From contig NZ_JAQVCN010000022.1 in NCBI RefSeq assembly GCF_028689785.1, forward strand, positions 1 through 64,000: a stretch of 64,000 nucleotides of DNA, read 5' to 3'. The first letter of the stretch is position 1, and every line of letters begins with the position of its first letter. The notes beneath the pieces were generated by a model. That model was not told the origin of the DNA. It worked only from the letters and a program-made list of their open reading frames with translations, and searched no databases. Made by a program: the position numbers and the translations under genes. Positions 1-64,000 of this stretch are shown here, in pieces. The stretch is from Zoogloea sp. GTDB lineage: Bacteria > Pseudomonadota > Gammaproteobacteria > Burkholderiales > Rhodocyclaceae.

Positions 1-291
1 CGTGGCAAAAACGGGGCAACACCGCAGGGAAAGGCTGTGTTTGCTCAGCGAAATTGAACCGAATTTGGTCGCGATCATCGTTGCGCGGCGGGATTCATTG
101 AAAACCTCGGGTTATTCGAGGTGCCCAGAGTGAGACGTGACCAGCTCTGCCACGCCGCGATGCAATTCTGCAGGGCCGGGCGAACGTGGGAAGGGTGGTG
201 GAAGCCCTATTGCATGATGCACAACATCCAGAAGCTGGTGCACCATGGTTATGGGGAACGAAACGGAGAAAGGGGCCAGGGATGCCCTTGA
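1..291 (+). pseudogene. Possible transposase 3' remnant with an in-frame stop
   Basis: Reading frame 1 from the window edge gives a peptide with the motif TPQGKAVFAQRN, a stop codon at 55-57, then about 77 more codons ending at a stop at 289-291. The tail contains HNIQKLVHHGYG. Both pieces resemble the C-terminal part of IS1182-type transposases (a TPEGKALYAQR-like segment, then a short HNIEKL-like tail), but the match is from memory and weak. The in-frame stop and lack of a catalytic core argue for a dead remnant. No other gene is supported in the first 355 bases. A decayed non-transposase gene is the alternative. Confidence 0.3.
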
Positions 292-355
292 AAGCATGAA
301 TGCGGCGAGAAGGAACGGCGAGCGTCGGGCCTCTTGCAACTACCGGAGCTGATCT

Positions 356-1003
356 ATGGGCGCGAAGACTTGGATGCTCGTACTTGCGGATTCAAGTGCA
401 CGTGAGGCACTCGCAGCTAAGCCTTCCCTTGATCGGGAGGCGACCTCGAAGCTCGCAGCTGCCTTGTTTCCTGGCGAGAGACTCGAACCGATTGGGGATG
501 GCAATCTTTCCTATACATGCCCACCTGGCGACGAACTTCACATCGGCTGCTTTCCGGGTGTCTCGGTTATCGCGGCGAAGGAGTTTGGCATCGATTATCC
601 GTCTAAGCTGCCGCAGAAGTTCATAGCTGCCGCTGGCAAGGGGGTTATCACGCTTCATGCCATGCACAGCGTCGTTGATTGGTTTGCGTATGCAATATGG
701 GTTAACGGAAGGTTGGTGCGCTCCCTCAGCCTGTCTCCGGACGATGGCATCATGGAAGACCTCGGGCAGCGCTTGCCTTTCGAGGAGGCCTACTGGTCCG
801 GTGAGCACCCTGCCGTTGAGGCGGACGAAGAGATGGACGCCTATCCGTTTCCGTTTCATCCTCTCGAGCTCGGAGAGGAAGCGCTGAAGGACCGCTTTGG
901 CTACCAGCTTGAGGGGTTCATTGATCCTTCCCTGCTTGAGCCTGAGTCAATTCCGCTGGTGCGCTACAAACGCTCTCGGTCACCATGGTGGAAGTTTTGG
1001 TGA
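356..1003 (+). CDS. DUF6928-like hypothetical protein
   Basis: The 215-residue soluble protein starts MGAKTWMLVLADS, which resembles the DUF6928 family of uncharacterised bacterial proteins. There is no signal peptide or membrane segment. A conserved-looking middle contains GVITLHAMHSVVDWFAYAIW and an acidic stretch near residue 150, and the C-terminus is short, basic and aromatic (RSRSPWWKFW). A purine-rich CCGGAG lies about 8 bases before the ATG. The gene sits between a transposase remnant and an acetyltransferase gene in an A+T-richer accessory block, so horizontal acquisition is likely. Function is unknown; the family assignment is from the N-terminal motif only. Confidence 0.6.
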   Translation: MGAKTWMLVLADSSAREALAAKPSLDREATSKLAAALFPGERLEPIGDGNLSYTCPPGDELHIGCFPGVSVIAAKEFGIDYPSKLPQKFIAAAGKGVITLHAMHSVVDWFAYAIWVNGRLVRSLSLSPDDGIMEDLGQRLPFEEAYWSGEHPAVEADEEMDAYPFPFHPLELGEEALKDRFGYQLEGFIDPSLLEPESIPLVRYKRSRSPWWKFW

Positions 1004-1118
1004 CGAGGCCCAATCCGATAAGGGCTGGTTCCTGACCGGTTCTCTCCAAACCACCCGGCATGCGGGTCCGCGCCGGGCGCCAATCATCTCTACGTCAGAC
1101 ATCTCAACAGGAGCCCCC

Positions 1119-1757
1119 GTGAACGGCCCGAGCGCACTAGACAAGCACCCTATGGCGGGTTTCCCGCAGGTATGCTTCATCAAGAACACCGTTGCAAATC
1201 CGAATATCATCATCGGGGATTACACCTACTACGACGATCCGGAAGATTCTGAGAACTTTGAACGAAATGTTCTTTACCATTTTCCGTTCATTGGTGATCG
1301 TCTTGTCATCGGAAAGTTCTGCGCGATAGCCCGTGGCGTCAAGTTCATCATGAACGGAGCAAACCATAAGACTTCCGGCATCTCCACCTACCCATTTCAG
1401 ATTTTTGGAAACGGGTGGGAGAAGGTCATGCCTCAGCCCGGTGACCTTCCGTACAAAGGTGATACCGTTGTTGGAAACGATGTCTGGATAGGGTATGACT
1501 GTCTTATTATGCCCGGCGTAAAGATCGTCAATGGCGCGATCATTTCCTCGCGTTCCGTGGTCGTTGCCGATGTGCCTCCGTACTCCGTCGTCGGAGGCAA
1601 TCCAGCAAAGGTAATCAAGGAACGCTTTTCGCAAGAAGCCGTATTGGCGCTTGAGGCGATTGCATGGTGGGACTGGCCAATTGAGAGGATTTCAAGGCAC
1701 TTGGCCGTTATTGTGTCCGCAGACATTGAAGCCCTGAAGGCGTGTTCCCGCGTCTGA
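1119..1757 (+). CDS. Vat/CatB-type xenobiotic O-acetyltransferase
   Basis: A 212-residue left-handed beta-helix acetyltransferase of the CatB/Vat family, which use acetyl-CoA to acetylate hydroxyls on antibiotics such as streptogramin A or chloramphenicol, although many chromosomal members have other substrates. The signature NGANHKTSGISTYPF at about residue 80 carries the family's catalytic histidine. The hexapeptide-repeat region includes VVGNDVWIGYDCLIMPGVKI and the domain end VGGNPAKVI. Length fits the family norm of about 205-215. The GTG at 1119 is chosen because AACAGGAG lies 7-8 bases upstream; the open frame continues further upstream without a good ribosome site. Genes of this type are common integron-cassette or mobile cargo, consistent with the neighbourhood. 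Real resistance cannot be inferred. Confidence 0.8.
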   Translation: MNGPSALDKHPMAGFPQVCFIKNTVANPNIIIGDYTYYDDPEDSENFERNVLYHFPFIGDRLVIGKFCAIARGVKFIMNGANHKTSGISTYPFQIFGNGWEKVMPQPGDLPYKGDTVVGNDVWIGYDCLIMPGVKIVNGAIISSRSVVVADVPPYSVVGGNPAKVIKERFSQEAVLALEAIAWWDWPIERISRHLAVIVSADIEALKACSRV

Positions 1758-1800
1758 CAATGAAAAGCACGCCGAGGCCGGTTTTCCTTGCTTCATGTTG

Positions 1801-1876
1801 CCCCTGCTGAAACTCAAACAACCCCGGCGTACTCTCCCTGGACACCCGCAAGCACATCAACGTGGCCGGGATGAGG
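1801..1876 (-). pseudogene. Duplicated 3'-end fragment of the nif-operon gene at 6948
   Basis: These 76 bases match 6951-7026 in the same orientation with about seven mismatches (roughly 90 percent by eye). In the minus-strand frame they encode PATLMCLRVSRESTPGLFEF, against PATLMWLRVYRESAPGLFEI in the intact gene ending at 6948. The stop codon of the intact gene is lost here and nothing of the upstream coding part remains. The copy is a direct repeat bounding about 5.1 kb that holds lysA, lysR, an IS5 remnant and an attC-like site. It is either a relic of integration into the gene's 3' end or a leftover of gene duplication. The stretch 1877-1984 shows nothing else recognisable. Confidence 0.7.
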
Positions 1877-1984
1877 GAAACCCGCAAGGCTGCGTAGTGA
1901 GTTGGTCGCGAACAGCAGGTAGCTGGAAGTCTTGTGCTTGTCCGTAAGGCCATCGACCCACAGTAGAGCAGATTGTGGCCTGCC

Positions 1985-3235
1985 TTACACCGCCTCCAGC
2001 GCGAGCAGCTCAGCCACCGTCTGCCTTCGTCGAATAAGCCGGGGCTCACCGTTTTCCATCAGCACTTCGGCAATCAGCGGGCGCGCGTTGTAGTTCGATG
2101 ACATGGAGGCGCCATACGCACCGGTGTCGTGCAACACCAGCAGGTCTCCCACCTGCGCCTGCGGCAAGGACCGGTGCAACACCACGCCACCGTCTCCTTG
2201 AGTAAACACATCTCCCGACTCGCACAGAGGTCCGGCAACCACCGTGTCAAACTGCAGGCCATTAACCGCTGTGCCATCAGAGTGGATCAACTCCATGCCG
2301 TGGTAGGCGCCGTATAGGGCCGGGCGAACCAGATCACTGAAGCCCGCGTCCACCAACACAAAATGGTTGGCGCCCTGTTGCTTCGTGGCACGTACCTCGG
2401 TGACCAGCACGCCGGACTCGGCCATTAAATAACGGCCCGGTTCTATTTCCAGTTTCACTGGGTGCTCCAGCAGTTGTTCCACGGCACAGCGCACTGCATC
2501 CCATAATGCAAAGTAGTGCGCCGTATCAATCGTGAGTTCACCGGCCTGGTAAGGAACGGACAGACCGCCACCCGCGGAGATGGCGTGCAGGTCCAAACCC
2601 TGCGCATTCACTACCTCTACCAGCTTCAGCATGGCACCGCACACTTCCTGCAAGTGCGCGTAGTCCACGCCTGAGCCGATGTGCAGGTGAAGGCCCTGCA
2701 AGGCCAGGCCGTTGGACTTGATCTTTTCGCAGGCGTGTACGAGGTCGCCATGCCAGATGCCATGCTTGCTATGCTCGCCACCGGTATTTGTTTTCTTGGA
2801 ATGGCCATGCCCGAAACCCGGGTTGATGCGTAGCCACACCGGGTGCCCCGGGCTGACCGCACCCAATTGGTCCAGCATGTCCATGGAGCCGCAGTTCACG
2901 GGAATATTGAGTTCCACCACGCGCGCAAGCGTAGCGCGGTCCAGCAGGTCAGCCGTGAACACGATGTCTGCGTGCCCGTTGTGCAAGCCCGGCGTAAAAC
3001 CACCAGCCAACGCGCGTTCGATTTCACCCAAAGATACCGAGTCCACCACTGCGCCCTGACGCTTCATGAGGCGAAGGATGTGTGTATTGGAGTTGGCTTT
3101 CTGGGCGAAACGCACTACGTCAAACAACCGCAGAGCGGCTATCTGGCGCGTAATGGTGTCGGCATCGTAGATCCACAGCGGGGTACCGAACTGCTGGGCC
3201 AAAGGAGCGAGGGTAGCGGGGGTGAAAGGGTTCAT
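1985..3235 (-). CDS. lysA: Diaminopimelate decarboxylase
   Basis: A PLP-dependent fold-III decarboxylase converting meso-diaminopimelate to lysine, the last step of lysine synthesis; cytoplasmic. It is 416 residues and closely resembles the enteric LysA type. The PLP lysine lies in VVRFAQKANSN (about residue 47). Other family motifs are SVSLGEIERAL, HLHIGSGVDYAHL, SAGGGLSVPY, EPGRYLMAESG, PLCESGDVF and the C-terminal HDTGAYGASMSSNYN. It is divergently transcribed from a lysR gene, the same arrangement as in enterics, where LysR activates lysA. Because it sits in an accessory block and looks gamma-proteobacterial, it may be an acquired second copy; the housekeeping lysA of the organism is not visible. 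Confidence 0.95.
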   Translation of the reverse strand: MNPFTPATLAPLAQQFGTPLWIYDADTITRQIAALRLFDVVRFAQKANSNTHILRLMKRQGAVVDSVSLGEIERALAGGFTPGLHNGHADIVFTADLLDRATLARVVELNIPVNCGSMDMLDQLGAVSPGHPVWLRINPGFGHGHSKKTNTGGEHSKHGIWHGDLVHACEKIKSNGLALQGLHLHIGSGVDYAHLQEVCGAMLKLVEVVNAQGLDLHAISAGGGLSVPYQAGELTIDTAHYFALWDAVRCAVEQLLEHPVKLEIEPGRYLMAESGVLVTEVRATKQQGANHFVLVDAGFSDLVRPALYGAYHGMELIHSDGTAVNGLQFDTVVAGPLCESGDVFTQGDGGVVLHRSLPQAQVGDLLVLHDTGAYGASMSSNYNARPLIAEVLMENGEPRLIRRRQTVAELLALEAV

Positions 3236-3304
3236 GGGTGGATGGTCCCCTTCATGGTCAATTCAATCAATGCTATTCTTTTTGGCTAGCTATTCAATAT
3301 TGAT
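3236..3304. promoter_or_regulatory. Divergent lysA/lysR promoter region
   Basis: A 69-base A+T-rich spacer between the start codons of lysA (minus) and lysR (plus). It contains the palindrome CAATATTG at 3295-3302 next to the lysR start, plus ATTCAATCAATGC and GGCTAGC. Divergent LysR-type regulators normally bind such spacers to activate the neighbour and repress themselves; the exact operator was not identified. Confidence 0.6.
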
Positions 3305-4213
3305 ATGAATTTAACTCATCGCCAGCTGACAATGTTTCGCGCCATCATGCTGCACGGCAACCTGGGGCGTGCAGCTGACGCGTGCGCGTCAAGCCAGCCC
3401 ACTTTGAGTCGCGAGCTGGGTCGTCTGGAGCAGTTGCTGGGGTTTAACCTTTTTGACCGGGTGCGGGGCCGATTACGACCTACCGTGCGGGCACTTGCGC
3501 TGATGCAGGAAGTAGAGCGCTCGTTTATAGGCTTGGAACAGATCGCAGCGCGCGCCAGCGAATTGCGCACGCAAGTGACGGGTCGCTTGCGCATTGCGTG
3601 TTTGCCGGCATTGGCTCATGCCTTGGTACCCCGCGCACTGGTATATCTCTCACAAGCACATCCTGAACTAGGCGTCAGCGTGCATCCCTTGGAGTCGCCC
3701 TGGCTGGAGCAAGCCATGAGTGAGCAGCGCTTTGACCTGGGACTGAGTGAAACCCAGGAGGCACCCGTTGGAGTTGCCTTGCAGCCCTTACTGAAAGTCA
3801 ATGAAGTGGCTGTGTTGCCACGTGATCACAACCTGTGCCGCAAGGCGCGACTGCAACCACGGGACTTTACAGGCGAGCGCTTCATCAGTCTCGCGGTTGG
3901 CGACCCGTATCGAACCGCCATTGATGCGATGTTCGAAGAGGCTAAAGTCCATCGCGCAACCCTGCTTGAAACCACGAGCGCAGTGGCCGTCTGCGCCATG
4001 GTGCGTCAGGGCCTGGGCGTTGCCATCGTAAACCCGTTCACTGCACTGGAACTCAGCGGACCGGACCTAGTAGTTCGGCCGCTTACTGTTGCCATCGGCT
4101 ACCAGGTGAATATGCTTCTTCCGGAAATCGCAGCTCCGCACCCCCTGCAGGGCGTTCTCGCAGACACCGTCCGCCAAACCTGTGCCGCCTTGAACCAACA
4201 TCACTCGCTGTGA
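3305..4213 (+). CDS. lysR: LysR-type activator of lysA
   Basis: A 302-residue LysR-type regulator. The N-terminal winged helix-turn-helix (about residues 3-60) contains NLGRAADACASSQPTLSREL and LGFNLFDRVRGRLRPT. The effector-binding periplasmic-protein-like domain starts near residue 90 (VTGRLRIACLPAL). Divergent pairing with lysA identifies it as the lysine regulator LysR, which senses diaminopimelate in the presence of lysine. The 3' end overlaps the truncated IS5 transposase frame on the other strand by 13 bases, so the IS remnant abuts the stop codon and may have replaced the original flank. The protein itself looks complete. Confidence 0.9.
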   Translation: MNLTHRQLTMFRAIMLHGNLGRAADACASSQPTLSRELGRLEQLLGFNLFDRVRGRLRPTVRALALMQEVERSFIGLEQIAARASELRTQVTGRLRIACLPALAHALVPRALVYLSQAHPELGVSVHPLESPWLEQAMSEQRFDLGLSETQEAPVGVALQPLLKVNEVAVLPRDHNLCRKARLQPRDFTGERFISLAVGDPYRTAIDAMFEEAKVHRATLLETTSAVAVCAMVRQGLGVAIVNPFTALELSGPDLVVRPLTVAIGYQVNMLLPEIAAPHPLQGVLADTVRQTCAALNQHHSL

Positions 4214-4614
4214 GCTCCATAGCTGGCCGCCATGATCTGCATGCTTAGACCATGCTGTTCGAGCAAGTGGCGAAACCGCAGAATGGTCGATTCATCAGGC
4301 AAGCGGCTGGCGCCCGGGTCAAGGTGCGCGAACTCGCAATACAGCGACACATCGTGCAGCGCCTCTTTCATCGCCGGATCACTCAGTCCAAACCACTGCT
4401 GTAAGAAATGAATGTGCAGCATGGTTTCAACTGCAAATGACGGGTGTCCGCCTTTGGCTCCAGCCACTGGCGAATGGGCGTAATCAATGCCACCAATTCG
4501 GTCCACGGAGCCATCAGGTTCATCTTGTCGAGGAACACGCGTTTGCTTAAAATGCAAATGGAATTGCTGATCGAAGTGCACAAAAATGCTGTGCTCATGC
4601 TGGCCTATCCTCAC
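4201..4614 (-). pseudogene. Truncated, frameshifted IS5-family transposase
   Basis: The minus strand encodes the N-terminal third of an IS5-type DDE transposase. A first segment in one frame reads KRVFLDKMNLMAPWTELVAL. The next, in another frame, reads VETMLHIHFLQQWFGLSD, PAMKEALHDVSLYCEFAHLD and LPDESTILRFRHLLEQHGL. The frame changes near 4460-4480. The DDE catalytic core is absent and the element ends at the lysR stop codon. Terminal inverted repeats were not found. It is therefore a dead remnant, and evidence of past mobile-element traffic in this block. Bases 4615-4709 upstream of it contain nothing recognisable. Confidence 0.8.
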
Positions 4615-4709
4615 GATGTTGTGCAGAATCGCGCCCTCATGAGAGAGGGCGTGAGATCACACAGTAAATCTTGCGAGGGCGGAGAGGGCTTTCTCCGCGG
4701 AGCGGCTTC

Positions 4710-4829
4710 GTCCAACTGGGCGGTCAAGCGGACGCCAACAAGGGTCATGGCTTCGCCATTGTCTTGGCCCTTGTTGGTGCCCTTCAGTCGTTGCGCTCCT
4801 TCTGGCGCCGCTTACCTTGGGCGTTATCT
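4710..4829 (+). other. Integron attC-like recombination site
   Basis: About 120 bases with the layout of a cassette attC site. The left core box is GTCCAAC (matches RYYYAAC exactly) and the right end is GGGCGTTAT. The inner arms GCGGTCAAGCGG and CCGCTTACCTTGGGC are imperfectly complementary, as are GCCAACAAGGG and CCCTTGTTGGTGC further in, so one strand folds into a long bulged hairpin. The right box GTTATCT departs from the consensus GTTRRRY. The arms resemble attC sites of environmental and Xanthomonas/Pseudomonas-type cassettes as I remember them. No integrase gene or second attC was seen, so this is a single or relic site. Confidence 0.7.
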
Positions 4830-4852
4830 CTATCAGTAACTGCGAGGTTCTT

Positions 4853-5713
4853 ATGGAAATTCCACGCCAACTTTTTTGCTGCATTGCTACAACTCTATCC
4901 ATTATTAGCTTGACAGCAGGCAATGCTGCAGCAGAACCAACAGTAGAGCAAATGCAACAGATCATGCAAAGAAGTGCAATCCCTGCGTGGCAAAAGGCAA
5001 CTGTCCAAGTTAGAGGTCTTAGATCAAATCCCCCTGACTCCGATGCAGCTGAAACATGGAAGGCTCTAGATTCTGAGACCAATGTAGCGACTGGAAAGGC
5101 TCCATTGGAGAGGGCGACCACGCCGAAGGACGGGAAAGATATGTTCATCCTGTCAACTTGGCTTCGGTGGCGCATTCTCTCCGAGAATGCAGATCCAAGA
5201 TATTCCTATGCCTACGCCTCCAATCTTCACTACATGAGAGACGGAAAGGGTGATTTTAAAAGGGAGGCTGCAGTTTTTCTTTTCCATGCGAGGGTCGCAC
5301 TCTCAATTGATGGTGCACGCTGCGTAGATCAAGCAAGTCCACAGAGCATTGCTCTGGGATTCGAGCAACAGAAATATATTCAGCCGCTCATTGAGCAGCT
5401 CGCTCTTATGTCCAAGAATGAGAAAGCTGCAGCCATGCTTGAGGCGGTGGCGTTAGAGGAAATGAGAGGCGAGCGTCCGTTGCTTGGTGCTTTGTGTACA
5501 AGGGGTGCCAGAGCAATGCAGAAGGCGATTGTATCTAGCCGCCAAATAGAAGAAGTGGACCCGTCTGGTCGTCGTGCCTCGCAGTTGCTTGGGAAAACGT
5601 ATTCCGTTGATGTTTCGGGGATAGAGCCGGAAGTTATTTCTGAAGCGCAGTGGCGGAAGAGGCGAAGGGAGATTATTGATTCTTTTGTCAGGAGTGCCGT
5701 TGGGTTGCTGTAA
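4853..5713 (+). CDS. Secreted hypothetical protein next to the attC-like site
   Basis: A 286-residue protein with a clear signal peptide (hydrophobic stretch around residues 7-22, cleavage likely after GNAAA). The mature part is alpha-helical in appearance, with TVEQMQQIMQRSAIPAWQKA at the start, and no recognised domain or catalytic motif. The start at 4853 is chosen because it gives the signal peptide at the N-terminus; GCGAGG lies about 8 bases upstream. The gene begins 24 bases after the end of the attC-like site, the spacing expected of a cassette gene, and its A+T-rich codon use differs from the nif genes. Function unknown. Confidence 0.7.
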   Translation: MEIPRQLFCCIATTLSIISLTAGNAAAEPTVEQMQQIMQRSAIPAWQKATVQVRGLRSNPPDSDAAETWKALDSETNVATGKAPLERATTPKDGKDMFILSTWLRWRILSENADPRYSYAYASNLHYMRDGKGDFKREAAVFLFHARVALSIDGARCVDQASPQSIALGFEQQKYIQPLIEQLALMSKNEKAAAMLEAVALEEMRGERPLLGALCTRGARAMQKAIVSSRQIEEVDPSGRRASQLLGKTYSVDVSGIEPEVISEAQWRKRRREIIDSFVRSAVGLL

Positions 5714-5826
5714 AAACGAACCTGCCTGTCTTGCCCATGCCCCCCGGAACCCTAGGCAGAGCAACGATGAGCTGTATTGACCGAGAGAAATTCTGCACGG
5801 GTCATCCCGATAACGCGAATGCCCTA

Positions 5827-6687
5827 TCAGGCCCTGGATATGGAGACACCTGCTGAGGCATTCGTGAGCAACCTATCCACGACGCTCTGCAGGCTTTTTG
5901 CACAGCGTTCCGGGGTGTGATTGTTTGGAAGGATGGGAAGAAGGGTCAGCAGAGGCATGTTCCAGTTCCGGGAAACAACATGCAGTATCTCTCTGCTGCC
6001 GCGGCTATAGTTCTCCTTGAAGAAATCTATGTCAGTAGCGCCACTGTCCTTGCCGTTCTTGCACGCGACCATGCCGGCGTAGAACTTCTTGAGGCTATAT
6101 AGATTCAGGCTTTCCACGCTCCCCTCCGGTTTGGGCGTCGTGTGACCAAGCGTGAGGATGGACTCTGCATCCAGGTAGTTGGCATCTTCAGGCGGGACTG
6201 CGTGCCGGTATTTCCTGATCTCATCGTAGGCTGCCATCTGCATCGTTCGCAGCTTTGTATCGTCCGAGATGAGCCAGAGTCTGTTGAGGATGATCAGTTC
6301 TTCCATGAGCAGGGCAAACCTGTCCTCGTCACTGAGGTGATCCCGGTTTGCTGTCAGAAATGCGTCCAGATGTTTGTATGCGTTGATCCCGTTTTCCAGC
6401 ATGTCTGAAACGGAATGCATGTCTCCATTCAAAATCATGCTGCTGATGATCAAATTGGCGTCAATCGCCAAGTCACGACTCTTGAGAGGCGTTGTCGCCT
6501 CAAGGAAGAGCAGCACATGTGTCGTCAGCCAGCTGTAATTGACGACCGGGACTTCCAGTTTTGACACGCTGTTCAATATGAAAACTGCAGCTGCCTGGTA
6601 AATGGCAACGGCGATCAGGAGGGCTTTCAGCGTCTTCACGCGTGAGCAGGTGATGTGAGCGGGAGGGAGTGGGCAGGATGCTCTCAT
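5827..6687 (-). CDS. Membrane-anchored hypothetical protein
   Basis: Up to 286 residues with one hydrophobic segment near the N-terminus (ALLIAVAIYQAAAVFIL) followed by a long soluble, helix-rich domain with no recognised family. A GTG at 6639 would start just before the membrane segment (VKTLKALL) and is a reasonable alternative to the ATG at 6687; neither has a strong ribosome site. It is convergent with the preceding secreted-protein gene (113-base gap, nothing seen there). Codon use is richer in A+T than the nif genes, suggesting it belongs to the accessory block. Function unknown. Confidence 0.6.
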   Translation of the reverse strand: MRASCPLPPAHITCSRVKTLKALLIAVAIYQAAAVFILNSVSKLEVPVVNYSWLTTHVLLFLEATTPLKSRDLAIDANLIISSMILNGDMHSVSDMLENGINAYKHLDAFLTANRDHLSDEDRFALLMEELIILNRLWLISDDTKLRTMQMAAYDEIRKYRHAVPPEDANYLDAESILTLGHTTPKPEGSVESLNLYSLKKFYAGMVACKNGKDSGATDIDFFKENYSRGSREILHVVSRNWNMPLLTLLPILPNNHTPERCAKSLQSVVDRLLTNASAGVSISRA

Positions 6688-6852
6688 ATCGGGGAGCTTC
6701 TTGTGAAGCCATATGTCATGAACCGAGGTGGTGGATCATGACTATGAAACCCGCCGTGCCCGAACGGTCGAGGTATTCCGGATCCTCCGTGAGATTGAAT
6801 TTACTTGACCTCAGCGCTTTGGTTAATCGGCATGCCTTTCACCACAGTCCGC

Positions 6853-6874
6853 GGTCGAATGAATTCGACCCCAC
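6853..6874 (-). repeat. REP-like palindrome (GTGG head)
   Basis: The palindrome GGTCGAAT-GA-ATTCGACC followed by CCAC, i.e. on the minus strand a GTGG tetranucleotide then an 8-bp-arm hairpin. The same unit recurs near 14766, 14830, 14936, 15001, 23326 and, degenerate, 51382. It lies in the 260-base gap between the hypothetical membrane protein and the end of the nifV-fix operon; the remainder of that gap holds nothing else recognised. Confidence 0.8.
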
Positions 6875-6947
6875 GGGCCCTCCAGCCAGCCGTGGTGCGG
6901 TATCAACCAAGGCCCGCCGCCTGATCAAGGTTCTGGGTGACCCCGTC

Positions 6948-7307
6948 TCACCCCTGCTGAATCTCAAACAACCCCGGCGCACTCTCCCTGTACACCCGCA
7001 ACCACATCAACGTAGCCGGGACCAGGGCGCGGAGGGCGAACCACAGGGCTTCGTCGCGGGTGGTGGGGTCGGCGCCGAGTTGTTCGGGGACGGCGCGCCA
7101 GGTGCTCCAGTCCAGTTCGGCGAACTGCTGGCGTTGGGCGTCGGGGAGGCCGGCGAGGTTGGTGGCCATGACGCCGACCAGGCGGGCCATTTCGGCGCGG
7201 GCGAGGCGGGAGCGGCGGAAGGTGGCTTCGTCCATGTCTTCGGCCAGGGTCAGGGCGTCGGTGCCGGCATTGACGATGTTGGCCAGGAGGGCGGCGGGGA
7301 TGATCAT
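6948..7307 (-). CDS. Conserved nif-operon protein of unknown function
   Basis: A 119-residue soluble protein, the last gene of the nifV-fix operon, beginning MIIPAALLANIVNAGTDAL and ending ESAPGLFEIQQG. It overlaps the stop of the preceding TPR-like gene (start ATG at 7307, upstream stop at 7304), so it is translationally coupled. It is helical in appearance with many acidic residues and tryptophans in the C-terminal half (LDWSTW, ALWF, LMWLRVYRES). No family is recognised. Position in a NifA-driven operon suggests a nitrogenase-related role. Its last 76 coding bases are duplicated at 1801-1876. Confidence 0.75.
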   Translation of the reverse strand: MIIPAALLANIVNAGTDALTLAEDMDEATFRRSRLARAEMARLVGVMATNLAGLPDAQRQQFAELDWSTWRAVPEQLGADPTTRDEALWFALRALVPATLMWLRVYRESAPGLFEIQQG

Positions 7308-7867
7308 TGGGTGCCGCCCTTCTTGAGGCGATCCAGGTAGCTGTCGCCAGTGGGGCCGGGGCGCTTGCCGGGTGGGGTGTCGGGCGCGGAGGCGTCCTTC
7401 AGGCTGGCGATGACGCTGGCGCCCATGTTGTCGGCGGGGTCGAGCTGGGCGGCTTTTTCGAGTAGGGCCTGGGCTTCGGCCCGGTCGCCGCGGCGCAGGC
7501 GGATGAAGGCCAGGGCCTTGAGGGTGAACAGCCAGAAGCGGGCCGGGCCGATGGCGCTGAAGTCGGCGTCGCCGCCTTGCACTTCGCGCCAGTGGCGGCC
7601 GATGCGGGCCTGTCCGGCGGCGGCATGCAGGCCGTCGCGGGCGCAGCGTTCGGCGTCTTCGAGGCGTTTGCGGTAGAAGTAGAACTTGTACTGGGCGAAG
7701 TACACCGGCAGGCATTCGGGGGCCGACAGGCGGGCGCTCCACAGCAGGGCTTCGGCCCGGGTGGGGTCGGCGTGGGCGGCGGCGGCCTCGTGGAGCAGCC
7801 GGTTGACGCTCTCCGGCGCGTCACCGCCGAAGAGCGCCCGGGAGCTTTCGCCGGTAAAGAGGTTCAC
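7304..7867 (-). CDS. TPR-like nif-associated protein, paralogue of 29525-30088
   Basis: A 187-residue soluble helical-repeat protein. The GTG start at 7867 overlaps the stop of the upstream ferredoxin gene (TGGTGA), indicating coupled translation. Tetratricopeptide-like features include ALLWSARLSAPECLPVYFAQ and ALLEKAAQLDPADNMGASVI. It aligns by eye with the equally long protein at 29525-30088 across the body: Y-F/H-F-Y followed by an R-L pair, WREV at about residue 93, PARFWLFTLKALAF against PRFYLFALKGYAY, and QLDPADN against QLDPTDS. TPR proteins usually act as protein-protein scaffolds. One copy follows a Shethna-type ferredoxin and the other an IscA/HesB-like protein, so a role near Fe-S proteins is an inference. 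Confidence 0.75.
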   Translation of the reverse strand: MNLFTGESSRALFGGDAPESVNRLLHEAAAAHADPTRAEALLWSARLSAPECLPVYFAQYKFYFYRKRLEDAERCARDGLHAAAGQARIGRHWREVQGGDADFSAIGPARFWLFTLKALAFIRLRRGDRAEAQALLEKAAQLDPADNMGASVIASLKDASAPDTPPGKRPGPTGDSYLDRLKKGGTQ

Positions 7868-8187
7868 CAGACGGCCGCCGGCGTCTGCAGGCGGGTGACC
7901 ACTTCGTCGCCTTCCAGGTGTTTGTCGAAGATCTCGATCACGTCGTCCTTGGTGACGCCGGCGTACATCACGCCTTCCGGGTACACCAGCACGTTGGGGC
8001 CGCTGTCGCAGGGGCCGAGGCAGCCTGAGTAGGTGACGCCGATGTGCTCGTAGGCGTTGCGTTTCTGCAGCTCGCCCCAGAAGGTCTGCAGGATTTCGTT
8101 GCAGCCCTTGGCGGCGCAGGAGCCGCGAGGGTGGCCGGGGGGGCGCTGCTGGGCGCACACGAAGACGTGTTTTTTCGGTTTGGTCAT
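7864..8187 (-). CDS. Thioredoxin-like [2Fe-2S] ferredoxin, Shethna protein I type
   Basis: A 107-residue ferredoxin of the thioredoxin-fold [2Fe-2S] class. The start HVFVCAQQRPPGHPRGSC and the second motif SGCLGPCDSGPNVLVYPEGV place the cluster cysteines at about 11, 24, 56 and 60. From memory this closely matches Azotobacter vinelandii Shethna protein I, whose gene is also nif-linked. An extra cysteine at 29 is present. It ends TPAAVW and overlaps the next gene by four bases. The role is probably electron transfer or redox sensing in nitrogen fixation; the physiological partner is not known. Confidence 0.88.
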   Translation of the reverse strand: MTKPKKHVFVCAQQRPPGHPRGSCAAKGCNEILQTFWGELQKRNAYEHIGVTYSGCLGPCDSGPNVLVYPEGVMYAGVTKDDVIEIFDKHLEGDEVVTRLQTPAAVW

Positions 8188-8215
8188 GATGCTCTCTCCG
8201 TTGGCTTATCTGGGT

Positions 8216-8674
8216 TCAGGCGGATGCGACGCGGTCGATGAGCTTTTCCAGCTCGGCCACGTGTTCGGCCTCTTCGTTAGCAAACTCGGCCGCCATGCGC
8301 TTGACCTTGATGTTGTTGCTCACCGCTGCGATGCCGGCGTAGAAGGCGTGGCCGCGGCGCTCGGCCAGCAGCGCCAGCTCCAGGGCGCCGAGCACGTCGA
8401 GGAAGCCGTCGACGCCTTCCCAGCCGGCGTTCTCGGGGCTGATGCCGTCGGGCCAGCGCAGCTGGTCGGGGCGCAGCTCGGGGACGACCCGGAAGCCGCC
8501 CCGTTCCATGGCGTCGGCCAGGTGCTTGCGCGAGAAGCCGGCCATTTTCCGGAAGAAGTCCGCCACGTCGGTGTTGCCGGCGGTCTTCATGTCTTCCGTC
8601 AGCGCTTCGTAGTGGCGGGCGGCCTCCCGCTCCAGTTGGATGGCGTGGGCGAGAAACAGGTGGATGTCGTCCAT
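8216..8674 (-). CDS. Ferritin-like (rubrerythrin-type) di-iron protein
   Basis: A 152-residue four-helix protein. Helix 1 has LEREAARHYEAL, helix 2 DFFRKMAGFSRKHLADAM, helix 3 ALELALLAERRGHAFYAGI and helix 4 FANEEAEHVAELEKLI, giving the paired Glu/His pattern of a di-iron ferritin-like domain. The rubredoxin domain of true rubrerythrins is absent. Family members store iron or reduce peroxide. It lies in the fix part of the operon, 15 bases after fixX and 28 bases before the Shethna-I-type ferredoxin. Iron supply or oxygen/peroxide defence for nitrogenase is a sensible inference. Confidence 0.85.
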   Translation of the reverse strand: MDDIHLFLAHAIQLEREAARHYEALTEDMKTAGNTDVADFFRKMAGFSRKHLADAMERGGFRVVPELRPDQLRWPDGISPENAGWEGVDGFLDVLGALELALLAERRGHAFYAGIAAVSNNIKVKRMAAEFANEEAEHVAELEKLIDRVASA

Positions 8675-8689
8675 GATGGGGTCCGTTTC

Positions 8690-8986
8690 TCAGCCGAACT
8701 TGAACAGGATGCCGTGCCCGCCGCGGGGGTATTCCCATTCCACGTTGGACAGCTCGGTGCAGATGATCCGGCAGCTGCCGCATTCCAGGCAGCCGTCGGT
8801 GATCAGGGTGACGGCGCCGTTGCCCTCGGCCTTGTAGCAGGCGGCGGGGCAGACGTAGGTGCAGGACTGGCTCTTGCACTCGTTGCGGCACAGGTCCGGC
8901 TGGCGGATCTTGATGTGCGGGCGGCCGTGGTCGACCTTGTAGCGGTTCTGGAAGAGTTTTTCTTCCACATTCACGACGGTGCTCAT
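8690..8986 (-). CDS. fixX: Ferredoxin-like protein FixX
   Basis: A 98-residue ferredoxin-like subunit of the FixABCX electron-bifurcating complex. Cysteine clusters are CRNECKSQSCTYVCPAAC and CLECGSCRIIC. FixX takes electrons from the FixC quinone oxidoreductase side and works with it at the membrane. The ATG at 8986 overlaps the fixC stop (ATGA), which decides the start over an upstream in-frame ATG. Length matches the family (about 95-100). Confidence 0.95.
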   Translation of the reverse strand: MSTVVNVEEKLFQNRYKVDHGRPHIKIRQPDLCRNECKSQSCTYVCPAACYKAEGNGAVTLITDGCLECGSCRIICTELSNVEWEYPRGGHGILFKFG

Positions 8987-10287
8987 CTGAAGGCCCTCCA
9001 CAGCTTGAATGCGTCGCCCGCCAGGCCGGCCAGGCTGCGCGATTTACGGAAGCTGGAGAAGATTTCCTTCTCCTTGGTTTTCTTGTCGATGCCATCCACC
9101 GTCAGCATGGTGCGGGCGGCACGGTTGACCAGCTCGGGGTAGGTGGTGAAGAACTGGCTGTTGTCGTGGAACACGCTGGGCATGTCCCGGTATTTGTGCA
9201 GGTCCTTCATCACGAAGGATTCGTCCAGGGCCGACTTGTAGCCGGCCAGCTGTTTGGCCTTGAAGCCCTTGCCGGCGGCCTTGGCGGCGATGGCCGTTTC
9301 GGCGGCCAGGCGGCCGGTGGTCATGGCCAGGTTGGAGCCTTCCCGATGCACGGCATTCACGAAGCCACCCGAGTCGCCGACGATCATCCAGCCGTTGCCG
9401 AACACCTTGGGCACGGCGTGGAAGCCGCCTTCGGGGATGAGGTGGGCGCAGTATTCCTTCATCTCGCCGCCGGCGATCATGGGGGCGATGGAGGGGTGAG
9501 CCTTCATCTTCTCCAGCATGGTGTAGGGCGAGCTGCGGTTGGGGTTGGCCTTGAAGTCGGAGAGCATGCAGCCGACGCCCAGGGTGATGGAGTCCTTGTT
9601 GGTGTAGAGGAAGCCGGTGCCCATCAGGCCGTCGGTGATCTTGCCGAACATCTCGATGACCACGCCTTCCTCGTCCTTGACGTTGAAGCGGGCCTCGATG
9701 GTCTCCTGGGGCATGAAGAGGATTTCCTTCACCGCCAGGGCCACGTTGCCGGCCTGGATCTCGCCATGGAAGCCGGCCTTGCGGGCCAGGGTGGAGTTGA
9801 CTCCGTCGGCCAGGATGACCACATCGGCAAAGACCTCGCCGCCCTGGCGGTCGCAGCGCACGCCCACCACCTGGTCGCCATCCATCAGCAGGCATTCGAC
9901 GGTGGTTTCGCAGATCACCAGGGCGCCGGCTTCCTTCACCTTCGACGAAAACCACTTGTCGAACTGGGCGCGGATGATGGTGTAGCGGTTGTAGGGGGGC
10001 TTGTTGTAGTCATCGGAGCGGAAGTGGGTGCCGACGAAGGATTCGTCATCCAGCACCCACATGCGCTGCTCGATGATGTGGCGTTCGAGGGGGGCATCGT
10101 CCCGGAAGTCGGGGATGATCTGCTCCAGGGCGTTGGCGTACAGGATGGCGCCCTGCACGTTCTTCGAGCCGGGGTATTCGCCCCGCTCGATCTGCAGCAC
10201 CGACAGGCCGGCCTTGGCCGCGGTGTAGGCCGCGGCGTTGCCCGAGGGGCCCGCGCCGACAACGATGACGTCGAATTTCTCGCTCAT
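8983..10287 (-). CDS. fixC: FixC flavoprotein-quinone oxidoreductase
   Basis: A 434-residue FAD protein homologous to electron-transfer-flavoprotein:ubiquinone oxidoreductase. The dinucleotide-binding motif is at residues 9-20 (VVGAGPSGNAAA), and IVGDSGGFVNAVHREGSNLA is the second FAD motif. With FixA, FixB and FixX it bifurcates NADH electrons, sending one pair to quinone and one to ferredoxin or flavodoxin for nitrogenase. It lies 20 bases after fixB and overlaps fixX by four bases. Confidence 0.96.
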   Translation of the reverse strand: MSEKFDVIVVGAGPSGNAAAYTAAKAGLSVLQIERGEYPGSKNVQGAILYANALEQIIPDFRDDAPLERHIIEQRMWVLDDESFVGTHFRSDDYNKPPYNRYTIIRAQFDKWFSSKVKEAGALVICETTVECLLMDGDQVVGVRCDRQGGEVFADVVILADGVNSTLARKAGFHGEIQAGNVALAVKEILFMPQETIEARFNVKDEEGVVIEMFGKITDGLMGTGFLYTNKDSITLGVGCMLSDFKANPNRSSPYTMLEKMKAHPSIAPMIAGGEMKEYCAHLIPEGGFHAVPKVFGNGWMIVGDSGGFVNAVHREGSNLAMTTGRLAAETAIAAKAAGKGFKAKQLAGYKSALDESFVMKDLHKYRDMPSVFHDNSQFFTTYPELVNRAARTMLTVDGIDKKTKEKEIFSSFRKSRSLAGLAGDAFKLWRAFR

Positions 10288-10307
10288 GGTGGGTCTCCGG
10301 TGGGCGC

Positions 10308-11405
10308 TCAGGCGGCCTTGCGGCTGCGCAGGGCAATGTGTTCGCGGAAGGTGTCGGTGAGCACCGGCAGCACCTGCATGGCGTTGCCGACGATGCCGTG
10401 GTGGGCGAAGTCGAAGATCGGGGCGTTGGCATCGGTGTTGATGGCGACGATCACGTCGGCGCCCTCCATGCCCACCCGGTGCTGGATCGCGCCCGAGATG
10501 CCGGCGGCGATGTAGAGCTTGGGGCGCACCGTCTTGCCGGTCTGGCCCACCTGACGCTCCGCATCCACCCAGCCCGACTGGACCACCGGGCGGGTGGCGC
10601 CCACCTCGGCGCCGAGCACCTTGGCCAGGTCCCAGATCAGCTTGAAGTTGTCCGGCGTCTTGAGGCCCTTGCCGCCCGACACGATGATGTCGGCGTAGGC
10701 CAGGTTGACCTTGTTGCTGTTCTCGTCGGCGATGAAGTCGAGGAGCTTGGTGACGATGTCGGTCTCGATCATGCCGAGGGTGTCCTCGACGATGCTGCCG
10801 CTGCGTGCCGGGTCGGCGTCGGGCATCTGCATCACGCGGGGGCGCACGGTTGCCATCTGCGGGCGGTAGGCCAGGGTCATGATGGTGCACAGCAGCGATC
10901 CGCCGAAGGTCGGGCGGGTGGCGGCCAGGGCCCGGGTGGCCGGGTCGATGCGCAGCTCGGTACAGTCGGCGGTGAGGCCGGTGGCCAGGGTGGTGGCCAC
11001 CGAGCCGGCCAGGTCGCGGCCCATGGTGGTGGCGCCCAGCAGCACGATCTCGGGCTGGTACTTGTTCACCAGGTCGGTCATGCCCTTGGTGAAGGGCTCG
11101 TTGCGGTAGCCCTGGAGCACCGGGTCGCGGACGATGTAGCAGTTCTCGGCGCCAAAGGTGTAGGCCTCCTTGGCGTAGCGCTCCAGGGGCTCGTCGGGGC
11201 CGCCCATGATGACGCCCGACAGGGACACGCCGAGGGTGTCGGCGAGCTTGCGGCCTTCGCCCAGAAGCTCCCACGACACCGGGTGCACGGCGCCCCGGTC
11301 GTGTTCGATGAACACCCAGACGCCCTTGTAGGCCTTCAGGTGTTCGGGCAGTTCCAGGTTGCGGCCGCCCCGGGCGGCGGGCTTCTTGACTTCGGCGTCG
11401 CTCAT
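10308..11405 (-). CDS. fixB: FixB electron-transfer flavoprotein alpha subunit
   Basis: A 365-residue ETF-alpha-type protein. N-terminal nucleotide-binding part: [21 protein letters not shown]-terminal FAD domain: [53 protein letters not shown] and [20 protein letters not shown]. It dimerises with FixA and carries one of the FADs of the bifurcating complex. The N-terminus has a short basic extension ([14 protein letters not shown]). It is followed 20 bases later by fixC. Confidence 0.96.
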
Positions 11406-11436
11406 GGCAGGTTTCCTTTCGCGTCTTGTCGTGGGG

Positions 11437-12285
11437 TCACACGGAGGCCTTGGCGAGGATGTCGCGCTCAAGGGTCGGGTGCTGGGTGAAGATCTTCTGG
11501 ATCACGTTGAGGGACACATCCCGCGGGCTGGCGTCATCAACGGATTGCATCAGGGCCTTCTCGGCCCGGGGCGTGGGGCCGAAGACCTTGCTCACCACGG
11601 TGGGCGAGCCCTTCAGGCCGATCTTGGTCACGTCCTCGATGCCGGCGGCTTCCTTGTTCCACTTGCGCACCGGGTAGCGGGCGGCGTGGATCATGTTTTC
11701 CAGCGGGGCGAAGCGCATCTCGTTGGTGCCTTCCAGCATGGTGATCAGGCAGGGTACGGCGGTCTTCAGCACCTGCACGCCGCCTTCGGCGCGGCGCTCG
11801 ACGGTGATGGTGTTGGCCTCCAGGTCGAGTTCGGCAATGCGCGAGACGTAGGTGAGCAGTTGCAGGCCCAGACGCTTGGCAATGCCGGGGCCGACCTGGG
11901 CGGTATCGCCGTCGATGGTCTGCTTGCCGGTGAACACGATGTCCACCTTCTGCTCCCGGCCGATCTGGCGGATGGCGGCGGCCAGGGCGTAGGAGGTGGC
12001 CAGGGTGTCGGCGCCGGCAAAGGAGCGGTCGGTCACCAGCACGGCGTCGTCGGCACCAAAGGAGATGCACTTCTTGAGGGCGTCTTCGGCCTGGGGTGGG
12101 CCCATGCACAGCATGGTCACCTTGCCGCCGAATTTGTCCTTGAGGCGCAGGGCTTCTTCCAGGGCGAACAGGTCATAGGGATTGACGATGGCCGGTACGC
12201 CCTGGCGCATGATGGTGTTGGTCACCGGATGGACGCGGATCTGCGCCGAATCCGGAACCTGCTTGATACAGACGACGATGTGCAT
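11437..12285 (-). CDS. fixA: FixA electron-transfer flavoprotein beta subunit
   Basis: A 282-residue ETF-beta-type protein, [20 protein letters not shown], with [16 protein letters not shown] and the ETF-beta signature around [20 protein letters not shown]. It is the site of NADH oxidation and electron bifurcation together with FixB. It follows nifW by 18 bases, and fixB starts 31 bases downstream, all on the minus strand of the nifV operon. Confidence 0.96.
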
Positions 12286-12303
12286 GGCGGCTGTCCTGTC
12301 GGT

Positions 12304-12639
12304 TTAGGTGGCGGAGGAGGGAAGGGTGGCGCGCAGGCTGTCGAGGCTGACCTGCTGGCGGCCGTCGGTGTCCTGGAACACCTTGAAGACCTTTTCCCGG
12401 GCCGGGGTGGAGCGCACGAAGTCGTCGTAGGCGGCAACCAGGTGGCCACGGTAGCGGCCGAAGAGTTCGCTGCCCGTCAGGGCGCTCAGGTCGGCATCCC
12501 GGCGCAGGTATTGGTAGAAGCGCTTGAGGATGTGCAGTCGGCTCACATGGACGACCTTCTGGTCGAAGGGCACGGCAAAGAAGTGGAGGAATTCCTCTGC
12601 GGAGGAGAGCTTGGCGAGTTCGCCGGTCAGTTCGTTCAT
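12304..12639 (-). CDS. nifW: Nitrogenase-stabilising protein NifW
   Basis: A 111-residue NifW: LSSAEEFLHFFAVPFDQKVV, then HVSRLHILKRFYQYLRRD, and a C-terminal YDDFVRSTPAREKVFKVF. NifW associates with the MoFe protein and helps its maturation or protection from oxygen; the mechanism is not settled. It starts 4 bases after the cysE stop codon. Length and motifs are typical. Confidence 0.95.
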   Translation of the reverse strand: MNELTGELAKLSSAEEFLHFFAVPFDQKVVHVSRLHILKRFYQYLRRDADLSALTGSELFGRYRGHLVAAYDDFVRSTPAREKVFKVFQDTDGRQQVSLDSLRATLPSSAT

Positions 12640-12643
12640 GGCG

Positions 12644-13453
12644 TCAGGCTCCTGGTGCGTTGTGGGCGGTGGCCTTCCAGCTACCGTCAAAGGTGGGTTG
12701 CGAGCAGGTGTCGTCGCAGGTGCGACAGGCGCCTTCGGCGGTGGTGGGTTCGCCCTTGAGCGTGGCGATTTCCCGTTCCATCTGGGCGATCCGGTCGAGC
12801 AGGCAGCCAATGGCCTTGCCGACCGGGTCGGGGATCTGGTGGTGATCCAGGTCGATGCCGTGGGCGATGCGCCGGCCTTCCTTGGGCAGCACCATGCGGC
12901 CCGGAATGCCGACCACGGTCATGCCGGGGCGCACCGGGTCGATGACCACGGAGTTGGCGGCCACCCGGGCGTTCTCGCCCACGGTGATGGGGCCGAGGAT
13001 CTTGGCGCCGGCACCGACCACCACCCCGTTGCCCAGGGTGGGGTGGCGCTTGCCGGGGTTCCAGGTGGTGCCGCCCAGGGTGACGCCGTGATAGAGGGTC
13101 ACGTCGTCACCGATCACCGCGGTCTCGCCGATCACCACGCAGGCGCCGTGGTCGATGAAGAAGCGGCGGCCGATGACTGCGCCCGGGTGGATGTCCACAT
13201 TGGTCACGAAGCGGGCCAGGAAGGACAGGGCCCGGGCGGCGTAGCGCCAGTTGCCGCGCCACAGGCAATGGGCCACCCGGTAAAGCATCAGGGCCTGTAC
13301 GCCGGGGTAGATGGTGAGCAGCTCCAGGGTGTTGCGGGCCGCAGGGTCGCGGGCGAAGACGCAGGCCACGTCCTCGCGCAGGGTGCTGAGGAAGCCCGGC
13401 GTGGCGCCCTGGGTGGCCGCGAGGATCTTCATGTCGGGTTCCCTGGGGCTCAT
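12644..13453 (-). CDS. cysE: Serine O-acetyltransferase (NifP-type CysE)
   Basis: A 269-residue serine acetyltransferase making O-acetylserine for cysteine synthesis, boosting sulfur supply for Fe-S clusters. Family motifs are [20 protein letters not shown] (catalytic His), [20 protein letters not shown] and [20 protein letters not shown]. In other diazotrophs a dedicated copy is called nifP. The start ATG overlaps the nifV stop (ATGA). After the hexapeptide domain comes an extra tail with the cysteine cluster CRTCDDTC, not expected in the catalytic domain; its function is unknown. Confidence 0.93.
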
Positions 13454-14589
13454 GATGCGCTGCCCTCGCAACGGCTGACTTCGAGGAGGAAGCGGGCCAG
13501 CTCTCCGGCGGAGGGCGAGCGCTTGGTGCAGGTGGCGTGGTCGCGGATGCGTTCGAGCAGGCCGTGGGCCTCTGCGTCGGACACCAGCATGCCGAGCTGG
13601 GCATAGGCGGCGATCACCGCTCGGGAGCCGGAGTGCTTGCCCAGCACGGTCCGGTGGCTACGGCCCAGTTCGGCCGGGTCGAAGCCCTGATAGGTGCGCG
13701 GGTCCTTCAGCAGGCCATCCACGTGCAGGCCGGCCTCGTGGGTGAACACGGCCTCGCCGACGATGCTCTTGTTGGCCGCCACGGCGCGCCCGGAGGCTTC
13801 GGCCACCAGGGCCGAGATGGCCGGCAGGGTGTGGGTGTCGATGCCGCAATCGATGCCGTGGAGGTGGCGCAGGCCCATCACGATCTCTTCCAGCGGGGCG
13901 TTGCCGGCGCGCTCGCCGAGGCCATTGACGGTGGTGTTGGCGTGGCTGGCGCCGGCCCGGAAGGCGGCCAGGGTGTTGGCCGTGGCCAGGCCCAGGTCGT
14001 CATGGGCGTGCATCTCGATGTCCATGTCCACCTGCCGGCGCAGGGCGGCGATGGCGTCATGGGTGGAGAAGGGGTCGAGGATGCCCAGGGTGTCGGCGTA
14101 GCGCAGGCGCGTGGCACCGGCCCGCTGGGCGGCCTCGGCAACCTGGGCCAGAAAGGACGGATCGGCGCGGGAGGAGTCTTCGCAGCCCACCGACACGGCG
14201 TAGCCCATGTCACGGCCCTGGTGCACGTAGCGCCCCACCCGCTCCAGCACCCATTCGCGGCTGCGCTTGAGCTTGGTGCTGATGTGGATGTCGGACACCG
14301 GGATGGACAGGTTGACGGTGTCCACCGGGCACTGGCGGGCGGCGGCCAGGTCGGTGTCGGTCATCCGACACCACACCATCAGGCTGGCCGGCAGGCGCAG
14401 GCGGGCGATCTCGCCGATGGCTTCGATCTCCACCGGCCCCATGGCCGGAATGCCAATCTCCATCTCCTGGACACCCACATCGGCGAGGGCCCGGGCGATG
14501 GCGCACTTCTCCTCGACGGTGAAGGCCACGCCAGCGGTCTGTTCGCCGTCGCGCAGGGTGGTGTCGTTGATGGTGGGCAGCGGGTTCAT
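13450..14589 (-). CDS. nifV: Homocitrate synthase
   Basis: A 379-residue enzyme condensing acetyl-CoA with 2-oxoglutarate to homocitrate, the organic ligand of FeMo-cofactor. DRE-TIM metallolyase signatures: [17 protein letters not shown] at the N-terminus and the metal-binding [17 protein letters not shown] with [18 protein letters not shown]. It is the first gene of the operon nifV-cysE-nifW-fixABCX. A consensus sigma-54 promoter lies 31 bases upstream, with a NifA site behind it. Confidence 0.97.
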
Positions 14590-14619
14590 GGTGGGTGGTG
14601 TCCTTTCACACCCTGATCA

Positions 14620-14634
14620 GCAAAGGCCGTGCCA
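14620..14634 (-). promoter_or_regulatory. Sigma-54 promoter of the nifV operon
   Basis: On the minus strand TGGCAC-GGCCT-TTGC, an exact match to the sigma-54 -24/-12 consensus. It is located 31 bases before the nifV ATG with a NifA site 94 bases further upstream. Confidence 0.9.
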
Positions 14635-14727
14635 TGTGCGGGTTTGTGGTTTAAGTTGATGATTTTTTGATGATTTATGTTTTTTGCCAGCAATCGGGAA
14701 GACGAGGAAAAGCGTGGCTGTCGCCTT

Positions 14728-14743
14728 TGTCGGATTTCGCACA
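14728..14743. promoter_or_regulatory. NifA upstream activator site (nifV)
   Basis: TGTCGGATTTCGCACA is an exact TGT-N10-ACA. It is preceded by TT, giving the extended TTTGTCG shared with the three other NifA sites in this window. Confidence 0.85.
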
Positions 14744-14765
14744 GGTAGGGATGGGCGTGCCGTTG

Positions 14766-15022
14766 TGGGGTCGAATTCATTCGACCGCGGACAGGTGAGC
14801 GGCGGTGTGTCGATGAATCAGCGTGCAGAGGTCGAATGAATTCGACCCCACGGGGAGGGCGGGGCTTGGCGTGGGGCGGGGGGAACGGGCGGCGGGGGGC
14901 GGCTTACTGCCAGCCGGTGGCTGGAGGGTGCCGTTGTGGGGTCGAATTCATTCGACCGCGGGCGGGTGAGCGGCGGCGTGTCGATGAATCAGCGTGGGGA
15001 GGTCGAATGAATTCGACCCCAC
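14766..15022. repeat. Tandem pair of inverted REP doublets
   Basis: Two copies (14766-14851 and 14936-15022) of an element of about 86 bp. Each begins with GTGG plus the palindrome GGTCGAATTCATTCGACC and ends with the reverse complement. The inner sequence (GGTGAGCGGCGG, then GTGTCGATGAATCAGCGTG) is also conserved between copies. The spacer 14852-14935 is G-rich with no feature. The pair lies between the end of the isc operon and the nifV promoter. The GTGG-headed hairpin resembles REP elements mobilised by REP-associated tyrosine transposases; no such gene is in the window. Confidence 0.85.
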
Positions 15023-15037
15023 CGGCTCAGCACAATC

Positions 15038-15375
15038 TCAGCCGTGTTCCCGGGCGTGGTTGCGGGAGTGCTTGGGGATTTCGATGAGGAGGTCGCCGTC
15101 GCCGAGCTTGACGCAGCAGGCCAGGCGGGAGTCGGCCTGGAGAGCCCAGGCGGAATCCAGCTGGTCTTCTTCCAGATCGCTGCTGGGGGGCACGCTGGTG
15201 CCACCCTGGCGGACGTAGACATGGCAGGTGGCGCAGGCGGCCACCTTCTCGCAGGCGTGTTCGAGGGGCACGCCGTGGGCCAGCAGGGCGTCGCACAGGG
15301 ACTGGCCCGGCTTGGCCTCGAAGTGGACGCCGTCGGGGCACAGGTGGGGGTGGGGCAGGACGCGGACGGTGCTCA

Positions 15376-15376
<1 letters not shown>
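15038..15376 (-). CDS. fdx: [2Fe-2S] ferredoxin of the nif-linked isc operon
   Basis: A 112-residue Isc-type ferredoxin. Cluster motif CEKVAACATC (C-X5-C-X2-C) plus a distal C in DSRLACCVKL; the start STVRVLPHPHLCPDG is typical of Fdx. It donates electrons to Fe-S assembly on IscU. Its ATG shares a base with the hscA stop (TGATG), so the two are coupled. It is the last gene of iscS-iscU-A-type-iscA-hscA-fdx. Confidence 0.92.
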
Positions 15377-17253
<1,877 letters not shown>

Positions 17254-17275
17254 GATGGGTTCTCCCTTTGCGAGG

Positions 17276-17599
17276 TCAGACGGCGAAACTCTCGCCGCAG
17301 CCGCATTCGGCCTTGGCATTGGGGTTGTTGAACTTGAAGCCTTCGTTGAGCCCTTCGCGCACGAAGTCCAGCTCGGTGCCATCCAGATAGGGCAGGCTGC
17401 GCGGGTCCACCAGCAGCTTGACGCCGGCGCTTTCGAAGATCAGGTCTTCGGGCTGGCTCTCGTCGGCGAATTCCAGGGCGTAGGCCATGCCGGAGCAGCC
17501 GCTGGTCTTCACGGCGAGGCGCAGGCCGACACCCTTGCCGCGCTTGTCGAGGGTCTTCAGGATGTGGCGGGCGGCCTTCTCGGTAACGGTGACGCTCAT
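17276..17599 (-). CDS. iscA: A-type Fe-S carrier IscA
   Basis: A 107-residue A-type carrier: [18 protein letters not shown], then [15 protein letters not shown], and the terminal CGCGESF. The three cysteines (about 35, 99 and 101) bind iron or a cluster. LEFADE and [15 protein letters not shown] identify the IscA rather than ErpA subgroup. It is flanked by a second A-type gene 10 bases upstream and by hscA downstream. Confidence 0.93.
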
Positions 17600-17609
17600 G
17601 ATGCCGACC

Positions 17610-17963
17610 TCACATGGAGAAGGAGCTGCCACAGCCGCAGGTGCTGGTGGCGTTGGGGTTGCGGATGACGAAGCGCGAACCTTCGAGCCCATCCTCGTAG
17701 TCGATCTCGGCGCCCATCAGGTACTGGGTGCTCATGGCGTCGATCAGCAGGGTGACGCCGGACTGCTCGATACGCAGGTCGTCGTCGTTGGCGACCTCGT
17801 CGAAGGAGAAGCCGTACTGGAAGCCGGAGCAGCCGCCGCCGCTCACATACACGCGCAGCTTGAGTTCGGTGTTGCCGTCTTCGGCGATGAGCTCGGCCAC
17901 CTTGCCGGCCGCAGCCTGGGTGAAGACGACGGGGGCGGGCATTTCGGTAACGGGGGTGTTCAT
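17610..17963 (-). CDS. Second A-type Fe-S carrier, ErpA-like
   Basis: A 117-residue A-type protein with [19 protein letters not shown] and the C-terminal [16 protein letters not shown], the pattern of ErpA. It would carry [2Fe-2S] or [4Fe-4S] clusters to targets. Its occurrence between iscU and iscA inside a NifA-controlled operon suggests a nitrogenase-dedicated copy. A separate housekeeping erpA presumably exists elsewhere but cannot be seen. Confidence 0.88.
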
Positions 17964-17974
17964 GGCGTGACTCC

Positions 17975-18400
17975 TCAGGGGGCGACGGGGGCGCAGATCG
18001 GGGTTTCGGTTTCGGTGCCGCTGCCGTGCTTGGAACGGTAGTCGGCAACGGCGGCCTTGATGGCATCCTCGGCGAGGATGGAGCAGTGGATCTTGACCGG
18101 GGGCAGGGCCAGCTCTTCGGCGATCTCGGTGTTCTTGATGTCCAGCGCCTGGTCCAGCGTCTTGCCCTTCACCCATTCGGTGACCAGGGAGCTGGAGGCG
18201 ATGGCCGAGCCACAGCCGTAGGTCTTGAACTTGGCGTCCTCGATGACGCCTTCAGCCGAAACCTTGATCTGCAGGCGCATCACGTCGCCGCAGGCGGGGG
18301 CGCCGACCATGCCGGTGCCCACGTCCTCGTCGTCCTTGCCGAAGGCGCCGACGTTGCGGGGGTTCTCGTAGTGTTCGATGACTTTTTCGCTATAGGCCAT
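17975..18400 (-). CDS. iscU: Fe-S scaffold IscU
   Basis: A 141-residue scaffold on which [2Fe-2S] clusters form. Conserved start [20 protein letters not shown], cluster cysteines in [19 protein letters not shown] and [11 protein letters not shown], and the HscA-recognition motif LPPVKIHC. A short C-terminal extension [16 protein letters not shown] carries an additional cysteine. It lacks the ferredoxin-like and Nfu domains of true NifU, so this is an Isc-type scaffold in a nif operon. Confidence 0.94.
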
Positions 18401-18436
18401 GATGGTTCTCCGGGGGGCTCTGTCGGGGTTCAGGAA

Positions 18437-19651
18437 TCAGTGGGCGGCCCACTGGATGCTTTCGAGGTCGATGCCCTCGCGCACCATCTCCCACAGGGGG
18501 GAGAGTTCGCGCAGCTTGGCAACCGCCTCGCCGAGGAGGGCGATGGTGGTGTCCACCTCGGCTTCGGTGGTGAAGCGGCCGATGGAGAAGCGGATGGAGC
18601 TGTGGGCCAGTTCGTCGCTGTGGCCGAGGGCGCGCAGTACGTAGGAGGGTTCCAGGCTGGCCGAGGTGCAGGCCGAACCGGACGACACGGCCAGTTGCTT
18701 GATGCCCATCAGCAGGGATTCGCCCTCGACGTAGTTGAAGCTGACGTTGAGGTTGTGGGGCACGCGGGCGTCCAGGTCGCCGTTAAGGTAGACCTCGTCC
18801 ATGGCCGACAGGCCGGCCCACAGGCGGTCGCGCAGCCAGCGGATGCGCTCGTTCTCGGCGGCCATGCCGGCCTGGGCAATGGCGTAGGCCTCGCCCATGC
18901 CGACGATCTGGTGGGTGGGCAGGGTGCCGGAGCGCAGGCCGCGCTCGTGGCCGCCGCCGTGGATCAGGGCCTCCAGGCGCACCCGGGGCTTGCGCCGCAC
19001 GTAGAGGGCGCCGATGCCCTTGGGGCCGTAGGCCTTGTGGGCGGACAGGGACAACAGGTCGATGGGCGTCGTCTCCAGGTCGATCTCCACCTTGCCGGCG
19101 GCCTGGGCGGCATCCACGTGGTAGATCACGCCCTTGGCCCGGCACAGGGCGCCGATGGCGGCCACGTCCTGGATCACGCCGATCTCGTTGTTCACATACA
19201 TGGTGGACACCAGCACGGTGTCCGGGCGCAGGGCGGCGGCGAGCTTGTCCAGGTCAATGAGGCCGTTGGGCTCCACTTCCAGGTAGGTGACGCTGAAGCC
19301 TTCCCGCTCCAGCTCGCGGCAGGTGTCGAGCACCGACTTGTGCTCGGTCTTCGGGGTGATCAGATGCTTGCCCTTGGAGGCGGCGTAGAAGCGTGCGGCG
19401 CCCTTGATGGCCAGGTTGTTGGATTCGGTGGCACCGGAGGTCCACACGATTTCCTTGGGGTCGGCGCCGACCAGCGCGGCTACCTGTTCGCGGGCAAGCT
19501 CCACCGCCTCTTCGGCGGCCCAGCCATAGGCGTGGGAGCGGCTGGCAGGGTTGCCGAAGAGCTCGGTGAGGTAGGGGATCATCTTCGCGGCCACCCGGGG
19601 GTCGACGGGGGTGGTGGCAGCGTAATCGAGGTAGATCGCTTGGGTCGTCAT
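18437..19651 (-). CDS. iscS: Cysteine desulfurase IscS (nif-linked copy)
   Basis: A 404-residue PLP enzyme moving sulfur from cysteine to IscU. Motifs: [25 protein letters not shown], the PLP lysine in [19 protein letters not shown], and the active cysteine in [20 protein letters not shown], the extended IscS-type loop. It is the first gene of the isc operon. A consensus sigma-54 promoter and NifA site lie upstream; no iscR regulator precedes it, unlike the housekeeping isc operon. Confidence 0.95.
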
Positions 19652-19690
19652 GGGCCTTGTTCTCCGCTGGGGGCTTTTGCGGAGACTTCA

Positions 19691-19705
19691 GCAACTTCGG
19701 TGCCA
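19691..19705 (-). promoter_or_regulatory. Sigma-54 promoter of the isc operon
   Basis: On the minus strand TGGCAC-CGAAG-TTGC, an exact -24/-12 consensus 40 bases before the iscS ATG. Confidence 0.9.
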
Positions 19706-19798
19706 TGCTCTATGGTGTGTTGCAGGTATCTGAATTTAAAGGAATGTCGGGTTTTAATCAGGGCGAAACCGCGATTCTGCGAATAGCTTTGTCGGATT

Positions 19799-19814
19799 TG
19801 TCGCCTTCCCCACA
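19799..19814. promoter_or_regulatory. NifA upstream activator site (isc operon)
   Basis: TGTCGCCTTCCCCACA is TGT-N10-ACA, 94 bases upstream of the isc sigma-54 promoter and in the shared TTTGTCG context. The rest of the 455-base gap up to nifA (19815-20106) shows no convincing promoter, apart from the AGGAGG ribosome site of nifA at about 20094. Confidence 0.85.
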
Positions 19815-20106
19815 GGCCTGCTGCCAACATTGCCGGGCGGCGTCGCTCCGGGCACCACGCCAGGGCGTGATGCGCTTCGACGGGGCATGAGCAGGGGGCC
19901 GTCGACGGACGCTGGCAAGGCGCTGATGGCCTTGGTTTTTTGTGCAGCGCCGTAAATCAAGGCTCTCCGCCCGGCGGCTGGCCGCCAATACCCCTACTGC
20001 ACGTAGGTATAAGCCTTGCTTGAGTTCATCCCATATCCCCTTGCGGCGACTCCGTGTCCCGCCACCCAAGCCGGCTGCTGCCCGGCGTTTGATCAGGAGG
20101 CTCGCT

Positions 20107-21741
20107 ATGAACGCGGTACTGCATATGCGGGCTCAGACCGAGCTCGCCACCATCTACGAAATCAGCAAGATCCTCACCTCCAGCCTGGATGTGGCCAAGA
20201 CCTGTCGTGAAGCGCTCAATGTGCTGGCCAACAACATGGGCTACCGGCGTTGCATGATCATCGTGGACACCGAGGACGAGGAGCTGCATCTGCTGGCGGC
20301 GGTCGGTTTGACCCCGGACGAATACGATGCCGGCCACTATCGCCCAGGTGAAGGGGTGATCGGCAAGGTCTACACGTCGGGCATGCCCGCGGTGGTGCAC
20401 GATCTGGCCGCCGAGCCCTTCTTCCTCAACCGCACCGGCGCCCTCGATCATGTGGACGGGGAGCGCATTGCCCTGGTGGGCATGCCCATCCGGGTGGCCA
20501 AGGAGGTGGTCGGGGTGATCACCATTGACCGGGTCAGCGAACGGGCCGGAGGTGGCTTCAACGAGGATGTGCGCCTGCTCACCATGGCGGCCAGTCTGGT
20601 CGGTCAGGCCCTGGCCCTGCAGCGTACGGTGCTCGCCGAGCGCAACCAGTTGATCAGCGAGACCCGCCGCCTGCGCCAGGAGCTGAAGGGGCGCTTTCGG
20701 CTGGATAACGTGATCGGTGTGTCCAAGCGCATGCAGGATGTCTTTGCCGAGGTGCACCAGGCCGGGCCGTCCCGCTCGACGGTGCTGCTGCGGGGCGAGA
20801 GCGGTACCGGCAAGGAGGTCATTGCCCGGGCGCTGCACACGTTGTCGCCGCGCAAGGACGCGCCCTTCGTCAAGGTGAACTGCGCCGCCCTCAGCGAGAG
20901 CCTGCTCGAATCCGAACTCTTCGGCCATGAGAAGGGCAGCTTCACCGGGGCCGTGGGGGAGCGCAAGGGGCGCTTCGAGATGGCCGACAAGGGCACGCTC
21001 TTTCTCGACGAGATTGGCGACATCTCCCCGGCTTTCCAGGCCAAGCTGCTGCGCGTCCTGCAGGAGCGGGAGTTCGAGCGGGTGGGGGGCAATCGATCGA
21101 TCAAGGTGGATGTGCGCCTGGTGTGCGCCACCAACCGCAACCTGGAAAAGATGGTGGCGGCGGGTGAGTTCCGGGCCGACCTGTACTACCGAATCAACGT
21201 GGTCAGCCTGTTTCTGCCGCCCCTGCGCGAGCGCCGCGAGGACATCCCGCCGCTGATTGCCTATTTTCTGGATCGCTACAACAAGGAGAACGGCCGCGAC
21301 CTGCGGGTGACGCCGGAAGCCCTCAACGTGCTGGTCAATTGCTACTGGCCGGGCAATGTGCGCGAGCTGGAGAACTGTGTGGAGCGCACCGCCACCATGG
21401 CCCGGGGCGAATCCATCAGCGAGCTGCACTTCCCCTGTCATAACAATCGTTGCCTCACCCAGACCCTCCACCACGTGGACAAGGACGATGCGGTGGCTCC
21501 CGTACGCACCCACGCCAACTCCATCGAGATTTCGGTGCCGGTGCCCGAGATCCCCCACCGCAGTACCGCCCCTGAGCGTCTGTTCGGCGAGCACATGCCG
21601 GAAGGCGAAAAGGAGCGCCTGATCTGGGCCATGGAGCGCAGCGGCTGGGTCCAGGCCAAGGCAGCGCGACTGCTCAACATCACTCCCCGTCAGATGGGCT
21701 ATGCATTGCAGAAATTCGACATCGAGGTGCGGCGCTTTTGA
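20107..21741 (+). CDS. nifA: Nitrogen-fixation activator NifA, oxygen-sensitive type
   Basis: A 544-residue sigma-54 enhancer-binding protein. GAF domain about residues 10-175; AAA+ domain about 203-432 with Walker A GESGTGKE (230-237), a GSFTGA loop (277-282, usually GAFTGA) and Walker B GTLFLDEIGD; C-terminal helix-turn-helix VQAAKARLLNIT-like (AKAARLLNITPRQMGYAL). Cysteines 412, 424, 444 and 449 form C-X11-C-X19-C-X4-C, the pattern known from oxygen-sensitive NifA of rhizobia, Azospirillum and Herbaspirillum. No nifL is adjacent. The start follows a good AGGAGG. It is expected to activate the four TGT-N10-ACA/sigma-54 operons found here. Confidence 0.97.
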   Translation: MNAVLHMRAQTELATIYEISKILTSSLDVAKTCREALNVLANNMGYRRCMIIVDTEDEELHLLAAVGLTPDEYDAGHYRPGEGVIGKVYTSGMPAVVHDLAAEPFFLNRTGALDHVDGERIALVGMPIRVAKEVVGVITIDRVSERAGGGFNEDVRLLTMAASLVGQALALQRTVLAERNQLISETRRLRQELKGRFRLDNVIGVSKRMQDVFAEVHQAGPSRSTVLLRGESGTGKEVIARALHTLSPRKDAPFVKVNCAALSESLLESELFGHEKGSFTGAVGERKGRFEMADKGTLFLDEIGDISPAFQAKLLRVLQEREFERVGGNRSIKVDVRLVCATNRNLEKMVAAGEFRADLYYRINVVSLFLPPLRERREDIPPLIAYFLDRYNKENGRDLRVTPEALNVLVNCYWPGNVRELENCVERTATMARGESISELHFPCHNNRCLTQTLHHVDKDDAVAPVRTHANSIEISVPVPEIPHRSTAPERLFGEHMPEGEKERLIWAMERSGWVQAKAARLLNITPRQMGYALQKFDIEVRRF

Positions 21742-21948
21742 ATGGCGTTGGAATAGTCTGCGCTGGAGATCGACCGGGCGCGACGTGCGGATGCCGGATG
21801 AATCCGGGCCCAGGAAAAGCCCGGGCCGGGCCGCGGCGGACGATGCGATTTCTATCTTTTTTGTTAATTTAAGTTTCGATCGGGCGCCGCGGTCCTTATA
21901 TACTCGTCGGTTCCGATATGCGCTTCATCTAACGCAGCCGCTCCGTCC

Positions 21949-23244
21949 ATGTCAAAAGCCGAACATCTGCCACCGTACATCGGGGCCACGCTGCCTGCCG
22001 CAGAGGTGCTTTTTGATCAGCTGGCGGACGCGGTTTACCTGATCGATCCCGAGTCGTCCCGTATCGTGTGGGGCAACCGGAAGGCCTGGGAGAGCTTGGG
22101 CCTGAGCCGTGAGGATGTGCTCGACCATAGCGTGCTGAGCCTGCAGATGGATGTGCATGGCTTGTCCCAGTGGTCCGAGATCGCCGGGGCCATCCGCAGC
22201 ACCGACTGTTTCCGCTTCAATGGCAGGCATCGCCACCAGCAGGGGCAGGAGGTTGAGGTGGAGATCAATACCACCCACTTCGATCTCGATGGCCGCAGCT
22301 ATTTTTTGTCCGTGGCCCGGGACATGACCCGCCGGGTCGCCCAGGAGGCCGGCGCGCTTCATCGGGAGAAGCAGCTGTGGTTTGCCCTCAACGAGGCCAG
22401 CGACGGCCTGTGGGACTGGGAGGTGCCGACCGGAGTGCTGTTCTTCAGCCCGCAGCTCAAGCGCATGCTCGGCTATGGCCCCGACGAGATGGCACCGTTG
22501 CTTACCACCTGGAGCGACAACGTACACCCCGACGATGCCCCGGCCGTGATGGCCGTGCTCGACGAGCACCTGCAGGGCAAGCGCTCCCGCTACGAGGCCG
22601 AGTACCGTATCCGCAACCGCAATGGCCATTACATCTGGGTGCACGACCGGGGCCGTGTCTGCGAATACGCGCCGGATGGCGCGCCCGTCCGCGTGGTCGG
22701 CATGGTGCAGGACATCAGCACCCGCAAGCAGATGGAGCTGCAGTTGCAGGCGCTGGCCTCCAGCGACACCTTGACCGGGCTGGCAAATCGCCATCAGGGC
22801 AGCACTTTCCTCAAGTCCCAGAGCGAGTTGTGCCAGCGTCTGGGCCTGCCCCTCGGGCTGGCCTTTATCGACATCGACAACTTCAAGGGCATCAACGACG
22901 TCTATGGCCACCTGATCGGCGACCGGGTGTTGCAGCAGGTGGGGCAAGCCGTGAAGGGCGCGGTGCGGGGGTCTGATCTGGTGTGCCGCTGGGGGGGCGA
23001 GGAGTTCATCGTGATAGCCCCCAATACCACCACCGGGCAGATGTCCCTGGTGGCGGAGAAGGTGCGCCTTGCCGTGCTCCACGATCTCGCCGGGGAGCAG
23101 CCGGAAGTGACCATCAGCGTGGGCGTGGCGTCCGCCGCCGGCTGCGCCATCGACCTCAATGCCCTGATGGCCAGTGCCGACTCCGCCCTCTACCGGGCCA
23201 AGGACAAGGGGCGCAACCGGGTCGAAATCGCTCCCGGGGAGTGA
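21949..23244 (+). CDS. PAS-PAS-GGDEF diguanylate cyclase
   Basis: A 431-residue cytoplasmic sensor. Two PAS domains (about residues 18-130 and 145-265, the second with the PAC end VVGMVQDISTRKQME) precede a GGDEF domain (about 270-425). The active loop is WGGEEF, and RGSD five residues before it forms an intact inhibitory I-site, so it should make cyclic-di-GMP and be product-inhibited. It lies 207 bases after nifA, which is the nifL position in some bacteria, but it has no NifL-like kinase domain. The gap has an A+T-rich TTATATACT-type segment that may be its promoter. Confidence 0.9.
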   Translation: MSKAEHLPPYIGATLPAAEVLFDQLADAVYLIDPESSRIVWGNRKAWESLGLSREDVLDHSVLSLQMDVHGLSQWSEIAGAIRSTDCFRFNGRHRHQQGQEVEVEINTTHFDLDGRSYFLSVARDMTRRVAQEAGALHREKQLWFALNEASDGLWDWEVPTGVLFFSPQLKRMLGYGPDEMAPLLTTWSDNVHPDDAPAVMAVLDEHLQGKRSRYEAEYRIRNRNGHYIWVHDRGRVCEYAPDGAPVRVVGMVQDISTRKQMELQLQALASSDTLTGLANRHQGSTFLKSQSELCQRLGLPLGLAFIDIDNFKGINDVYGHLIGDRVLQQVGQAVKGAVRGSDLVCRWGGEEFIVIAPNTTTGQMSLVAEKVRLAVLHDLAGEQPEVTISVGVASAAGCAIDLNALMASADSALYRAKDKGRNRVEIAPGE

Positions 23245-23325
23245 GGCGGGGCCCTTTCCCTGCCTGCCCGCGCCGGCGGAGAGCAGACATCCCGTCGATC
23301 AACCGCCTGCACGGGGACATTCCCC

Positions 23326-23410
23326 GTGGGGTCGAATTCATTCGACCTGCTCACGCTGATGTCCGGAGAGCCGATGATCAAGGTCAGAGAGCAAGCGAAT
23401 TCGACGCCAT
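23326..23410. repeat. REP-like doublet, second half degenerate
   Basis: A perfect GTGG-headed palindrome at 23326-23347, followed about 50 bases later by a decayed inverse copy (CGAATTCGACGCCATGGG from 23396). It sits between the convergent GGDEF and histidine-kinase genes, where it could form hairpins in either transcript. The inner sequence differs from the 14.8-15.0 kb copies. Confidence 0.75.
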
Positions 23411-23462
23411 GGGCCCGTCGGCATGACACTCGGTGTTTTTCGATGGCGGCTTGATGACGGGT

Positions 23463-26400
23463 TCAGGTGTCAGGTTCGGCCAGTGTGCTGCGGAGGGTGC
23501 TCATCACTTTGGCGAGGCGGGCTTCCACTTCGTTGACCCGGGTTTGGAGGGTGTTGGCGTCGCTGCCGTCGATGAGGGCGCTCTCCAGAGCCGCGGCACT
23601 GTGGCGGAGGGCGGACATGCCCAGAGTGGCGCTGGAGCCCTTCAGTGAATGGACCACCAGCCGGGCCGAGGCACTGTCGCCAGCGGCCAGCAAGGCCCGG
23701 AGGTGGGGCATGGCGTCGGCACTGGTATTGAAGAACTGCTTGAGCAGGCGAACATACAGGGCTGTGCGTCCGCCGAGCTTGGCCAGGGCGAAGCGTGTGT
23801 CCACCTCTGGGTGGGAGGCCAGCCGGGTGATGAGCGCGGCGTCGGGGACCGGTTCGGTGCCGACCGGATGCGGTGACCGCGGGGGCAGAGCGACGCCCGA
23901 TGCGGTGGGGGGCGGCAGCCACTTGAGCAGCATGGCGTAAAGAATGGGTGGGTCTACCGGCTTGGTGATGAAGTCCACCATGCCGGCAGCAAGGCAGCGT
24001 GCCCGGTCTTCGGAGAAGGCGTTGGCTGTCATGGCGATGACCGGCAGTGTGGGCTGTGCTGCATGCTCGCGGATCAGTCGGGTGGCCTCCACGCCGTCAA
24101 GCCGGGGCATCTGCATGTCCATGAACACCAGGTCGTAGTGGCTGGCGCGCACCTTGTCCAGCGCGTCAAGGCCATCCACTGCGGTGTCAGCTTGCAGGCC
24201 GACAGCGTCGAGGAGGTGCACGGCCACCTCCCGGTTGATGCTGTCATCGTCTACCACCAGCAGGCGTACGCTGTCCCCGCGGCTACGCAGCCGGGCCGCA
24301 GCTTCGTCGCCTTCGGGCAGGTCGGTGGGGGCGATGGCGCCCTCGGTGCCTGGGGCGAACGTCGCCGTGAACCAGAAGGTGCTGCCCTTGCCGACTTCGC
24401 TCTCGACGCCAGCTTCGCCCCCCATCAGCCGGGCCAGCCGGCGGGTGATGGCCAGCCCCAGCCCTGTGCCGCCGAAGCGCCGGGTGGTGGACACGTCGGC
24501 CTGCACGAAGCTCTCGAACAGGTTGGCCTGGGCCTCCGGGCTCAGGCCGATGCCCGTGTCACTGACTTCAAAACGGATGGTCAGGCCGCTGGTTTGCCGG
24601 GCGATGATGCGGGCACGCAGGTGGATGGCGCCCGCGGGGGTGAACTTGACCGCGTTGCTGGCCAGGTTGAGGAGGGCCTGGCGCACCCGGGTGACGTCGC
24701 CCCGTACCCACAGGGGCTCGTCCTCACAGGATGCGTCCAGCTGAAGGGCCTTGGTCCGGGCTGACTCTGCGACCATCGAGCGGACCTGGTCGAGCACCGC
24801 CAGTACCGGGAAATTGATGGCCTCCAGTTCGAGGCGCCCGGACTCGATCTTCGACAGGTCGAGAATGTCGTTGATGATGGTCATCAGGTGCCGGGCCGAG
24901 GTGTCGATCTTGTGCAGGTAGTCGGCATCTCCAGGGTCGCGTCTGGGGCTGTTCTGCATCAGGTGGCACAGCCCGAGAATGGCGTTCATCGGGGTGCGGA
25001 TTTCGTGGCTCATGTTGGCCAGGAAGGCACTCTTGGCCCGACTGGCTGCATCGGCCTGAGCCTTGGCCCGGACGAGCTCTTCCGTACGCGATGCGACCAG
25101 CTCTTCCAGGTGTTCCCGGTGCAGTTCCAGCTCCCGGGCGAGGCGCTTCTTTTCGGTGATGTCCTCCTTGACCGCCACGTAGTGGGTGACCTGGCCGTCG
25201 GGGCCGTAAACCGGGCTGATCACGGCAAACTCGATGAACTCGCTACCGTCCTTGCGCTGGTTGGCAAACTCGCCCTTCCAGGTTTGACCAGCCTGCAGTG
25301 TCGCCCACAGCTCGGCGTAGAGGAGCGCCGGGGTCTGGCCAGACTTCAGGATGCGCGGGTTCTGCCCCTGGACTTCGGCTCTGTTGTAGCCGGTGGAGCG
25401 GAGGAAGGCCTCGTTCACATACTCGATCTCGCCGGACAGGTTGGTGATCACGATGCTCTCGGGGCTTTGCTCGATGGCCATGGAGAGCTTGCGCAGTTCT
25501 GCCTCCGCCTCCACCCGCTCGGTAATGTCGTGGACGATGGAATAGAGCAACTGGCGTTCGCCGATGTCGATCGGGCCGCAGAAGCACTCCACGTGGCGGA
25601 TCGAGCCATCGGCCCGGCGGTGGTCGAACAGGAAGTGGTCACGCTGGGTGCTTCGGGCCCGATGCATCACATCGCGGATATGGGCGTGGCTGAGGGTGTT
25701 GATCTGGGTGATCTTCATCGCCCGCAACTGCTCCTGCGACCACCCGTAGTAGCGGGCTGCTGCCTGATTGGCATCGATGATGGCCCCGTCTGCCGGGTCG
25801 ACGATGAGCATGACCGAGCTGCTGTTCTCGAAGAAGCTTCGATAACGGTTTTCGCTCCGGGTTATGGCGAGCATCCGGGATTCCAGATCCCCATTGAGCT
25901 TGGCCAGGGTCTGGCGGTCGGCATCCTCCTGGTCGGCGCGGCGCCGGAGTTCCGCCACCATGGTATTGAAGCCCTCGTTCGCCCGGGCCAGTTCGGGGGG
26001 CAGCCCGACGGTGGGGACGCGCAGGTCCAGCTCGCCGGCGCTCACCTTCAGGGAGGCGTCGGTGAGGCGGGCGATCCAGTTTTCCACCAGGTGATGGAGC
26101 ACGTAGCGGGCGAACAGCAGGGAAGCCAGGGCGGTGCAGGCCAGCAGGCCGATACGTAACCACAGGCCTTCGTCGATCTCGTGCAGGACCTTGCCGACGG
26201 GGGCGCCCACACTGACGTAGAGTGCTCCGCTCGCCAGCTCCACTGGCGCCAGGATGAAAAGGCGTTCGACGTCGTCGAGGCCGTGCATCAGGATGCGCCG
26301 TTCTCCCGCCTGCAAGGCCGCGACCAGCCGGCTGCGGCTTTCGGGGGGAAGGGCCGCACCACGCCAGCGCTCCGGCTCGGGGTAGCGGGATATCACTTCC

Positions 26401-27014
26401 CCGTCCGCAGAGAACAGGGTGGAGCTCCACCCCTCGGGCAGGATGTAGCTGGCGGTCAGGCGGTCGAACCAGGTGATGTCGGTGGCGGCAAATACCGCGG
26501 CCCGGAACGTGCCGTTGGCGTCCCGTACCGGGTAGCCGAAGGTGATCCCTGGTTTGCCCGTGATCTTGCCGATGAGGAACTGCCCTGCGCTGATATCTGT
26601 GGCGGTTCTGGCGGCGCGGAACCAATTTCGCTCGCTGACGTTGATCGGTGTGGTGGTGGGGCGGGAACTGCAGAACACGCGTCCGTCGGCAGTGGCGGCC
26701 CCGATGATGGTGATGTCGTTGATCGACCGGCTCAGGCGCTCGGCGAGCCCGTTGCAGGCTTCGGCGTCCAGGTCTTTCAGGTCGTTGGCGTGGGCCATGG
26801 TGGACAGCAACTGCTTTACCTGACGGCGGGCGGCAGCCTCTTCGATGCGTGCGCTGCGCACCATGATCATGGCCCGTTGCTCGATGTCGGCGACAGCCTT
26901 CTCCCGCTCCGCACGGTAGTCGTGAACAAGCAGCACGGCCAGAGGAGCCAGGGTCAGCAGCAGGACCAACCACAGACGGTGGCTGAGGGAGGGGTTGCGG
27001 AGCACGGAGTCCAC
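23463..27014 (-). CDS. Hybrid sensor histidine kinase (Cache-HAMP-PAS-PAS-HK-REC-HPt)
   Basis: A 1183-residue membrane kinase. TM1 about 13-32; periplasmic double-Cache region about 35-285 (SERNWFRAARTATDISAGQF, GKPGITFGYPVRD); TM2 about 285-310; HAMP to about 360; two PAS domains about 385-640; phospho-acceptor SHEIRTPMNAILG; ATPase motifs SNAVKFTPAG, VSDTGIGLS and FGGTGLGLAI; receiver DLVFMDMQMPRLDG with CITKP-like FITKPVDP; C-terminal HPt VVHSLKGSSATLG. It is a complete phosphorelay but lacks an output domain; a partner regulator is not nearby. The 302-base gap to nifB contains the nifB control sites. Confidence 0.93.
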   Translation of the reverse strand: MDSVLRNPSLSHRLWLVLLLTLAPLAVLLVHDYRAEREKAVADIEQRAMIMVRSARIEEAAARRQVKQLLSTMAHANDLKDLDAEACNGLAERLSRSINDITIIGAATADGRVFCSSRPTTTPINVSERNWFRAARTATDISAGQFLIGKITGKPGITFGYPVRDANGTFRAAVFAATDITWFDRLTASYILPEGWSSTLFSADGEVISRYPEPERWRGAALPPESRSRLVAALQAGERRILMHGLDDVERLFILAPVELASGALYVSVGAPVGKVLHEIDEGLWLRIGLLACTALASLLFARYVLHHLVENWIARLTDASLKVSAGELDLRVPTVGLPPELARANEGFNTMVAELRRRADQEDADRQTLAKLNGDLESRMLAITRSENRYRSFFENSSSVMLIVDPADGAIIDANQAAARYYGWSQEQLRAMKITQINTLSHAHIRDVMHRARSTQRDHFLFDHRRADGSIRHVECFCGPIDIGERQLLYSIVHDITERVEAEAELRKLSMAIEQSPESIVITNLSGEIEYVNEAFLRSTGYNRAEVQGQNPRILKSGQTPALLYAELWATLQAGQTWKGEFANQRKDGSEFIEFAVISPVYGPDGQVTHYVAVKEDITEKKRLARELELHREHLEELVASRTEELVRAKAQADAASRAKSAFLANMSHEIRTPMNAILGLCHLMQNSPRRDPGDADYLHKIDTSARHLMTIINDILDLSKIESGRLELEAINFPVLAVLDQVRSMVAESARTKALQLDASCEDEPLWVRGDVTRVRQALLNLASNAVKFTPAGAIHLRARIIARQTSGLTIRFEVSDTGIGLSPEAQANLFESFVQADVSTTRRFGGTGLGLAITRRLARLMGGEAGVESEVGKGSTFWFTATFAPGTEGAIAPTDLPEGDEAAARLRSRGDSVRLLVVDDDSINREVAVHLLDAVGLQADTAVDGLDALDKVRASHYDLVFMDMQMPRLDGVEATRLIREHAAQPTLPVIAMTANAFSEDRARCLAAGMVDFITKPVDPPILYAMLLKWLPPPTASGVALPPRSPHPVGTEPVPDAALITRLASHPEVDTRFALAKLGGRTALYVRLLKQFFNTSADAMPHLRALLAAGDSASARLVVHSLKGSSATLGMSALRHSAAALESALIDGSDANTLQTRVNEVEARLAKVMSTLRSTLAEPDT

Positions 27015-27130
27015 CCGGGTAGGGCCCGATGAGGCCGTTGAAAGCTCAGGGGATTATGCGCCTCTGCCCGTCGGTTGCGACATCCGTGTAAACCGGGGGT
27101 AGGGCCAGTGCGGTGCTGCTGCTGTCCGCT

Positions 27131-27146
27131 TTGTCGCAAGCCCGAC
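27131..27146. promoter_or_regulatory. NifA upstream activator site (nifB)
   Basis: TGTCGCAAGCCCGACA, an exact TGT-N10-ACA with the extended TTTGTCG, about 97 bases upstream of the putative nifB sigma-54 promoter. Confidence 0.85.
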
Positions 27147-27242
27147 ATGCTCCCTTCGGGAGGCCGTGGATTGTCTCGACCACGACATTCACCGATTTTC
27201 AGAAAATTCTGCAAGCCTATGATCTGAAATAGGAATATCCCC

Positions 27243-27257
27243 TGGCATGGATCTGGC
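27243..27257 (+). promoter_or_regulatory. Putative sigma-54 promoter of nifB
   Basis: TGGCAT-GGATC-TGGC keeps the invariant GG-N10-GC of sigma-54 promoters but departs from TGGCAC and TTGC at one base each. It lies 60 bases before the nifB ATG at the same spacing from a NifA site as the other operons. Confidence 0.6.
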
Positions 27258-27316
27258 TATTTGTCTCTCAAACGAGACCTGTACGTCCCCCCGAACAGAG
27301 ACAAGGAGCCGCCTCC

Positions 27317-28888
27317 ATGCAAAGCGCCTACATCAGCCTTGGTGATCTGAAAGCCCATCGCAACGCCCTGGCCGAGCCCATCGCCAGTGAATCCGCCGGG
27401 GGCTGCTCCAGCTCGGGCGGCGCTGGCAAGTCCAGCTGCGGTTCGTCGGGTGGCCCCGACGACATGCCCACCGAGATCTGGGACAAGGTCAAGAACCATC
27501 CCTGTTACTCCGAGGAAGCCCATCACCACTTCGCCCGCATGCACGTGGCGGTGGCGCCGGCCTGCAACATCCAGTGCAACTACTGCAATCGCAAGTACGA
27601 CTGCAGCAACGAGTCGCGCCCCGGCGTGGTGAGCCAGAAGCTCACCCCCGATCAGGCGGTGAAAAAGGTGTTGGCCGTGGCCAGCGAGATTCCGCAGATG
27701 ACCGTGCTCGGCATCGCCGGCCCCGGCGACGCCCTGGCCAACCCGAAGAAGACCTTCGACACCATGCGCCAGCTCAGCGAAAAGGCCCCGGACATCAAGC
27801 TGTGCCTGTCCACCAATGGCCTGGCCCTGCCGGAGATGGTGGACGAGATCTGCAAGCACAACATCGATCACGTGACCATCACCATCAACATGGTGGACCC
27901 GGAGATCGGCGCCAAGATCTACCCGTGGATCTTCTGGAACCACCAGCGGGTCACCGGCGTCGAGGCTGCGCGCATCCTGCATGAGCAGCAGATGAGGGGC
28001 CTGGAAATGCTCACCGCCCGGGGCGTGCTCACCAAGATCAACTCGGTGCTGATCCCCGGCATCAATGACGAGCACCTGATCGAGGTGAACCGCGAGGTGA
28101 AGAAGCGCGGCGCCTTCCTGCACAACATCATGCCGCTGATCAGCGAGGCCGAGCACGGCACCCACTTCGGCCTCACCGGCCAGCGCGGCCCCACCGCCCA
28201 GGAGCTGAAGGCCGTTCAGGACGCCTGCATGGGCGGCGCCAACCTGATGCGCCACTGCCGCCAGTGCCGCGCCGACGCCGTCGGCCTGCTCGGCGAAGAC
28301 CGCAGCGAGGAATTCACCCTCGACAAGATCGAGGAGATGGACATCGTCTATGACATCGACAAGCGCCGCGCCTACCAGGAGAAGGTCGAGGCCGAGCGCC
28401 AGGCCCAGCACCAGGCCAAGGTGGACGCCCTGGCCGATGCCCTGGACGCCAGCCTGATCGCCGGCCAGGAAGACCTGAAGGTGCTGGTGGCCGTGGCCAC
28501 CGAAGGCCAGGGCCGGGTCAATCAGCACTTTGGCCACGCCACCGAGTTCCAGATCTTCGAGGTCAGCCGCAAGGAAGCCCTCTTCGTCGGCCACCGCCGG
28601 GTGGATCTGTACTGCCAGGGCGGCTATGGCGAGGACGAGCAGCTGCCGTCGATCGTCAATGCCATCAACGACTGCCACGCCGTGCTGGTCTCCAAGATCG
28701 GCGCCTGCCCCCGCGATGAGCTGAAGGCTGCCGGCATCGAGCCAGTCGAGGAGTACGCCCACGAGTTCATCGAGAAGGCCGCCCTGACCTGGTTTGCCGA
28801 CTACTGCGGGCGCGTGGCCAGCGGCGCCATCGTCCATCAGGAGCGCGGCGACGCCCGTATCCGCCAGGGCGCCGTGATGGCGGCCTGA
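27317..28888 (+). CDS. nifB: FeMo-cofactor core synthase NifB
   Basis: A 523-residue radical-SAM enzyme building NifB-co, the 8Fe-9S-C core of FeMo-cofactor. The radical-SAM motif ACNIQCNYC is at residues 82-90 (Cys 83, 87, 90). The N-terminus has a Ser/Gly/Cys-rich leader (residues 28-47). The C-terminal NifX/NafY-like carrier domain (about 395-505) begins [20 protein letters not shown]. An AAGGAG ribosome site precedes the ATG. It heads a plus-strand gene series to about 31.8 kb. The start and length match the fused NifB-NifX form of proteobacteria. Confidence 0.98.
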
Positions 28889-28930
28889 CTACCCGACCCG
28901 TTCCATACCCACTACCGCTAGGAGACCATC

Positions 28931-29125
28931 ATGGCCCTCAAGATCATCGGTTCCACCTGCTCCGGCTGCTCCGCTTGCGACCCGGAATGCCCCAACGACG
29001 CCATCCGTGAAAAGAGCGGCGTGTTCATCATCGACCCGGCCAAGTGCACCGAGTGCGAGGGTCACTACGACACGCCCCAGTGCGTGGCCGTGTGCCCGGT
29101 CGATGGCTGCATCGTGAAGGCCTGA
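28931..29125 (+). CDS. fdxN: 2[4Fe-4S] ferredoxin FdxN
   Basis: A 64-residue bacterial-type ferredoxin with two cysteine clusters, CSGCSACDPECP and CTECEGHYDTPQCVAVCP, the second with the longer insert typical of nif ferredoxins. In other diazotrophs the fdxN next to nifB supports NifB-co synthesis and supplies electrons. It ends three bases before the next ATG, so translation is probably coupled. Confidence 0.94.
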   Translation: MALKIIGSTCSGCSACDPECPNDAIREKSGVFIIDPAKCTECEGHYDTPQCVAVCPVDGCIVKA

Positions 29126-29127
29126 TC

Positions 29128-29511
29128 ATGCTGCCCAACGTGACTGTCAATCCGGCCGCCGAGAAGTTCATGCGCCGCATGGTGCGCTTCTCGGGCCAGG
29201 GCGAGGGCGCCGGCTTCCGCCTCACGGTGAGCGCCGGCGGCTGTTCGGGCTACAGCGCCGAGTTCACCGTCGAGGGCGCGCCCCTGGCCGGTGACGAGGT
29301 GCTGGCGGTCGGTGATCTCAAGCTCTTCCTGCCGGCCGAGTCGCGCCTGATGCTGGATGGCGTGACCATCGACTTCTCCGATACGCCCACCGCCAGTGGT
29401 CTGACCTTCTTCAACCCCAAGGCCGGCGCCTGTGGCTGCTCTTCCAGCAGCACCAGCGCACCGCCGCCGGGGGTGGTGAAGGTGGACATCGGCTCCATCC
29501 GGCGCAGCTGA
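29128..29511 (+). CDS. IscA/HesB-like nif protein
   Basis: A 127-residue A-type Fe-S carrier: FRLTVSAGGCSGYSAEFTVE and, near the end, FFNPKAGACGCSSSSTS, keeping the three ligand cysteines. The C-terminus is extended by a Ser-rich linker and VVKVDIGSIRRS. Related nif-linked genes are called hesB or iscA-nif. It is the third A-type carrier in the window, besides the two in the isc operon. The start lies 3 bases after fdxN. Confidence 0.9.
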   Translation: MLPNVTVNPAAEKFMRRMVRFSGQGEGAGFRLTVSAGGCSGYSAEFTVEGAPLAGDEVLAVGDLKLFLPAESRLMLDGVTIDFSDTPTASGLTFFNPKAGACGCSSSSTSAPPPGVVKVDIGSIRRS

Positions 29512-29524
29512 GGCGGAGACGGGC

Positions 29525-30088
29525 ATGTCGACCAGCGGATCGCCCGGTGTCATCCCCGGCTTCGAGGACGCCGTCCTCGGGGCCGGGCTGACGCCTGCTG
29601 TCGAAGCGCTGATCGACAAGGCCGGCCGTGCCGGCATCGGTGACGAAGGCGCGCTGGAGATGCTGCTGCGGGCCCGCGCCCTGGCGCCGACGCACCCCGC
29701 GCCGCTGATCGCCCACTACCGCTTTCATTTCTACGCCAACCGCCTGCCCGAAGCCCGGGTCGTTGCGCTGGAGGCCGTCGCCCTGGCGGCGGCTCAGCTG
29801 GGCCTGCCTGCCGACTGGCGCGAGGTGCAACCCCTGGTGGCGTGGGGCCCCGGCCGCCTGGCCGAACTGCGTGCCCACGCAGTAGCCCCGCGCTTCTACC
29901 TGTTTGCCCTGAAAGGCTACGCCTACCTCAGCCTGCGCCTCGGCGAGGCGGAGGAGGGCGCGGCCGTGCTGGCCCTGCTTGAACAGCTCGACCCGACAGA
30001 CAGCCTCGGCCACCGGGTGCTCGGTGCGGTGCTGGCCCGGGCCGGGCGCGACGTGGATTACGACGAGCCCCTGGAGGCCGCGCCATGA
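29525..30088 (+). CDS. TPR-like nif-associated protein, paralogue of 7304-7867
   Basis: A 187-residue helical-repeat protein, the same length as its paralogue in the fix operon. Shared features: a helix with LLRARALAP, YRFHFYANRLPEAR (against YKFYFYRKRLEDAE), a central WREV, APRFYLFALKGYAYLSLRLG, and LLEQLDPTDSLGH. It overlaps the LRV gene by four bases (ATGA), implying coupled translation. Function unknown; a scaffold role in Fe-S or nitrogenase assembly is an inference from context. Confidence 0.75.
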   Translation: MSTSGSPGVIPGFEDAVLGAGLTPAVEALIDKAGRAGIGDEGALEMLLRARALAPTHPAPLIAHYRFHFYANRLPEARVVALEAVALAAAQLGLPADWREVQPLVAWGPGRLAELRAHAVAPRFYLFALKGYAYLSLRLGEAEEGAAVLALLEQLDPTDSLGHRVLGAVLARAGRDVDYDEPLEAAP

Positions 30089-30885
30089 ACACGGCTACCC
30101 GGGACACCGCCACGGGCTGGGCGCCGAACGAGCCGCCCAGCGTGGATTGGCTCGGGCGCAGCCTCGATTGCGGCAGCTGCGTCAATCAGGGCTTGCTGGC
30201 CGAGGGCAAGTGCCAACGGGCCTTCTCCTGCGTGTTCGATCGCTACGCCAAGCGCATCGACCGTTTCTTCCGCTGGAATCCGGGGCTGGCCAATGACTAT
30301 CTGGAGCACCCGTATTTTGAGGTGCGTGCCGTGGCCTCGCGCTCGGCCGACGTGTTTCGCCTGGTCGGGCTGATGCACGACCCGGATGAGACCGTGCGCC
30401 TGCACGTGGCCCTGCGCCTGCCCCAGCGCCTGTTGGCGGATCTGCGCAAGGATCCCGACCGGGAGGTGCGCATCCGGGTCGCCCAGCGCCTCGACGCCAG
30501 CATGCTGGTGGAGATGGCGGACGACCCGGACTACTTCGTGCGCAAGCTGGTGGCCCAGCGTCTGCCCCTGCCGCTCCTGCCGCGCATGGCGTCCGACCCC
30601 GACCAGGAAGTGCGCCTGGCTGTAGCGGCGCGCCTGCAGGTGCCGGCACTGCTGGCTATGCGCAACGACCCGGAGGTGGCCGTGCGGCGGGCGGTGGTCC
30701 ATCGCCTGCCGGTCGGCCTGCTGCCGGAAATGGCTGGGGACCCGGCCTGGGAGGTGCGCTGGGAGGTGGCCCAGTACGCCGATCCGGCCCTCGCCCGGCG
30801 TCTGCTTGTGGACGACGAAGCCGAAGTCCGCGACGCGGCCCGTGTGCGTCTGAACACCCTTGAATCGGAGGCCCGCCATGGGTGA
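30085..30885 (+). CDS. Leucine-rich-repeat-variant (LRV) Fe-S protein
   Basis: A 266-residue LRV protein. The N-terminal Fe-S region has Cys 29, 32, 43 and 49 (C-X2-C-X10-C-X5-C), the layout of the [4Fe-4S] domain in the Azotobacter vinelandii LRV protein. About seven 24-residue repeats follow, each starting D-P/D-D/E and containing V-R-x-x-V-A-x-R-L (for example DPDREVRIRVAQRLDASMLV). LRV repeats form a right-handed superhelix of alpha and 3-10 helices. Its biological role is unknown; nif linkage is conserved in Azotobacter. The nifZ start lies inside its 3' end. Confidence 0.88.
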   Translation: MNTATRDTATGWAPNEPPSVDWLGRSLDCGSCVNQGLLAEGKCQRAFSCVFDRYAKRIDRFFRWNPGLANDYLEHPYFEVRAVASRSADVFRLVGLMHDPDETVRLHVALRLPQRLLADLRKDPDREVRIRVAQRLDASMLVEMADDPDYFVRKLVAQRLPLPLLPRMASDPDQEVRLAVAARLQVPALLAMRNDPEVAVRRAVVHRLPVGLLPEMAGDPAWEVRWEVAQYADPALARRLLVDDEAEVRDAARVRLNTLESEARHG

Positions 30886-31219
30886 CATCTCCCGCGACAG
30901 TGACGTCATCGAGCTTGAAGGCCCGCCCCAGTTCGATTTTGGGGAGCGGGTGGTGAGCCGCTACAAGGTGCGCAACGACGGCACCTACCCCGGCAAGGAT
31001 GTGGGGGAGGTGCTGGTGAACAAGGGGGACGTGGGTTACGTCACCTCGGTGGGCACCTTCCTGCAGCAGTTCTACATCTATGCGGTCGAGTTCGTATCCA
31101 CCGGCCACAAGGTCGGCATGCGGGCCCGTGAAATCGTGTCCCTCGACAAGCTGCCGCCCCATGTCGCCGAAGCCCTCGGGGGGGACAAGGTGGCGCAGCA
31201 CGCCCATATCAAGGAGTAA
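30878..31219 (+). CDS. nifZ: NifZ, P-cluster maturation factor
   Basis: A 113-residue NifZ: FGERVVSRYKVRNDGTYPGK and GEVLVNKGDVGYVTSVGTFL, followed by FYIYAVEFVSTGHKVGMRAR. NifZ acts in maturing the second P-cluster pair of the MoFe protein. The ATG lies 8 bases inside the LRV gene, and the stop is 4 bases before a second NifZ-type gene. Confidence 0.93.
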   Translation: MGDISRDSDVIELEGPPQFDFGERVVSRYKVRNDGTYPGKDVGEVLVNKGDVGYVTSVGTFLQQFYIYAVEFVSTGHKVGMRAREIVSLDKLPPHVAEALGGDKVAQHAHIKE

Positions 31220-31223
31220 GACC

Positions 31224-31478
31224 ATGCTCGAACCGCGCGCACCAAAATACCAGTGGGGCCAGCAGGTCACCGCCACCACCGATCTGTTCAACGACGGCAG
31301 CCACCCCGAAGTGCCCGAGAACGAACTCATCGTGGCGGCCGGAACGGCCGGTGAAGTGGTGCAGATCGGGCATCACGAGGAGGCCAACATCCCCGTGTAC
31401 ATCGTTGAGTTCGGCGCCGCCGAGGGCCGCAGCGGGCGGGTGGTGGGCTGCCTTGAAGAGGAGCTGGCGGCGGCCTGA
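31224..31478 (+). CDS. Second, short NifZ-like protein
   Basis: An 84-residue protein with the NifZ fold pattern: YQWGQQVTATTDLFNDGSHP, AAGTAGEVVQIGHH and VYIVEFGAAEGRSGRVVGCL. Compared with the preceding NifZ it is shorter and diverged, keeping the G-x-x-V turn and the YIVEF strand. Tandem NifZ-domain genes suggest a split of a two-domain protein or a duplication. It starts 4 bases after nifZ. Confidence 0.85.
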   Translation: MLEPRAPKYQWGQQVTATTDLFNDGSHPEVPENELIVAAGTAGEVVQIGHHEEANIPVYIVEFGAAEGRSGRVVGCLEEELAAA

Positions 31479-31504
31479 GCGTCGCCCGCTGCGGAGGCCC
31501 GCCG

Positions 31505-31840
31505 ATGATCCGCCAAGCCAGCGTCACCGGGCCCGGCGAACTCGTCCGCCGACGCATCCTGCGGGAGCTTGAGGGCCGTAGCCGCTACCGCTACGTGCAG
31601 CCCGACGTGGTCTGGTGCGACGAAGGCTGGCAGATCACTAGCCCCTGCTGCTCCCGCAACGTGGCTCCCGATGGCGGCGTGATCGACATCGCCCGCCTGG
31701 AGCACCCCGAGCCGGATGTGTGGCGCCTGTATGCCCGCGATCACGTGGCCGGCAGCTGGTCGTGGCATGCCAGCGCGGCACGCATCGAGGAATTGCTGGC
31801 GCTGGTGGTGGACGATGCACATCGGGTGTTCTGGCCGTGA
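31505..31840 (+). CDS. DUF3024-like hypothetical nif protein
   Basis: A 111-residue soluble protein. The C-terminal half VWRLYARDHVAGSWSWH, then IEELLALVVDDAHRVFWP, resembles DUF3024 (an uncharacterised family with WRLYW and DPxxCFW-type motifs). A CPCC-like TSPCCSRN pair sits in the middle. It is the last gene before a 650-base repeat region and so probably the end of the nifB transcription unit. Function unknown; the family call is tentative. Confidence 0.65.
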   Translation: MIRQASVTGPGELVRRRILRELEGRSRYRYVQPDVVWCDEGWQITSPCCSRNVAPDGGVIDIARLEHPEPDVWRLYARDHVAGSWSWHASAARIEELLALVVDDAHRVFWP

Positions 31841-31904
31841 GGAGGGGGTGATGAGGCGAGTTTTGTTTGGTTGCGCCCGTGCGGTGGGGGATTTCCCGAT
31901 TGTT

Positions 31905-32420
31905 GCGTACCGTTGGCCGGGACTCGCCCCGGCGGGCGACCTTCTTCTTTGTTGCACGACAAAGAAGAAGGCAAGAAAGCGTGCCCCGCTGTCGCGCCCC
32001 CTTCGGGGGTTCCCTCCTTCCGGCAATACCGGGCGGGGTCTTCGCAAACTCGCCCTTCGGGCTCAGACATGCGAAGCCCTTTTTCCGCCCGTCATCACCT
32101 CCAGTCGGCACGCCAGAGGGGAGAGGAAATGCAGCTTACCAACGGTCAGTGCCAACCGTTCTTTCCGCAGGGGCTCGGTGTATCCGGAAAGCCCGTTCCG
32201 ATCCGCCGAGCAGCGCAGCAGCAGGCGGGGCCTTCCGGTGCGGCTGTCTGAGCCCGCAGGGCGAGTTCCGCACCGGCCGCCTGCTGGGAGCAGCGCAGGG
32301 GAGTCGGCCGCAGGCCGACCGGTGAGGCGGGTCGCCTTCTTTGCCTTCTTTCTTGGCGAAGCAAGAAAGAAGGTCGCCCGCCGGGGCGAGTCCCGGCCAA
32401 TGCAACTGATTTATCGGGAA
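31905..32420. repeat. Large inverted repeat with hairpin cores, no gene
   Basis: The 650-base gap between the DUF3024-like gene and nifS holds two inverted, imperfect copies of an element of about 165 bp. Copy A (about 31905-32075) contains GGCCGGGACTCGCCCCGG, then CTTCTTCTTTG...CAAAGAAGAAG, then CTCGCCCTTCGGGCTCAGAC. Copy B (about 32245-32420) contains the same items reversed, with the hairpin CCTTCTTTCTTG...CAAGAAAGAAGG. The palindromic cores could end transcription of the nifB operon. Open frames across it look like noise. This element type is common between proteobacterial genes as I remember, without a settled name. Confidence 0.75.
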
Positions 32421-32493
32421 AGCCTTGCAGCAAAGGCTCTGTCACTCGTAAGCCCGGGGGCAATGGCGTCCCCGCTGCCAATGTAAGCCCCCC

Positions 32494-33633
32494 ATGATCT
32501 ACCTGGACAACAACGCCACCACCCGCCCCCTGCCCGCCGTCGTGGCAGCCATGCACGAGGCCCTGACCCAGAGCTGGGGTAACCCCTCGTCCAAGCATGC
32601 AGCCGGCGAGCAGGCCCGCAGCCGGGTGAGCGAAGCCCGTGCCGCCGTCGCCCGGCTGCTGGGCGCCCAGCCGGCGGAGCTGGTGTTTACGTCCAGCGCC
32701 ACCGAGGCCAACGCGATGGCTCTGCACGCGGCCCTGGCTGTGCCGGGGGCGCCGCGCCGGCTGGTGCTGTCGGCCATCGAGCATTCCGGCCTCGTGCAGG
32801 TGGCCAAGGCCTTGGCCGGGCAGGGCGTGGAGATCCTGCGCCTGCCGGTGGATGAGCGCGGTGTGGTGCTCACCGACTCCCTGCCGGCCCTGCTCGAAGG
32901 CGGCGCGGCCCTGGTGTCGGTGATGGCGGCCAACAACGAAACCGGCGTGATCCAGCCGGTGGCCGAGGTGCTGCGGCTGGCGAGCGCGGCGGGTGTTCCG
33001 GTCCATGTGGATGCCACCCAGGCGGCGGGGCGCGTCCCGGTGGATTTTGCTGGCTTGGGGGCGCGCTTTCTCACGGCTTCGGCCCACAAGCTGCACGGCC
33101 CCAAGGGGGTGGGCGTGCTGGTGGTGAAAAAGGGCGCGCCCTTCGAGTCCCTGCTGCCCGGCTACCAGGAGCGCAAGCGCCGGGGCGGCACCGAGAACGT
33201 GCCCGGCATCGTCGGCTTTGGGGTCGCGGCCCGGCAGGCCGAGTCGGCCCTGGCCGACGCGCCGCGCATCGCCGCCCTGCGCGATGCCCTTGAGGCCGGC
33301 CTGGGCGAGGCCTTGCCGGGGTTGAGGGTGTTCGGCGCCGGTGCCCCGCGCCTGCCCAACACGGCCTGCATGGCCTTCGGGCTGCTCGATGCGGAGGTGG
33401 TGCTGCAACGCCTGGCACGCGCCGGCATCTGCGTATCCAGTGGTTCAGCCTGCAGCTCGGGGGGCTCCGAGCCTTCCCCGGTGCTGCTGGCCATGGGGGC
33501 AGAGGTGGCGGCCGTGCGTGCGGCGGTGCGCTTTTCCCTGTCTGCCGACACCACCCCCGCCGAGATCGCCTGCGTCGTCGAAACCCTGCAGGCCGCCCTG
33601 ACACCGCTGCTGGCCGAAGCCTCACGTGCATGA
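32494..33633 (+). CDS. nifS: NifS-type cysteine desulfurase
   Basis: A 379-residue PLP desulfurase, shorter than IscS. Motifs: MIYLDNNATTRPLPAVVAAM, VHVDATQAAGRVPVDF, the PLP lysine in TASAHKLHGPKGVGVLVVKK, RRGGTENVPG, and the active cysteine in CVSSGSACSSGGSEPSPVLL. YLDNNATT and RRGGTEN mark the NifS branch. It is a second desulfurase besides iscS, with no nifU beside it. It is followed by nifT (40-base gap). Confidence 0.9.
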   Translation: MIYLDNNATTRPLPAVVAAMHEALTQSWGNPSSKHAAGEQARSRVSEARAAVARLLGAQPAELVFTSSATEANAMALHAALAVPGAPRRLVLSAIEHSGLVQVAKALAGQGVEILRLPVDERGVVLTDSLPALLEGGAALVSVMAANNETGVIQPVAEVLRLASAAGVPVHVDATQAAGRVPVDFAGLGARFLTASAHKLHGPKGVGVLVVKKGAPFESLLPGYQERKRRGGTENVPGIVGFGVAARQAESALADAPRIAALRDALEAGLGEALPGLRVFGAGAPRLPNTACMAFGLLDAEVVLQRLARAGICVSSGSACSSGGSEPSPVLLAMGAEVAAVRAAVRFSLSADTTPAEIACVVETLQAALTPLLAEASRA

Positions 33634-33673
33634 CCCGTATCTGAACCCATTACTCAACTTCCGGAGCCCCACC

Positions 33674-33883
33674 ATGAAAGTCATGCTGCGCAATACCCCC
33701 CAGGGCCTGTCGGCCTACGTGCCCAAGAAGGATCTGGAAGAGCCCGTCGTCGCCCAGGAAACCGCCGGCCTGTGGGGCGGCACCATCACCCTGGCCAACG
33801 GCTGGGTGCTGGCCCTGCCCGAGATGGCCGCCGAAACCCGCCTGCCCATCACGGTCGAGGCGCGCAGGGTGGGAGGCGAATGA
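33674..33883 (+). CDS. nifT: NifT/FixU family protein
   Basis: A 69-residue NifT: MKVMLRNTPQGLSAYVPKKD, WGGTITLANGWVLALPEM. The family is found only in nif clusters and its function is unresolved; deletions have little effect in Klebsiella. The stop overlaps the start of the next gene (TGATG). The start follows CGGAG. Confidence 0.93.
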   Translation: MKVMLRNTPQGLSAYVPKKDLEEPVVAQETAGLWGGTITLANGWVLALPEMAAETRLPITVEARRVGGE

Positions 33884-34146
33884 TGGCCCTCACCCCTGAT
33901 GACCTCACCACCCTGGCCAGCCTCGGCACTACCGCGTCCGACGTCGCCACCCTGGCGGCCGAGGCCCGGGCCCGCTGGAGCGGCCTGCGTGTCACGGTAG
34001 TGGATGCCCTCGATGTGCGGGGGGAAACCCCGGCTCTCGAGACGGCATCCGCCAATGTCTTCCTCATGGGGTGCGACGGCCATTGCTGGTCGATGACCAC
34101 CGACCCCGCTGCCGCTGCCGGCCTCGTGCTGGCTGCCAGGAGCTGA
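33883..34146 (+). CDS. Small hypothetical nif protein
   Basis: An 87-residue soluble protein, MALTPDDLTTLASLGTTASD, with a C-terminal FLMGCDGHCWSMTTDP carrying a C-X3-C pair. Two adjacent ATGs exist (33880 and 33883); the second is preferred because GGGAGG sits about 6 bases before it. The gene is tightly packed between nifT and the DegT-like gene. It resembles small uncharacterised proteins of betaproteobacterial nif clusters, but no family can be named with confidence. Confidence 0.7.
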   Translation: MALTPDDLTTLASLGTTASDVATLAAEARARWSGLRVTVVDALDVRGETPALETASANVFLMGCDGHCWSMTTDPAAAAGLVLAARS

Positions 34147-34148
34147 TC

Positions 34149-35345
34149 ATGGATGCCGCCGTCACGCCCCAGGATGTGGAACATGACGAGGACTGGATAC
34201 TGCTGACCGACCCGGATGTCAGCGGCCGCGAACTGGAGCGGGTGATCCGCGCCCTGCGCAGCTCCCGCCTGTCGTCCGGCCCCTTGGTCGAGGAGTTCGA
34301 GGCCGAGTTTGCAGCCCACCACGGCCGTGCCTATGGCGTGGCCACCGCCAGCGGCACCATCGGCATGTGGCTGGCCCTGCGGGCCCTGGGCATCGGGCCA
34401 GGGGATGAAGTGGTGGCCTGCAGCTACGGCTGGCACCAGACGGCCCACGCCATCCTGCTCGCCGGGGCCACCCCCAACTTTGCCGAGATCGATTACTGGT
34501 CGGGCTGCATCTCGCCGTCGGCTGCGGCCGAGCGTATCGGGCCAAAGACCAAGGCCATCATCGGCAACAACTGCAACGGCCATCCGGCGGCCTGGAAAGC
34601 CCTGCGCCAGCTGGCCGAATCCCGCGGCGTGGCGCTGCTGGAAGATTCAACCGAGGCCATCGGCTCGCGCTACCTGGGCAAGCCGGTGGGCAGTTTCGGC
34701 GATCTGTCGGTGTTCGACTTCTCCCAGCCCGGTGCCTTGTGCTGCGGCGAGGGCGGCATGGTGCTTACCGATGATCCGCATCTGGCCACCGAACTACGCT
34801 ACCTGCGCGCCCATCGCCTGGCCGATCGCGCCTCCGTGTCCATCGGCAGCCGGGTGCCCTTGCAGGGCAGCATGAGCGACCTCACCGCCGCCCTGGGGCT
34901 GGCCCAGCTTGAGCGCATCGACGAGATCCTGGCCCGGCGCAAGCAGGTGGAGGCCTTTTACCGGGAGGAGATGCAGAGCTTCGAGGGCATCAAGCCGCCG
35001 TATCTGGGCCCCGACGTGGACGAGGTGCACTGGATGCTCTACGTGGTGCACCTGGGCGCCCGCTTCAGCGCCAGCTCCCGCGCCCAGATCGTCGATGACC
35101 TGGAAGCCGATCTCATCGAGGCTGCGCCCTTCAGCGCCCTCATGCACCAGCAGTTCGCCTATCAGGCCCTGGGCGAGGCCTACAACTGCAAACGCGGTTG
35201 CCTGAAGAACACCGAACGCATTGGCGACCGTTCCCTGGCGCTGCCCTTTTACGGGCAACTGGGCGCCGACGAGGTCAAGTTTCTGGTCAAGACGCTCAAG
35301 GACGCCTGCACCAACGTGGGCGCTGGCGCCGCGATTTACCTGTAA
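34149..35345 (+). CDS. DegT/DnrJ/EryC1-like protein lacking the PLP lysine
   Basis: A 398-residue fold-I aminotransferase homologue of the sugar-aminotransferase family. Conserved parts: LSSGPLVEEFEAEFAAHHGR, VATASGTIGMWLALRALGIG, GDEVVACSYGWHQTAHAILL, GNNCNGHPAAWKAL, LLEDSTEAIGSRYLGKPVGS and GEGGMVLTDD. The position of the Schiff-base lysine (FHxxKxxxxGEGG in active members) is Gly195 in FSQPGALCCGEGG, with two cysteines (198-199) before the GEGG. It is therefore probably not an aminotransferase. It starts 2 bases after the previous stop and is followed 18 bases later by a SIR2-like gene. A binding, sensor or Fe-S-related role is possible. Confidence 0.82.
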   Translation: MDAAVTPQDVEHDEDWILLTDPDVSGRELERVIRALRSSRLSSGPLVEEFEAEFAAHHGRAYGVATASGTIGMWLALRALGIGPGDEVVACSYGWHQTAHAILLAGATPNFAEIDYWSGCISPSAAAERIGPKTKAIIGNNCNGHPAAWKALRQLAESRGVALLEDSTEAIGSRYLGKPVGSFGDLSVFDFSQPGALCCGEGGMVLTDDPHLATELRYLRAHRLADRASVSIGSRVPLQGSMSDLTAALGLAQLERIDEILARRKQVEAFYREEMQSFEGIKPPYLGPDVDEVHWMLYVVHLGARFSASSRAQIVDDLEADLIEAAPFSALMHQQFAYQALGEAYNCKRGCLKNTERIGDRSLALPFYGQLGADEVKFLVKTLKDACTNVGAGAAIYL

Positions 35346-35363
35346 GACACCCGAGGTATCCCC

Positions 35364-36242
35364 ATGACAAGCACCCTTGTTGCACCTGCCGCCGCTCCCT
35401 CCGATATCCTGCCCGATGGCCTTCCCGCCAGCCTGGTTGAAGCCCTGGCCACCGGCAGCGTGGTGCCCTACCTGGGCCCCCGCGTGCTGGCCCTGGCGGC
35501 TGACTACGCTGTGCCGGCCACGCCGGAAGCCCTGGTGGCCCTGCTCACCGCGAAGAGCTCCGTCCCCCACAAGATTCGCAATCGGCTCACCCAGTCGGCC
35601 CAGTACATCGAGAACTTCAAGCATCGCAAGACGCTGGTCGGCTTGATGAACGAAGCCTTTGCCGCTGCGCCCAAGCCGGCACCCCTGCACGAATCCCTGG
35701 CCGGCTTCGGCTTTCCGCTGATCGTCGATGCCTGGTACGACGACGCCATGGCCGCCGCCCTGTCGGCCCATGCCCCCACCGGCAGCTGGGGGCAGGTCCA
35801 GGGGCTGGCCCAGTCCGAACATTTCGGCACCTGGACCGGCTGGTATGACGCCGCCGGCGCGGCCGTGCCCGACTGCAATCCGGACTGGAAGACCATCCTG
35901 TACAAGCCCATCGGGGCCCATGGCCCGGCCGGCAACTACCTGGTGTCGGATACGGATTACGTGGAAGTGCTCACCGAGATCGACATCCAGACCCCGATCC
36001 CGGTGGAAGTGCAGCGCCTGCGCGCCGGCCGCAACTTCCTGTTCGTCGGCTGCCGCTTCAACGATCAGCTGCCCCGCGCCTTCGCCCGCCAGATCATGAA
36101 GCGTTCGTCCGATCGCCACTGGGCGGTGCTCCCCGACGAGCCGACCCGCATGGAGGCGCGTTTTCTGGCCGAGCAGGGCATCGAGCGCATCCCCTTGCCC
36201 CTCGACGCTTTCGTTCCCGCCCTTCTCGCCCGCCTGGGTTGA
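35364..36242 (+). CDS. SIR2-like (SIR2_2 type) protein in the nif cluster
   Basis: A 292-residue protein with the Rossmann-type SIR2 pattern: GSVVPYLGPRVLAL (residues 31-44, against VPFLGAGxS), HESLAGFGFPLIVDAWYDDA (109-128), YKPIGAHGPAGNYLVSDTDY (against KLHG ... T.DY), and NFLFVGCRFNDQLPRAF near the end. In active SIR2 NADases the motif TNYDD has a catalytic Asn; here it is AWYDD, with Trp124. NAD binding may remain but catalysis is doubtful. SIR2-like domains are best known from sirtuins and phage-defence proteins. The nif setting, between the DegT-like gene and a ferredoxin, suggests a nitrogen-fixation accessory instead. Confidence 0.75.
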   Translation: MTSTLVAPAAAPSDILPDGLPASLVEALATGSVVPYLGPRVLALAADYAVPATPEALVALLTAKSSVPHKIRNRLTQSAQYIENFKHRKTLVGLMNEAFAAAPKPAPLHESLAGFGFPLIVDAWYDDAMAAALSAHAPTGSWGQVQGLAQSEHFGTWTGWYDAAGAAVPDCNPDWKTILYKPIGAHGPAGNYLVSDTDYVEVLTEIDIQTPIPVEVQRLRAGRNFLFVGCRFNDQLPRAFARQIMKRSSDRHWAVLPDEPTRMEARFLAEQGIERIPLPLDAFVPALLARLG

Positions 36243-36284
36243 AGGTCATCTGATTTTTTCATCCGCAAGCAAGAAGGAAGTTCC

Positions 36285-36581
36285 ATGGCTCAGCTCACCC
36301 TCCAGCCCTCCGGCAAGGCCGTCGACGTCGCCGCCGGCACAACGCTGCTCAGCGCCATCCTGGCTGCTGGCGAGCGCATCCACCACAAGTGCGACGGCAA
36401 GGCCCAGTGTGGCAGTTGCCACATCTTCATCCAGGAAGGCCGCAAGACCCTGCCGCGTATCCAGAGGCTCGAGAACGAGAAGCTCGACACCCTGGTCGGC
36501 GTCAGCAGCAAGTCGCGTCTGGCCTGTCAGACCCTGATGGGTGAAGAGCCGGTCACCATCGAGTTGCTCGGTTTCGTCTGA
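36285..36581 (+). CDS. [2Fe-2S] plant-type ferredoxin
   Basis: A 98-residue ferredoxin with CDGKAQCGSCHIFI (C-X5-C-X2-C) and the distal cysteine in SRLACQTLMGEEPVTIELL. It starts 42 bases after the SIR2-like gene, preceded by AGAAGGAAG, and is the last gene of the nifS-nifT series. It probably donates electrons in nitrogenase assembly or turnover. It differs from the isc Fdx and the Shethna-type ferredoxins elsewhere in the window. Confidence 0.9.
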   Translation: MAQLTLQPSGKAVDVAAGTTLLSAILAAGERIHHKCDGKAQCGSCHIFIQEGRKTLPRIQRLENEKLDTLVGVSSKSRLACQTLMGEEPVTIELLGFV

Positions 36582-36650
36582 ACCCGCGCCCGGGGTGCTC
36601 GGGACGTCAAAGCTTGTCCCATCCACCCCATCCGGCGGACACTCTCGCCC

Positions 36651-38468
36651 ATGAGGTGTTCGCTGCGATCAATTTCCGTTCTGTTGCTGCTGGCCCTGTG
36701 CCCGCTCCTGGCCAGCGCCACCGAGGCCTCCCGCCAGGTCCGCATCGGTGTACTGGCCTGGCAGGGGCTTGAGGAAGCGGAGGTGCGCTGGTCCACGCTG
36801 ATGAACCGGCTGGCCGACCAGCTGCCCGGGCGGGAGCTGGTGCTGCGTCATTTCGACCTGGCGGGGGTCGCCGCCGCGCTCAAGGCCGGGGAGCTGGATT
36901 TCGTCGTCACCAACCCCGGGCACTATGTCTTTCTCGAAGCGGAGAGTGGCATCAGCCGGATCGCCACCCTGGTCGCCGACAACGCCTCCGACCCCGCCCA
37001 TGTGGTCGGATCGGCCGTGGTGGTACTGGCCGACCGTCAGGACATCCGGCGGCTCGCCGATCTGCAAGGGCATAGCCTCGCCGCCGTATCGCCGGATGCC
37101 TTCGGCGGCTACCAGGTGGCCTGGGGCGAGCTGCGCCGACAGGGCCTGGACCCGGAGCAGGGGCGCCCGGCGCCCGTGTTCACCGGCTTCCCCATGTCCC
37201 GGGTCGTCGAGGCGGTGCTCAACGGCGATGCCGATGCCGGGGTGTTGAGGGTCTGCCTGCTGGAGAGCCTGGAGCGGGACGGCGCCCTGCGGCCGGGGCA
37301 GCTCCGGGTTCTGTCGCCCCGCCCCGGCGGCGCCCCATGCCAGGCGTCGGCGCCCCTCTACCCGGGCTGGGCCTTTGCGGCGGCCCCCCACACGCCGCCG
37401 GCCCTGTCCCGGGATGTGCTGGTCGCCCTGCTGGCTCTCACGCCCGATGCGGCCGGTCAGTCCTGGAGCGTGCCGGCCGACTATCACACGGTTCATGAGC
37501 TCCTGCGCGCCCTGCAGATCGGCCCCTACGCCTTCCTGCGGGAGACGGCCTGGCCGTCCCTGTGGGAGCGTTACTGGCCCTGGGTCTGCGGGCTGATCCT
37601 GACCCTGCTCGCCTGGGGCGCCTACACTTTGCACGTGGAGCATCTGGTCCAGCGGCGGACCCGGGAGCTGACCCAGGCCATGGCGGCCCGGCAACGCCTT
37701 GAGGTGCAGGTGCAGGAGGGGCAGCAGCAGATGGATCATCTGTCCCGTCTGTCGGTGCTGGGGGAGCTGTCGGGCACCCTGGCCCACGAGCTCAATCAGC
37801 CCCTGGCCACCATCGGCAACTACGCCCGCAGCCTGCTGCGCCGGCAGGACAGCGGCAATCTTGCTCCCGCCGCCCTGCGCCTGGCCGCCGAGGAGATCGC
37901 CAGTGAATCCGAGCGGGCCGCCGGCATCCTGGGGGGCATCCGTGCCCTGGCCCGCAAGCGTAACCGGGTCCGGGAGGCCCATGATCCCGTCGCACTGGTG
38001 GGAGAGGCGGGGCGCCTCTTCGCCGGCATGTTGCCCGGCGCCCCCGAACTGCAGGTGTCCACCGGGGGAGACGGCGGTGGTTGGCGGGTGTGGGTCGATC
38101 CCCTGCAGATCCAGCAGGTGCTGCTCAACCTCTTCAAAAATGCCTGGGACGCGCAGCGTGCAGCAGATTGCGATGCGCCCATCGAGCTCCATCTGGAGCA
38201 GGTTGGTAGCTGCTGCGTCGTCGCGGTGCGTGATCACGGCCCGGGGCTGGCACCCGAAATGCAGGGCCGTCTGTTCGAGGCCTTCTTCACCACCAAATCC
38301 GACGGCCTGGGCCTGGGTCTGTCCATCTGCAAGACCATTGTGGAAGCCCATGGAGGCGAGATCTCCGCCGCGGCGGCCGAGCCCGGCCCGGGTCTGGTCT
38401 TCCGTTTCACCCTGCCCCTGGCCGAGGGGGCGACACCCTGGCACGAGAACCCATCCGATGACCGATAG
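36651..38468 (+). CDS. TtrS-like sensor histidine kinase with PhnD-type sensor domain
   Basis: A 605-residue kinase. Signal peptide (LLLLALCPLLASA); periplasmic PhnD/TtrS-like ligand-binding domain about 28-300 (VRIGVLAWQGLEEAEVRWST, ELDFVVTNPGHYVFLE); one membrane segment about 308-325 (YWPWVCGLILTLLAWGAYTL); coiled linker; HisKA GTLAHELNQPLATIGNYARS; ATPase NLFKNAWDA, VRDHGPGLAPE, DGLGLGLSICKTIVE. This architecture is that of TtrS, the tetrathionate sensor. It overlaps its response regulator by 11 bases. The neighbouring cytochromes make thiosulfate/tetrathionate a sensible ligand guess. Confidence 0.88.
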   Translation: MRCSLRSISVLLLLALCPLLASATEASRQVRIGVLAWQGLEEAEVRWSTLMNRLADQLPGRELVLRHFDLAGVAAALKAGELDFVVTNPGHYVFLEAESGISRIATLVADNASDPAHVVGSAVVVLADRQDIRRLADLQGHSLAAVSPDAFGGYQVAWGELRRQGLDPEQGRPAPVFTGFPMSRVVEAVLNGDADAGVLRVCLLESLERDGALRPGQLRVLSPRPGGAPCQASAPLYPGWAFAAAPHTPPALSRDVLVALLALTPDAAGQSWSVPADYHTVHELLRALQIGPYAFLRETAWPSLWERYWPWVCGLILTLLAWGAYTLHVEHLVQRRTRELTQAMAARQRLEVQVQEGQQQMDHLSRLSVLGELSGTLAHELNQPLATIGNYARSLLRRQDSGNLAPAALRLAAEEIASESERAAGILGGIRALARKRNRVREAHDPVALVGEAGRLFAGMLPGAPELQVSTGGDGGGWRVWVDPLQIQQVLLNLFKNAWDAQRAADCDAPIELHLEQVGSCCVVAVRDHGPGLAPEMQGRLFEAFFTTKSDGLGLGLSICKTIVEAHGGEISAAAAEPGPGLVFRFTLPLAEGATPWHENPSDDR

Positions 38469-39093
38469 CGCCGATCTTCCCCTCATCCACGTGGTGGACG
38501 ACGAAGCGCCGTTCCGTCGTTCCCTGCTGTTCCTGCTGGAGTCCGTGGGCTGGCAGGCCGTGGGGCATGCTTCGGCAGAGGCATTCCTCCAGGCCGCGCC
38601 AGCCTTTCCGCCGGGGGGCGGCTGCATCGTGCTGGACATCCGCATGCCGCGGGTGAGCGGCCTGGAGCTGCAGCGGCGCCTGCTTGCTGCCGGTTCCCCG
38701 TTCCCCGTGATCTTCATGACCGGGCACGGAGACGTGGAGCTTGCCGTGCAGGCCATGAAGGACGGGGCGCTGGATTTTCTGCAGAAGCCCTTCAAGGACC
38801 AGCTTTTCCTGGATGCGGTCGAACGGGCGGTGCAGGTGAGCCATGAGCGTCACGCGGCCCGGCAGCGTCGGGGCGAGGCGATGGACATCCTGGCCCGCCT
38901 GTCGTCCCGGGAGCGGGAGGTGGCGCGCCTGCTGGCCCTGGGCCTGGCCAACAAGGAAGTGGCTCGCCTCCTGGGCATCAGCGACAACACGGTGCACGTG
39001 CACCGCCAGCGCGTCATGGAGAAGAGCGGCACCGGCAGTGCTGCCGATCTGGCCCGCCTGATCCTCCGGGCTGATCCCGGTGGGCTGGACTAA
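38458..39093 (+). CDS. TtrR/FixJ-family response regulator
   Basis: A 211-residue regulator. The receiver domain (about 8-122) has the acidic pair DDE, the phospho-acceptor in IVLDIRMPRVSG and a KPF lysine (FLQKPFKD). The LuxR-type helix-turn-helix (about 145-205) reads LSSREREVARLLALGLANKEVARLL in two overlapping parts, then SDNTVHVHRQRVMEK. It begins within the last codons of the kinase gene. It probably controls the three cytochrome genes that follow; CTTGT-N7-ACAAG at 39156-39172, 17 bases before the first of them, is a possible operator. Confidence 0.92.
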   Translation: MTDSADLPLIHVVDDEAPFRRSLLFLLESVGWQAVGHASAEAFLQAAPAFPPGGGCIVLDIRMPRVSGLELQRRLLAAGSPFPVIFMTGHGDVELAVQAMKDGALDFLQKPFKDQLFLDAVERAVQVSHERHAARQRRGEAMDILARLSSREREVARLLALGLANKEVARLLGISDNTVHVHRQRVMEKSGTGSAADLARLILRADPGGLD

Positions 39094-39188
39094 CCGGTTT
39101 CGGCTATTGCGTTAACCCGATGTCCGGATAGGCGTGGGCAAGGGCGCTCCCTAGACTTGTTGCCAAGACAAGCGGCAGGGAGAAAGTC

Positions 39189-41240
39189 ATGCGCAGCAGT
39201 ACCATCGGCCGGCTCGGATGCCGGCTCTTCATGGGCCTCGTCCTCAAGGGCGCGGCCGTTTTTGCGTTCACCGCCGGCCCTGCTCTGGCCGGGGATGCCT
39301 CCATGATCGAGCGCGGGCGTTACCTGGCGCGGGCAGGCGACTGCGTGGCCTGCCATACCGCGGAGAAGGGCACCTCGATGGCAGGGGGGCGGGCTCTCGA
39401 AACACCCTTCGGCAAGCTCTATTCCACCAACATCACGCCTGACCGGGACACCGGCATCGGCAAATACAGCTTCGAGCAGTTCGACCGGGCGATGCGCAAG
39501 GGTGTGGCGGCGGATGGCCACAACCTCTATCCCGCCATGCCCTATCCATCCTACGCACGGATTACCCCGGAGGACATGCGCGCGCTTTATGCCTACCTGA
39601 TGGAAGGCCTGGCACCGGTGAAGCAGGCCAACAAGCCCTCCGACATGCGCTGGCCGTTCAGCATGCGCTGGGGCTTGTCCCTGTGGAACTGGGCTTTCCT
39701 GGATGCCACGCCCTACAAGGCCGACATGACGAAGGATGCGGCGTGGAACCGGGGAGCCTACCTGGTCCAGGGGCTGGGGCATTGCGGTGCCTGCCACACG
39801 CCGCGGGGTCTGGCCTTCCAGGAGAAGGCCATGCACGAGGCTGGCGCGAAAGGCCGCCACTTCCTGTCCGGCGAGACGGTCGAACACTGGCGGGCGCTCA
39901 GCCTGCGCGGTCTCTGGACGGTGGACGACACCGTCCAGTTTCTGAAGACCGGGCAGAACCGCTTTGCCGCCGCGTCGGGCAACATGGCCGAGGTGATCAT
40001 GCACAGCACCCAGCACCTGAAGGACGACGACCTGGTGGCCATGGCCGCCTATCTCAAGTCCCTGCCGCCGGGCGAAAACGAACTGCCGGCCCCCGGTGTG
40101 CCACGCAAGGTCGTCGCCGGCGGCCTGCCGGAGCAGCTCTACAGCAGCCGTGGTGGACTGGGTTACGTGCAGTTCTGTGTGGATTGCCACCGCCAGGATG
40201 GCAGTGGTGTGCCCAAGGTGTTTCCGCCCCTGGCCGGCAACCCCACCGTTGCGGCCAAAGACCCTGCCACCTTGGTCCACATCGTGCTGACTGGCGGCCA
40301 GACCGTGCCCACGGCTGCCCATCCACGGGTTTTCGCCATGCCTGGCTTTGCCCGCCTGAAGGACAGCGAGCTGGCCGAGATCCTGAGTTTTGTTCGTGCC
40401 AGCTGGGGTAACGGCGCCCCCGTCAGCGCTTCCCAGGTGCGCAGGATGCGGGCTGCGCTGGACCCGAAGGTGGACACCAGCGCCTTCGAAACCCCTCGCC
40501 TGGCCGACATGCTTGGCAGCCCGAATGCCCAGCAACTGGTGCGTGGCATGCGCCTGCACCTGGAAACCCGCGATCTGCTGCCCCAGCACGTGGGCAATGC
40601 CCTCAACTGCACCAGCTGTCACCTCAACGCCGGTACGGTGGCCGACGGCTCGCCCTTTGTCGGTGTGTCGGCCTTCTTCCCCAGCTATGCGCCGCGGGCC
40701 GGGCGTGTGATCAAGCTCGAAGACCGCATCAATGGCTGCTTCCGGCGTTCGATGAATGGCAAGCCTTTGCCGCCCGAGTCGGCCGACATGAAGGCCATGG
40801 TGGCCTATTTCGACTGGATGAAGCGCGAGACCAAGCCTGAGGACAAGGTGCCGGGCCGGGGCATCGGCAAGATCGACCGTTCGCTCCAGCCCAACATCGA
40901 CAACGGCAAGAAGATCTATGCCGACCAGTGCGCCGTGTGCCATGGCAACGACGGGGAGGGCCTGCGTCAGGCGGATGGGCGCTACATCTATCCGCCTCTG
41001 TGGGGGGATGCCTCCTTCAACATCGGCGCGGGCATGGCCCGTACCTACACGGCGGCGGCTTTCGTGAAGCGCAACATGCCCATCGGCTTTCACGGCAAGT
41101 TTCCCCTGGGCCAGGGCGGGCTCAGCGACCAGGAGGCCGTGGATGTGGCCGAGTACTTCAGCCACCAGCCGCGCCCCGACTTCCCTGACAAGGTGAAGGA
41201 CTGGCCGAAGGACAAGAAGCCCAGCGATGCCCGCTACTGA
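39189..41240 (+). CDS. Pentahaem cytochrome c: AdhB-like triheme fused to TsdA-like diheme
   Basis: A 683-residue exported protein (signal peptide to about residue 35, ending GPALAG). Five CXXCH sites at 52-56, 199-203, 330-334, 474-478 and 581-585. The first three, with GRYLARAGDCVACH, YSTNITPDRDTGIG and NRGAYLVQGLGHCGACH, follow the three-haem cytochrome subunit of membrane alcohol dehydrogenases. The last two, with RINGCFRRSMNG, WGDASFNIGAGMAR and NMPIGF, follow thiosulfate dehydrogenase TsdA, including the cysteine (517) that acts as a haem ligand there. The fusion suggests a module linking thiosulfate/tetrathionate chemistry to an electron chain. It is periplasmic and followed 51 bases later by a diheme c4-like gene. 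Confidence 0.88.
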   Translation: MRSSTIGRLGCRLFMGLVLKGAAVFAFTAGPALAGDASMIERGRYLARAGDCVACHTAEKGTSMAGGRALETPFGKLYSTNITPDRDTGIGKYSFEQFDRAMRKGVAADGHNLYPAMPYPSYARITPEDMRALYAYLMEGLAPVKQANKPSDMRWPFSMRWGLSLWNWAFLDATPYKADMTKDAAWNRGAYLVQGLGHCGACHTPRGLAFQEKAMHEAGAKGRHFLSGETVEHWRALSLRGLWTVDDTVQFLKTGQNRFAAASGNMAEVIMHSTQHLKDDDLVAMAAYLKSLPPGENELPAPGVPRKVVAGGLPEQLYSSRGGLGYVQFCVDCHRQDGSGVPKVFPPLAGNPTVAAKDPATLVHIVLTGGQTVPTAAHPRVFAMPGFARLKDSELAEILSFVRASWGNGAPVSASQVRRMRAALDPKVDTSAFETPRLADMLGSPNAQQLVRGMRLHLETRDLLPQHVGNALNCTSCHLNAGTVADGSPFVGVSAFFPSYAPRAGRVIKLEDRINGCFRRSMNGKPLPPESADMKAMVAYFDWMKRETKPEDKVPGRGIGKIDRSLQPNIDNGKKIYADQCAVCHGNDGEGLRQADGRYIYPPLWGDASFNIGAGMARTYTAAAFVKRNMPIGFHGKFPLGQGGLSDQEAVDVAEYFSHQPRPDFPDKVKDWPKDKKPSDARY

Positions 41241-41291
41241 CCCCACCCGCGCAAGCCTGACCGCAGCGCTCACCCGATCAAGGAGCCGTGC

Positions 41292-42029
41292 ATGCCCTCC
41301 ACAATCCTGAGACCCCTGGCCCTTGGCCTTTCCTCATCCCTGCTCATGCTGGTGCAGGCCGCTGTAGCAGCCGATGGCGAGGCCATCATCCAGAAAGGGG
41401 GGGCCAGCCCTGCGGCCATGCCGTGCATGAGCTGCCATGGCGCCGACGGCAGGGGCATGGCCGCCGGCGGCTTTCCCCGCCTGGCCGGGCTGCCCGAAGC
41501 CTACCTGGCCAAGCAGCTTGCCGATTTCAGGGCCGGGCGGCGCGAAAGCCCGCTGATGCAGCCCATCGCCCAGGCTCTCAGCGAAGCCGAGGCGGCCGCC
41601 GTGGCCAGAAGCTACGCGGCGCTGCCCAAGGTGAACGTGAAAACCGGTGCGCCGGAGCGCCCGAGAGAGGGCTCCGGCGCCTGGCTGGCCTTGCGCGGTG
41701 CCTGGGAGCGCAACATTCCCGAATGCACCTTGTGCCACGGCCCCTCGGGCGTGGGGGTGGGAGATGCCTTTCCGCCCCTGGCCGGCCAGTCGGCGGAGTA
41801 CATCGAGGCCCAGCTGCGTGCCTGGCGCGGTACGCCGGCCCAGCCCGGCGGCCGGAAGACCAAGCCGGTGGCGGCGGTGCCGCCGACCCGGCGCAACGAT
41901 CCCAATGGCTTGATGCAGCACATCGCGGCCGACCTGACGGAGGCGGAGATCAAGGCCGTAGCCGCCTACTTTGCCGGGCTGGGTGACACCACGGAGCCCT
42001 TCGATGCCAGCCAGCACCGCCTGCGCTGA
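41292..42029 (+). CDS. Diheme c4-like cytochrome
   Basis: A 245-residue exported cytochrome with a signal peptide to about residue 27 and two CXXCH sites (45-49 CMSCH, 145-149 CTLCH). Each is followed by a G-x-G loop and FPRLAGLP or FPPLAGQS, the repeat structure of cytochrome c4 and of the TsdB partner of TsdA. It probably receives or delivers electrons for the adjacent TsdA-like proteins. AAGGAG precedes the start. Confidence 0.85.
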   Translation: MPSTILRPLALGLSSSLLMLVQAAVAADGEAIIQKGGASPAAMPCMSCHGADGRGMAAGGFPRLAGLPEAYLAKQLADFRAGRRESPLMQPIAQALSEAEAAAVARSYAALPKVNVKTGAPERPREGSGAWLALRGAWERNIPECTLCHGPSGVGVGDAFPPLAGQSAEYIEAQLRAWRGTPAQPGGRKTKPVAAVPPTRRNDPNGLMQHIAADLTEAEIKAVAAYFAGLGDTTEPFDASQHRLR

Positions 42030-42068
42030 AGCCCGTCCCTTCCTGCGACCGACCAAGGAACCGCCACT

Positions 42069-43010
42069 ATGATGATCACACCGCGCCGGCTGGGTACTGT
42101 GCTCCTGCCATTGTTCGCCGCCCAGGCCCTGGCCGCCGAGCCCGCCCGCAACCCCCGACTGGACGACCAGACCCAGCTGCCCAAGGCCCCGGCCCGGGCG
42201 CTTGGCCAGAACCACTTCCAGCCCCCGGCCGAAGCCGATATTCCCAACAACGCCTACGGTGACCTGGTACGCCGGGGTCAGGATCTGTTCATGAACACCA
42301 AGGCCCTGGCACCGGAATACGTGGGCAACGAGATGAACTGCGTCAATTGCCACATCGACCGGGGGCGCAAGGCGGATTCGGCACCCCTGTGGGCGGCTTA
42401 CACCATGTACCCGGCCTATCGCAAAAAGAACAACAAGGTGAATACTTTTGTGGAGCGCATGCAGGGTTGTTTCCAGTTCAGCATGAACGGCAAGGCCCCC
42501 GCGCCCGACAGTGAGGTGCTGACCGCCCTGACAGCCTATGCCTACTGGATGTCCAGCGGCGTGCCCATCGGCAAGGCCATGCCCGGCCGGGGGTTCGACG
42601 AACCGCCGCTGCCCCGGGGAGGCTACGACATCGCCCGTGGCAAGGTGGTGTATGACAGGCAATGCGCTCTTTGCCACGGCGTGGAGGGTGAAGGCAAGAA
42701 GGTGGGGGCGACCTCGGTCTTTCCGCCCCTGTGGGGCAAGGACTCCTACAACTGGGGCGCCGGCATGCACCGCATCAACACCGCGGCGGGTTTCATCCAG
42801 CACAACATGCCCCTGGGGCGGGGCAAGACCCTGAGCGACCAGGAGGCCTGGGATGTGGCGGCCTACGTCAACGCCCACGAGCGGCCCCAGGACCCGCGCC
42901 TGGTCAATGGCGATATCGACGAGACCCGCAAGCGCTACCACGCGGAAGACGGCGTGAACCTCTACGGGGTGGTGGTGGACGGGCGCAAGCTGGGGCAGGG
43001 GGTGAAGTGA
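42069..43010 (+). CDS. tsdA: TsdA-like diheme thiosulfate dehydrogenase
   Basis: A 313-residue exported diheme cytochrome (signal peptide to about residue 23). Haem sites at 91-95 (MNCVNCH) and 199-203 (CALCH). RMQGCFQFSMNG supplies the cysteine ligand (134) of the active-site haem. FPPLWGKDSYNWGAGMHR and NMPLGRGKTLSDQEAWDVAA are TsdA signatures. TsdA interconverts thiosulfate and tetrathionate, and some forms act mainly as tetrathionate reductases. Pairing with a TtrS-like kinase suggests tetrathionate-responsive expression. Confidence 0.88.
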   Translation: MMITPRRLGTVLLPLFAAQALAAEPARNPRLDDQTQLPKAPARALGQNHFQPPAEADIPNNAYGDLVRRGQDLFMNTKALAPEYVGNEMNCVNCHIDRGRKADSAPLWAAYTMYPAYRKKNNKVNTFVERMQGCFQFSMNGKAPAPDSEVLTALTAYAYWMSSGVPIGKAMPGRGFDEPPLPRGGYDIARGKVVYDRQCALCHGVEGEGKKVGATSVFPPLWGKDSYNWGAGMHRINTAAGFIQHNMPLGRGKTLSDQEAWDVAAYVNAHERPQDPRLVNGDIDETRKRYHAEDGVNLYGVVVDGRKLGQGVK

Positions 43011-43036
43011 TCGGCGCCGCCGCAGCCCTCGGTGCG

Positions 43037-43058
43037 CCGGCCATCCAGCCGGGTTTTT
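43037..43058 (+). terminator. Weak terminator after tsdA
   Basis: CCGGC-N6-GCCGG followed by G and five T, 27 bases after the tsdA stop. The stem is short, so it may be only partly effective. Confidence 0.4.
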
Positions 43059-43093
43059 CGTAGAAGACGAGGTGGGTCATGGGGCCTCCGGGT

Positions 43094-44035
43094 TCAGGGC
43101 CGCGGGCGGGCGGCCAGGTTCAGCAGGGCATCGGTCTGCTTGACGATGGCGGCGGCGATGGTCCGGTCCAGGCGATCGAGCCAGGCGCGGGGCAGGGCGC
43201 TGGCGCCGCACTGGGCGCCGTGCAGCATGCCGACCAGGGCGGCGGTGGTGTCGGCGTCGTCGCCGCGGTTGACCGCACCGATCAGGGCATCCTCGAAATC
43301 GGCTTCGCTGAAGGTGAAATGGAGCACCGTCTGCAAGGTATCCACCACGTAGCCGCTGGCCCGCCCGGGGTAGGGCTGGAAGCGGAACAGGGGGTGGCTC
43401 ACCACGAAGGTATCGGCCAGGGGACGGCAGTCGGACAGGCGGCTACCGAGCAGCAGGCGCCGTAGCAGGCGGCCACAGATCAGGGTGGCGGCGTCGGAAA
43501 GCGGATTGTTGTGGGTGAAGCGGGCCTGGGCCAGGCTGCGGGTCTCGAAGGCGGCTTGGTCGTGCAGGGTGGCCAGGACCACCGGCAGGTTGCGCATCAC
43601 GGCGCCATTGCCCGCATCGCCGTCGCCTGCCGGGCCGGCGAAGGAGCCGTCGGTCATGTAGCGGCGGATGCCGCGCCGGCAGGTGTTGCCACAATCCACG
43701 GGCTTGCTGCGCAGCCAGGCCACGTAGGCCTCGGCTACGGCTTTCATGCACCAGCCGTCGGCGTCGAGGATGGCCTTGCCCAGGGCCAGGCACATGGTGG
43801 TGTCGTCGGTGACCTGGCCGGGTGCCAGCTTGAGCCAGCCGCCACCCGTCATGTGGCGATGCACGCCGTATTGGGCGGCGATCTCCCGGGGGGTCATGAA
43901 CTCAGTGGTGGCGCCCAGGGCGTCGCCGATGGCCAGGCCCAGGTAGGCGCCCAGGGCCTTGTCGCGCAGGCTGCCGGGGCAGAGGCCCGCGGGCAGGATG
44001 GAGGGCTGGGTACGCAGGAGGAGGGCGTCAAGCAT
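43094..44035 (-). CDS. draG: Dinitrogenase-reductase-activating glycohydrolase DraG
   Basis: A 313-residue ADP-ribosylglycohydrolase that removes ADP-ribose from NifH and reactivates it. Dimanganese-site motifs: GLAIGDALGATTEF, GQVTDDTTMCLALG, GDGDAGNGAVMRNLPV and NRGDDADTTAALVG. The start overlaps the draT stop by 8 bases. Its target arginine is present in NifH (Arg102 here). Confidence 0.96.
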   Translation of the reverse strand: MLDALLLRTQPSILPAGLCPGSLRDKALGAYLGLAIGDALGATTEFMTPREIAAQYGVHRHMTGGGWLKLAPGQVTDDTTMCLALGKAILDADGWCMKAVAEAYVAWLRSKPVDCGNTCRRGIRRYMTDGSFAGPAGDGDAGNGAVMRNLPVVLATLHDQAAFETRSLAQARFTHNNPLSDAATLICGRLLRRLLLGSRLSDCRPLADTFVVSHPLFRFQPYPGRASGYVVDTLQTVLHFTFSEADFEDALIGAVNRGDDADTTAALVGMLHGAQCGASALPRAWLDRLDRTIAAAIVKQTDALLNLAARPRP

Positions 44036-44897
44036 AGCGGGCCACCACTTCGTATTCGCCGCCGATCACCAGCACCTCGCCTTCTCCGGCCAGGGGGGCG
44101 CCCGGCAGCAGGCCGGGGAAGAACAGGATCTTGACCACCGGCACGCGTGCTTCGAGGATCCAGTCGCCGAACTCGTCGGCGCGCTCGCGGGAGGTGGAGA
44201 AGGACACCACGTTGTTGAGCCGCAGAATGCAGGCCCGGTCGCGCCGGTCGCCGGCAACCACCCGCTGTTCGGTGAAATCGTTGATGCCGCGCCACAGGGT
44301 CATGTAGTCCCGGGCGGGCAGCCCGAAGCGCTGGATGGCCCACTGGCAATACTCGAAGAGCAGGTCGAGTTGCTGGTGGATGCAGTTGTTGTGGAAGCGG
44401 CTGCTGCCCTTCTCTTCGATGTAGGCAATCCAGGCCGGTGAGGGGAAGCGGCTGAGGAGGGCTTTGTGAAAGGTCGGTACCAGGCCGAAGCGGCTCTCGG
44501 CCCAGCCCTTCAGCACGGCGCCGGCGGCGGAGTTGGAATCCAGCCCCCAGCCCTGCAGTAGCTTGAGGTAGCTGGAACGGTGCCGCGATCGCGGTGTGCT
44601 GCGGGTGCCGGGTTCGGGCGGGGCGAGACCGAAGACGATCTCCATGAAGTGCCGGAACACGGCCGATGCGGAAGCCAGGTCGCCGGCCGTTTCAAGAAGC
44701 CGGAACAGGCCGCGGTGGGTTTCGCGGACACCGGCAATGGCCAGTGGCTGGGGGTGGGCATTGAAGGCCGGCGAGCCGAGCAGGCCAACCGGCAGCCCGA
44801 CCAGGTTGGTCGAGTACCAGCGGCCGGGCTCGGTGCCCCGTCCGTCTCCGGCCCAGTCCTCCGCCACCGCCCCGCGGCGGGGCGACGGCTCGTTCAT
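44028..44897 (-). CDS. draT: Dinitrogenase reductase ADP-ribosyltransferase DraT
   Basis: A 289-residue enzyme transferring ADP-ribose from NAD to NifH arginine when ammonium or darkness/energy signals arrive. Family motifs: WYSTNLVGLPVGLLGSPAFN, RHFMEIVFGL, SSYLKLLQGWGLDSNS, YMTLWRGINDF and LRLNNVVSFSTSRERADEFG. It sits in an operon trHb-hypothetical-draT-draG divergent from nifHDK. Activity is usually controlled by PII proteins; no glnB/glnK is in the window. Confidence 0.96.
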   Translation of the reverse strand: MNEPSPRRGAVAEDWAGDGRGTEPGRWYSTNLVGLPVGLLGSPAFNAHPQPLAIAGVRETHRGLFRLLETAGDLASASAVFRHFMEIVFGLAPPEPGTRSTPRSRHRSSYLKLLQGWGLDSNSAAGAVLKGWAESRFGLVPTFHKALLSRFPSPAWIAYIEEKGSSRFHNNCIHQQLDLLFEYCQWAIQRFGLPARDYMTLWRGINDFTEQRVVAGDRRDRACILRLNNVVSFSTSRERADEFGDWILEARVPVVKILFFPGLLPGAPLAGEGEVLVIGGEYEVVARYA

Positions 44898-44911
44898 GGG
44901 AGGCTGCGGGC

Positions 44912-45499
44912 TCAGACCGGGCGGTTGGCGCCGAGATCGCGGATCGGACCCATGATCTTGAGGCCCTCCTCGTAGCTCAGCGGGGTGTAGGTGGCGGAGA
45001 ACTTGGTGGCGGCATTGGCCACGGCGTCCAGCTTGCCGGCGGTGTCGAACTTCTTGAGGTCGTTCTTTTCCAGGTACAGCAGTTCGAGGGTTTCGTTGTA
45101 CACGGTGGCCTCGTCGATGGGCAGCACGGTGTAGCTGATGTCGCCCATCTTGACGGTGTACTTCTTCGACAGGTCGATGTTGTCGCAGAAGACGATGTAT
45201 TTGCCGGTGGGTACGAAGTAGGGGCCGAGGACTTCATGCACCAAGGCCAGGTATTCGAAGGACAGCAGGAAGCTGCTGAAGAAGGGGATGGTGGCGCCGT
45301 CGTCGCAGACCATCATGACCTGGTCGGTGACGATCTCCGGCGGGCGCTTTTCGTCGGCGAACTGTTCGGCGAACTTCAGCGCGACGTCGCCGCGGAAGCC
45401 ATAGCGGCCGGCCTTCTTGGTTTCGCCCTTGAAGACCGGGTTGAGCAGGCGGCCCTTTTCGTCCAGGTCGAGGGTGGCATTAGCGAGGGTGGTGGTCAT
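44912..45499 (-). CDS. Unknown protein of the draTG operon
   Basis: A 195-residue soluble protein, MTTTLANATLDLDEKGRLLN, with FFSSFLLSFEYLALVHEVLG and YIVFCDNIDLSKKYTVKMGD. There is no signal peptide or recognised domain. The ATG at 45499 overlaps the trHb stop, so it is coupled to a haemoglobin gene; draT starts 15 bases after it. Codon use is like the nif genes. Function unknown, but position under a shared putative sigma-54 promoter points to a nitrogenase-protection or regulation role. Confidence 0.75.
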   Translation of the reverse strand: MTTTLANATLDLDEKGRLLNPVFKGETKKAGRYGFRGDVALKFAEQFADEKRPPEIVTDQVMMVCDDGATIPFFSSFLLSFEYLALVHEVLGPYFVPTGKYIVFCDNIDLSKKYTVKMGDISYTVLPIDEATVYNETLELLYLEKNDLKKFDTAGKLDAVANAATKFSATYTPLSYEEGLKIMGPIRDLGANRPV

Positions 45500-46052
45500 G
45501 ACTGCTTCCTTTGTCATTGCGGATGAAATCGGCGGTCTTGGCGAACGCGCGGGTGAGTTGATTCTTGAGTTCAGGGTCGGCGACCACGTCGTCCAGGGCC
45601 TGCGTCATGCACCGCATCCAGGCATCTCGCTCGGCCTGGCCGATGGCGAAGGGGAGGTGCTTGCGGCGCAGGCGCGGGTGGCCGCGTTCGGCGGAGTACA
45701 CCTGGGGGCCGCCCGTCCATTCAGTGAGGTAGCGCACCAGCACCTCCTTGACCGGGGCCAGGTTGGGGCCGTGCATGGCACGGATGGTGGCGGCCTGGGG
45801 GAGGCTGTCCATCAGCACATAGAAGCGTTCGACCAGTTTTTCGATCACCCCCACTCCGCCCAGACGGGTGAAGTGGGGGTTGGCGCTGGCGGGTTCAGAA
45901 GCCACCGACGGGGCGGATGGGGTGGCTGCCAGGGGCGGCGGCATGGGTTCGCCATAGACCGGGACGGCCCAGCCATCGCGCCGCAGATAGCCCACCACCA
46001 CCCGGGCTGGGCAGGTGGGCGGGGCGTTGGCAGGGGTGTCCGGCTTGCTCAT
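45480..46052 (-). CDS. Group II truncated haemoglobin with N-terminal extension
   Basis: A 190-residue protein. Residues from about 60 onward form a group II (O-type) truncated haemoglobin: LGGVGVIEKLVERFYVLMDS, IRAMHGPNLAPVKEVLVRYL, WTGGPQVYSAERGHPRLRRK and the proximal histidine in KHLPFAIGQAERDAWMRCM. An extension of about 58 residues (ARVVVGYLRRDGWAVPVYGE, then Pro/Ala-rich) is not part of the usual fold. It could bind or detoxify O2/NO near nitrogenase. It is the first gene of the operon divergent from nifH, and the next gene overlaps its end. Confidence 0.9.
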   Translation of the reverse strand: MSKPDTPANAPPTCPARVVVGYLRRDGWAVPVYGEPMPPPLAATPSAPSVASEPASANPHFTRLGGVGVIEKLVERFYVLMDSLPQAATIRAMHGPNLAPVKEVLVRYLTEWTGGPQVYSAERGHPRLRRKHLPFAIGQAERDAWMRCMTQALDDVVADPELKNQLTRAFAKTADFIRNDKGSSHDHHPR

Positions 46053-46113
46053 GGTGGTGGCTCCAGGTGTTCGGTGACCCGATCCATCCGGGCCTGAGGT
46101 TTGCCTTGCCTAG

Positions 46114-46128
46114 GCAATAGTTGTGCCG
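46114..46128 (-). promoter_or_regulatory. Putative sigma-54 promoter of the trHb-draTG operon
   Basis: On the minus strand CGGCAC-AACTA-TTGC, one base off the consensus with GG-N10-GC intact, 62 bases before the haemoglobin ATG. The NifA site at 46261 lies about 132 bases upstream and could serve both directions. Confidence 0.6.
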
Positions 46129-46260
46129 CCCCTCTGCTGCTACCTTTTTGTTTCAGAAAAACCCTTTTTTTTCAGCGCCTTGCAGACTTGTGTCGGGTTT
46201 GTCCGGGCTGTCCGGAACGGCGCCGGAGGTCTGTGCCCTTCCTGACAGCGCTGGGCCCTT

Positions 46261-46276
46261 TGTCGCATTCCACACA
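46261..46276. promoter_or_regulatory. NifA upstream activator site (nifH)
   Basis: TGTCGCATTCCACACA is TGT-N10-ACA in TTTGTCG context, 81 bases upstream of the nifH sigma-54 promoter. A near-site, TGT-N11-ACA, is at 46302-46318. Confidence 0.85.
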
Positions 46277-46356
46277 CTGCCTTCAAGCGTCTTTTGAAAG
46301 CATGTCTGAGTTGAAAACATAAATTTAATCAGTGTGTTGAAGAGGTTTTTCGAGGT

Positions 46357-46371
46357 TGGCACGGCGATTGC
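46357..46371 (+). promoter_or_regulatory. Sigma-54 promoter of nifHDK
   Basis: TGGCAC-GGCGA-TTGC, an exact -24/-12 consensus, leaving a nifH leader of about 150 bases. Confidence 0.92.
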
Positions 46372-46494
46372 TGAATGCTCGTCGCACCGATAAAGGCTCG
46401 CCGAAGCGTGTGAATACGAAGAGCAAGACGGACACGACAGGCTGCATTCCGGTTGCAAGGTAGATGGGTCCCAACACCCGGAATTCGTCAGTGA

Positions 46495-47412
<918 letters not shown>

Positions 47413-47415
47413 CGC

Positions 47416-47524
47416 GTCGAGAGTCGAGGGTCGAGAGTCGGGGCAGCAAGCGCCGGCTCTCCTCCGGTGCCTCCGGGCACCGGCCGGCGTGACCTGTGCT
47501 CGACTCTCCGCTCTCCACTCTCGA
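47416..47524 (+). promoter_or_regulatory. Long two-tier stem-loop between nifH and nifD
   Basis: Arms GTCGAGAGTCGAGGG (from 47416) and CGACTCTC...ACTCTCGAC (to 47524) pair at about 21 of 25 positions. An inner hairpin CCGGTGCC-TCC-GGGCACCGG lies at 47464-47483. The left arm is also a run of near-repeats of GTCGAGA. No T-run follows, so it is unlikely to be a terminator. A role in mRNA processing or raising nifH over nifDK levels is an inference. Confidence 0.7.
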
Positions 47525-47554
47525 CCACTCCATTTGATGACAGGAGCAATGAAA

Positions 47555-49003
47555 ATGAGCCTGACCGTTGATGAAAACAAGGCACTTATCGAAGAAGTGC
47601 TGAAGGCCTATCCGGAAAAGACTGCCAAGAAGCGCGCCAAGCACCTGGGCACCTTCGAGGATGGCAAGCCGGATTGCGGCGTCAAGTCCAACATTAAGTC
47701 CCTGCCGGGCGTGATGACCATCCGTGGCTGTGCCTACGCCGGTTCCAAGGGCGTGGTGTGGGGCCCGATCAAGGACATGATCCACATCTCCCACGGCCCC
47801 GTGGGCTGCGGCCAGTATTCCTGGGCCTCGCGCCGCAACTACTACATCGGTGAGACCGGCATCGACACCTTTGGCACGATGCAATTCACCTCCGACTTTC
47901 AGGAGAAGGACATCGTCTTCGGCGGCGACAAGAAGCTGGAGAAGATCATCGACGAGATCGAGGTCCTGTTCCCCCTGAACAAGGGCATCACCGTCCAGTC
48001 CGAATGCCCGATCGGCCTGATTGGCGACGACATCGAAGCGGTGTCGAAGAAGAAGGCCAAGGAATACGTCGGCAAGACCATCGTGCCGGTGCGTTGCGAA
48101 GGCTTCCGCGGGGTCAGCCAGTCCCTCGGCCACCACATCGCCAACGACGCGGTGCGCGACTGGGTCTTCGACAAGGTCGATCCGAACAAGAACGCGTTCG
48201 AATCCACCCCCTACGACGTGGCCATCATCGGTGACTACAACATCGGTGGCGACGCCTGGTCGAGTCGCATCCTCCTTGAGGAAATGGGCCTGCGTGTGAT
48301 TGCCCAGTGGTCCGGTGACGGCACCATCGCCGAGCTGGAGAACACCCCCAAGGCCAAGCTCAACGTGCTGCACTGCTATCGCTCGATGAACTACATCAGC
48401 CGGCACATGGAAGAGAAGTACGGGATCCCCTGGGTCGAGTACAACTTCTTCGGCCCGACGATGATCGAGAAGAGCCTGCGCGAAATCGCCAGCCACTTCG
48501 ACGACACCATCAAGGCCAATACCGAGAAGGTCATCGCCAAGTACCGCAGCATGGTTGATGCAGTCATCGCCAAGTACAAATCCCGCCTGGAGGGCAAGAA
48601 GGTCATGCTCTTCGTCGGCGGCCTGCGCCCCCGCCACGTGATCGGCGCCTACGAGGATCTGGGCATGGAAGTGGTCGGCACCGGCTACGAATTCGGCCAC
48701 AACGACGACTATCAGCGCACCACCCACTACGTGAAGGACGGCACGCTGATCTACGACGACGTGACCGGCTACGAGTTCGAGAAGTTCGTCGAGAAGGTCC
48801 AGCCCGACCTGGTGGGTTCCGGCATCAAGGAAAAGTACGTCTTCCAGAAGATGGGCGTGCCCTTCCGCCAGATGCACAGCTGGGACTACTCGGGCCCCTA
48901 CCACGGCTACGACGGTTTCGCGATCTTCGCCCGTGACATGGACATGGCCATCAATTCGCCGGTCTGGGGCCTCACCAAGGCTCCGTGGAAGAAGGCTGCC
49001 TGA
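47555..49003 (+). CDS. nifD: Nitrogenase MoFe protein alpha chain
   Basis: A 482-residue NifD. P-cluster ligands in [29 protein letters not shown] and [12 protein letters not shown]; FeMo-cofactor cysteine in [15 protein letters not shown] and histidine in [15 protein letters not shown]. The second of two close ATGs (47549 and 47555) is chosen because CAGGAG is 8 bases before it. It is followed 66 bases later by nifK. Confidence 0.99.
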
Positions 49004-49069
49004 TCCCTCTTCCGGGCGGGGCCCTGGCCCCGCCGCCCCGCCCTGATTACTGATTCTAGGAGTGCTGTC

Positions 49070-50629
49070 ATGCCCCAAAATGTTGAAAAGGTCCTCGACC
49101 ACGAAAACCTGTTCCGCGAGCCGGAATACAAGGCAATGTTCGACAACAAGCGGAGCCAGTTCGAGTTCCGCGTGCCTGCCGAAGAGCTCGCCAAGCAGAT
49201 CGAATACGCCAAGACCTGGGAATACCGGGAAAAGAACTTCGCCCGCGAAGCCCTGACGGTCAACCCTGCCAAGGCCTGTCAGCCGCTGGGCGCCGTGTTT
49301 GCCGCCGTCGGCTTCGAGAAGACCCTGCCCTTCGTGCATGGCTCCCAGGGCTGCGTCGCCTACTACCGCTCCCACTTCTCCCGTCACTTCAAGGAACCGA
49401 CCTCCTGCGTCAGCTCCTCCATGACCGAGGATGCGGCGGTGTTCGGCGGCCTCAACAACATGATCGACGGCCTGGCCAACACCTACAACCTGTACAAGCC
49501 CGAGATGATCGCCGTGTCCACTACCTGCATGGCCGAGGTGATCGGCGATGACCTGGACGCCTTCATCAAGACCTCAAAGCAGAAGGGCTCCATCCCGGCC
49601 GAGTTCGATGTGCCCTTTGCCCACACCCCGGCCTTCGTCGGCAGCCACATCACCGGCTACGACAACGCCCTGCAGGGCATCATCAAGTACTTCTGGGACG
49701 GCAAGGCCGGCCAGGGCACGGCCCTGACCCGTATCCCCAACGAGTCCATCAACTTTATCGGCGGTTTCGACGGCTTCGTGTGCGGCAACCTGCCGGAAAT
49801 CCGCCGCATGCTCGACCTGATGGGCGTCGAGCACACCATCCTGTGCGACCCGTCCGACGTGTGGAACACCCCCACCGACGGCGAGTTCCGCATGTACGAC
49901 GGTGGCACCACCAAGGCCCAGGTTGAAGCCGCGATCAACGCCAAGGCCACCATCAGCTTCCAGGGCTACTCCACCGAGAAGACCATGAAGCTGATCAAGG
50001 AGCATGGCCATGACACGACCAGCTTCCATCACCCGATGGGCGTGACCGGCACCGACGCTTTCCTGATGAAGGTCTCGGAACTCACCGGCAAGCCGATCCC
50101 GGCCGAGCTGGAGAAGGAGCGCGGCCGCCTGGTGGATGCCATCGCCGACAGCCAGGCCCACCTGCACGGCAAGAGGTTCGCCCTCTACGGCGACCCGGAC
50201 CTCATGCTGGGCATGACCGCCTTCCTGCTGGAACTCGGTGCCGAGCCGGTGCATGTGCTCTCCACCAACGGCGACAACGAGTGGGCTGGCAAGGTGCAGG
50301 CGCTGCTGGACGCCAGCCCCTTCGGCAAGAACTGCAAGGCCTACCCCAAGGCCGACCTGTGGCACATGCGTTCCCTGCTCTTCACGGAGAAGGTGGATTT
50401 CCTGATCGGCAACACCTACGGCAAGTATCTGGAGCGAGACTGTGGCACCCCGCTGATCCGCCTGGGCTTTCCGATCTTCGATCGCCACCACTACCACCGC
50501 TTCCCCATCTGGGGCTATCAGGGCGGCCTGCGCGTCCTGACCATGCTGCTCGACGAGTACTTCGAGGCCCTCGACGCCAATACAAATGGCATCGGGACTA
50601 CCGACTACTCCTACGACATCATCCGCTGA
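49070..50629 (+). CDS. nifK: Nitrogenase MoFe protein beta chain
   Basis: A 519-residue Nif[58 protein letters not shown] and the C-terminal [21 protein letters not shown]-cluster cysteines are in the first three motifs. The ATG has TAGGAG about 8 bases upstream. A strong terminator follows the stop codon, so nifENX are not cotranscribed here as in many nifHDKENX clusters. Confidence 0.99.
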
Positions 50630-50640
50630 GCACCGCGGAA

Positions 50641-50667
50641 GGGGAGGCCTCCGGGCCTCCCTTTTTT
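50641..50667 (+). terminator. Rho-independent terminator after nifK
   Basis: GGGAGGCC-TCCG-GGCCTCCC followed by six T, directly after the nifK stop. The Shethna-II-type gene starts 25 bases further on, so its expression depends on read-through or a separate promoter not identified. Confidence 0.85.
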
Positions 50668-50691
50668 ACTTTCGACAAAGGCAAAGCCATC

Positions 50692-51039
50692 ATGGCCAAC
50701 ATCACTTTCAGCTCGCCCAAGATGAAGAAGGACGTCACCGTCTACGCTACCGCCGGTGATACCCACACCCTGTTGCTGATCGCCCAGAACAACAAGATCC
50801 CCGTCGATTTCGAATGCGAGAACGGCGAGTGCGGCTCCTGTTGCGTCGAGGTGCAGATCCTCTCGAACAAGACCCCGATGGGCATCGCCCTGACCGAAAA
50901 GGAAAAGGTGGCACTGCGCCTGGCCGGCAAGATCACCAAGGAGCAGATCGCCGACGCCGAGGAGAAGGATCTGCCGCCCCCGTACCGGCTGGCCTGCCAG
51001 TTCATCGCCCGCAACGAGGATGTGCTGGTCAGGTTCTGA
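50692..51039 (+). CDS. Shethna protein II (FeSII)-type protective ferredoxin
   Basis: A 115-residue [2Fe-2S] ferredoxin with ITFSSPKMKK at the start, cluster cysteines 42, 47, 50 and 102 (FECENGECGSC and YRLACQFIA), an extra Cys51, ALTEKEKVALRLAGKITKEQ and DLPPPYRLACQ. From memory this lines up over its length with Azotobacter FeSII, which forms an oxygen-stable, inactive complex with nitrogenase when oxidised (conformational protection). The position immediately after nifK supports that role. FeSII has a loop rich in Lys for docking; the corresponding region here is KKEKxxLRLAGKITKEQ-like. Confidence 0.88.
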   Translation: MANITFSSPKMKKDVTVYATAGDTHTLLLIAQNNKIPVDFECENGECGSCCVEVQILSNKTPMGIALTEKEKVALRLAGKITKEQIADAEEKDLPPPYRLACQFIARNEDVLVRF

Positions 51040-51102
51040 CCCGTCTTCTCCGCCCCCGCCGGCCGGGGGCGAACCGACTCCACCGCCCGCCGGAAGCGTC
51101 CC

Positions 51103-51339
51103 ATGCCCATCTACGATTTCCACTGCCTGTCCTGCGACCGCATCTTCGAGCGCATCGTCCGCGCCGACGCCCTCCCGGCCTGCCCTCACTGTGGTGCCGC
51201 GCAAGTCGAAAAACTGGTGTCCATGCCCGCTGCTCCCGGCAAGTCCGCCGGCATCATCGCCAGCGCCCGCAAGCAGGCGGCGAAGGAAGGGCATTTCAGC
51301 AATTACAGCAAGGCTGATAGGGCCAGAGCCAAGGGCTAG
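51103..51339 (+). CDS. FmdB-type zinc-ribbon protein
   Basis: A 78-residue protein starting MPIYDFHCLSCDRIFERIVR and continuing CPHCGAAQVEKLVSMP, the FmdB/CxxC_CxxC_SSSS zinc ribbon. Such small ribbons often accompany metal-enzyme clusters; the function is unknown, and a regulatory role was proposed for formamidase FmdB. It is the last plus-strand gene of the nifHDK region, followed by a REP-like repeat. Confidence 0.85.
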   Translation: MPIYDFHCLSCDRIFERIVRADALPACPHCGAAQVEKLVSMPAAPGKSAGIIASARKQAAKEGHFSNYSKADRARAKG

Positions 51340-51381
51340 GTGCGGGTGTCCTGCGGGGAGGGGGTCTTGCAGGGGCCCTGC

Positions 51382-51405
51382 GGTGTCGAATTCGTTCGAC
51401 CCCAC
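51382..51405 (-). repeat. REP-like palindrome, variant
   Basis: GGTGTCGAATTCGTTCGACC followed by CCAC: the minus-strand GTGG head and hairpin arms are kept but the loop region differs from the other copies. It lies between convergent genes (zinc ribbon and YjdF-like). Confidence 0.7.
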
Positions 51406-51424
51406 AGAAAATAGGCCGGGGACG

Positions 51425-52039
51425 TCAGCGAAGCTGTCGGTCGTGAAGGCGTCCAAAGACAGTGAGTGCCGTGACTGCGCCAATCAGCGCGAAGAACATA
51501 TCCGACTGGGTATCCCAGGGATCGCCCTGGGTACCCAGGAATTCGTCGGCACCCTGGCCGAGGGCCAGGGCTGCGCCCCATTCGATGAACTCGTAAGTGG
51601 CGCTGATCGCCAGGACCACGCATATCGTCAGGAAGGCCAGCATTTTGCGGCCCCGGACATGGCCGCCCCGCAGCAGGATCTCCCGCGTGACCAGCGCCGG
51701 CACGAAGCCTTGGGCGAAGTGGCCGATCTTGTCGTAGGGATTGCGGCTCAGGTGCAGCAGATCCTGCAACTGGAAGCCCAGGGGCACCCGCGTATAGGTG
51801 TAGGCCCCGCCCAGCATCAGCACCAGGGCATGGACAAAGATGCAGGCGTAGAGCAGCGATGTGAGCGGGAAACGCTGCCGCGTTGCCACCAGCACCGGCA
51901 GGGCGATCATCACTGGCGCCACTTCCATCAGCCAGGTGGCCCGGTCGTGGGGTTGCCAGCCGGAGAGGGTCAGCAGGCCGGCAAGGATGAGCCCGGCAAT
52001 GACGAGGAGACGGTTCGAAGGCGATGTACGGGGAGGCAT
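51425..52039 (-). CDS. YjdF-like (DUF2238) inner-membrane protein
   Basis: A 204-residue protein with about six hydrophobic segments (LLVIAGLILAGLLTL, APVMIALPVLVA, LLYACIFVHALVLMLGGAYT, FLTICVVLAISATYEFIEWG, FFALIGAVTALTVFG). The conserved NPYDKIGHFAQGFVPAL and GDPWDTQSDMFFALIGA are the DUF2238/YjdF signature. Function unknown in all bacteria. It is not obviously part of the nif system. Confidence 0.88.
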   Translation of the reverse strand: MPPRTSPSNRLLVIAGLILAGLLTLSGWQPHDRATWLMEVAPVMIALPVLVATRQRFPLTSLLYACIFVHALVLMLGGAYTYTRVPLGFQLQDLLHLSRNPYDKIGHFAQGFVPALVTREILLRGGHVRGRKMLAFLTICVVLAISATYEFIEWGAALALGQGADEFLGTQGDPWDTQSDMFFALIGAVTALTVFGRLHDRQLR

Positions 52040-52138
52040 GGGGCTGTCGGTCTGAGGGTCAGGTCGGGATCATCGTATCGCCATGATGAGCCACGAGGGG
52101 GCTTGGGTCGTCAGGCACAGGGTCTTGAGCCGGGTTCT

Positions 52139-54238
52139 TCAATCCCACATCGCTCGCATCTTCGCAGCCAGATCCACCGCGGCCTGCCGGGTTTCATCCC
52201 GGGCGACGGTCTGGATCTCGGCTTCGGGCCAGCTGATCTGCTCGAAGTGGTTGAGCAGACGGTTGGGGATGAAGCGGCTGCGGCTGGCGTAGACATGGCG
52301 GTCGCCGCTGCCGGACTGGCCCGAGACGTAGAAGCGTTGGGGGATCAGCAGGTCCAGGTGGTCCCGGGCGCGGGTCATGGCCACGTAGAGCAGGCGCATT
52401 TCTTCCTCGATCTCCCGTTCGCTGCCGGTGGCAAGATCGGAGGGGAGGCAGCCGTCCACCGTATTGAGGATGCTCACCGCAGGCCATTCCCGACCCTTGG
52501 CCGAGTGGATGGTGGACAGGATGAGGTAGTCCTCGTCGAGCAGGGGCTTGCCGGATTCGTCGCTGGTGGCGTCGGGCGGGTCGAGGGTGAGCTCGGTGAG
52601 AAAGCGCTCGCGGCTGGGGTAGGTGGCGGCGATGCGGGTGAGCTGCTGGATGTCGGCCTTGCGCACCTCGTGGTCCTCGTAGAGGCTCTCCATACGGGTT
52701 TCGTACCAGCTGGCGATGTGTTCGAGGGGGGCCGGCCAGGTGGTGGCTGCGGCCAGCTGCTCGACCATGCCGGCGAATTCGATCCAGCCCGGGCGGGCTG
52801 CGTCGGGGACCGGCTGTTCGGGGAGCAGGGTGCAGCCGGGGGGCGCAGCCTGGACGTTGTCGAGGATGCGCCCGGCGATTTTCGGGCCGACGCCCGGCAG
52901 CAGCTGGATGGCGCGAAAGCCGGAAACCCGGTCGCGGGGGTTCTGGGCCCAACGCAGCACGGCCAGCAGGTCCTTGACGTGGGCGGCCTCGAGAAACTTG
53001 AGTCCGCCGAACTTCACGAAGGGGATGTGGCGCCGTGTCAGTTCGATCTCCAGCCGGGCGCTGTGCTGCGCGGCACGGAACAGCACCGCCTGCTGCTTGA
53101 GCTTGAGCCCTTCCTCCCGGCGAGCGAGGACTTGTTCGACCACGCAGCAGGCCTGGTCGGCTTCGTCGCGGATGCTCACCAGGCGCGGGCGGGCGGCGGA
53201 GACCCGGTCGGTCCATAAGTTCTTGCAATAGCGCTCGCGGGCCTGGTCGATGATGGCGTTGGCGGCGGCCAGGATGGGCTGGGTGGAGCGGTAGTTGCGG
53301 TCCAGGGTGATTTGCCGGGCGGGTGGATCGAACTGCCCTGGAAAGTCGAAGATGTTGCGGATGTCCGCACCGCGAAAGCTGTAGATGCTCTGGGCGTCGT
53401 CGCCCACCACGGTGAGGCCCTGGCCGTCGGGCTTCATGGCCAGCAGGATGGCCGCCTGCAGGCGGTTGGTGTCCTGGTATTCATCCACCAGCACATGGGA
53501 GAAGCGGCCGCCCACCTCCCGGGCCAGTCCGGGCTCGGCCACCATCTGGGCCCAGTAGAGGAGCAGGTCGTCGTAGTCGAGCACCTGCTGGGTCTGTTTG
53601 GCCTGCACATAGGCGCGGAACAGGGCCTTGAGGTCGCCCTCCCAGCCCGCGCACCAAGGAAAGCTGCCCAGCAGTACCTCGCTCAGCGGCGCCTGGGTGT
53701 TGACCACTGCCGAGTAGATGGCCAGGCAGGTGCCCTTGAGGGGGAAGCGCTTGCCCTTGGCTGACAGTCCCAGCTCGTGACGGACCAGGTTCATCAGGTC
53801 GGCGGAGTCTTCCCGGTCGTGGATGGTGAAGGCCGGGTCGAGGCTGATGCGCCCGGCAAACTCCCGCAGCAGGCGGGCACCCACACTGTGAAAGGTGCCG
53901 GCCCAGGCAAAGCCCCCGGCTGCCAGGCGCCCATGGGCAGGGGAGACACGGGCCGCAACATGCTGCACCCGGCGCACCATCTCGTCTGCCGCCCGGCGGG
54001 AGAAGGTGAGAAGCAGGATGCGTCCGGGGTCGGCGCCACCCGCCAGGAGGTGGGCGACCCGGTGGGCCAGGGTGTTGGTCTTGCCGGAGCCCGCACCGGC
54101 AATCACCAGCAGCGGGCCGTCGTCCGCTCCGGCGCCGCTGCCATGGAGGGCGGCGGCTCGCTGGGCGTCGTTGAGGGTTTCGAGGTAGGCGGGCAGCCCC
54201 TGGATGGTGGGCTGCTGGAGTTGGGCTGACGGGTGCAT
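52139..54238 (-). CDS. UvrD/Rep-family ATP-dependent DNA helicase
   Basis: A 699-residue superfamily-1 helicase: Q-motif LNDAQRAAA, Walker A AGAGSGKTNTLAHRVAHLL, Walker B VDEYQDTNRLQA, motif III VVGDDAQSIYSFRGA, motif IV LDRNYRSTQPIL, motif V LSTIHSAKGREWPAVSI and motif VI LLYVAMTRARDHLDL. It most resembles the UvrD/PcrA group and unwinds DNA during repair; it is not obviously uvrD or rep itself. It stands alone between a YjdF-like gene and an ammonium-transporter gene. Confidence 0.92.
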   Translation of the reverse strand: MHPSAQLQQPTIQGLPAYLETLNDAQRAAALHGSGAGADDGPLLVIAGAGSGKTNTLAHRVAHLLAGGADPGRILLLTFSRRAADEMVRRVQHVAARVSPAHGRLAAGGFAWAGTFHSVGARLLREFAGRISLDPAFTIHDREDSADLMNLVRHELGLSAKGKRFPLKGTCLAIYSAVVNTQAPLSEVLLGSFPWCAGWEGDLKALFRAYVQAKQTQQVLDYDDLLLYWAQMVAEPGLAREVGGRFSHVLVDEYQDTNRLQAAILLAMKPDGQGLTVVGDDAQSIYSFRGADIRNIFDFPGQFDPPARQITLDRNYRSTQPILAAANAIIDQARERYCKNLWTDRVSAARPRLVSIRDEADQACCVVEQVLARREEGLKLKQQAVLFRAAQHSARLEIELTRRHIPFVKFGGLKFLEAAHVKDLLAVLRWAQNPRDRVSGFRAIQLLPGVGPKIAGRILDNVQAAPPGCTLLPEQPVPDAARPGWIEFAGMVEQLAAATTWPAPLEHIASWYETRMESLYEDHEVRKADIQQLTRIAATYPSRERFLTELTLDPPDATSDESGKPLLDEDYLILSTIHSAKGREWPAVSILNTVDGCLPSDLATGSEREIEEEMRLLYVAMTRARDHLDLLIPQRFYVSGQSGSGDRHVYASRSRFIPNRLLNHFEQISWPEAEIQTVARDETRQAAVDLAAKMRAMWD

Positions 54239-54314
54239 GGGCGCTCCTTTGCTGTCATTTTATACAGCCATGGGGCGCGGGTAAATCGAGGGGCCCCAAC
54301 CGGGGCTCAGGTGC

Positions 54315-55517
54315 TTACCAGTGGGTTTCCCGATCCGACGTCGAGCTGATCTTGTGGATGGTCAGGTCGGCGCCTTCGAACTCCTCCTCCGCATCCAGAC
54401 GGATGCCGACGGTGGCGCGCAGCACGCCATATACTGCATAGCCCCCTGCCAGCGCGATGATGATGCCCCCTAGCGTGCCGATGAACTGGGATGCCAGGCT
54501 GACGCCGCCCATGCCGCCCAGCGCCTTGGCGCCGAAGATACCGGCAGCGATGCCACCCCAGGCGCCGCACAGACCGTGCAGGGGCCACACGCCCAGCACG
54601 TCGTCGATCTTCCAGCGGTTCTGGGTGAGGGTGAATAGCTGGACGAACAGGCCGCCCGCCACCAGGCCGGTGACCAGCGCACCGATGGGGTGCATCAGGT
54701 CGGAGCCCGCGCACACCGCCACCAGGCCGGCCAGGGGGCCGTTATGGATGAAGCCCGGGTCGTTCTTGCCCAGCACCATCGCCGCCATGGTGCCGCCGAC
54801 CATGGCCATCAGGGAGTTGAGCGCCACCAGGCCGCTGACCTTGTCGAGCGTCTGGGCCGACATCACATTGAAGCCGAACCAGCCCACGGTGAGGATCCAT
54901 GCGCCCAGGGCGAGAAAGGGGATGTTGGAGGGCGGGTGGGCCGAGATGTTGCCGTCCTTGGTGTAGCGGCCGCGCCGGGCGCCCAGCAGCAACACGGCGG
55001 GCAGGGCGATCCAGCCGCCCACCGCGTGCACCACCACCGAGCCGGCAAAGTCATGGAACTTGGCCCCGAAGGCCGCCTCCAGCATGGGCTGGATGCCCAG
55101 GTTGTCGTTCCAGGCGATCCCTTCAAAGAACGGGTACACAAAGCCCACCAGCAGGAAGGTGGCGATGCTCTGGGGGTGGAAGCGCGCCCGCTCGGCGATG
55201 CCGCCGGAGATGATGGCCGGAATGGCCGCGGCGAAGGTGAGCAGGAAGAAGAACTTCACCATCTCGTAGCCGCTCTTCTGGGACAGCACCTCGGCGCTGG
55301 CAAAGAAGTGGGCGCCGTAGGCCACGGTGTAGCCGATGAAGAAGTAGGCGAGGGCAGAGACGCCGAAATCCGTCAGGATCTTGACCAGGGCATTGACCTG
55401 GTTCTTCTTGCGGACGGTGCCGAGTTCGAGAAAGGCAAAGCCGGCGTGCATGGCCAGCACCATGATGGCGCCCAGCAAGACGAAGAGGACATTGCTGGCG
55501 TGACTTGTTTGCTCCAT
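54315..55517 (-). CDS. amtB: Ammonium transporter AmtB family
   Basis: A 400-residue Amt/Rh protein with 11 hydrophobic segments. Signatures: FAFLELGTVRKKNQVNALVK (Phe/Trp gate area), IISGGIAERARFH, the twin-His region DFAGSVVVHAVGGWIALPAV, and WPLHGLCGAWGGIAAGIFGA. The C-terminal GIRLDAEEEFEGADLTIHK is the conserved PII-binding tail. There is no signal peptide from this start (MEQTSHASN). A near-consensus sigma-54 promoter precedes it, consistent with nitrogen control by NtrC. No glnK is adjacent. Confidence 0.95.
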   Translation of the reverse strand: MEQTSHASNVLFVLLGAIMVLAMHAGFAFLELGTVRKKNQVNALVKILTDFGVSALAYFFIGYTVAYGAHFFASAEVLSQKSGYEMVKFFFLLTFAAAIPAIISGGIAERARFHPQSIATFLLVGFVYPFFEGIAWNDNLGIQPMLEAAFGAKFHDFAGSVVVHAVGGWIALPAVLLLGARRGRYTKDGNISAHPPSNIPFLALGAWILTVGWFGFNVMSAQTLDKVSGLVALNSLMAMVGGTMAAMVLGKNDPGFIHNGPLAGLVAVCAGSDLMHPIGALVTGLVAGGLFVQLFTLTQNRWKIDDVLGVWPLHGLCGAWGGIAAGIFGAKALGGMGGVSLASQFIGTLGGIIIALAGGYAVYGVLRATVGIRLDAEEEFEGADLTIHKISSTSDRETHW

Positions 55518-55548
55518 TTTGGGCTCCGGAAATGAAGCGAGGCACCAA

Positions 55549-55563
55549 GCAGGTGCCGTGCCA
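55549..55563 (-). promoter_or_regulatory. Probable sigma-54 promoter of amtB
   Basis: On the minus strand TGGCAC-GGCAC-CTGC, one base off TTGC with GG-N10-GC intact, 32 bases before the amtB ATG. It is likely NtrC-driven; no NtrC site was identified. Confidence 0.65.
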
Positions 55564-55872
55564 GGGTTTGGTCTGGAAAAAGCCAATCAAAACAGGGCGT
55601 GATGGAAACCGGGAAGTGTGGATTCGCACTTGTTTTGTGCGTTCTGTGTGTCAATGCACCAAAACGGCGCTCAGGAGGTGCGTGCCGATGCTGATGGGGT
55701 CTTCCGGTTTCCACGGGCGTGTGCATGTCGCATGACTGCCGCATTTTGGCAGGCGGAGTGACGAAATACGGCACTTTTCCCTGGCGTGACTCCGGCATCG
55801 ACACCCGCATGGTGGCTGGGTTTGTTTGTAAGTAATTGAAATTAGTTAGTTTTTTTGTGCTTTTCAAAAGCT

Positions 55873-55887
55873 GGCACGGGGGTTGCC
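55873..55887 (+). promoter_or_regulatory. Sigma-54 promoter of pilA
   Basis: TGGCAC-GGGGG-TTGC, an exact consensus, 83 bases before the pilA ATG, as expected for PilR-controlled pilin genes. The remaining 300 or so bases between the two promoters of this 452-base gap show only an A+T-rich tract near 55835-55860. Confidence 0.88.
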
Positions 55888-55969
55888 ATAGAGAGTTCAT
55901 CGGAAGCGAAAGCGCTGTTCCGAAATGCACCAAAACCCGATCCAGTCTTTCTCACCAGGAGATGTCATC

Positions 55970-56389
55970 ATGAAAAAGCAAGCTCAAGGCGGTTTTACCC
56001 TGATCGAACTGATGATCGTTGTCGCGATCATCGGCATTCTGGCGGCCGTGGCGGTTCCGAGCTATCAGGACTATGTAAAGAAAGGCCGTTTCTCTGAAGT
56101 TCAGGGTTTGGCAGAACAGCGCAAGAGTGAAGTGGCATTGTGTTATTCACAAGAAAACTCGTTTGCTAACTGTAATGGCGGACAGAATGGGATATCTGCC
56201 GACCTTGCGGCTGCCACCACTAACACTGCGACCCTGACGGTTACCGCTGGCGTAATCGCTGGCGTATCTGCCGCCAACTCAGATTCGACCACGACCACTC
56301 TTACCCCAGCTGTTCCGGGGGCCGATGGTGTCATTCGTTGGACTAATAGTGGTAACTGCACAGGTAAGGGTTGGTGCAAGGCTAACTGA
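55970..56389 (+). CDS. pilA: Type IV pilin PilA
   Basis: A 139-residue type IVa major pilin. Short leader MKKQAQGG is cleaved before [20 protein letters not shown], with Glu5 of the mature protein. Then [17 protein letters not shown], a variable Thr/Ala-rich middle, and a C-terminal disulfide pair (CTGKGWC). An AGGAG site precedes the start. A terminator follows. Confidence 0.95.
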
Positions 56390-56439
56390 GCAGGAGTACG
56401 AGGCTTGAGGATTGCCGGGGCCTTACTTCCCGCGAACCT

Positions 56440-56470
56440 AAAAATCCCTGCCCAGGTGGCAGGGATTTTT
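56440..56470 (+). terminator. Rho-independent terminator after pilA
   Basis: AAATCCCTGCC-CAGGT-GGCAGGGATTTTT, an 11-bp stem flanked by A and T runs, between pilA and ampD. Confidence 0.9.
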
Positions 56471-56512
56471 GTTTCCACCTTCAATTCAGTGCGCCAGTTT
56501 TCCATTACGCAC

Positions 56513-57133
56513 ATGGACTCCATAGAATTTATTCTGTCCCCCAACTTCGACCCCCGCCCCGACGGTGCGGCGCCCGAGCTCATCGTCATCCACGCCATCA
56601 GCCTGCCCCCCGAGCGTTTCGGCGGGCCCGGTGTCGAGCAGTTGTTCACCAACCGCCTCGATCCGGCCGAACATCCCTATTACGCCCAGATCCACACGCT
56701 GCGGGTGTCGGCCCACTACTTCATCCGGCGTACCGGTGAGACCCTGTGTTTCGTGCCGCCTGAGTTGCGGGCCTGGCATGCGGGGGTGTCGTCCTGGCGG
56801 GGGCGTGAGCGTTGCAATGATTTTTCCATCGGTATCGAGCTGGAGGGGTGTGACACCCTGCCGTTCGAACCGGTCCAGTACGAGGCCCTGGCCGGCCTGC
56901 TTGCCGACCTGTGCACGCGGTTTCCGATAGCAGGGGTCGCCGGGCATTCGGACATCGCGCCGGGGCGCAAGACCGATCCCGGCCCCTGGTTTTCCTGGGG
57001 GCGTTTGAGCGCCTTGCTGGTCGCTGCCGACCATGCACAAGTGGCCCGCCTGGTGACGCTGGAAGGGGCCGCCGCGCCCGGGGACGACGGATTGCTGCGC
57101 TGGCCGTTTCCAGTCACGGGGCGCCCTGCCTAG
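56513..57133 (+). CDS. ampD: 1,6-anhydro-N-acetylmuramyl-L-alanine amidase AmpD
   Basis: A 206-residue zinc amidase recycling cell-wall anhydromuropeptides in the cytoplasm. Zn ligands lie in ELIVIHAISLPP (His) and GHSDIAPGRKTDPGPWF (His and Asp). Other motifs: RVSAHYFIRRTGE, AWHAGVSSWRGRERCNDFSI and GIELEG. The start MDSIEFILSPNFDPRPDG is typical of AmpD. No signal peptide. Confidence 0.93.
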   Translation: MDSIEFILSPNFDPRPDGAAPELIVIHAISLPPERFGGPGVEQLFTNRLDPAEHPYYAQIHTLRVSAHYFIRRTGETLCFVPPELRAWHAGVSSWRGRERCNDFSIGIELEGCDTLPFEPVQYEALAGLLADLCTRFPIAGVAGHSDIAPGRKTDPGPWFSWGRLSALLVAADHAQVARLVTLEGAAAPGDDGLLRWPFPVTGRPA

Positions 57134-57266
57134 GAGCAGCCGAGGGGTTTCGGAAAGCCGCTCAGGGCCTGGGTTTGCACCGGGATGAGCGCGGAGGGCA
57201 ACATACTGCACGGCTTTCAGGGGATGCTATTGGAATCCAATTGAAAGGGCTTGCGGACCCCCTGGT

Positions 57267-57295
57267 TTGACAAAATCGAGTCGAATCAATAGAAT
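57267..57295 (+). promoter_or_regulatory. Consensus-like sigma-70 promoter in a 492-base gap
   Basis: TTGACA-N17-TAGAAT, one base off the ideal -10. Transcription would start near 57302, leaving about 320 bases before the lytic-transglycosylase ATG, either as a long leader or including a small RNA. The region has hairpin-forming stretches (GGTTACTGACC, and CCAAGGTCTGGG) but no recognised RNA family. The rest of 57134-57625 shows nothing else. Confidence 0.65.
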
Positions 57296-57625
57296 GCGTT
57301 CTGTGTGCAATGCAGCACGCGTAAATTTTGTTACATGTCCGTGTCGACACCACCGCATAACCAGACTTCTTCCCTCTGGTTACTGACCGTCCCAAGGTCT
57401 GGGTTCGACACATTTTTTGGCACGCTGTCTGGTTGCGTCAGCGTGTTTGGATCAACCCCTGGCGACCTGGTTTTTGAGTGCCGTCGGCTGTCTGAACTGC
57501 TGACGCGTTGAAGCTGCCCCTGCTGTTCTGAGGTGTGGAAGACACAAGCGAACTGTCTGCATCCTTTTTCAAGGTTGCGGACCGTCGTGCGCGCTCATGG
57601 GCCGTGGCCACAGAAAGGAGAGCCC

Positions 57626-58330
57626 ATGTTCGCAACTCGTATCACGAAGTACGCACGTCACGCGGCTTCATTCATGCTTCACTTTGCCCACGGCGGTCTG
57701 CTCGTCGCTGGTTTGATTGTTACCCTTTTTGTCGCGTCCCGTATCGCGAATCATGGTGTTCAGGGGCTTTCCCTGGGCAGTTTCACCGAAGAAGCGCCGG
57801 TTGCAGCGTTGGTTGAGAATGTGGAGCCCGAAGTGCTCCAGGTGTCCGAAAGCGCCACAGCAAAGCTCAGCCCCGATCTGCAGCGGGTCAAGGTTTACAT
57901 CGCCAAGCGCTACCAGGTTTCCGCTGTTGCACTTGAGCCGCTGCTGGCCTCCGCCCAGCAGACCGGGCGCAGTGTGGGTGTCGATCCGCTCCTGCTGGTG
58001 GCCGTGATGGCCATCGAATCCCGCTTCAATCCCTTCGCCGAGAGCCCCATGGGCGCCCAGGGCCTGATGCAGGTCATTCCCAAGTGGCACCCGGACAAGG
58101 TGGACGTAAAGTCTGATCGGGCTGCCCTGTTTGATCCGGAGACCAACATCCGCGTTGGTGCTCTGGTGCTCAAGGAGTACATCCGGACCACCGGTTCCGT
58201 TGAGCGGGCCCTGCAGCAGTACAACGGCGCGATCAATGATCCTGCTTCGCCTTATGCGAACAAGGTCATGGCCGTGAAGGCTGCGCTGGCCCAGGCGGCC
58301 CGCAGCAGTAGCCGGTTCGTTGGCGCCTGA
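57626..58330 (+). CDS. Lytic transglycosylase (SLT domain)
   Basis: A 234-residue membrane-anchored lytic transglycosylase. A signal-anchor lies at about residues 24-40 (LLVAGLIVTLFVASRIA). The SLT/goose-lysozyme-like domain has the catalytic Glu in VAVMAIESRFNPFAESPMGA, QGLMQVIPKWH, NIRVGALVLKEYI and LQQYNGAINDP. It cleaves peptidoglycan glycan strands. AGGAG precedes the ATG. Confidence 0.92.
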   Translation: MFATRITKYARHAASFMLHFAHGGLLVAGLIVTLFVASRIANHGVQGLSLGSFTEEAPVAALVENVEPEVLQVSESATAKLSPDLQRVKVYIAKRYQVSAVALEPLLASAQQTGRSVGVDPLLLVAVMAIESRFNPFAESPMGAQGLMQVIPKWHPDKVDVKSDRAALFDPETNIRVGALVLKEYIRTTGSVERALQQYNGAINDPASPYANKVMAVKAALAQAARSSSRFVGA

Positions 58331-58358
58331 CACGCGCAACGTACCGGGGGAAGAAGGG

Positions 58359-58384
58359 AACCCGCCTTGGTGGCGGGTTTTTTT
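58359..58384 (+). terminator. Rho-independent terminator after the transglycosylase gene
   Basis: AACCCGCC-TTGG-TGGCGGGTT followed by a T-run, 29 bases after the stop codon. Confidence 0.9.
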
Positions 58385-58432
58385 ACGTCTGTTGTTTGCG
58401 GTGGGGATGCTTGAGTTGAATGCCACCCCGTG

Positions 58433-59596
58433 TCAGGGGTGCTGGAGAACCCGGCTAATGCGATCGGCGGCTTCGCGCAGGCGGGCTTCGTCGGTGGTGT
58501 AGGCAATGCGCAGGTGCCGTTCGGGGGCGTTGTCGCCAAAGTCCAGGCCGGGGGTGGTGGCCACGCCGGCCTCTTCGATGAGACGGCGGGCGAGGATTTC
58601 GCTGCTGTCGGCGAGCCCGGAGATGTCGGCGTAAAGGTAGAAGGCGCCCTGGGGTTCGGTGGCGAAGCGGAAACCGATATCGCGCAGGGCCGGGAGCAGG
58701 GCGTTGCGGCGGTCGGCAAAGGCGTGGCGACGCTCTTCCAGGATGTCCAGGGTGGCGGGCGCAAAGGCAGCCAGGGCGGCGTGCTGGGCGGGGGTGGAGG
58801 GGGAGATGAAGAAGTGCTGGGCGAGTTTCTCGATATCCCGCACGTAGGCCTCGGGCACCACCATCCACCCCAGGCGCCAGCCGGTCATGCCGAAATACTT
58901 GGAGAAGCTGTTCACCACGAAGACGTCGTCAAGCCGTGACAGGGCTGTACAGGCGTCGACGCCGTAGTTCAGGCCCTGGTAGATCTCGTCCACCAGCAGC
59001 ACGCCACCTCGGGCCTGCACGCTGCGCTGGAGGGCGACGATCTCGTCCAGGCTGAGCAGGGTGCCGGTGGGGTTGGCGGGGGAGGCGACCATCAGACCGC
59101 GGGTGTTGGGGCGCCAGGCTGCCTCTAGCTGAGCGGGAGTGGGTTGAAAGCGGGTGCTTGCATCCACCGGCAATGCCACCGGGCGCCCCTCGAAGCTGCG
59201 CACCAGGTGGCGGTTGGAGGGGTAGCCCGGGTCGGGCAGCAGCCACTCGTCGCCGGGGTTGGTGAGTACGCCCAGGGCGAGCATCAGGGCGCCCGATGCG
59301 CCGGGGGTGATGATGATGCGCTCCGGGGCGACGCGGGCGCCAAAGCGGTCGGCATAGAAGCGCGAGAGGGCTTCCCGCAGAGCGGTGAGCCCCAGGGCGG
59401 GGGTGTAATGCACGTGCCCGCCGGCCAGGAAGCGCTGGCCGGCTTCGACGATGGGGGCGGGGCTGGGGAAGTCGGGCTCGCCCACTTCCAGGTGAATGAT
59501 GTCCCGGCCCGCTGCGGCGAGCTCGTGGGCGCGCTTGAGGATTTCCATCACGTGGAAGGGCTGGATGTCGGCCATGCGGCGGGCGATGCGGGTCAT
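58433..59596 (-). CDS. Class I/II pyridoxal-phosphate aminotransferase
   Basis: A 387-residue fold-I aminotransferase: HLEVGEPDFPSPAPIVEAG, VHYTPALGLTALREAL, TPGASGALMLALGVL, ASPANPTGTLLSLDEI, LLVDEIYQGLNYG, the PLP lysine in VVNSFSKYFGMTGWRLGWMV, and the C-terminal arginine in HLRIAYTT. The aspartate/alanine aminotransferase-like group is the best guess; the exact substrate is not evident. The gene stands alone after the pckG terminator. Confidence 0.9.
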   Translation of the reverse strand: MTRIARRMADIQPFHVMEILKRAHELAAAGRDIIHLEVGEPDFPSPAPIVEAGQRFLAGGHVHYTPALGLTALREALSRFYADRFGARVAPERIIITPGASGALMLALGVLTNPGDEWLLPDPGYPSNRHLVRSFEGRPVALPVDASTRFQPTPAQLEAAWRPNTRGLMVASPANPTGTLLSLDEIVALQRSVQARGGVLLVDEIYQGLNYGVDACTALSRLDDVFVVNSFSKYFGMTGWRLGWMVVPEAYVRDIEKLAQHFFISPSTPAQHAALAAFAPATLDILEERRHAFADRRNALLPALRDIGFRFATEPQGAFYLYADISGLADSSEILARRLIEEAGVATTPGLDFGDNAPERHLRIAYTTDEARLREAADRISRVLQHP

Positions 59597-59621
59597 GGGG
59601 TGGGCCTCGTCAGTCAAAAAC

Positions 59622-59649
59622 AAAAAGCGCCGATCACTCGGCGCTTTTT
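59622..59649 (-). terminator. Terminator between pckG and the aminotransferase gene
   Basis: AAAAAGCGCCGA-TCAC-TCGGCGCTTTTT, a 12-bp near-perfect stem with A/T flanks, 33 bases after the pckG stop on the minus strand; symmetric, so it may act in both directions. Confidence 0.88.
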
Positions 59650-59682
59650 GCGGTTCCGGAGCAGCCGGTGGCTGCCGCGAAA

Positions 59683-61539
59683 TTACGCCGTCAGGGACAG
59701 CTCGAACAGCTCGCGCTTGAGCATGAACTGCTTGGGCAGACGGTCCTGCAGCTTGTCGAACCACTCCTTGTGGCCGGCCAGCTCGGTCTTCCAGGCTTCG
59801 GCGTCGATCTTCACCAGGGCGTCAAATTCTTCCTTGGTCACGTCGGAGCCGGTCCAGTCGATGTCTTCGTACTGGGGCATCCAGCCGAGGGCGTTTTCGG
59901 TGGCGGCGACACGGCCGCGCACGCGATCAACAACCCACTTGAGGACGCGCATGTTTTCACCGAAACCGGGCCACATGAACTCGCCCTTCTCGTTCATGCG
60001 GAACCAGTTGACGCAGAAGATGCCGGGAGCCTGATCGACGGTGTGCCCCATCTTCAGCCAGTGGTTGAAGTAGTCACCCATGTGGTAACCGCAGAAGGGC
60101 AGCATGGCGAACGGATCGCGACGGACCACGCCCTGGGCGCCGAAGGCGGCAGCGGTGGTTTCGGAGCCGAGGGTGGCGGCCATGTAGACGCCGTAGTTCC
60201 AGTTGAAGGCCTGGTACACCAGCGGCACGGTGGTGGCGCGGCGGCCGCCGAAGATGAAGGCGGAGATGGGCACGCCGGCGGGATCTTCCCAGGCCGGGTC
60301 GATGGACGGGCACTGGCTGGCCGGGGCGGTGAAGCGGGAGTTCGGGTGGGCAGCCTTGCGGCCGGTTTCCTTGGCCAGTTCCGGCGTCCAGTCCTTGCCC
60401 TGCCAGTCGATCAGGTGCGCCGGGGCTTCCTTGGTCATGCCTTCCCACCACACGTCGCCATCGTCGGTCAGGGCGACGTTGGTGAAGATGATGTTCTCTT
60501 TGAGGGTGGCCAGGGCGTTGTAGTTGGTCTTTTCGGAGGTGCCGGGGGCGACGCCGAAGAAGCCTGCTTCCGGGTTGATGGCGTAGAAGCGGGTGGTGCC
60601 GTCGGCCTCCTTGCGCGGCTTGATCCAGGCGATGTCGTCGCCGACGGTGGAGATCTTCCAGCCATCGAAGGACTTGGGCGGGATCAGCATGGCGAAGTTG
60701 GTCTTGCCACAGGCGGAGGGGAAGGCGGCGGCGACGTAGGTCTTCTCGCCTTGCGGGCTTTCCACGCCGAGGATCAGCATGTGTTCGGCCAGCCAGCCTT
60801 CGTCGCGGGCCATGTTGGAGGCGATGCGCAGGGCAAAGCACTTCTTGCCGAGCAGGGCGTTGCCGCCGTAGCCGGAGCCGTAGGACCAGATCTCGCGGGT
60901 TTCGGGGTAGTGGACGATGTACTTGGTGGTGGGGTTGCAGGGCCAGGCGGAGTCCTTCTCGCCATGGCCGAGGGGGGCGCCCACGGTGTGCACGCAGGGA
61001 ACGAACTCGCCGTCGGCTCCCAGCACGTCATACACGGCCTTGCCCATGCGGGTCATGGTGCGCATGTTGGTGACCACGTAGGGGCTGTCGGAGATCTCCA
61101 CGCCGATGTGGGCGATGGGAGAGCCGAGGGGGCCCATGGAGAACGGGATCACGTACATCGTGCGGCCATGCATGCAGCCCTTGAACAGTTCGTTCAGGGT
61201 CTTGCGCATCTTGGCCGGATCTTCCCAGTTGTTGGTGGGGCCGGCGTCGTCCTTGTTGGCGGAGCAGATGAAGGTGCGGTCTTCGACCCGGGCCACGTCG
61301 GAGGGGTCGGAACAGGCGAGGTAGGAGTTCTTGCGCTTTTCCGGGTTGAGCTTGATCAGCATCCCGGCTTCGACCATTTCAGCGCACAGGCGGTCGTATT
61401 CTTCTTGCGAGCCATCACACCAGACAACACGCTCGGGTTCGCACAGGGCGGCGATTTCGCCAACCCACTGCTTCAGTTTCTGGTTTTTGACGTAGGCGGG
61501 CGCGGCAGCAATGGCGGCTTCGGCAATGCTTTGAGACAT
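59683..61539 (-). CDS. pckG: Phosphoenolpyruvate carboxykinase (GTP)
   Basis: A 618-residue GTP-dependent PEPCK linking oxaloacetate and PEP. Motifs: [37 protein letters not shown], the kinase-1a loop [44 protein letters not shown] and the GTP site [16 protein letters not shown]. The GTP type (rather than the ATP-dependent PckA) is clear from size and the PSACGKTN loop. It is divergent from maeB. The 283-base gap between them holds nothing recognised beyond ordinary promoter-like sequence. Confidence 0.96.
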
Positions 61540-61822
61540 CTGACGATTCTCCAGGACGTTACGGATGCGTTGTTTCGTGTTGCCGGCTTGGGAGTCCTGC
61601 CGGCTGGGCAGTCGCGTCTTTGGGCCACCAGGGCGCGGCGCGTATTATTGGAGTCAATCGGGGCAAACCCCGAAAGAGCTAGCCTGTAATTATGCCACGG
61701 CTCAGACCTTCGAGTCACCCGACCGTCAAGGCCCGATGCTGTGGATGTCACGAATTGTCGTAAATGCCGTTTGGCCGGATGATGGCTGGACACGTACACA
61801 CCTAACGGAGAGGGACAACACA

Positions 61823-64000
61823 ATGGATGAGCAGATTCGCCAGGCCGCACTCGAGTATCACCGCCTGCCCAAGCCCGGGAAAATCTCGATCGCGCCGACC
61901 AAGGCGCTGACCAACCAGCAGGATCTTTCGCTGGCCTATTCCCCTGGGGTGGCTGCGGCCTGTGACGCGATTGTCGAGGACCCGGCCGAGGCGGCCAGCC
62001 TCACCTCGCGCAGCAACCTGATCGGGGTCGTTACCAACGGTACGGCGGTGCTGGGCCTGGGCAACATCGGGCCGCTGGCGGCCAAGCCGGTGATGGAAGG
62101 CAAGGGGGTGTTGTTCAAGAAGTTTGCCGGCATCGATGTGTTCGACCTTGAGATCGACGAGCCGGACGCGGACAAGCTGATCGACATGATCGCCGCCCTG
62201 GAGCCGACCTTCGGTGGCATCAATCTCGAAGACATCAAGGCGCCAGAGTGCTTCTACATCGAAAGCAAGCTGCGCGAGCGGATGAAGATCCCGGTTTTCC
62301 ATGACGATCAGCACGGCACCGCCATCGTGGTGGGGGCGGCCATCCTGAATGGTCTGCATCTGCTGGGCAAAGACCTGAGCACCGTCAAAGTGGTGACGTC
62401 TGGTGCCGGTGCGGCGGCCCTGGCCTGCCTTGACCTGTTGGTGATGCTGGGCGTGCCGGTGGCAAACATCTGGGTGACCGACATCGAGGGCGTGGTCTAT
62501 GAGGGGCGGACGACCCTGATGGACCCGATCAAGGCCCGTTATGCCAAGAAGACCGAAGCACGCAAGCTGAGCGAGATCATTGAGGGTGCCGACGTTTTTC
62601 TGGGCCTGTCGGCAGGTGGCGTGATGAAGCCCGAGATGGTGGCGAAGATGGCCTCCCGGCCCCTCATCATGGCCTTGGCCAACCCGACTCCCGAGATCCT
62701 GCCGGAGGAGGTCAAGAAGGTGCGCGACGACGCCCTGATGGCCACCGGTCGTTCGGATTACCCGAACCAGGTCAACAACGTGCTGTGCTTCCCCTTCATT
62801 TTCCGTGGTGCGTTGGACGTGGGGGCCACCACCATCACCGACGAGATGAAGCTGGCGGCCGTGAAGGCGATCGCCGAGCTGGCCCGCGCCGAGGCTTCCG
62901 ACATCGTTGCCGCAGCTTATGGGGAGAAGGTTAGCGGCTTCGGGCCCGAATACATCATTCCCAAGCCCTTCGATCCCCGCCTGATCGTCAAGATTGCCCC
63001 GGAAGTGGCCCGCGCGGCCATGGAGTCTGGTGTGGCGACCCGGCCGATCACCGATTTCGAGGCCTACCGGCAGCAGCTCAACAACTTCGTGTGGCAGTCC
63101 GGCCTGGTCATGAAGCCGGTGTTCCAGGCGGCCAAGCGGGCGCCCAAGCGCATCATCTTTTCGGAGGGTGAAGCCGAGCGTGTCCTGCGTGCCGTGCAGA
63201 CGGTGGTGGACGAAGGCCTGTGCCGCCCCATCCTGATCGGCCGTCCCGACGTGGTGGCCGCCAACGTAGAGCGTTTCGGCCTGCGTCTGCGCCCCGAGCT
63301 CGACTACGAGATGGTCAATCCGGATTCCGATCCGCGCTATGACCAGTTGTGGAGCCACTACCATTCGCTGATGGAGCGCAAGGGCGTGTCGGTGGACTAC
63401 GCCAAGCGTGAAGTCCGGCGCCGGGCCACGTTGCTGGGCTCACTGCTGCTCAAGTTCGGCTACGGTGACGGCATGATCTGCGGCACCTATGGCATGCACG
63501 GCCTGCACTTGAAGTTCATCGAAACGGTGCTGGGGCGTCAGAGGGGCGTGCGCAACTTCTACACCATGAACCTGTTGTCCCTGCCAGGCCGCACGGTTTT
63601 CCTGTGTGATACCTATGTGAACTACGATCCGACCCCTGAGCAGGTGGTCGAGATGACCCGGCTGGCGGCGGACGAGGTGCGGCGTTTCGGTATCCAGCCG
63701 CGCATTGCCCTGCTGTCCCATTCCAGCTTCGGTACCGACAACTCTCCGACGGCCGAAAAGATGCGCAAGGCCTTGGTGATGCTCCATGCCGAACACCCGG
63801 ATCTGAACGTTGAAGGCGAGATGCACGGCGATGCGGCGCTGGACGCGGACATCCGCAAGCAGATCTTCCCCAATGCCAAGATGAAGGACGATGCCAATCT
63901 GCTGATCTTCCCGACCCTGGATGCCGCCAATATTGCCTTCAACCTCCTCAAGACGGCGGCTGGCGAAGGCATGACCATTGGCCCCATCCTGCTCGGCTCG
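61823..64000 (+). CDS. maeB: NADP-type malic enzyme with phosphotransacetylase-like domain (cut by window end)
   Basis: The frame is open from the ATG at 61823 to the window edge (726 codons) with no stop, so the 3' end is missing. The malic-enzyme part (about residues 1-430): [86 protein letters not shown] and [11 protein letters not shown]. The C-terminal phosphotransacetylase-like domain starts near residue 440 ([20 protein letters not shown]). It decarboxylates malate to pyruvate and supplies NADPH. Full family length is about 760, so little is missing. Confidence 0.95.

Follow-up and report, generated by a model that had tools for sequence, protein, structure and literature searches.

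Two adjacent genes in a Zoogloea nif cluster encode proteins with the folds of a DegT-type sugar aminotransferase and of a SIR2_2 NADase, and both proteins have lost their catalytic residues. These losses point to a second job in making or running nitrogenase, probably a structural one. We give roughly even chances to the view that both proteins are nif-specific pseudoenzymes acting as docking scaffolds in the maturation or upkeep of Mo-nitrogenase, the SIR2-like protein as a general accessory and the DegT-like protein as a lineage-limited one. More tentatively, and with somewhat less confidence, we propose that they represent a nif accessory system, widespread and so far unnamed, that turned an NADase fold, often together with an aminotransferase fold, into docking scaffolds for Mo-nitrogenase maturation; docking would take place through the C-terminal tail of the DegT-like protein and residues 200-213 of the SIR2-like protein. 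A non-catalytic role had already been suggested by a sequence-only reading of this DNA and is also our best reading, since the catalytic losses recur in nif clusters under purifying selection.

Both open reading frames were recovered in the window (the whole stretch of 64,000 nucleotides of Zoogloea sp. DNA that was analysed), together with the residues that the sequence-only reading had singled out, namely Gly195 and Cys198-Cys199 in the DegT-like protein and AWYDD with Trp124 in the SIR2-like protein. The membership of both proteins in their families was confirmed by profile search. The features of the window are as follows.

27132 and 27172, plus strand: two NifA-type TGT-N10-ACA sites upstream of nifB.
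27243-27258, plus strand: sigma54-like TGGCAT-N5-TGGCT site upstream of nifB, spotted by eye.
27317..28888, plus strand: nifB, head of a likely operon (TIGR01290, E 1.6e-203).
From 29044, same strand as nifB: IscA-like gene.
31505-31840: DUF3024 gene, upstream of nifS (match in 53/58 loci fetched by the DegT protein, see below).
32494..33633, plus strand: nifS-like cysteine desulfurase gene (TIGR03402, E 2.3e-117, under the model's cut-off).
33626..33883, plus strand: nifT (TIGR02934, E 1.3e-30, match from residue 17).
33880..34146, plus strand: gene for an 88-aa conserved nif protein, ending 2 bp before the DegT gene.
34149..35345, plus strand: gene for the DegT/DnrJ/EryC1/StrS-fold protein with Gly195 at the position of the PLP lysine (398 aa; PF01041, E 3.8e-86).
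35313..35342, plus strand: C-terminal tail of the DegT-like protein, N-V-G-A-G-A-A-I-Y-L (residues 389-398), past the Pfam DegT match (26-383).
35364..36242, plus strand: gene for the SIR2_2-fold protein with Trp124 for Asn and Ile183 for His (292 aa; PF13289, E 3.9e-19).
35961..36002, plus strand: most conserved segment of the SIR2-like protein, V-E-V-L-T-E-I-D-I-Q-T-P-I-P (residues 200-213).
36285..36581, plus strand: [2Fe-2S] ferredoxin gene following the SIR2-like gene (PF00111, E 3.3e-11; match in 55/58 loci fetched by the DegT protein).
43094-44897: draT and a draG-like ADP-ribosylglycohydrolase gene.
46531-50629: nifH, nifD and nifK.

From nifB onward, the IscA-like gene, a 187-aa ORF without a name and the LRV-FeS, nifZ, DUF3024, nifS-like and nifT genes lie on one strand, and the intergenic gaps from nifT through the 88-aa, DegT-like and SIR2-like genes to the ferredoxin gene are -4, 2, 18 and 42 bp. 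The true start codon of nifT may lie inside the listed ORF. The NifA-type and sigma54-like sites are located approximately 6.9 kb upstream of the DegT/SIR2 pair, in the same gene string. The window holds 11 TGT-N10-ACA sites compared to 7.3 expected, so that this motif alone is weak evidence, and the sigma54-like site was absent from the results of a motif search allowing up to one mismatch. We know of no nif role for the DUF3024 protein. The 88-aa protein carries an invariant Cys69 in the motif H-C-W (57/57 rows) and has a weak match to DUF6129 (E 0.071), a family that was also matched by 6 of 15 relatives (best E 0.012). Several pieces that hold the second SIR2 clade described below also have a weak relative of this protein, located between the LRV gene and either nifT or nifK. 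A bacterial globin gene (45480-46052) lies upstream of nifH on the opposite strand and adjoins a 201-aa ORF without a name and draT.

The SIR2-like protein of the window reads AWYDD at the Asn motif and KPIG at the His motif; the Asn of TNYD and the His of KxHG are what we take to be the catalytic residues of SIR2_2 proteins. In a Foldseek search with its structural model, the top matches included ThsA and DSR2 (probability 1.00, TM approximately 0.6 by query length). Pfam assigned SIR2_2 only and no classical sirtuin domain, and a PDB sequence search with the protein returned a chance match only, so the comparison rests on Pfam, eight ordinary SIR2_2 rows and the model. Trp occupied the position of the catalytic Asn in 59/59 rows of a first set and in 94 of the 95 rows of a wider set (the W clade), the other row having Gly. 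The catalytic His was absent in 89/95 W-clade rows, K-x-H-G having become K-P-x-G in most of them, and the six rows that keep it are those of pieces L185 to L190. A second clade found near nifH (the N clade) has kept the Asn (36/36) and lacks the His (36/36); the two clades lost different residues, and the full Asn-His pair was present in 0 of 131 aligned nif SIR2-like rows (95 W-clade and 36 N-clade). These rows are part of the matches from the order, class and phylum samples, and some species occur twice among them (Derxia gummosa), so that row counts are not species counts. Both residues were present in the eight ordinary SIR2_2 rows, which came from the examined genomes and had been chosen by the Asn motif TN[YFW]D, so that only their His counts as independent; L218 and L219, which lack this motif, were left out of the ten candidate loci. 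One weak match (L150; 38 bits), from a genome without nifH over the cut-off, has Thr and Leu at the catalytic positions and falls in neither clade, which indicates that degenerate SIR2_2 proteins outside nif exist. In the SIR2 tree the W clade received an SH-aLRT value of 85, the N clade 99 and the union of both 50, with very long ordinary branches, so a single nif origin of both clades is weakly supported and not established. The window protein shares its fold and PF13289 with the SIR2_2 NADases of phage defence (ThsA, DSR2, KomC/HAM-SIR2), but differs from them in its replaced Asn and His, its 292 aa without a second domain and its location in a nif cluster. A known phage-defence protein was ruled out, as PADLOC gave no match.

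Within the order, the SIR2-like gene co-occurs closely with nifH. Among 399 genomes, nifH was found over the cut-off in 57, a SIR2-like match in 61 and both in 56 (Fisher p 3e-61). Four of the five SIR2-only genomes gave strong matches and the fifth (G332) a weak one; of the pieces from these genomes, L133, L151 and L171 hold other nif genes and L170 holds just the end of a DegT gene and a ferredoxin gene. The class sample (274 genomes) contained 25 genomes with nifH, 24 with a SIR2-like match and 21 with both, the SIR2-only ones being G477 (with a cut nifH in its piece L121), G571 (the weak match L150) and G664. Co-occurrence was weaker than in the order in the phylum sample (299 genomes: nifH in 36, SIR2-like in 16, both in 13), where G704, G728 and G897 were SIR2-only. 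The three samples overlap in some genomes. Genomes with nifH and no detected SIR2-like gene numbered 1/57 in the order, 4/25 in the class sample and 23/36 in the phylum sample, counts obtained with a search model built on the W clade, by which distant copies can be missed. At least one of nifB, nifS, nifT and nifZ was present in 35/36 W-clade pieces.

N-clade genes lie opposite to the nifH strand in 19/19 pieces holding nifH and on the same strand as draT in 15/15 pieces holding draT; in 6/36 pieces (L125, L127, L128, L155, L163 and L166) they are within 500 bp of draT, opposite to nifH. This arrangement would suit a sensor of NAD(H) or ADP-ribose, whose SIR2-like pocket binds its ligand uncleaved and signals the redox state or the presence of ADP-ribosylated NifH, in connection with DraT/DraG. 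Also consistent with such a sensor are the draT and draG-like genes in the window, the NAD binding of solved SIR2-fold homologues (according to the entry titles) and the G-x-G glycine loop that is kept in some nif rows (e.g. L041 and L190). However, the window protein has GPR for GAG in this loop as well as Trp at the Asn position, draT was found within 500 bp of the SIR2-like gene in 0/36 W-clade pieces, and a DraT match was absent in 10 of 29 examined genomes (drafts among them), all of which carry a SIR2-like gene. These ten genomes rule out a DraT-dependent role and weaken the sensor explanation as a whole, which we consider rather unlikely, although NAD could still be bound without being cleaved.

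The sequence-only reading had treated the two genes as a pair, and this holds when approached from the DegT-like gene. Of the 58 loci that were fetched with the DegT protein as query, 58 hold a SIR2-like match and 56 hold nifT; the SIR2-like gene mostly follows directly after DegT, at times with a ferredoxin gene between them. These loci provide the independent test of the pairing; a full DegT gene was also present in 22/36 W-clade pieces, but these had been fetched by SIR2, so their SIR2 presence counts for little. The pairing does not hold in the other direction: the SIR2-like gene has a much wider distribution, and DegT joins it in part of its range. A full DegT gene was present in 0/36 N-clade pieces and missing from 14/36 W-clade pieces (a contig end truncates at least L170), so that the SIR2-like protein does not need DegT there. 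An alternative explanation is that the SIR2-like protein alone is relevant to nitrogenase and that the DegT-like protein serves elsewhere, for example by carrying or binding a metabolite for the ferredoxin and the 88-aa protein. The W-clade pieces without a full DegT gene would fit, as would L185 and L188, in which DegT lies beside the 88-aa and ferredoxin genes and away from SIR2. We regard it as unlikely given the SIR2-like match in every DegT-fetched locus, mostly just after DegT.

The DegT-like protein (97% identity to its Zoogloea MAG counterparts) gave an AlphaFold model similar to the GDP-perosamine synthase structures 3bn1 and 3dr4, with TM scores of 0.83-0.92 among the chains listed (0.83-0.91 for those of 3bn1) and approximately 30% identity. 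The Schiff-base Lys column of 3bn1 aligns with Gly195, confirming, together with Trp124 at the Asn of the SIR2-like protein, that both proteins lack their key residue. Column 195 holds Ser in 46, Gly in 18, Leu in 9, Ala in 5, Cys in 1 and Gln in 1 of 80 nif DegT rows and Lys in none of them, compared to Lys in 22 and His in 3 of 25 non-nif rows. Recurrence of the two substitutions in nif clusters, which the sequence-only reading had put forward as a check, was borne out for the loss of Lys (80/80) and for Trp (94/95), whereas the residue that replaces Lys is usually Ser and not specifically Gly. The non-nif rows derive from the best-scoring loci among all matches: 31 loci entered the alignment and 29 rows were returned, of which four labelled canonical (L229, L246, L230 and L245) proved to be nif copies and were excluded; the remaining 25 rows represent 22 distinct genes because L237, L228 and L244 repeat L003, L004 and L005 of their own genomes. 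The DegT tree was built without these seven, and in it the nif DegTs (32 rows) formed one clade (SH-aLRT 100, stem 1.6).

A Lys displaced to a nearby position was ruled out, as residues 186-204 contain none in all 80 nif rows. Further changes surround the lost Lys: position 190 is Asp in 80/80 nif rows and Ser in 25/25 non-nif rows, position 237 is Pro in 78/80 and Gly in 25/25, and position 239 is Gln in 66/80 and never Asn, compared to Asn in 17/25, the usual G-[FY]-N-Y-R loop having become mostly P-L-Q-A-G. The Ser five residues before the Lys and the Asn of the neighbour loop are presumably the PLP phosphate binders, as in ArnB. With the Schiff-base Lys and the phosphate-cup Ser and Asn all replaced, PLP binding by the DegT-like protein appears unlikely. 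The family motifs are therefore not otherwise preserved, as had been stated, in the DegT-like protein and neither are they in the SIR2-like protein, given its altered K-x-H-G motif. Compared to the DegT aminotransferases (3bn1, 3dr4 and ArnB), with which it shares the fold, PF01041 and Asp166, the window protein has no Schiff-base Lys, a replaced phosphate cup, an extra conserved tail and a nif location. Dehydrases of the DegT family have a His in place of the Schiff-base Lys, and the DegT-like protein might likewise hold PLP or PMP without a Schiff base while the SIR2-like protein performs other NAD chemistry. Asp166 is kept in 80/80 nif rows and the Lys-to-His type does occur among ordinary DegT rows (3/25), but there is no substitute His in the nif rows (His at 186-204 in just 1/80), the residue in column 195 varies, and Asp for Ser and the loss of the Asn-Tyr-Arg loop also speak against altered catalysis, which we judge very unlikely. 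The Cys198-Cys199 pair had been proposed for Fe-S handling; the cysteines are not invariant (Cys198 in 47/59 rows, Cys199 in 33/59), and a role as an Fe-S site was ruled out.

The list of genes required for full nitrogenase activity is not yet complete, a gap that is relevant to the transfer of nitrogen fixation to other hosts. For the SIR2 side, a role appears to be already in print through an apparent relative from the other clade, because a non-polar mutant of PST1325 in Pseudomonas stutzeri keeps 23% of wild-type nitrogenase activity (PMC2820453; this and the following papers are cited from excerpts). PST_1325 is annotated as a ‘SIR2 family protein’ located before nifH (PMC11332353). PST1325 of strain A1501 resembles the window protein in its SIR2 family annotation and its place in a nif island, beside nifH, and differs in belonging to the Asn-keeping N clade, to which it was assigned by annotation and position rather than by sequence. 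Rcc03262 of Rhodobacter capsulatus, also of the SIR2 family, is encoded in the operon nifB1-rcc03265-nifZT-rcc03262 and was not found in the proteome of a nifA mutant (PMC6925177), while ZMO1821 of Zymomonas mobilis is described as a hypothetical protein with a SIR2-like domain (PMC8594446) and as a proposed deacetylase raised under N2 fixation (PMC8600466). Both are SIR2 family proteins of nif clusters that we liken to the window protein by description only; Rcc03262 follows nifT and depends on NifA, and the excerpts mention no DegT-like partner for either. A SIR2-like gene is also listed after nifT in Rhodovulum (PMC9412634), and further excerpts give PST1325 among the expressed nif-island genes and the extent of the Azotobacter nif cluster (PMC6053447, PMC10581106). 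The claim that neither protein has a described role in nitrogen fixation consequently fails on the SIR2 side (PST1325, Rcc03262, ZMO1821) and stands for DegT, for which nothing relevant in connection with nif was found in the open literature, which also yielded no experiment on the two window genes or on a DegT-like member. That the SIR2-like protein actively deacetylates lysines of Nif proteins, as annotated and proposed for ZMO1821, is most improbable, with the Asn gone in 95/95 W-clade rows (94 Trp, 1 Gly), the His gone in 36/36 N-clade rows and SIR2_2 in place of a classical sirtuin domain. A factor matched in 56/57 nifH genomes of the order, whose apparent Pseudomonas relative leaves 23% activity when disrupted, has been classed as a SIR2 protein and, in one of these papers, as a probable deacetylase; the finding that it lacks the catalytic pair alters the choice of useful experiments.

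Both genes are under purifying selection, as the sequence-only reading had supposed. In six Zoogloea pairs, dN/dS (Nei-Gojobori) was 0.027-0.145 for DegT, 0.067-0.174 for SIR2 and 0.120-0.353 for NifS, and DegT was below nifS in 6/6 comparisons. Values of 0.03-0.17 for the two genes rule out decay into pseudogenes. A second pseudoenzyme, the DegT-like protein, is under tighter constraint than NifS, which is encoded in the same string of genes; no mention of this DegT-like protein was found in the searched literature. Its most conserved nine-residue stretch is at the very end (residues 389-397, mean conservation 0.97 vs 0.70 overall). The tail motif N[VIA]GAG.[AS]IY was present in 77/80 nif DegT rows compared to 0/25 non-nif row ends, and 78/80 nif rows end at or one residue past [AT]IY, the other two ending in PIY. 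In the SIR2-like protein, conservation peaks in the 13-residue windows starting at 200 and 201 (mean 0.994 vs 0.65 overall; 95 rows). Residues 393-398 of the DegT-like model and residues 195-207 of the SIR2-like model, the latter overlapping the most conserved windows, have a pLDDT below 50, which may be due to shallow alignments (43 and 32 rows). The DegT tail is a possible docking peptide. In one locus (L116:8948-9382), what is left of the DegT gene, directly before the SIR2-like gene, is a short ORF with a match confined to the final 35 positions of the DegT model.

We infer a scaffold rather than a sensor, and a role in the assembly or upkeep of metalloclusters, because the neighbouring genes are mostly cluster-assembly genes and the most conserved parts of both proteins resemble docking segments; assembly is probably the step served. 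The SIR2-like protein would serve proteobacterial Mo-nitrogenase as a general accessory factor and would have arisen from a SIR2_2 NADase fold by loss of catalysis. Its lineage-limited partner, the DegT-like protein, would go back to a sugar aminotransferase in which the Lys and the phosphate cup were lost. Both would bind proteins as scaffolds alongside NifB, the IscA-like protein, LRV-FeS, NifZ, NifS, NifT and the ferredoxin, with the SIR2-like segment 200-213 and the DegT C-terminal tail as the candidate docking sites.

In the window, the DUF3024 gene and nifS are separated by a stretch of approximately 650 bp (31841-32493), which contains 63-nt inverted arms (31889-31951 and 32362-32424) that are 83% complementary. 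Related stretches were found in other Zoogloea loci, including four matches at 13.0-16.6 kb of L015, a locus in which only about 10 bp separate the DUF3024 gene from nifS, and the stretch looks like a Zoogloea repeat element.
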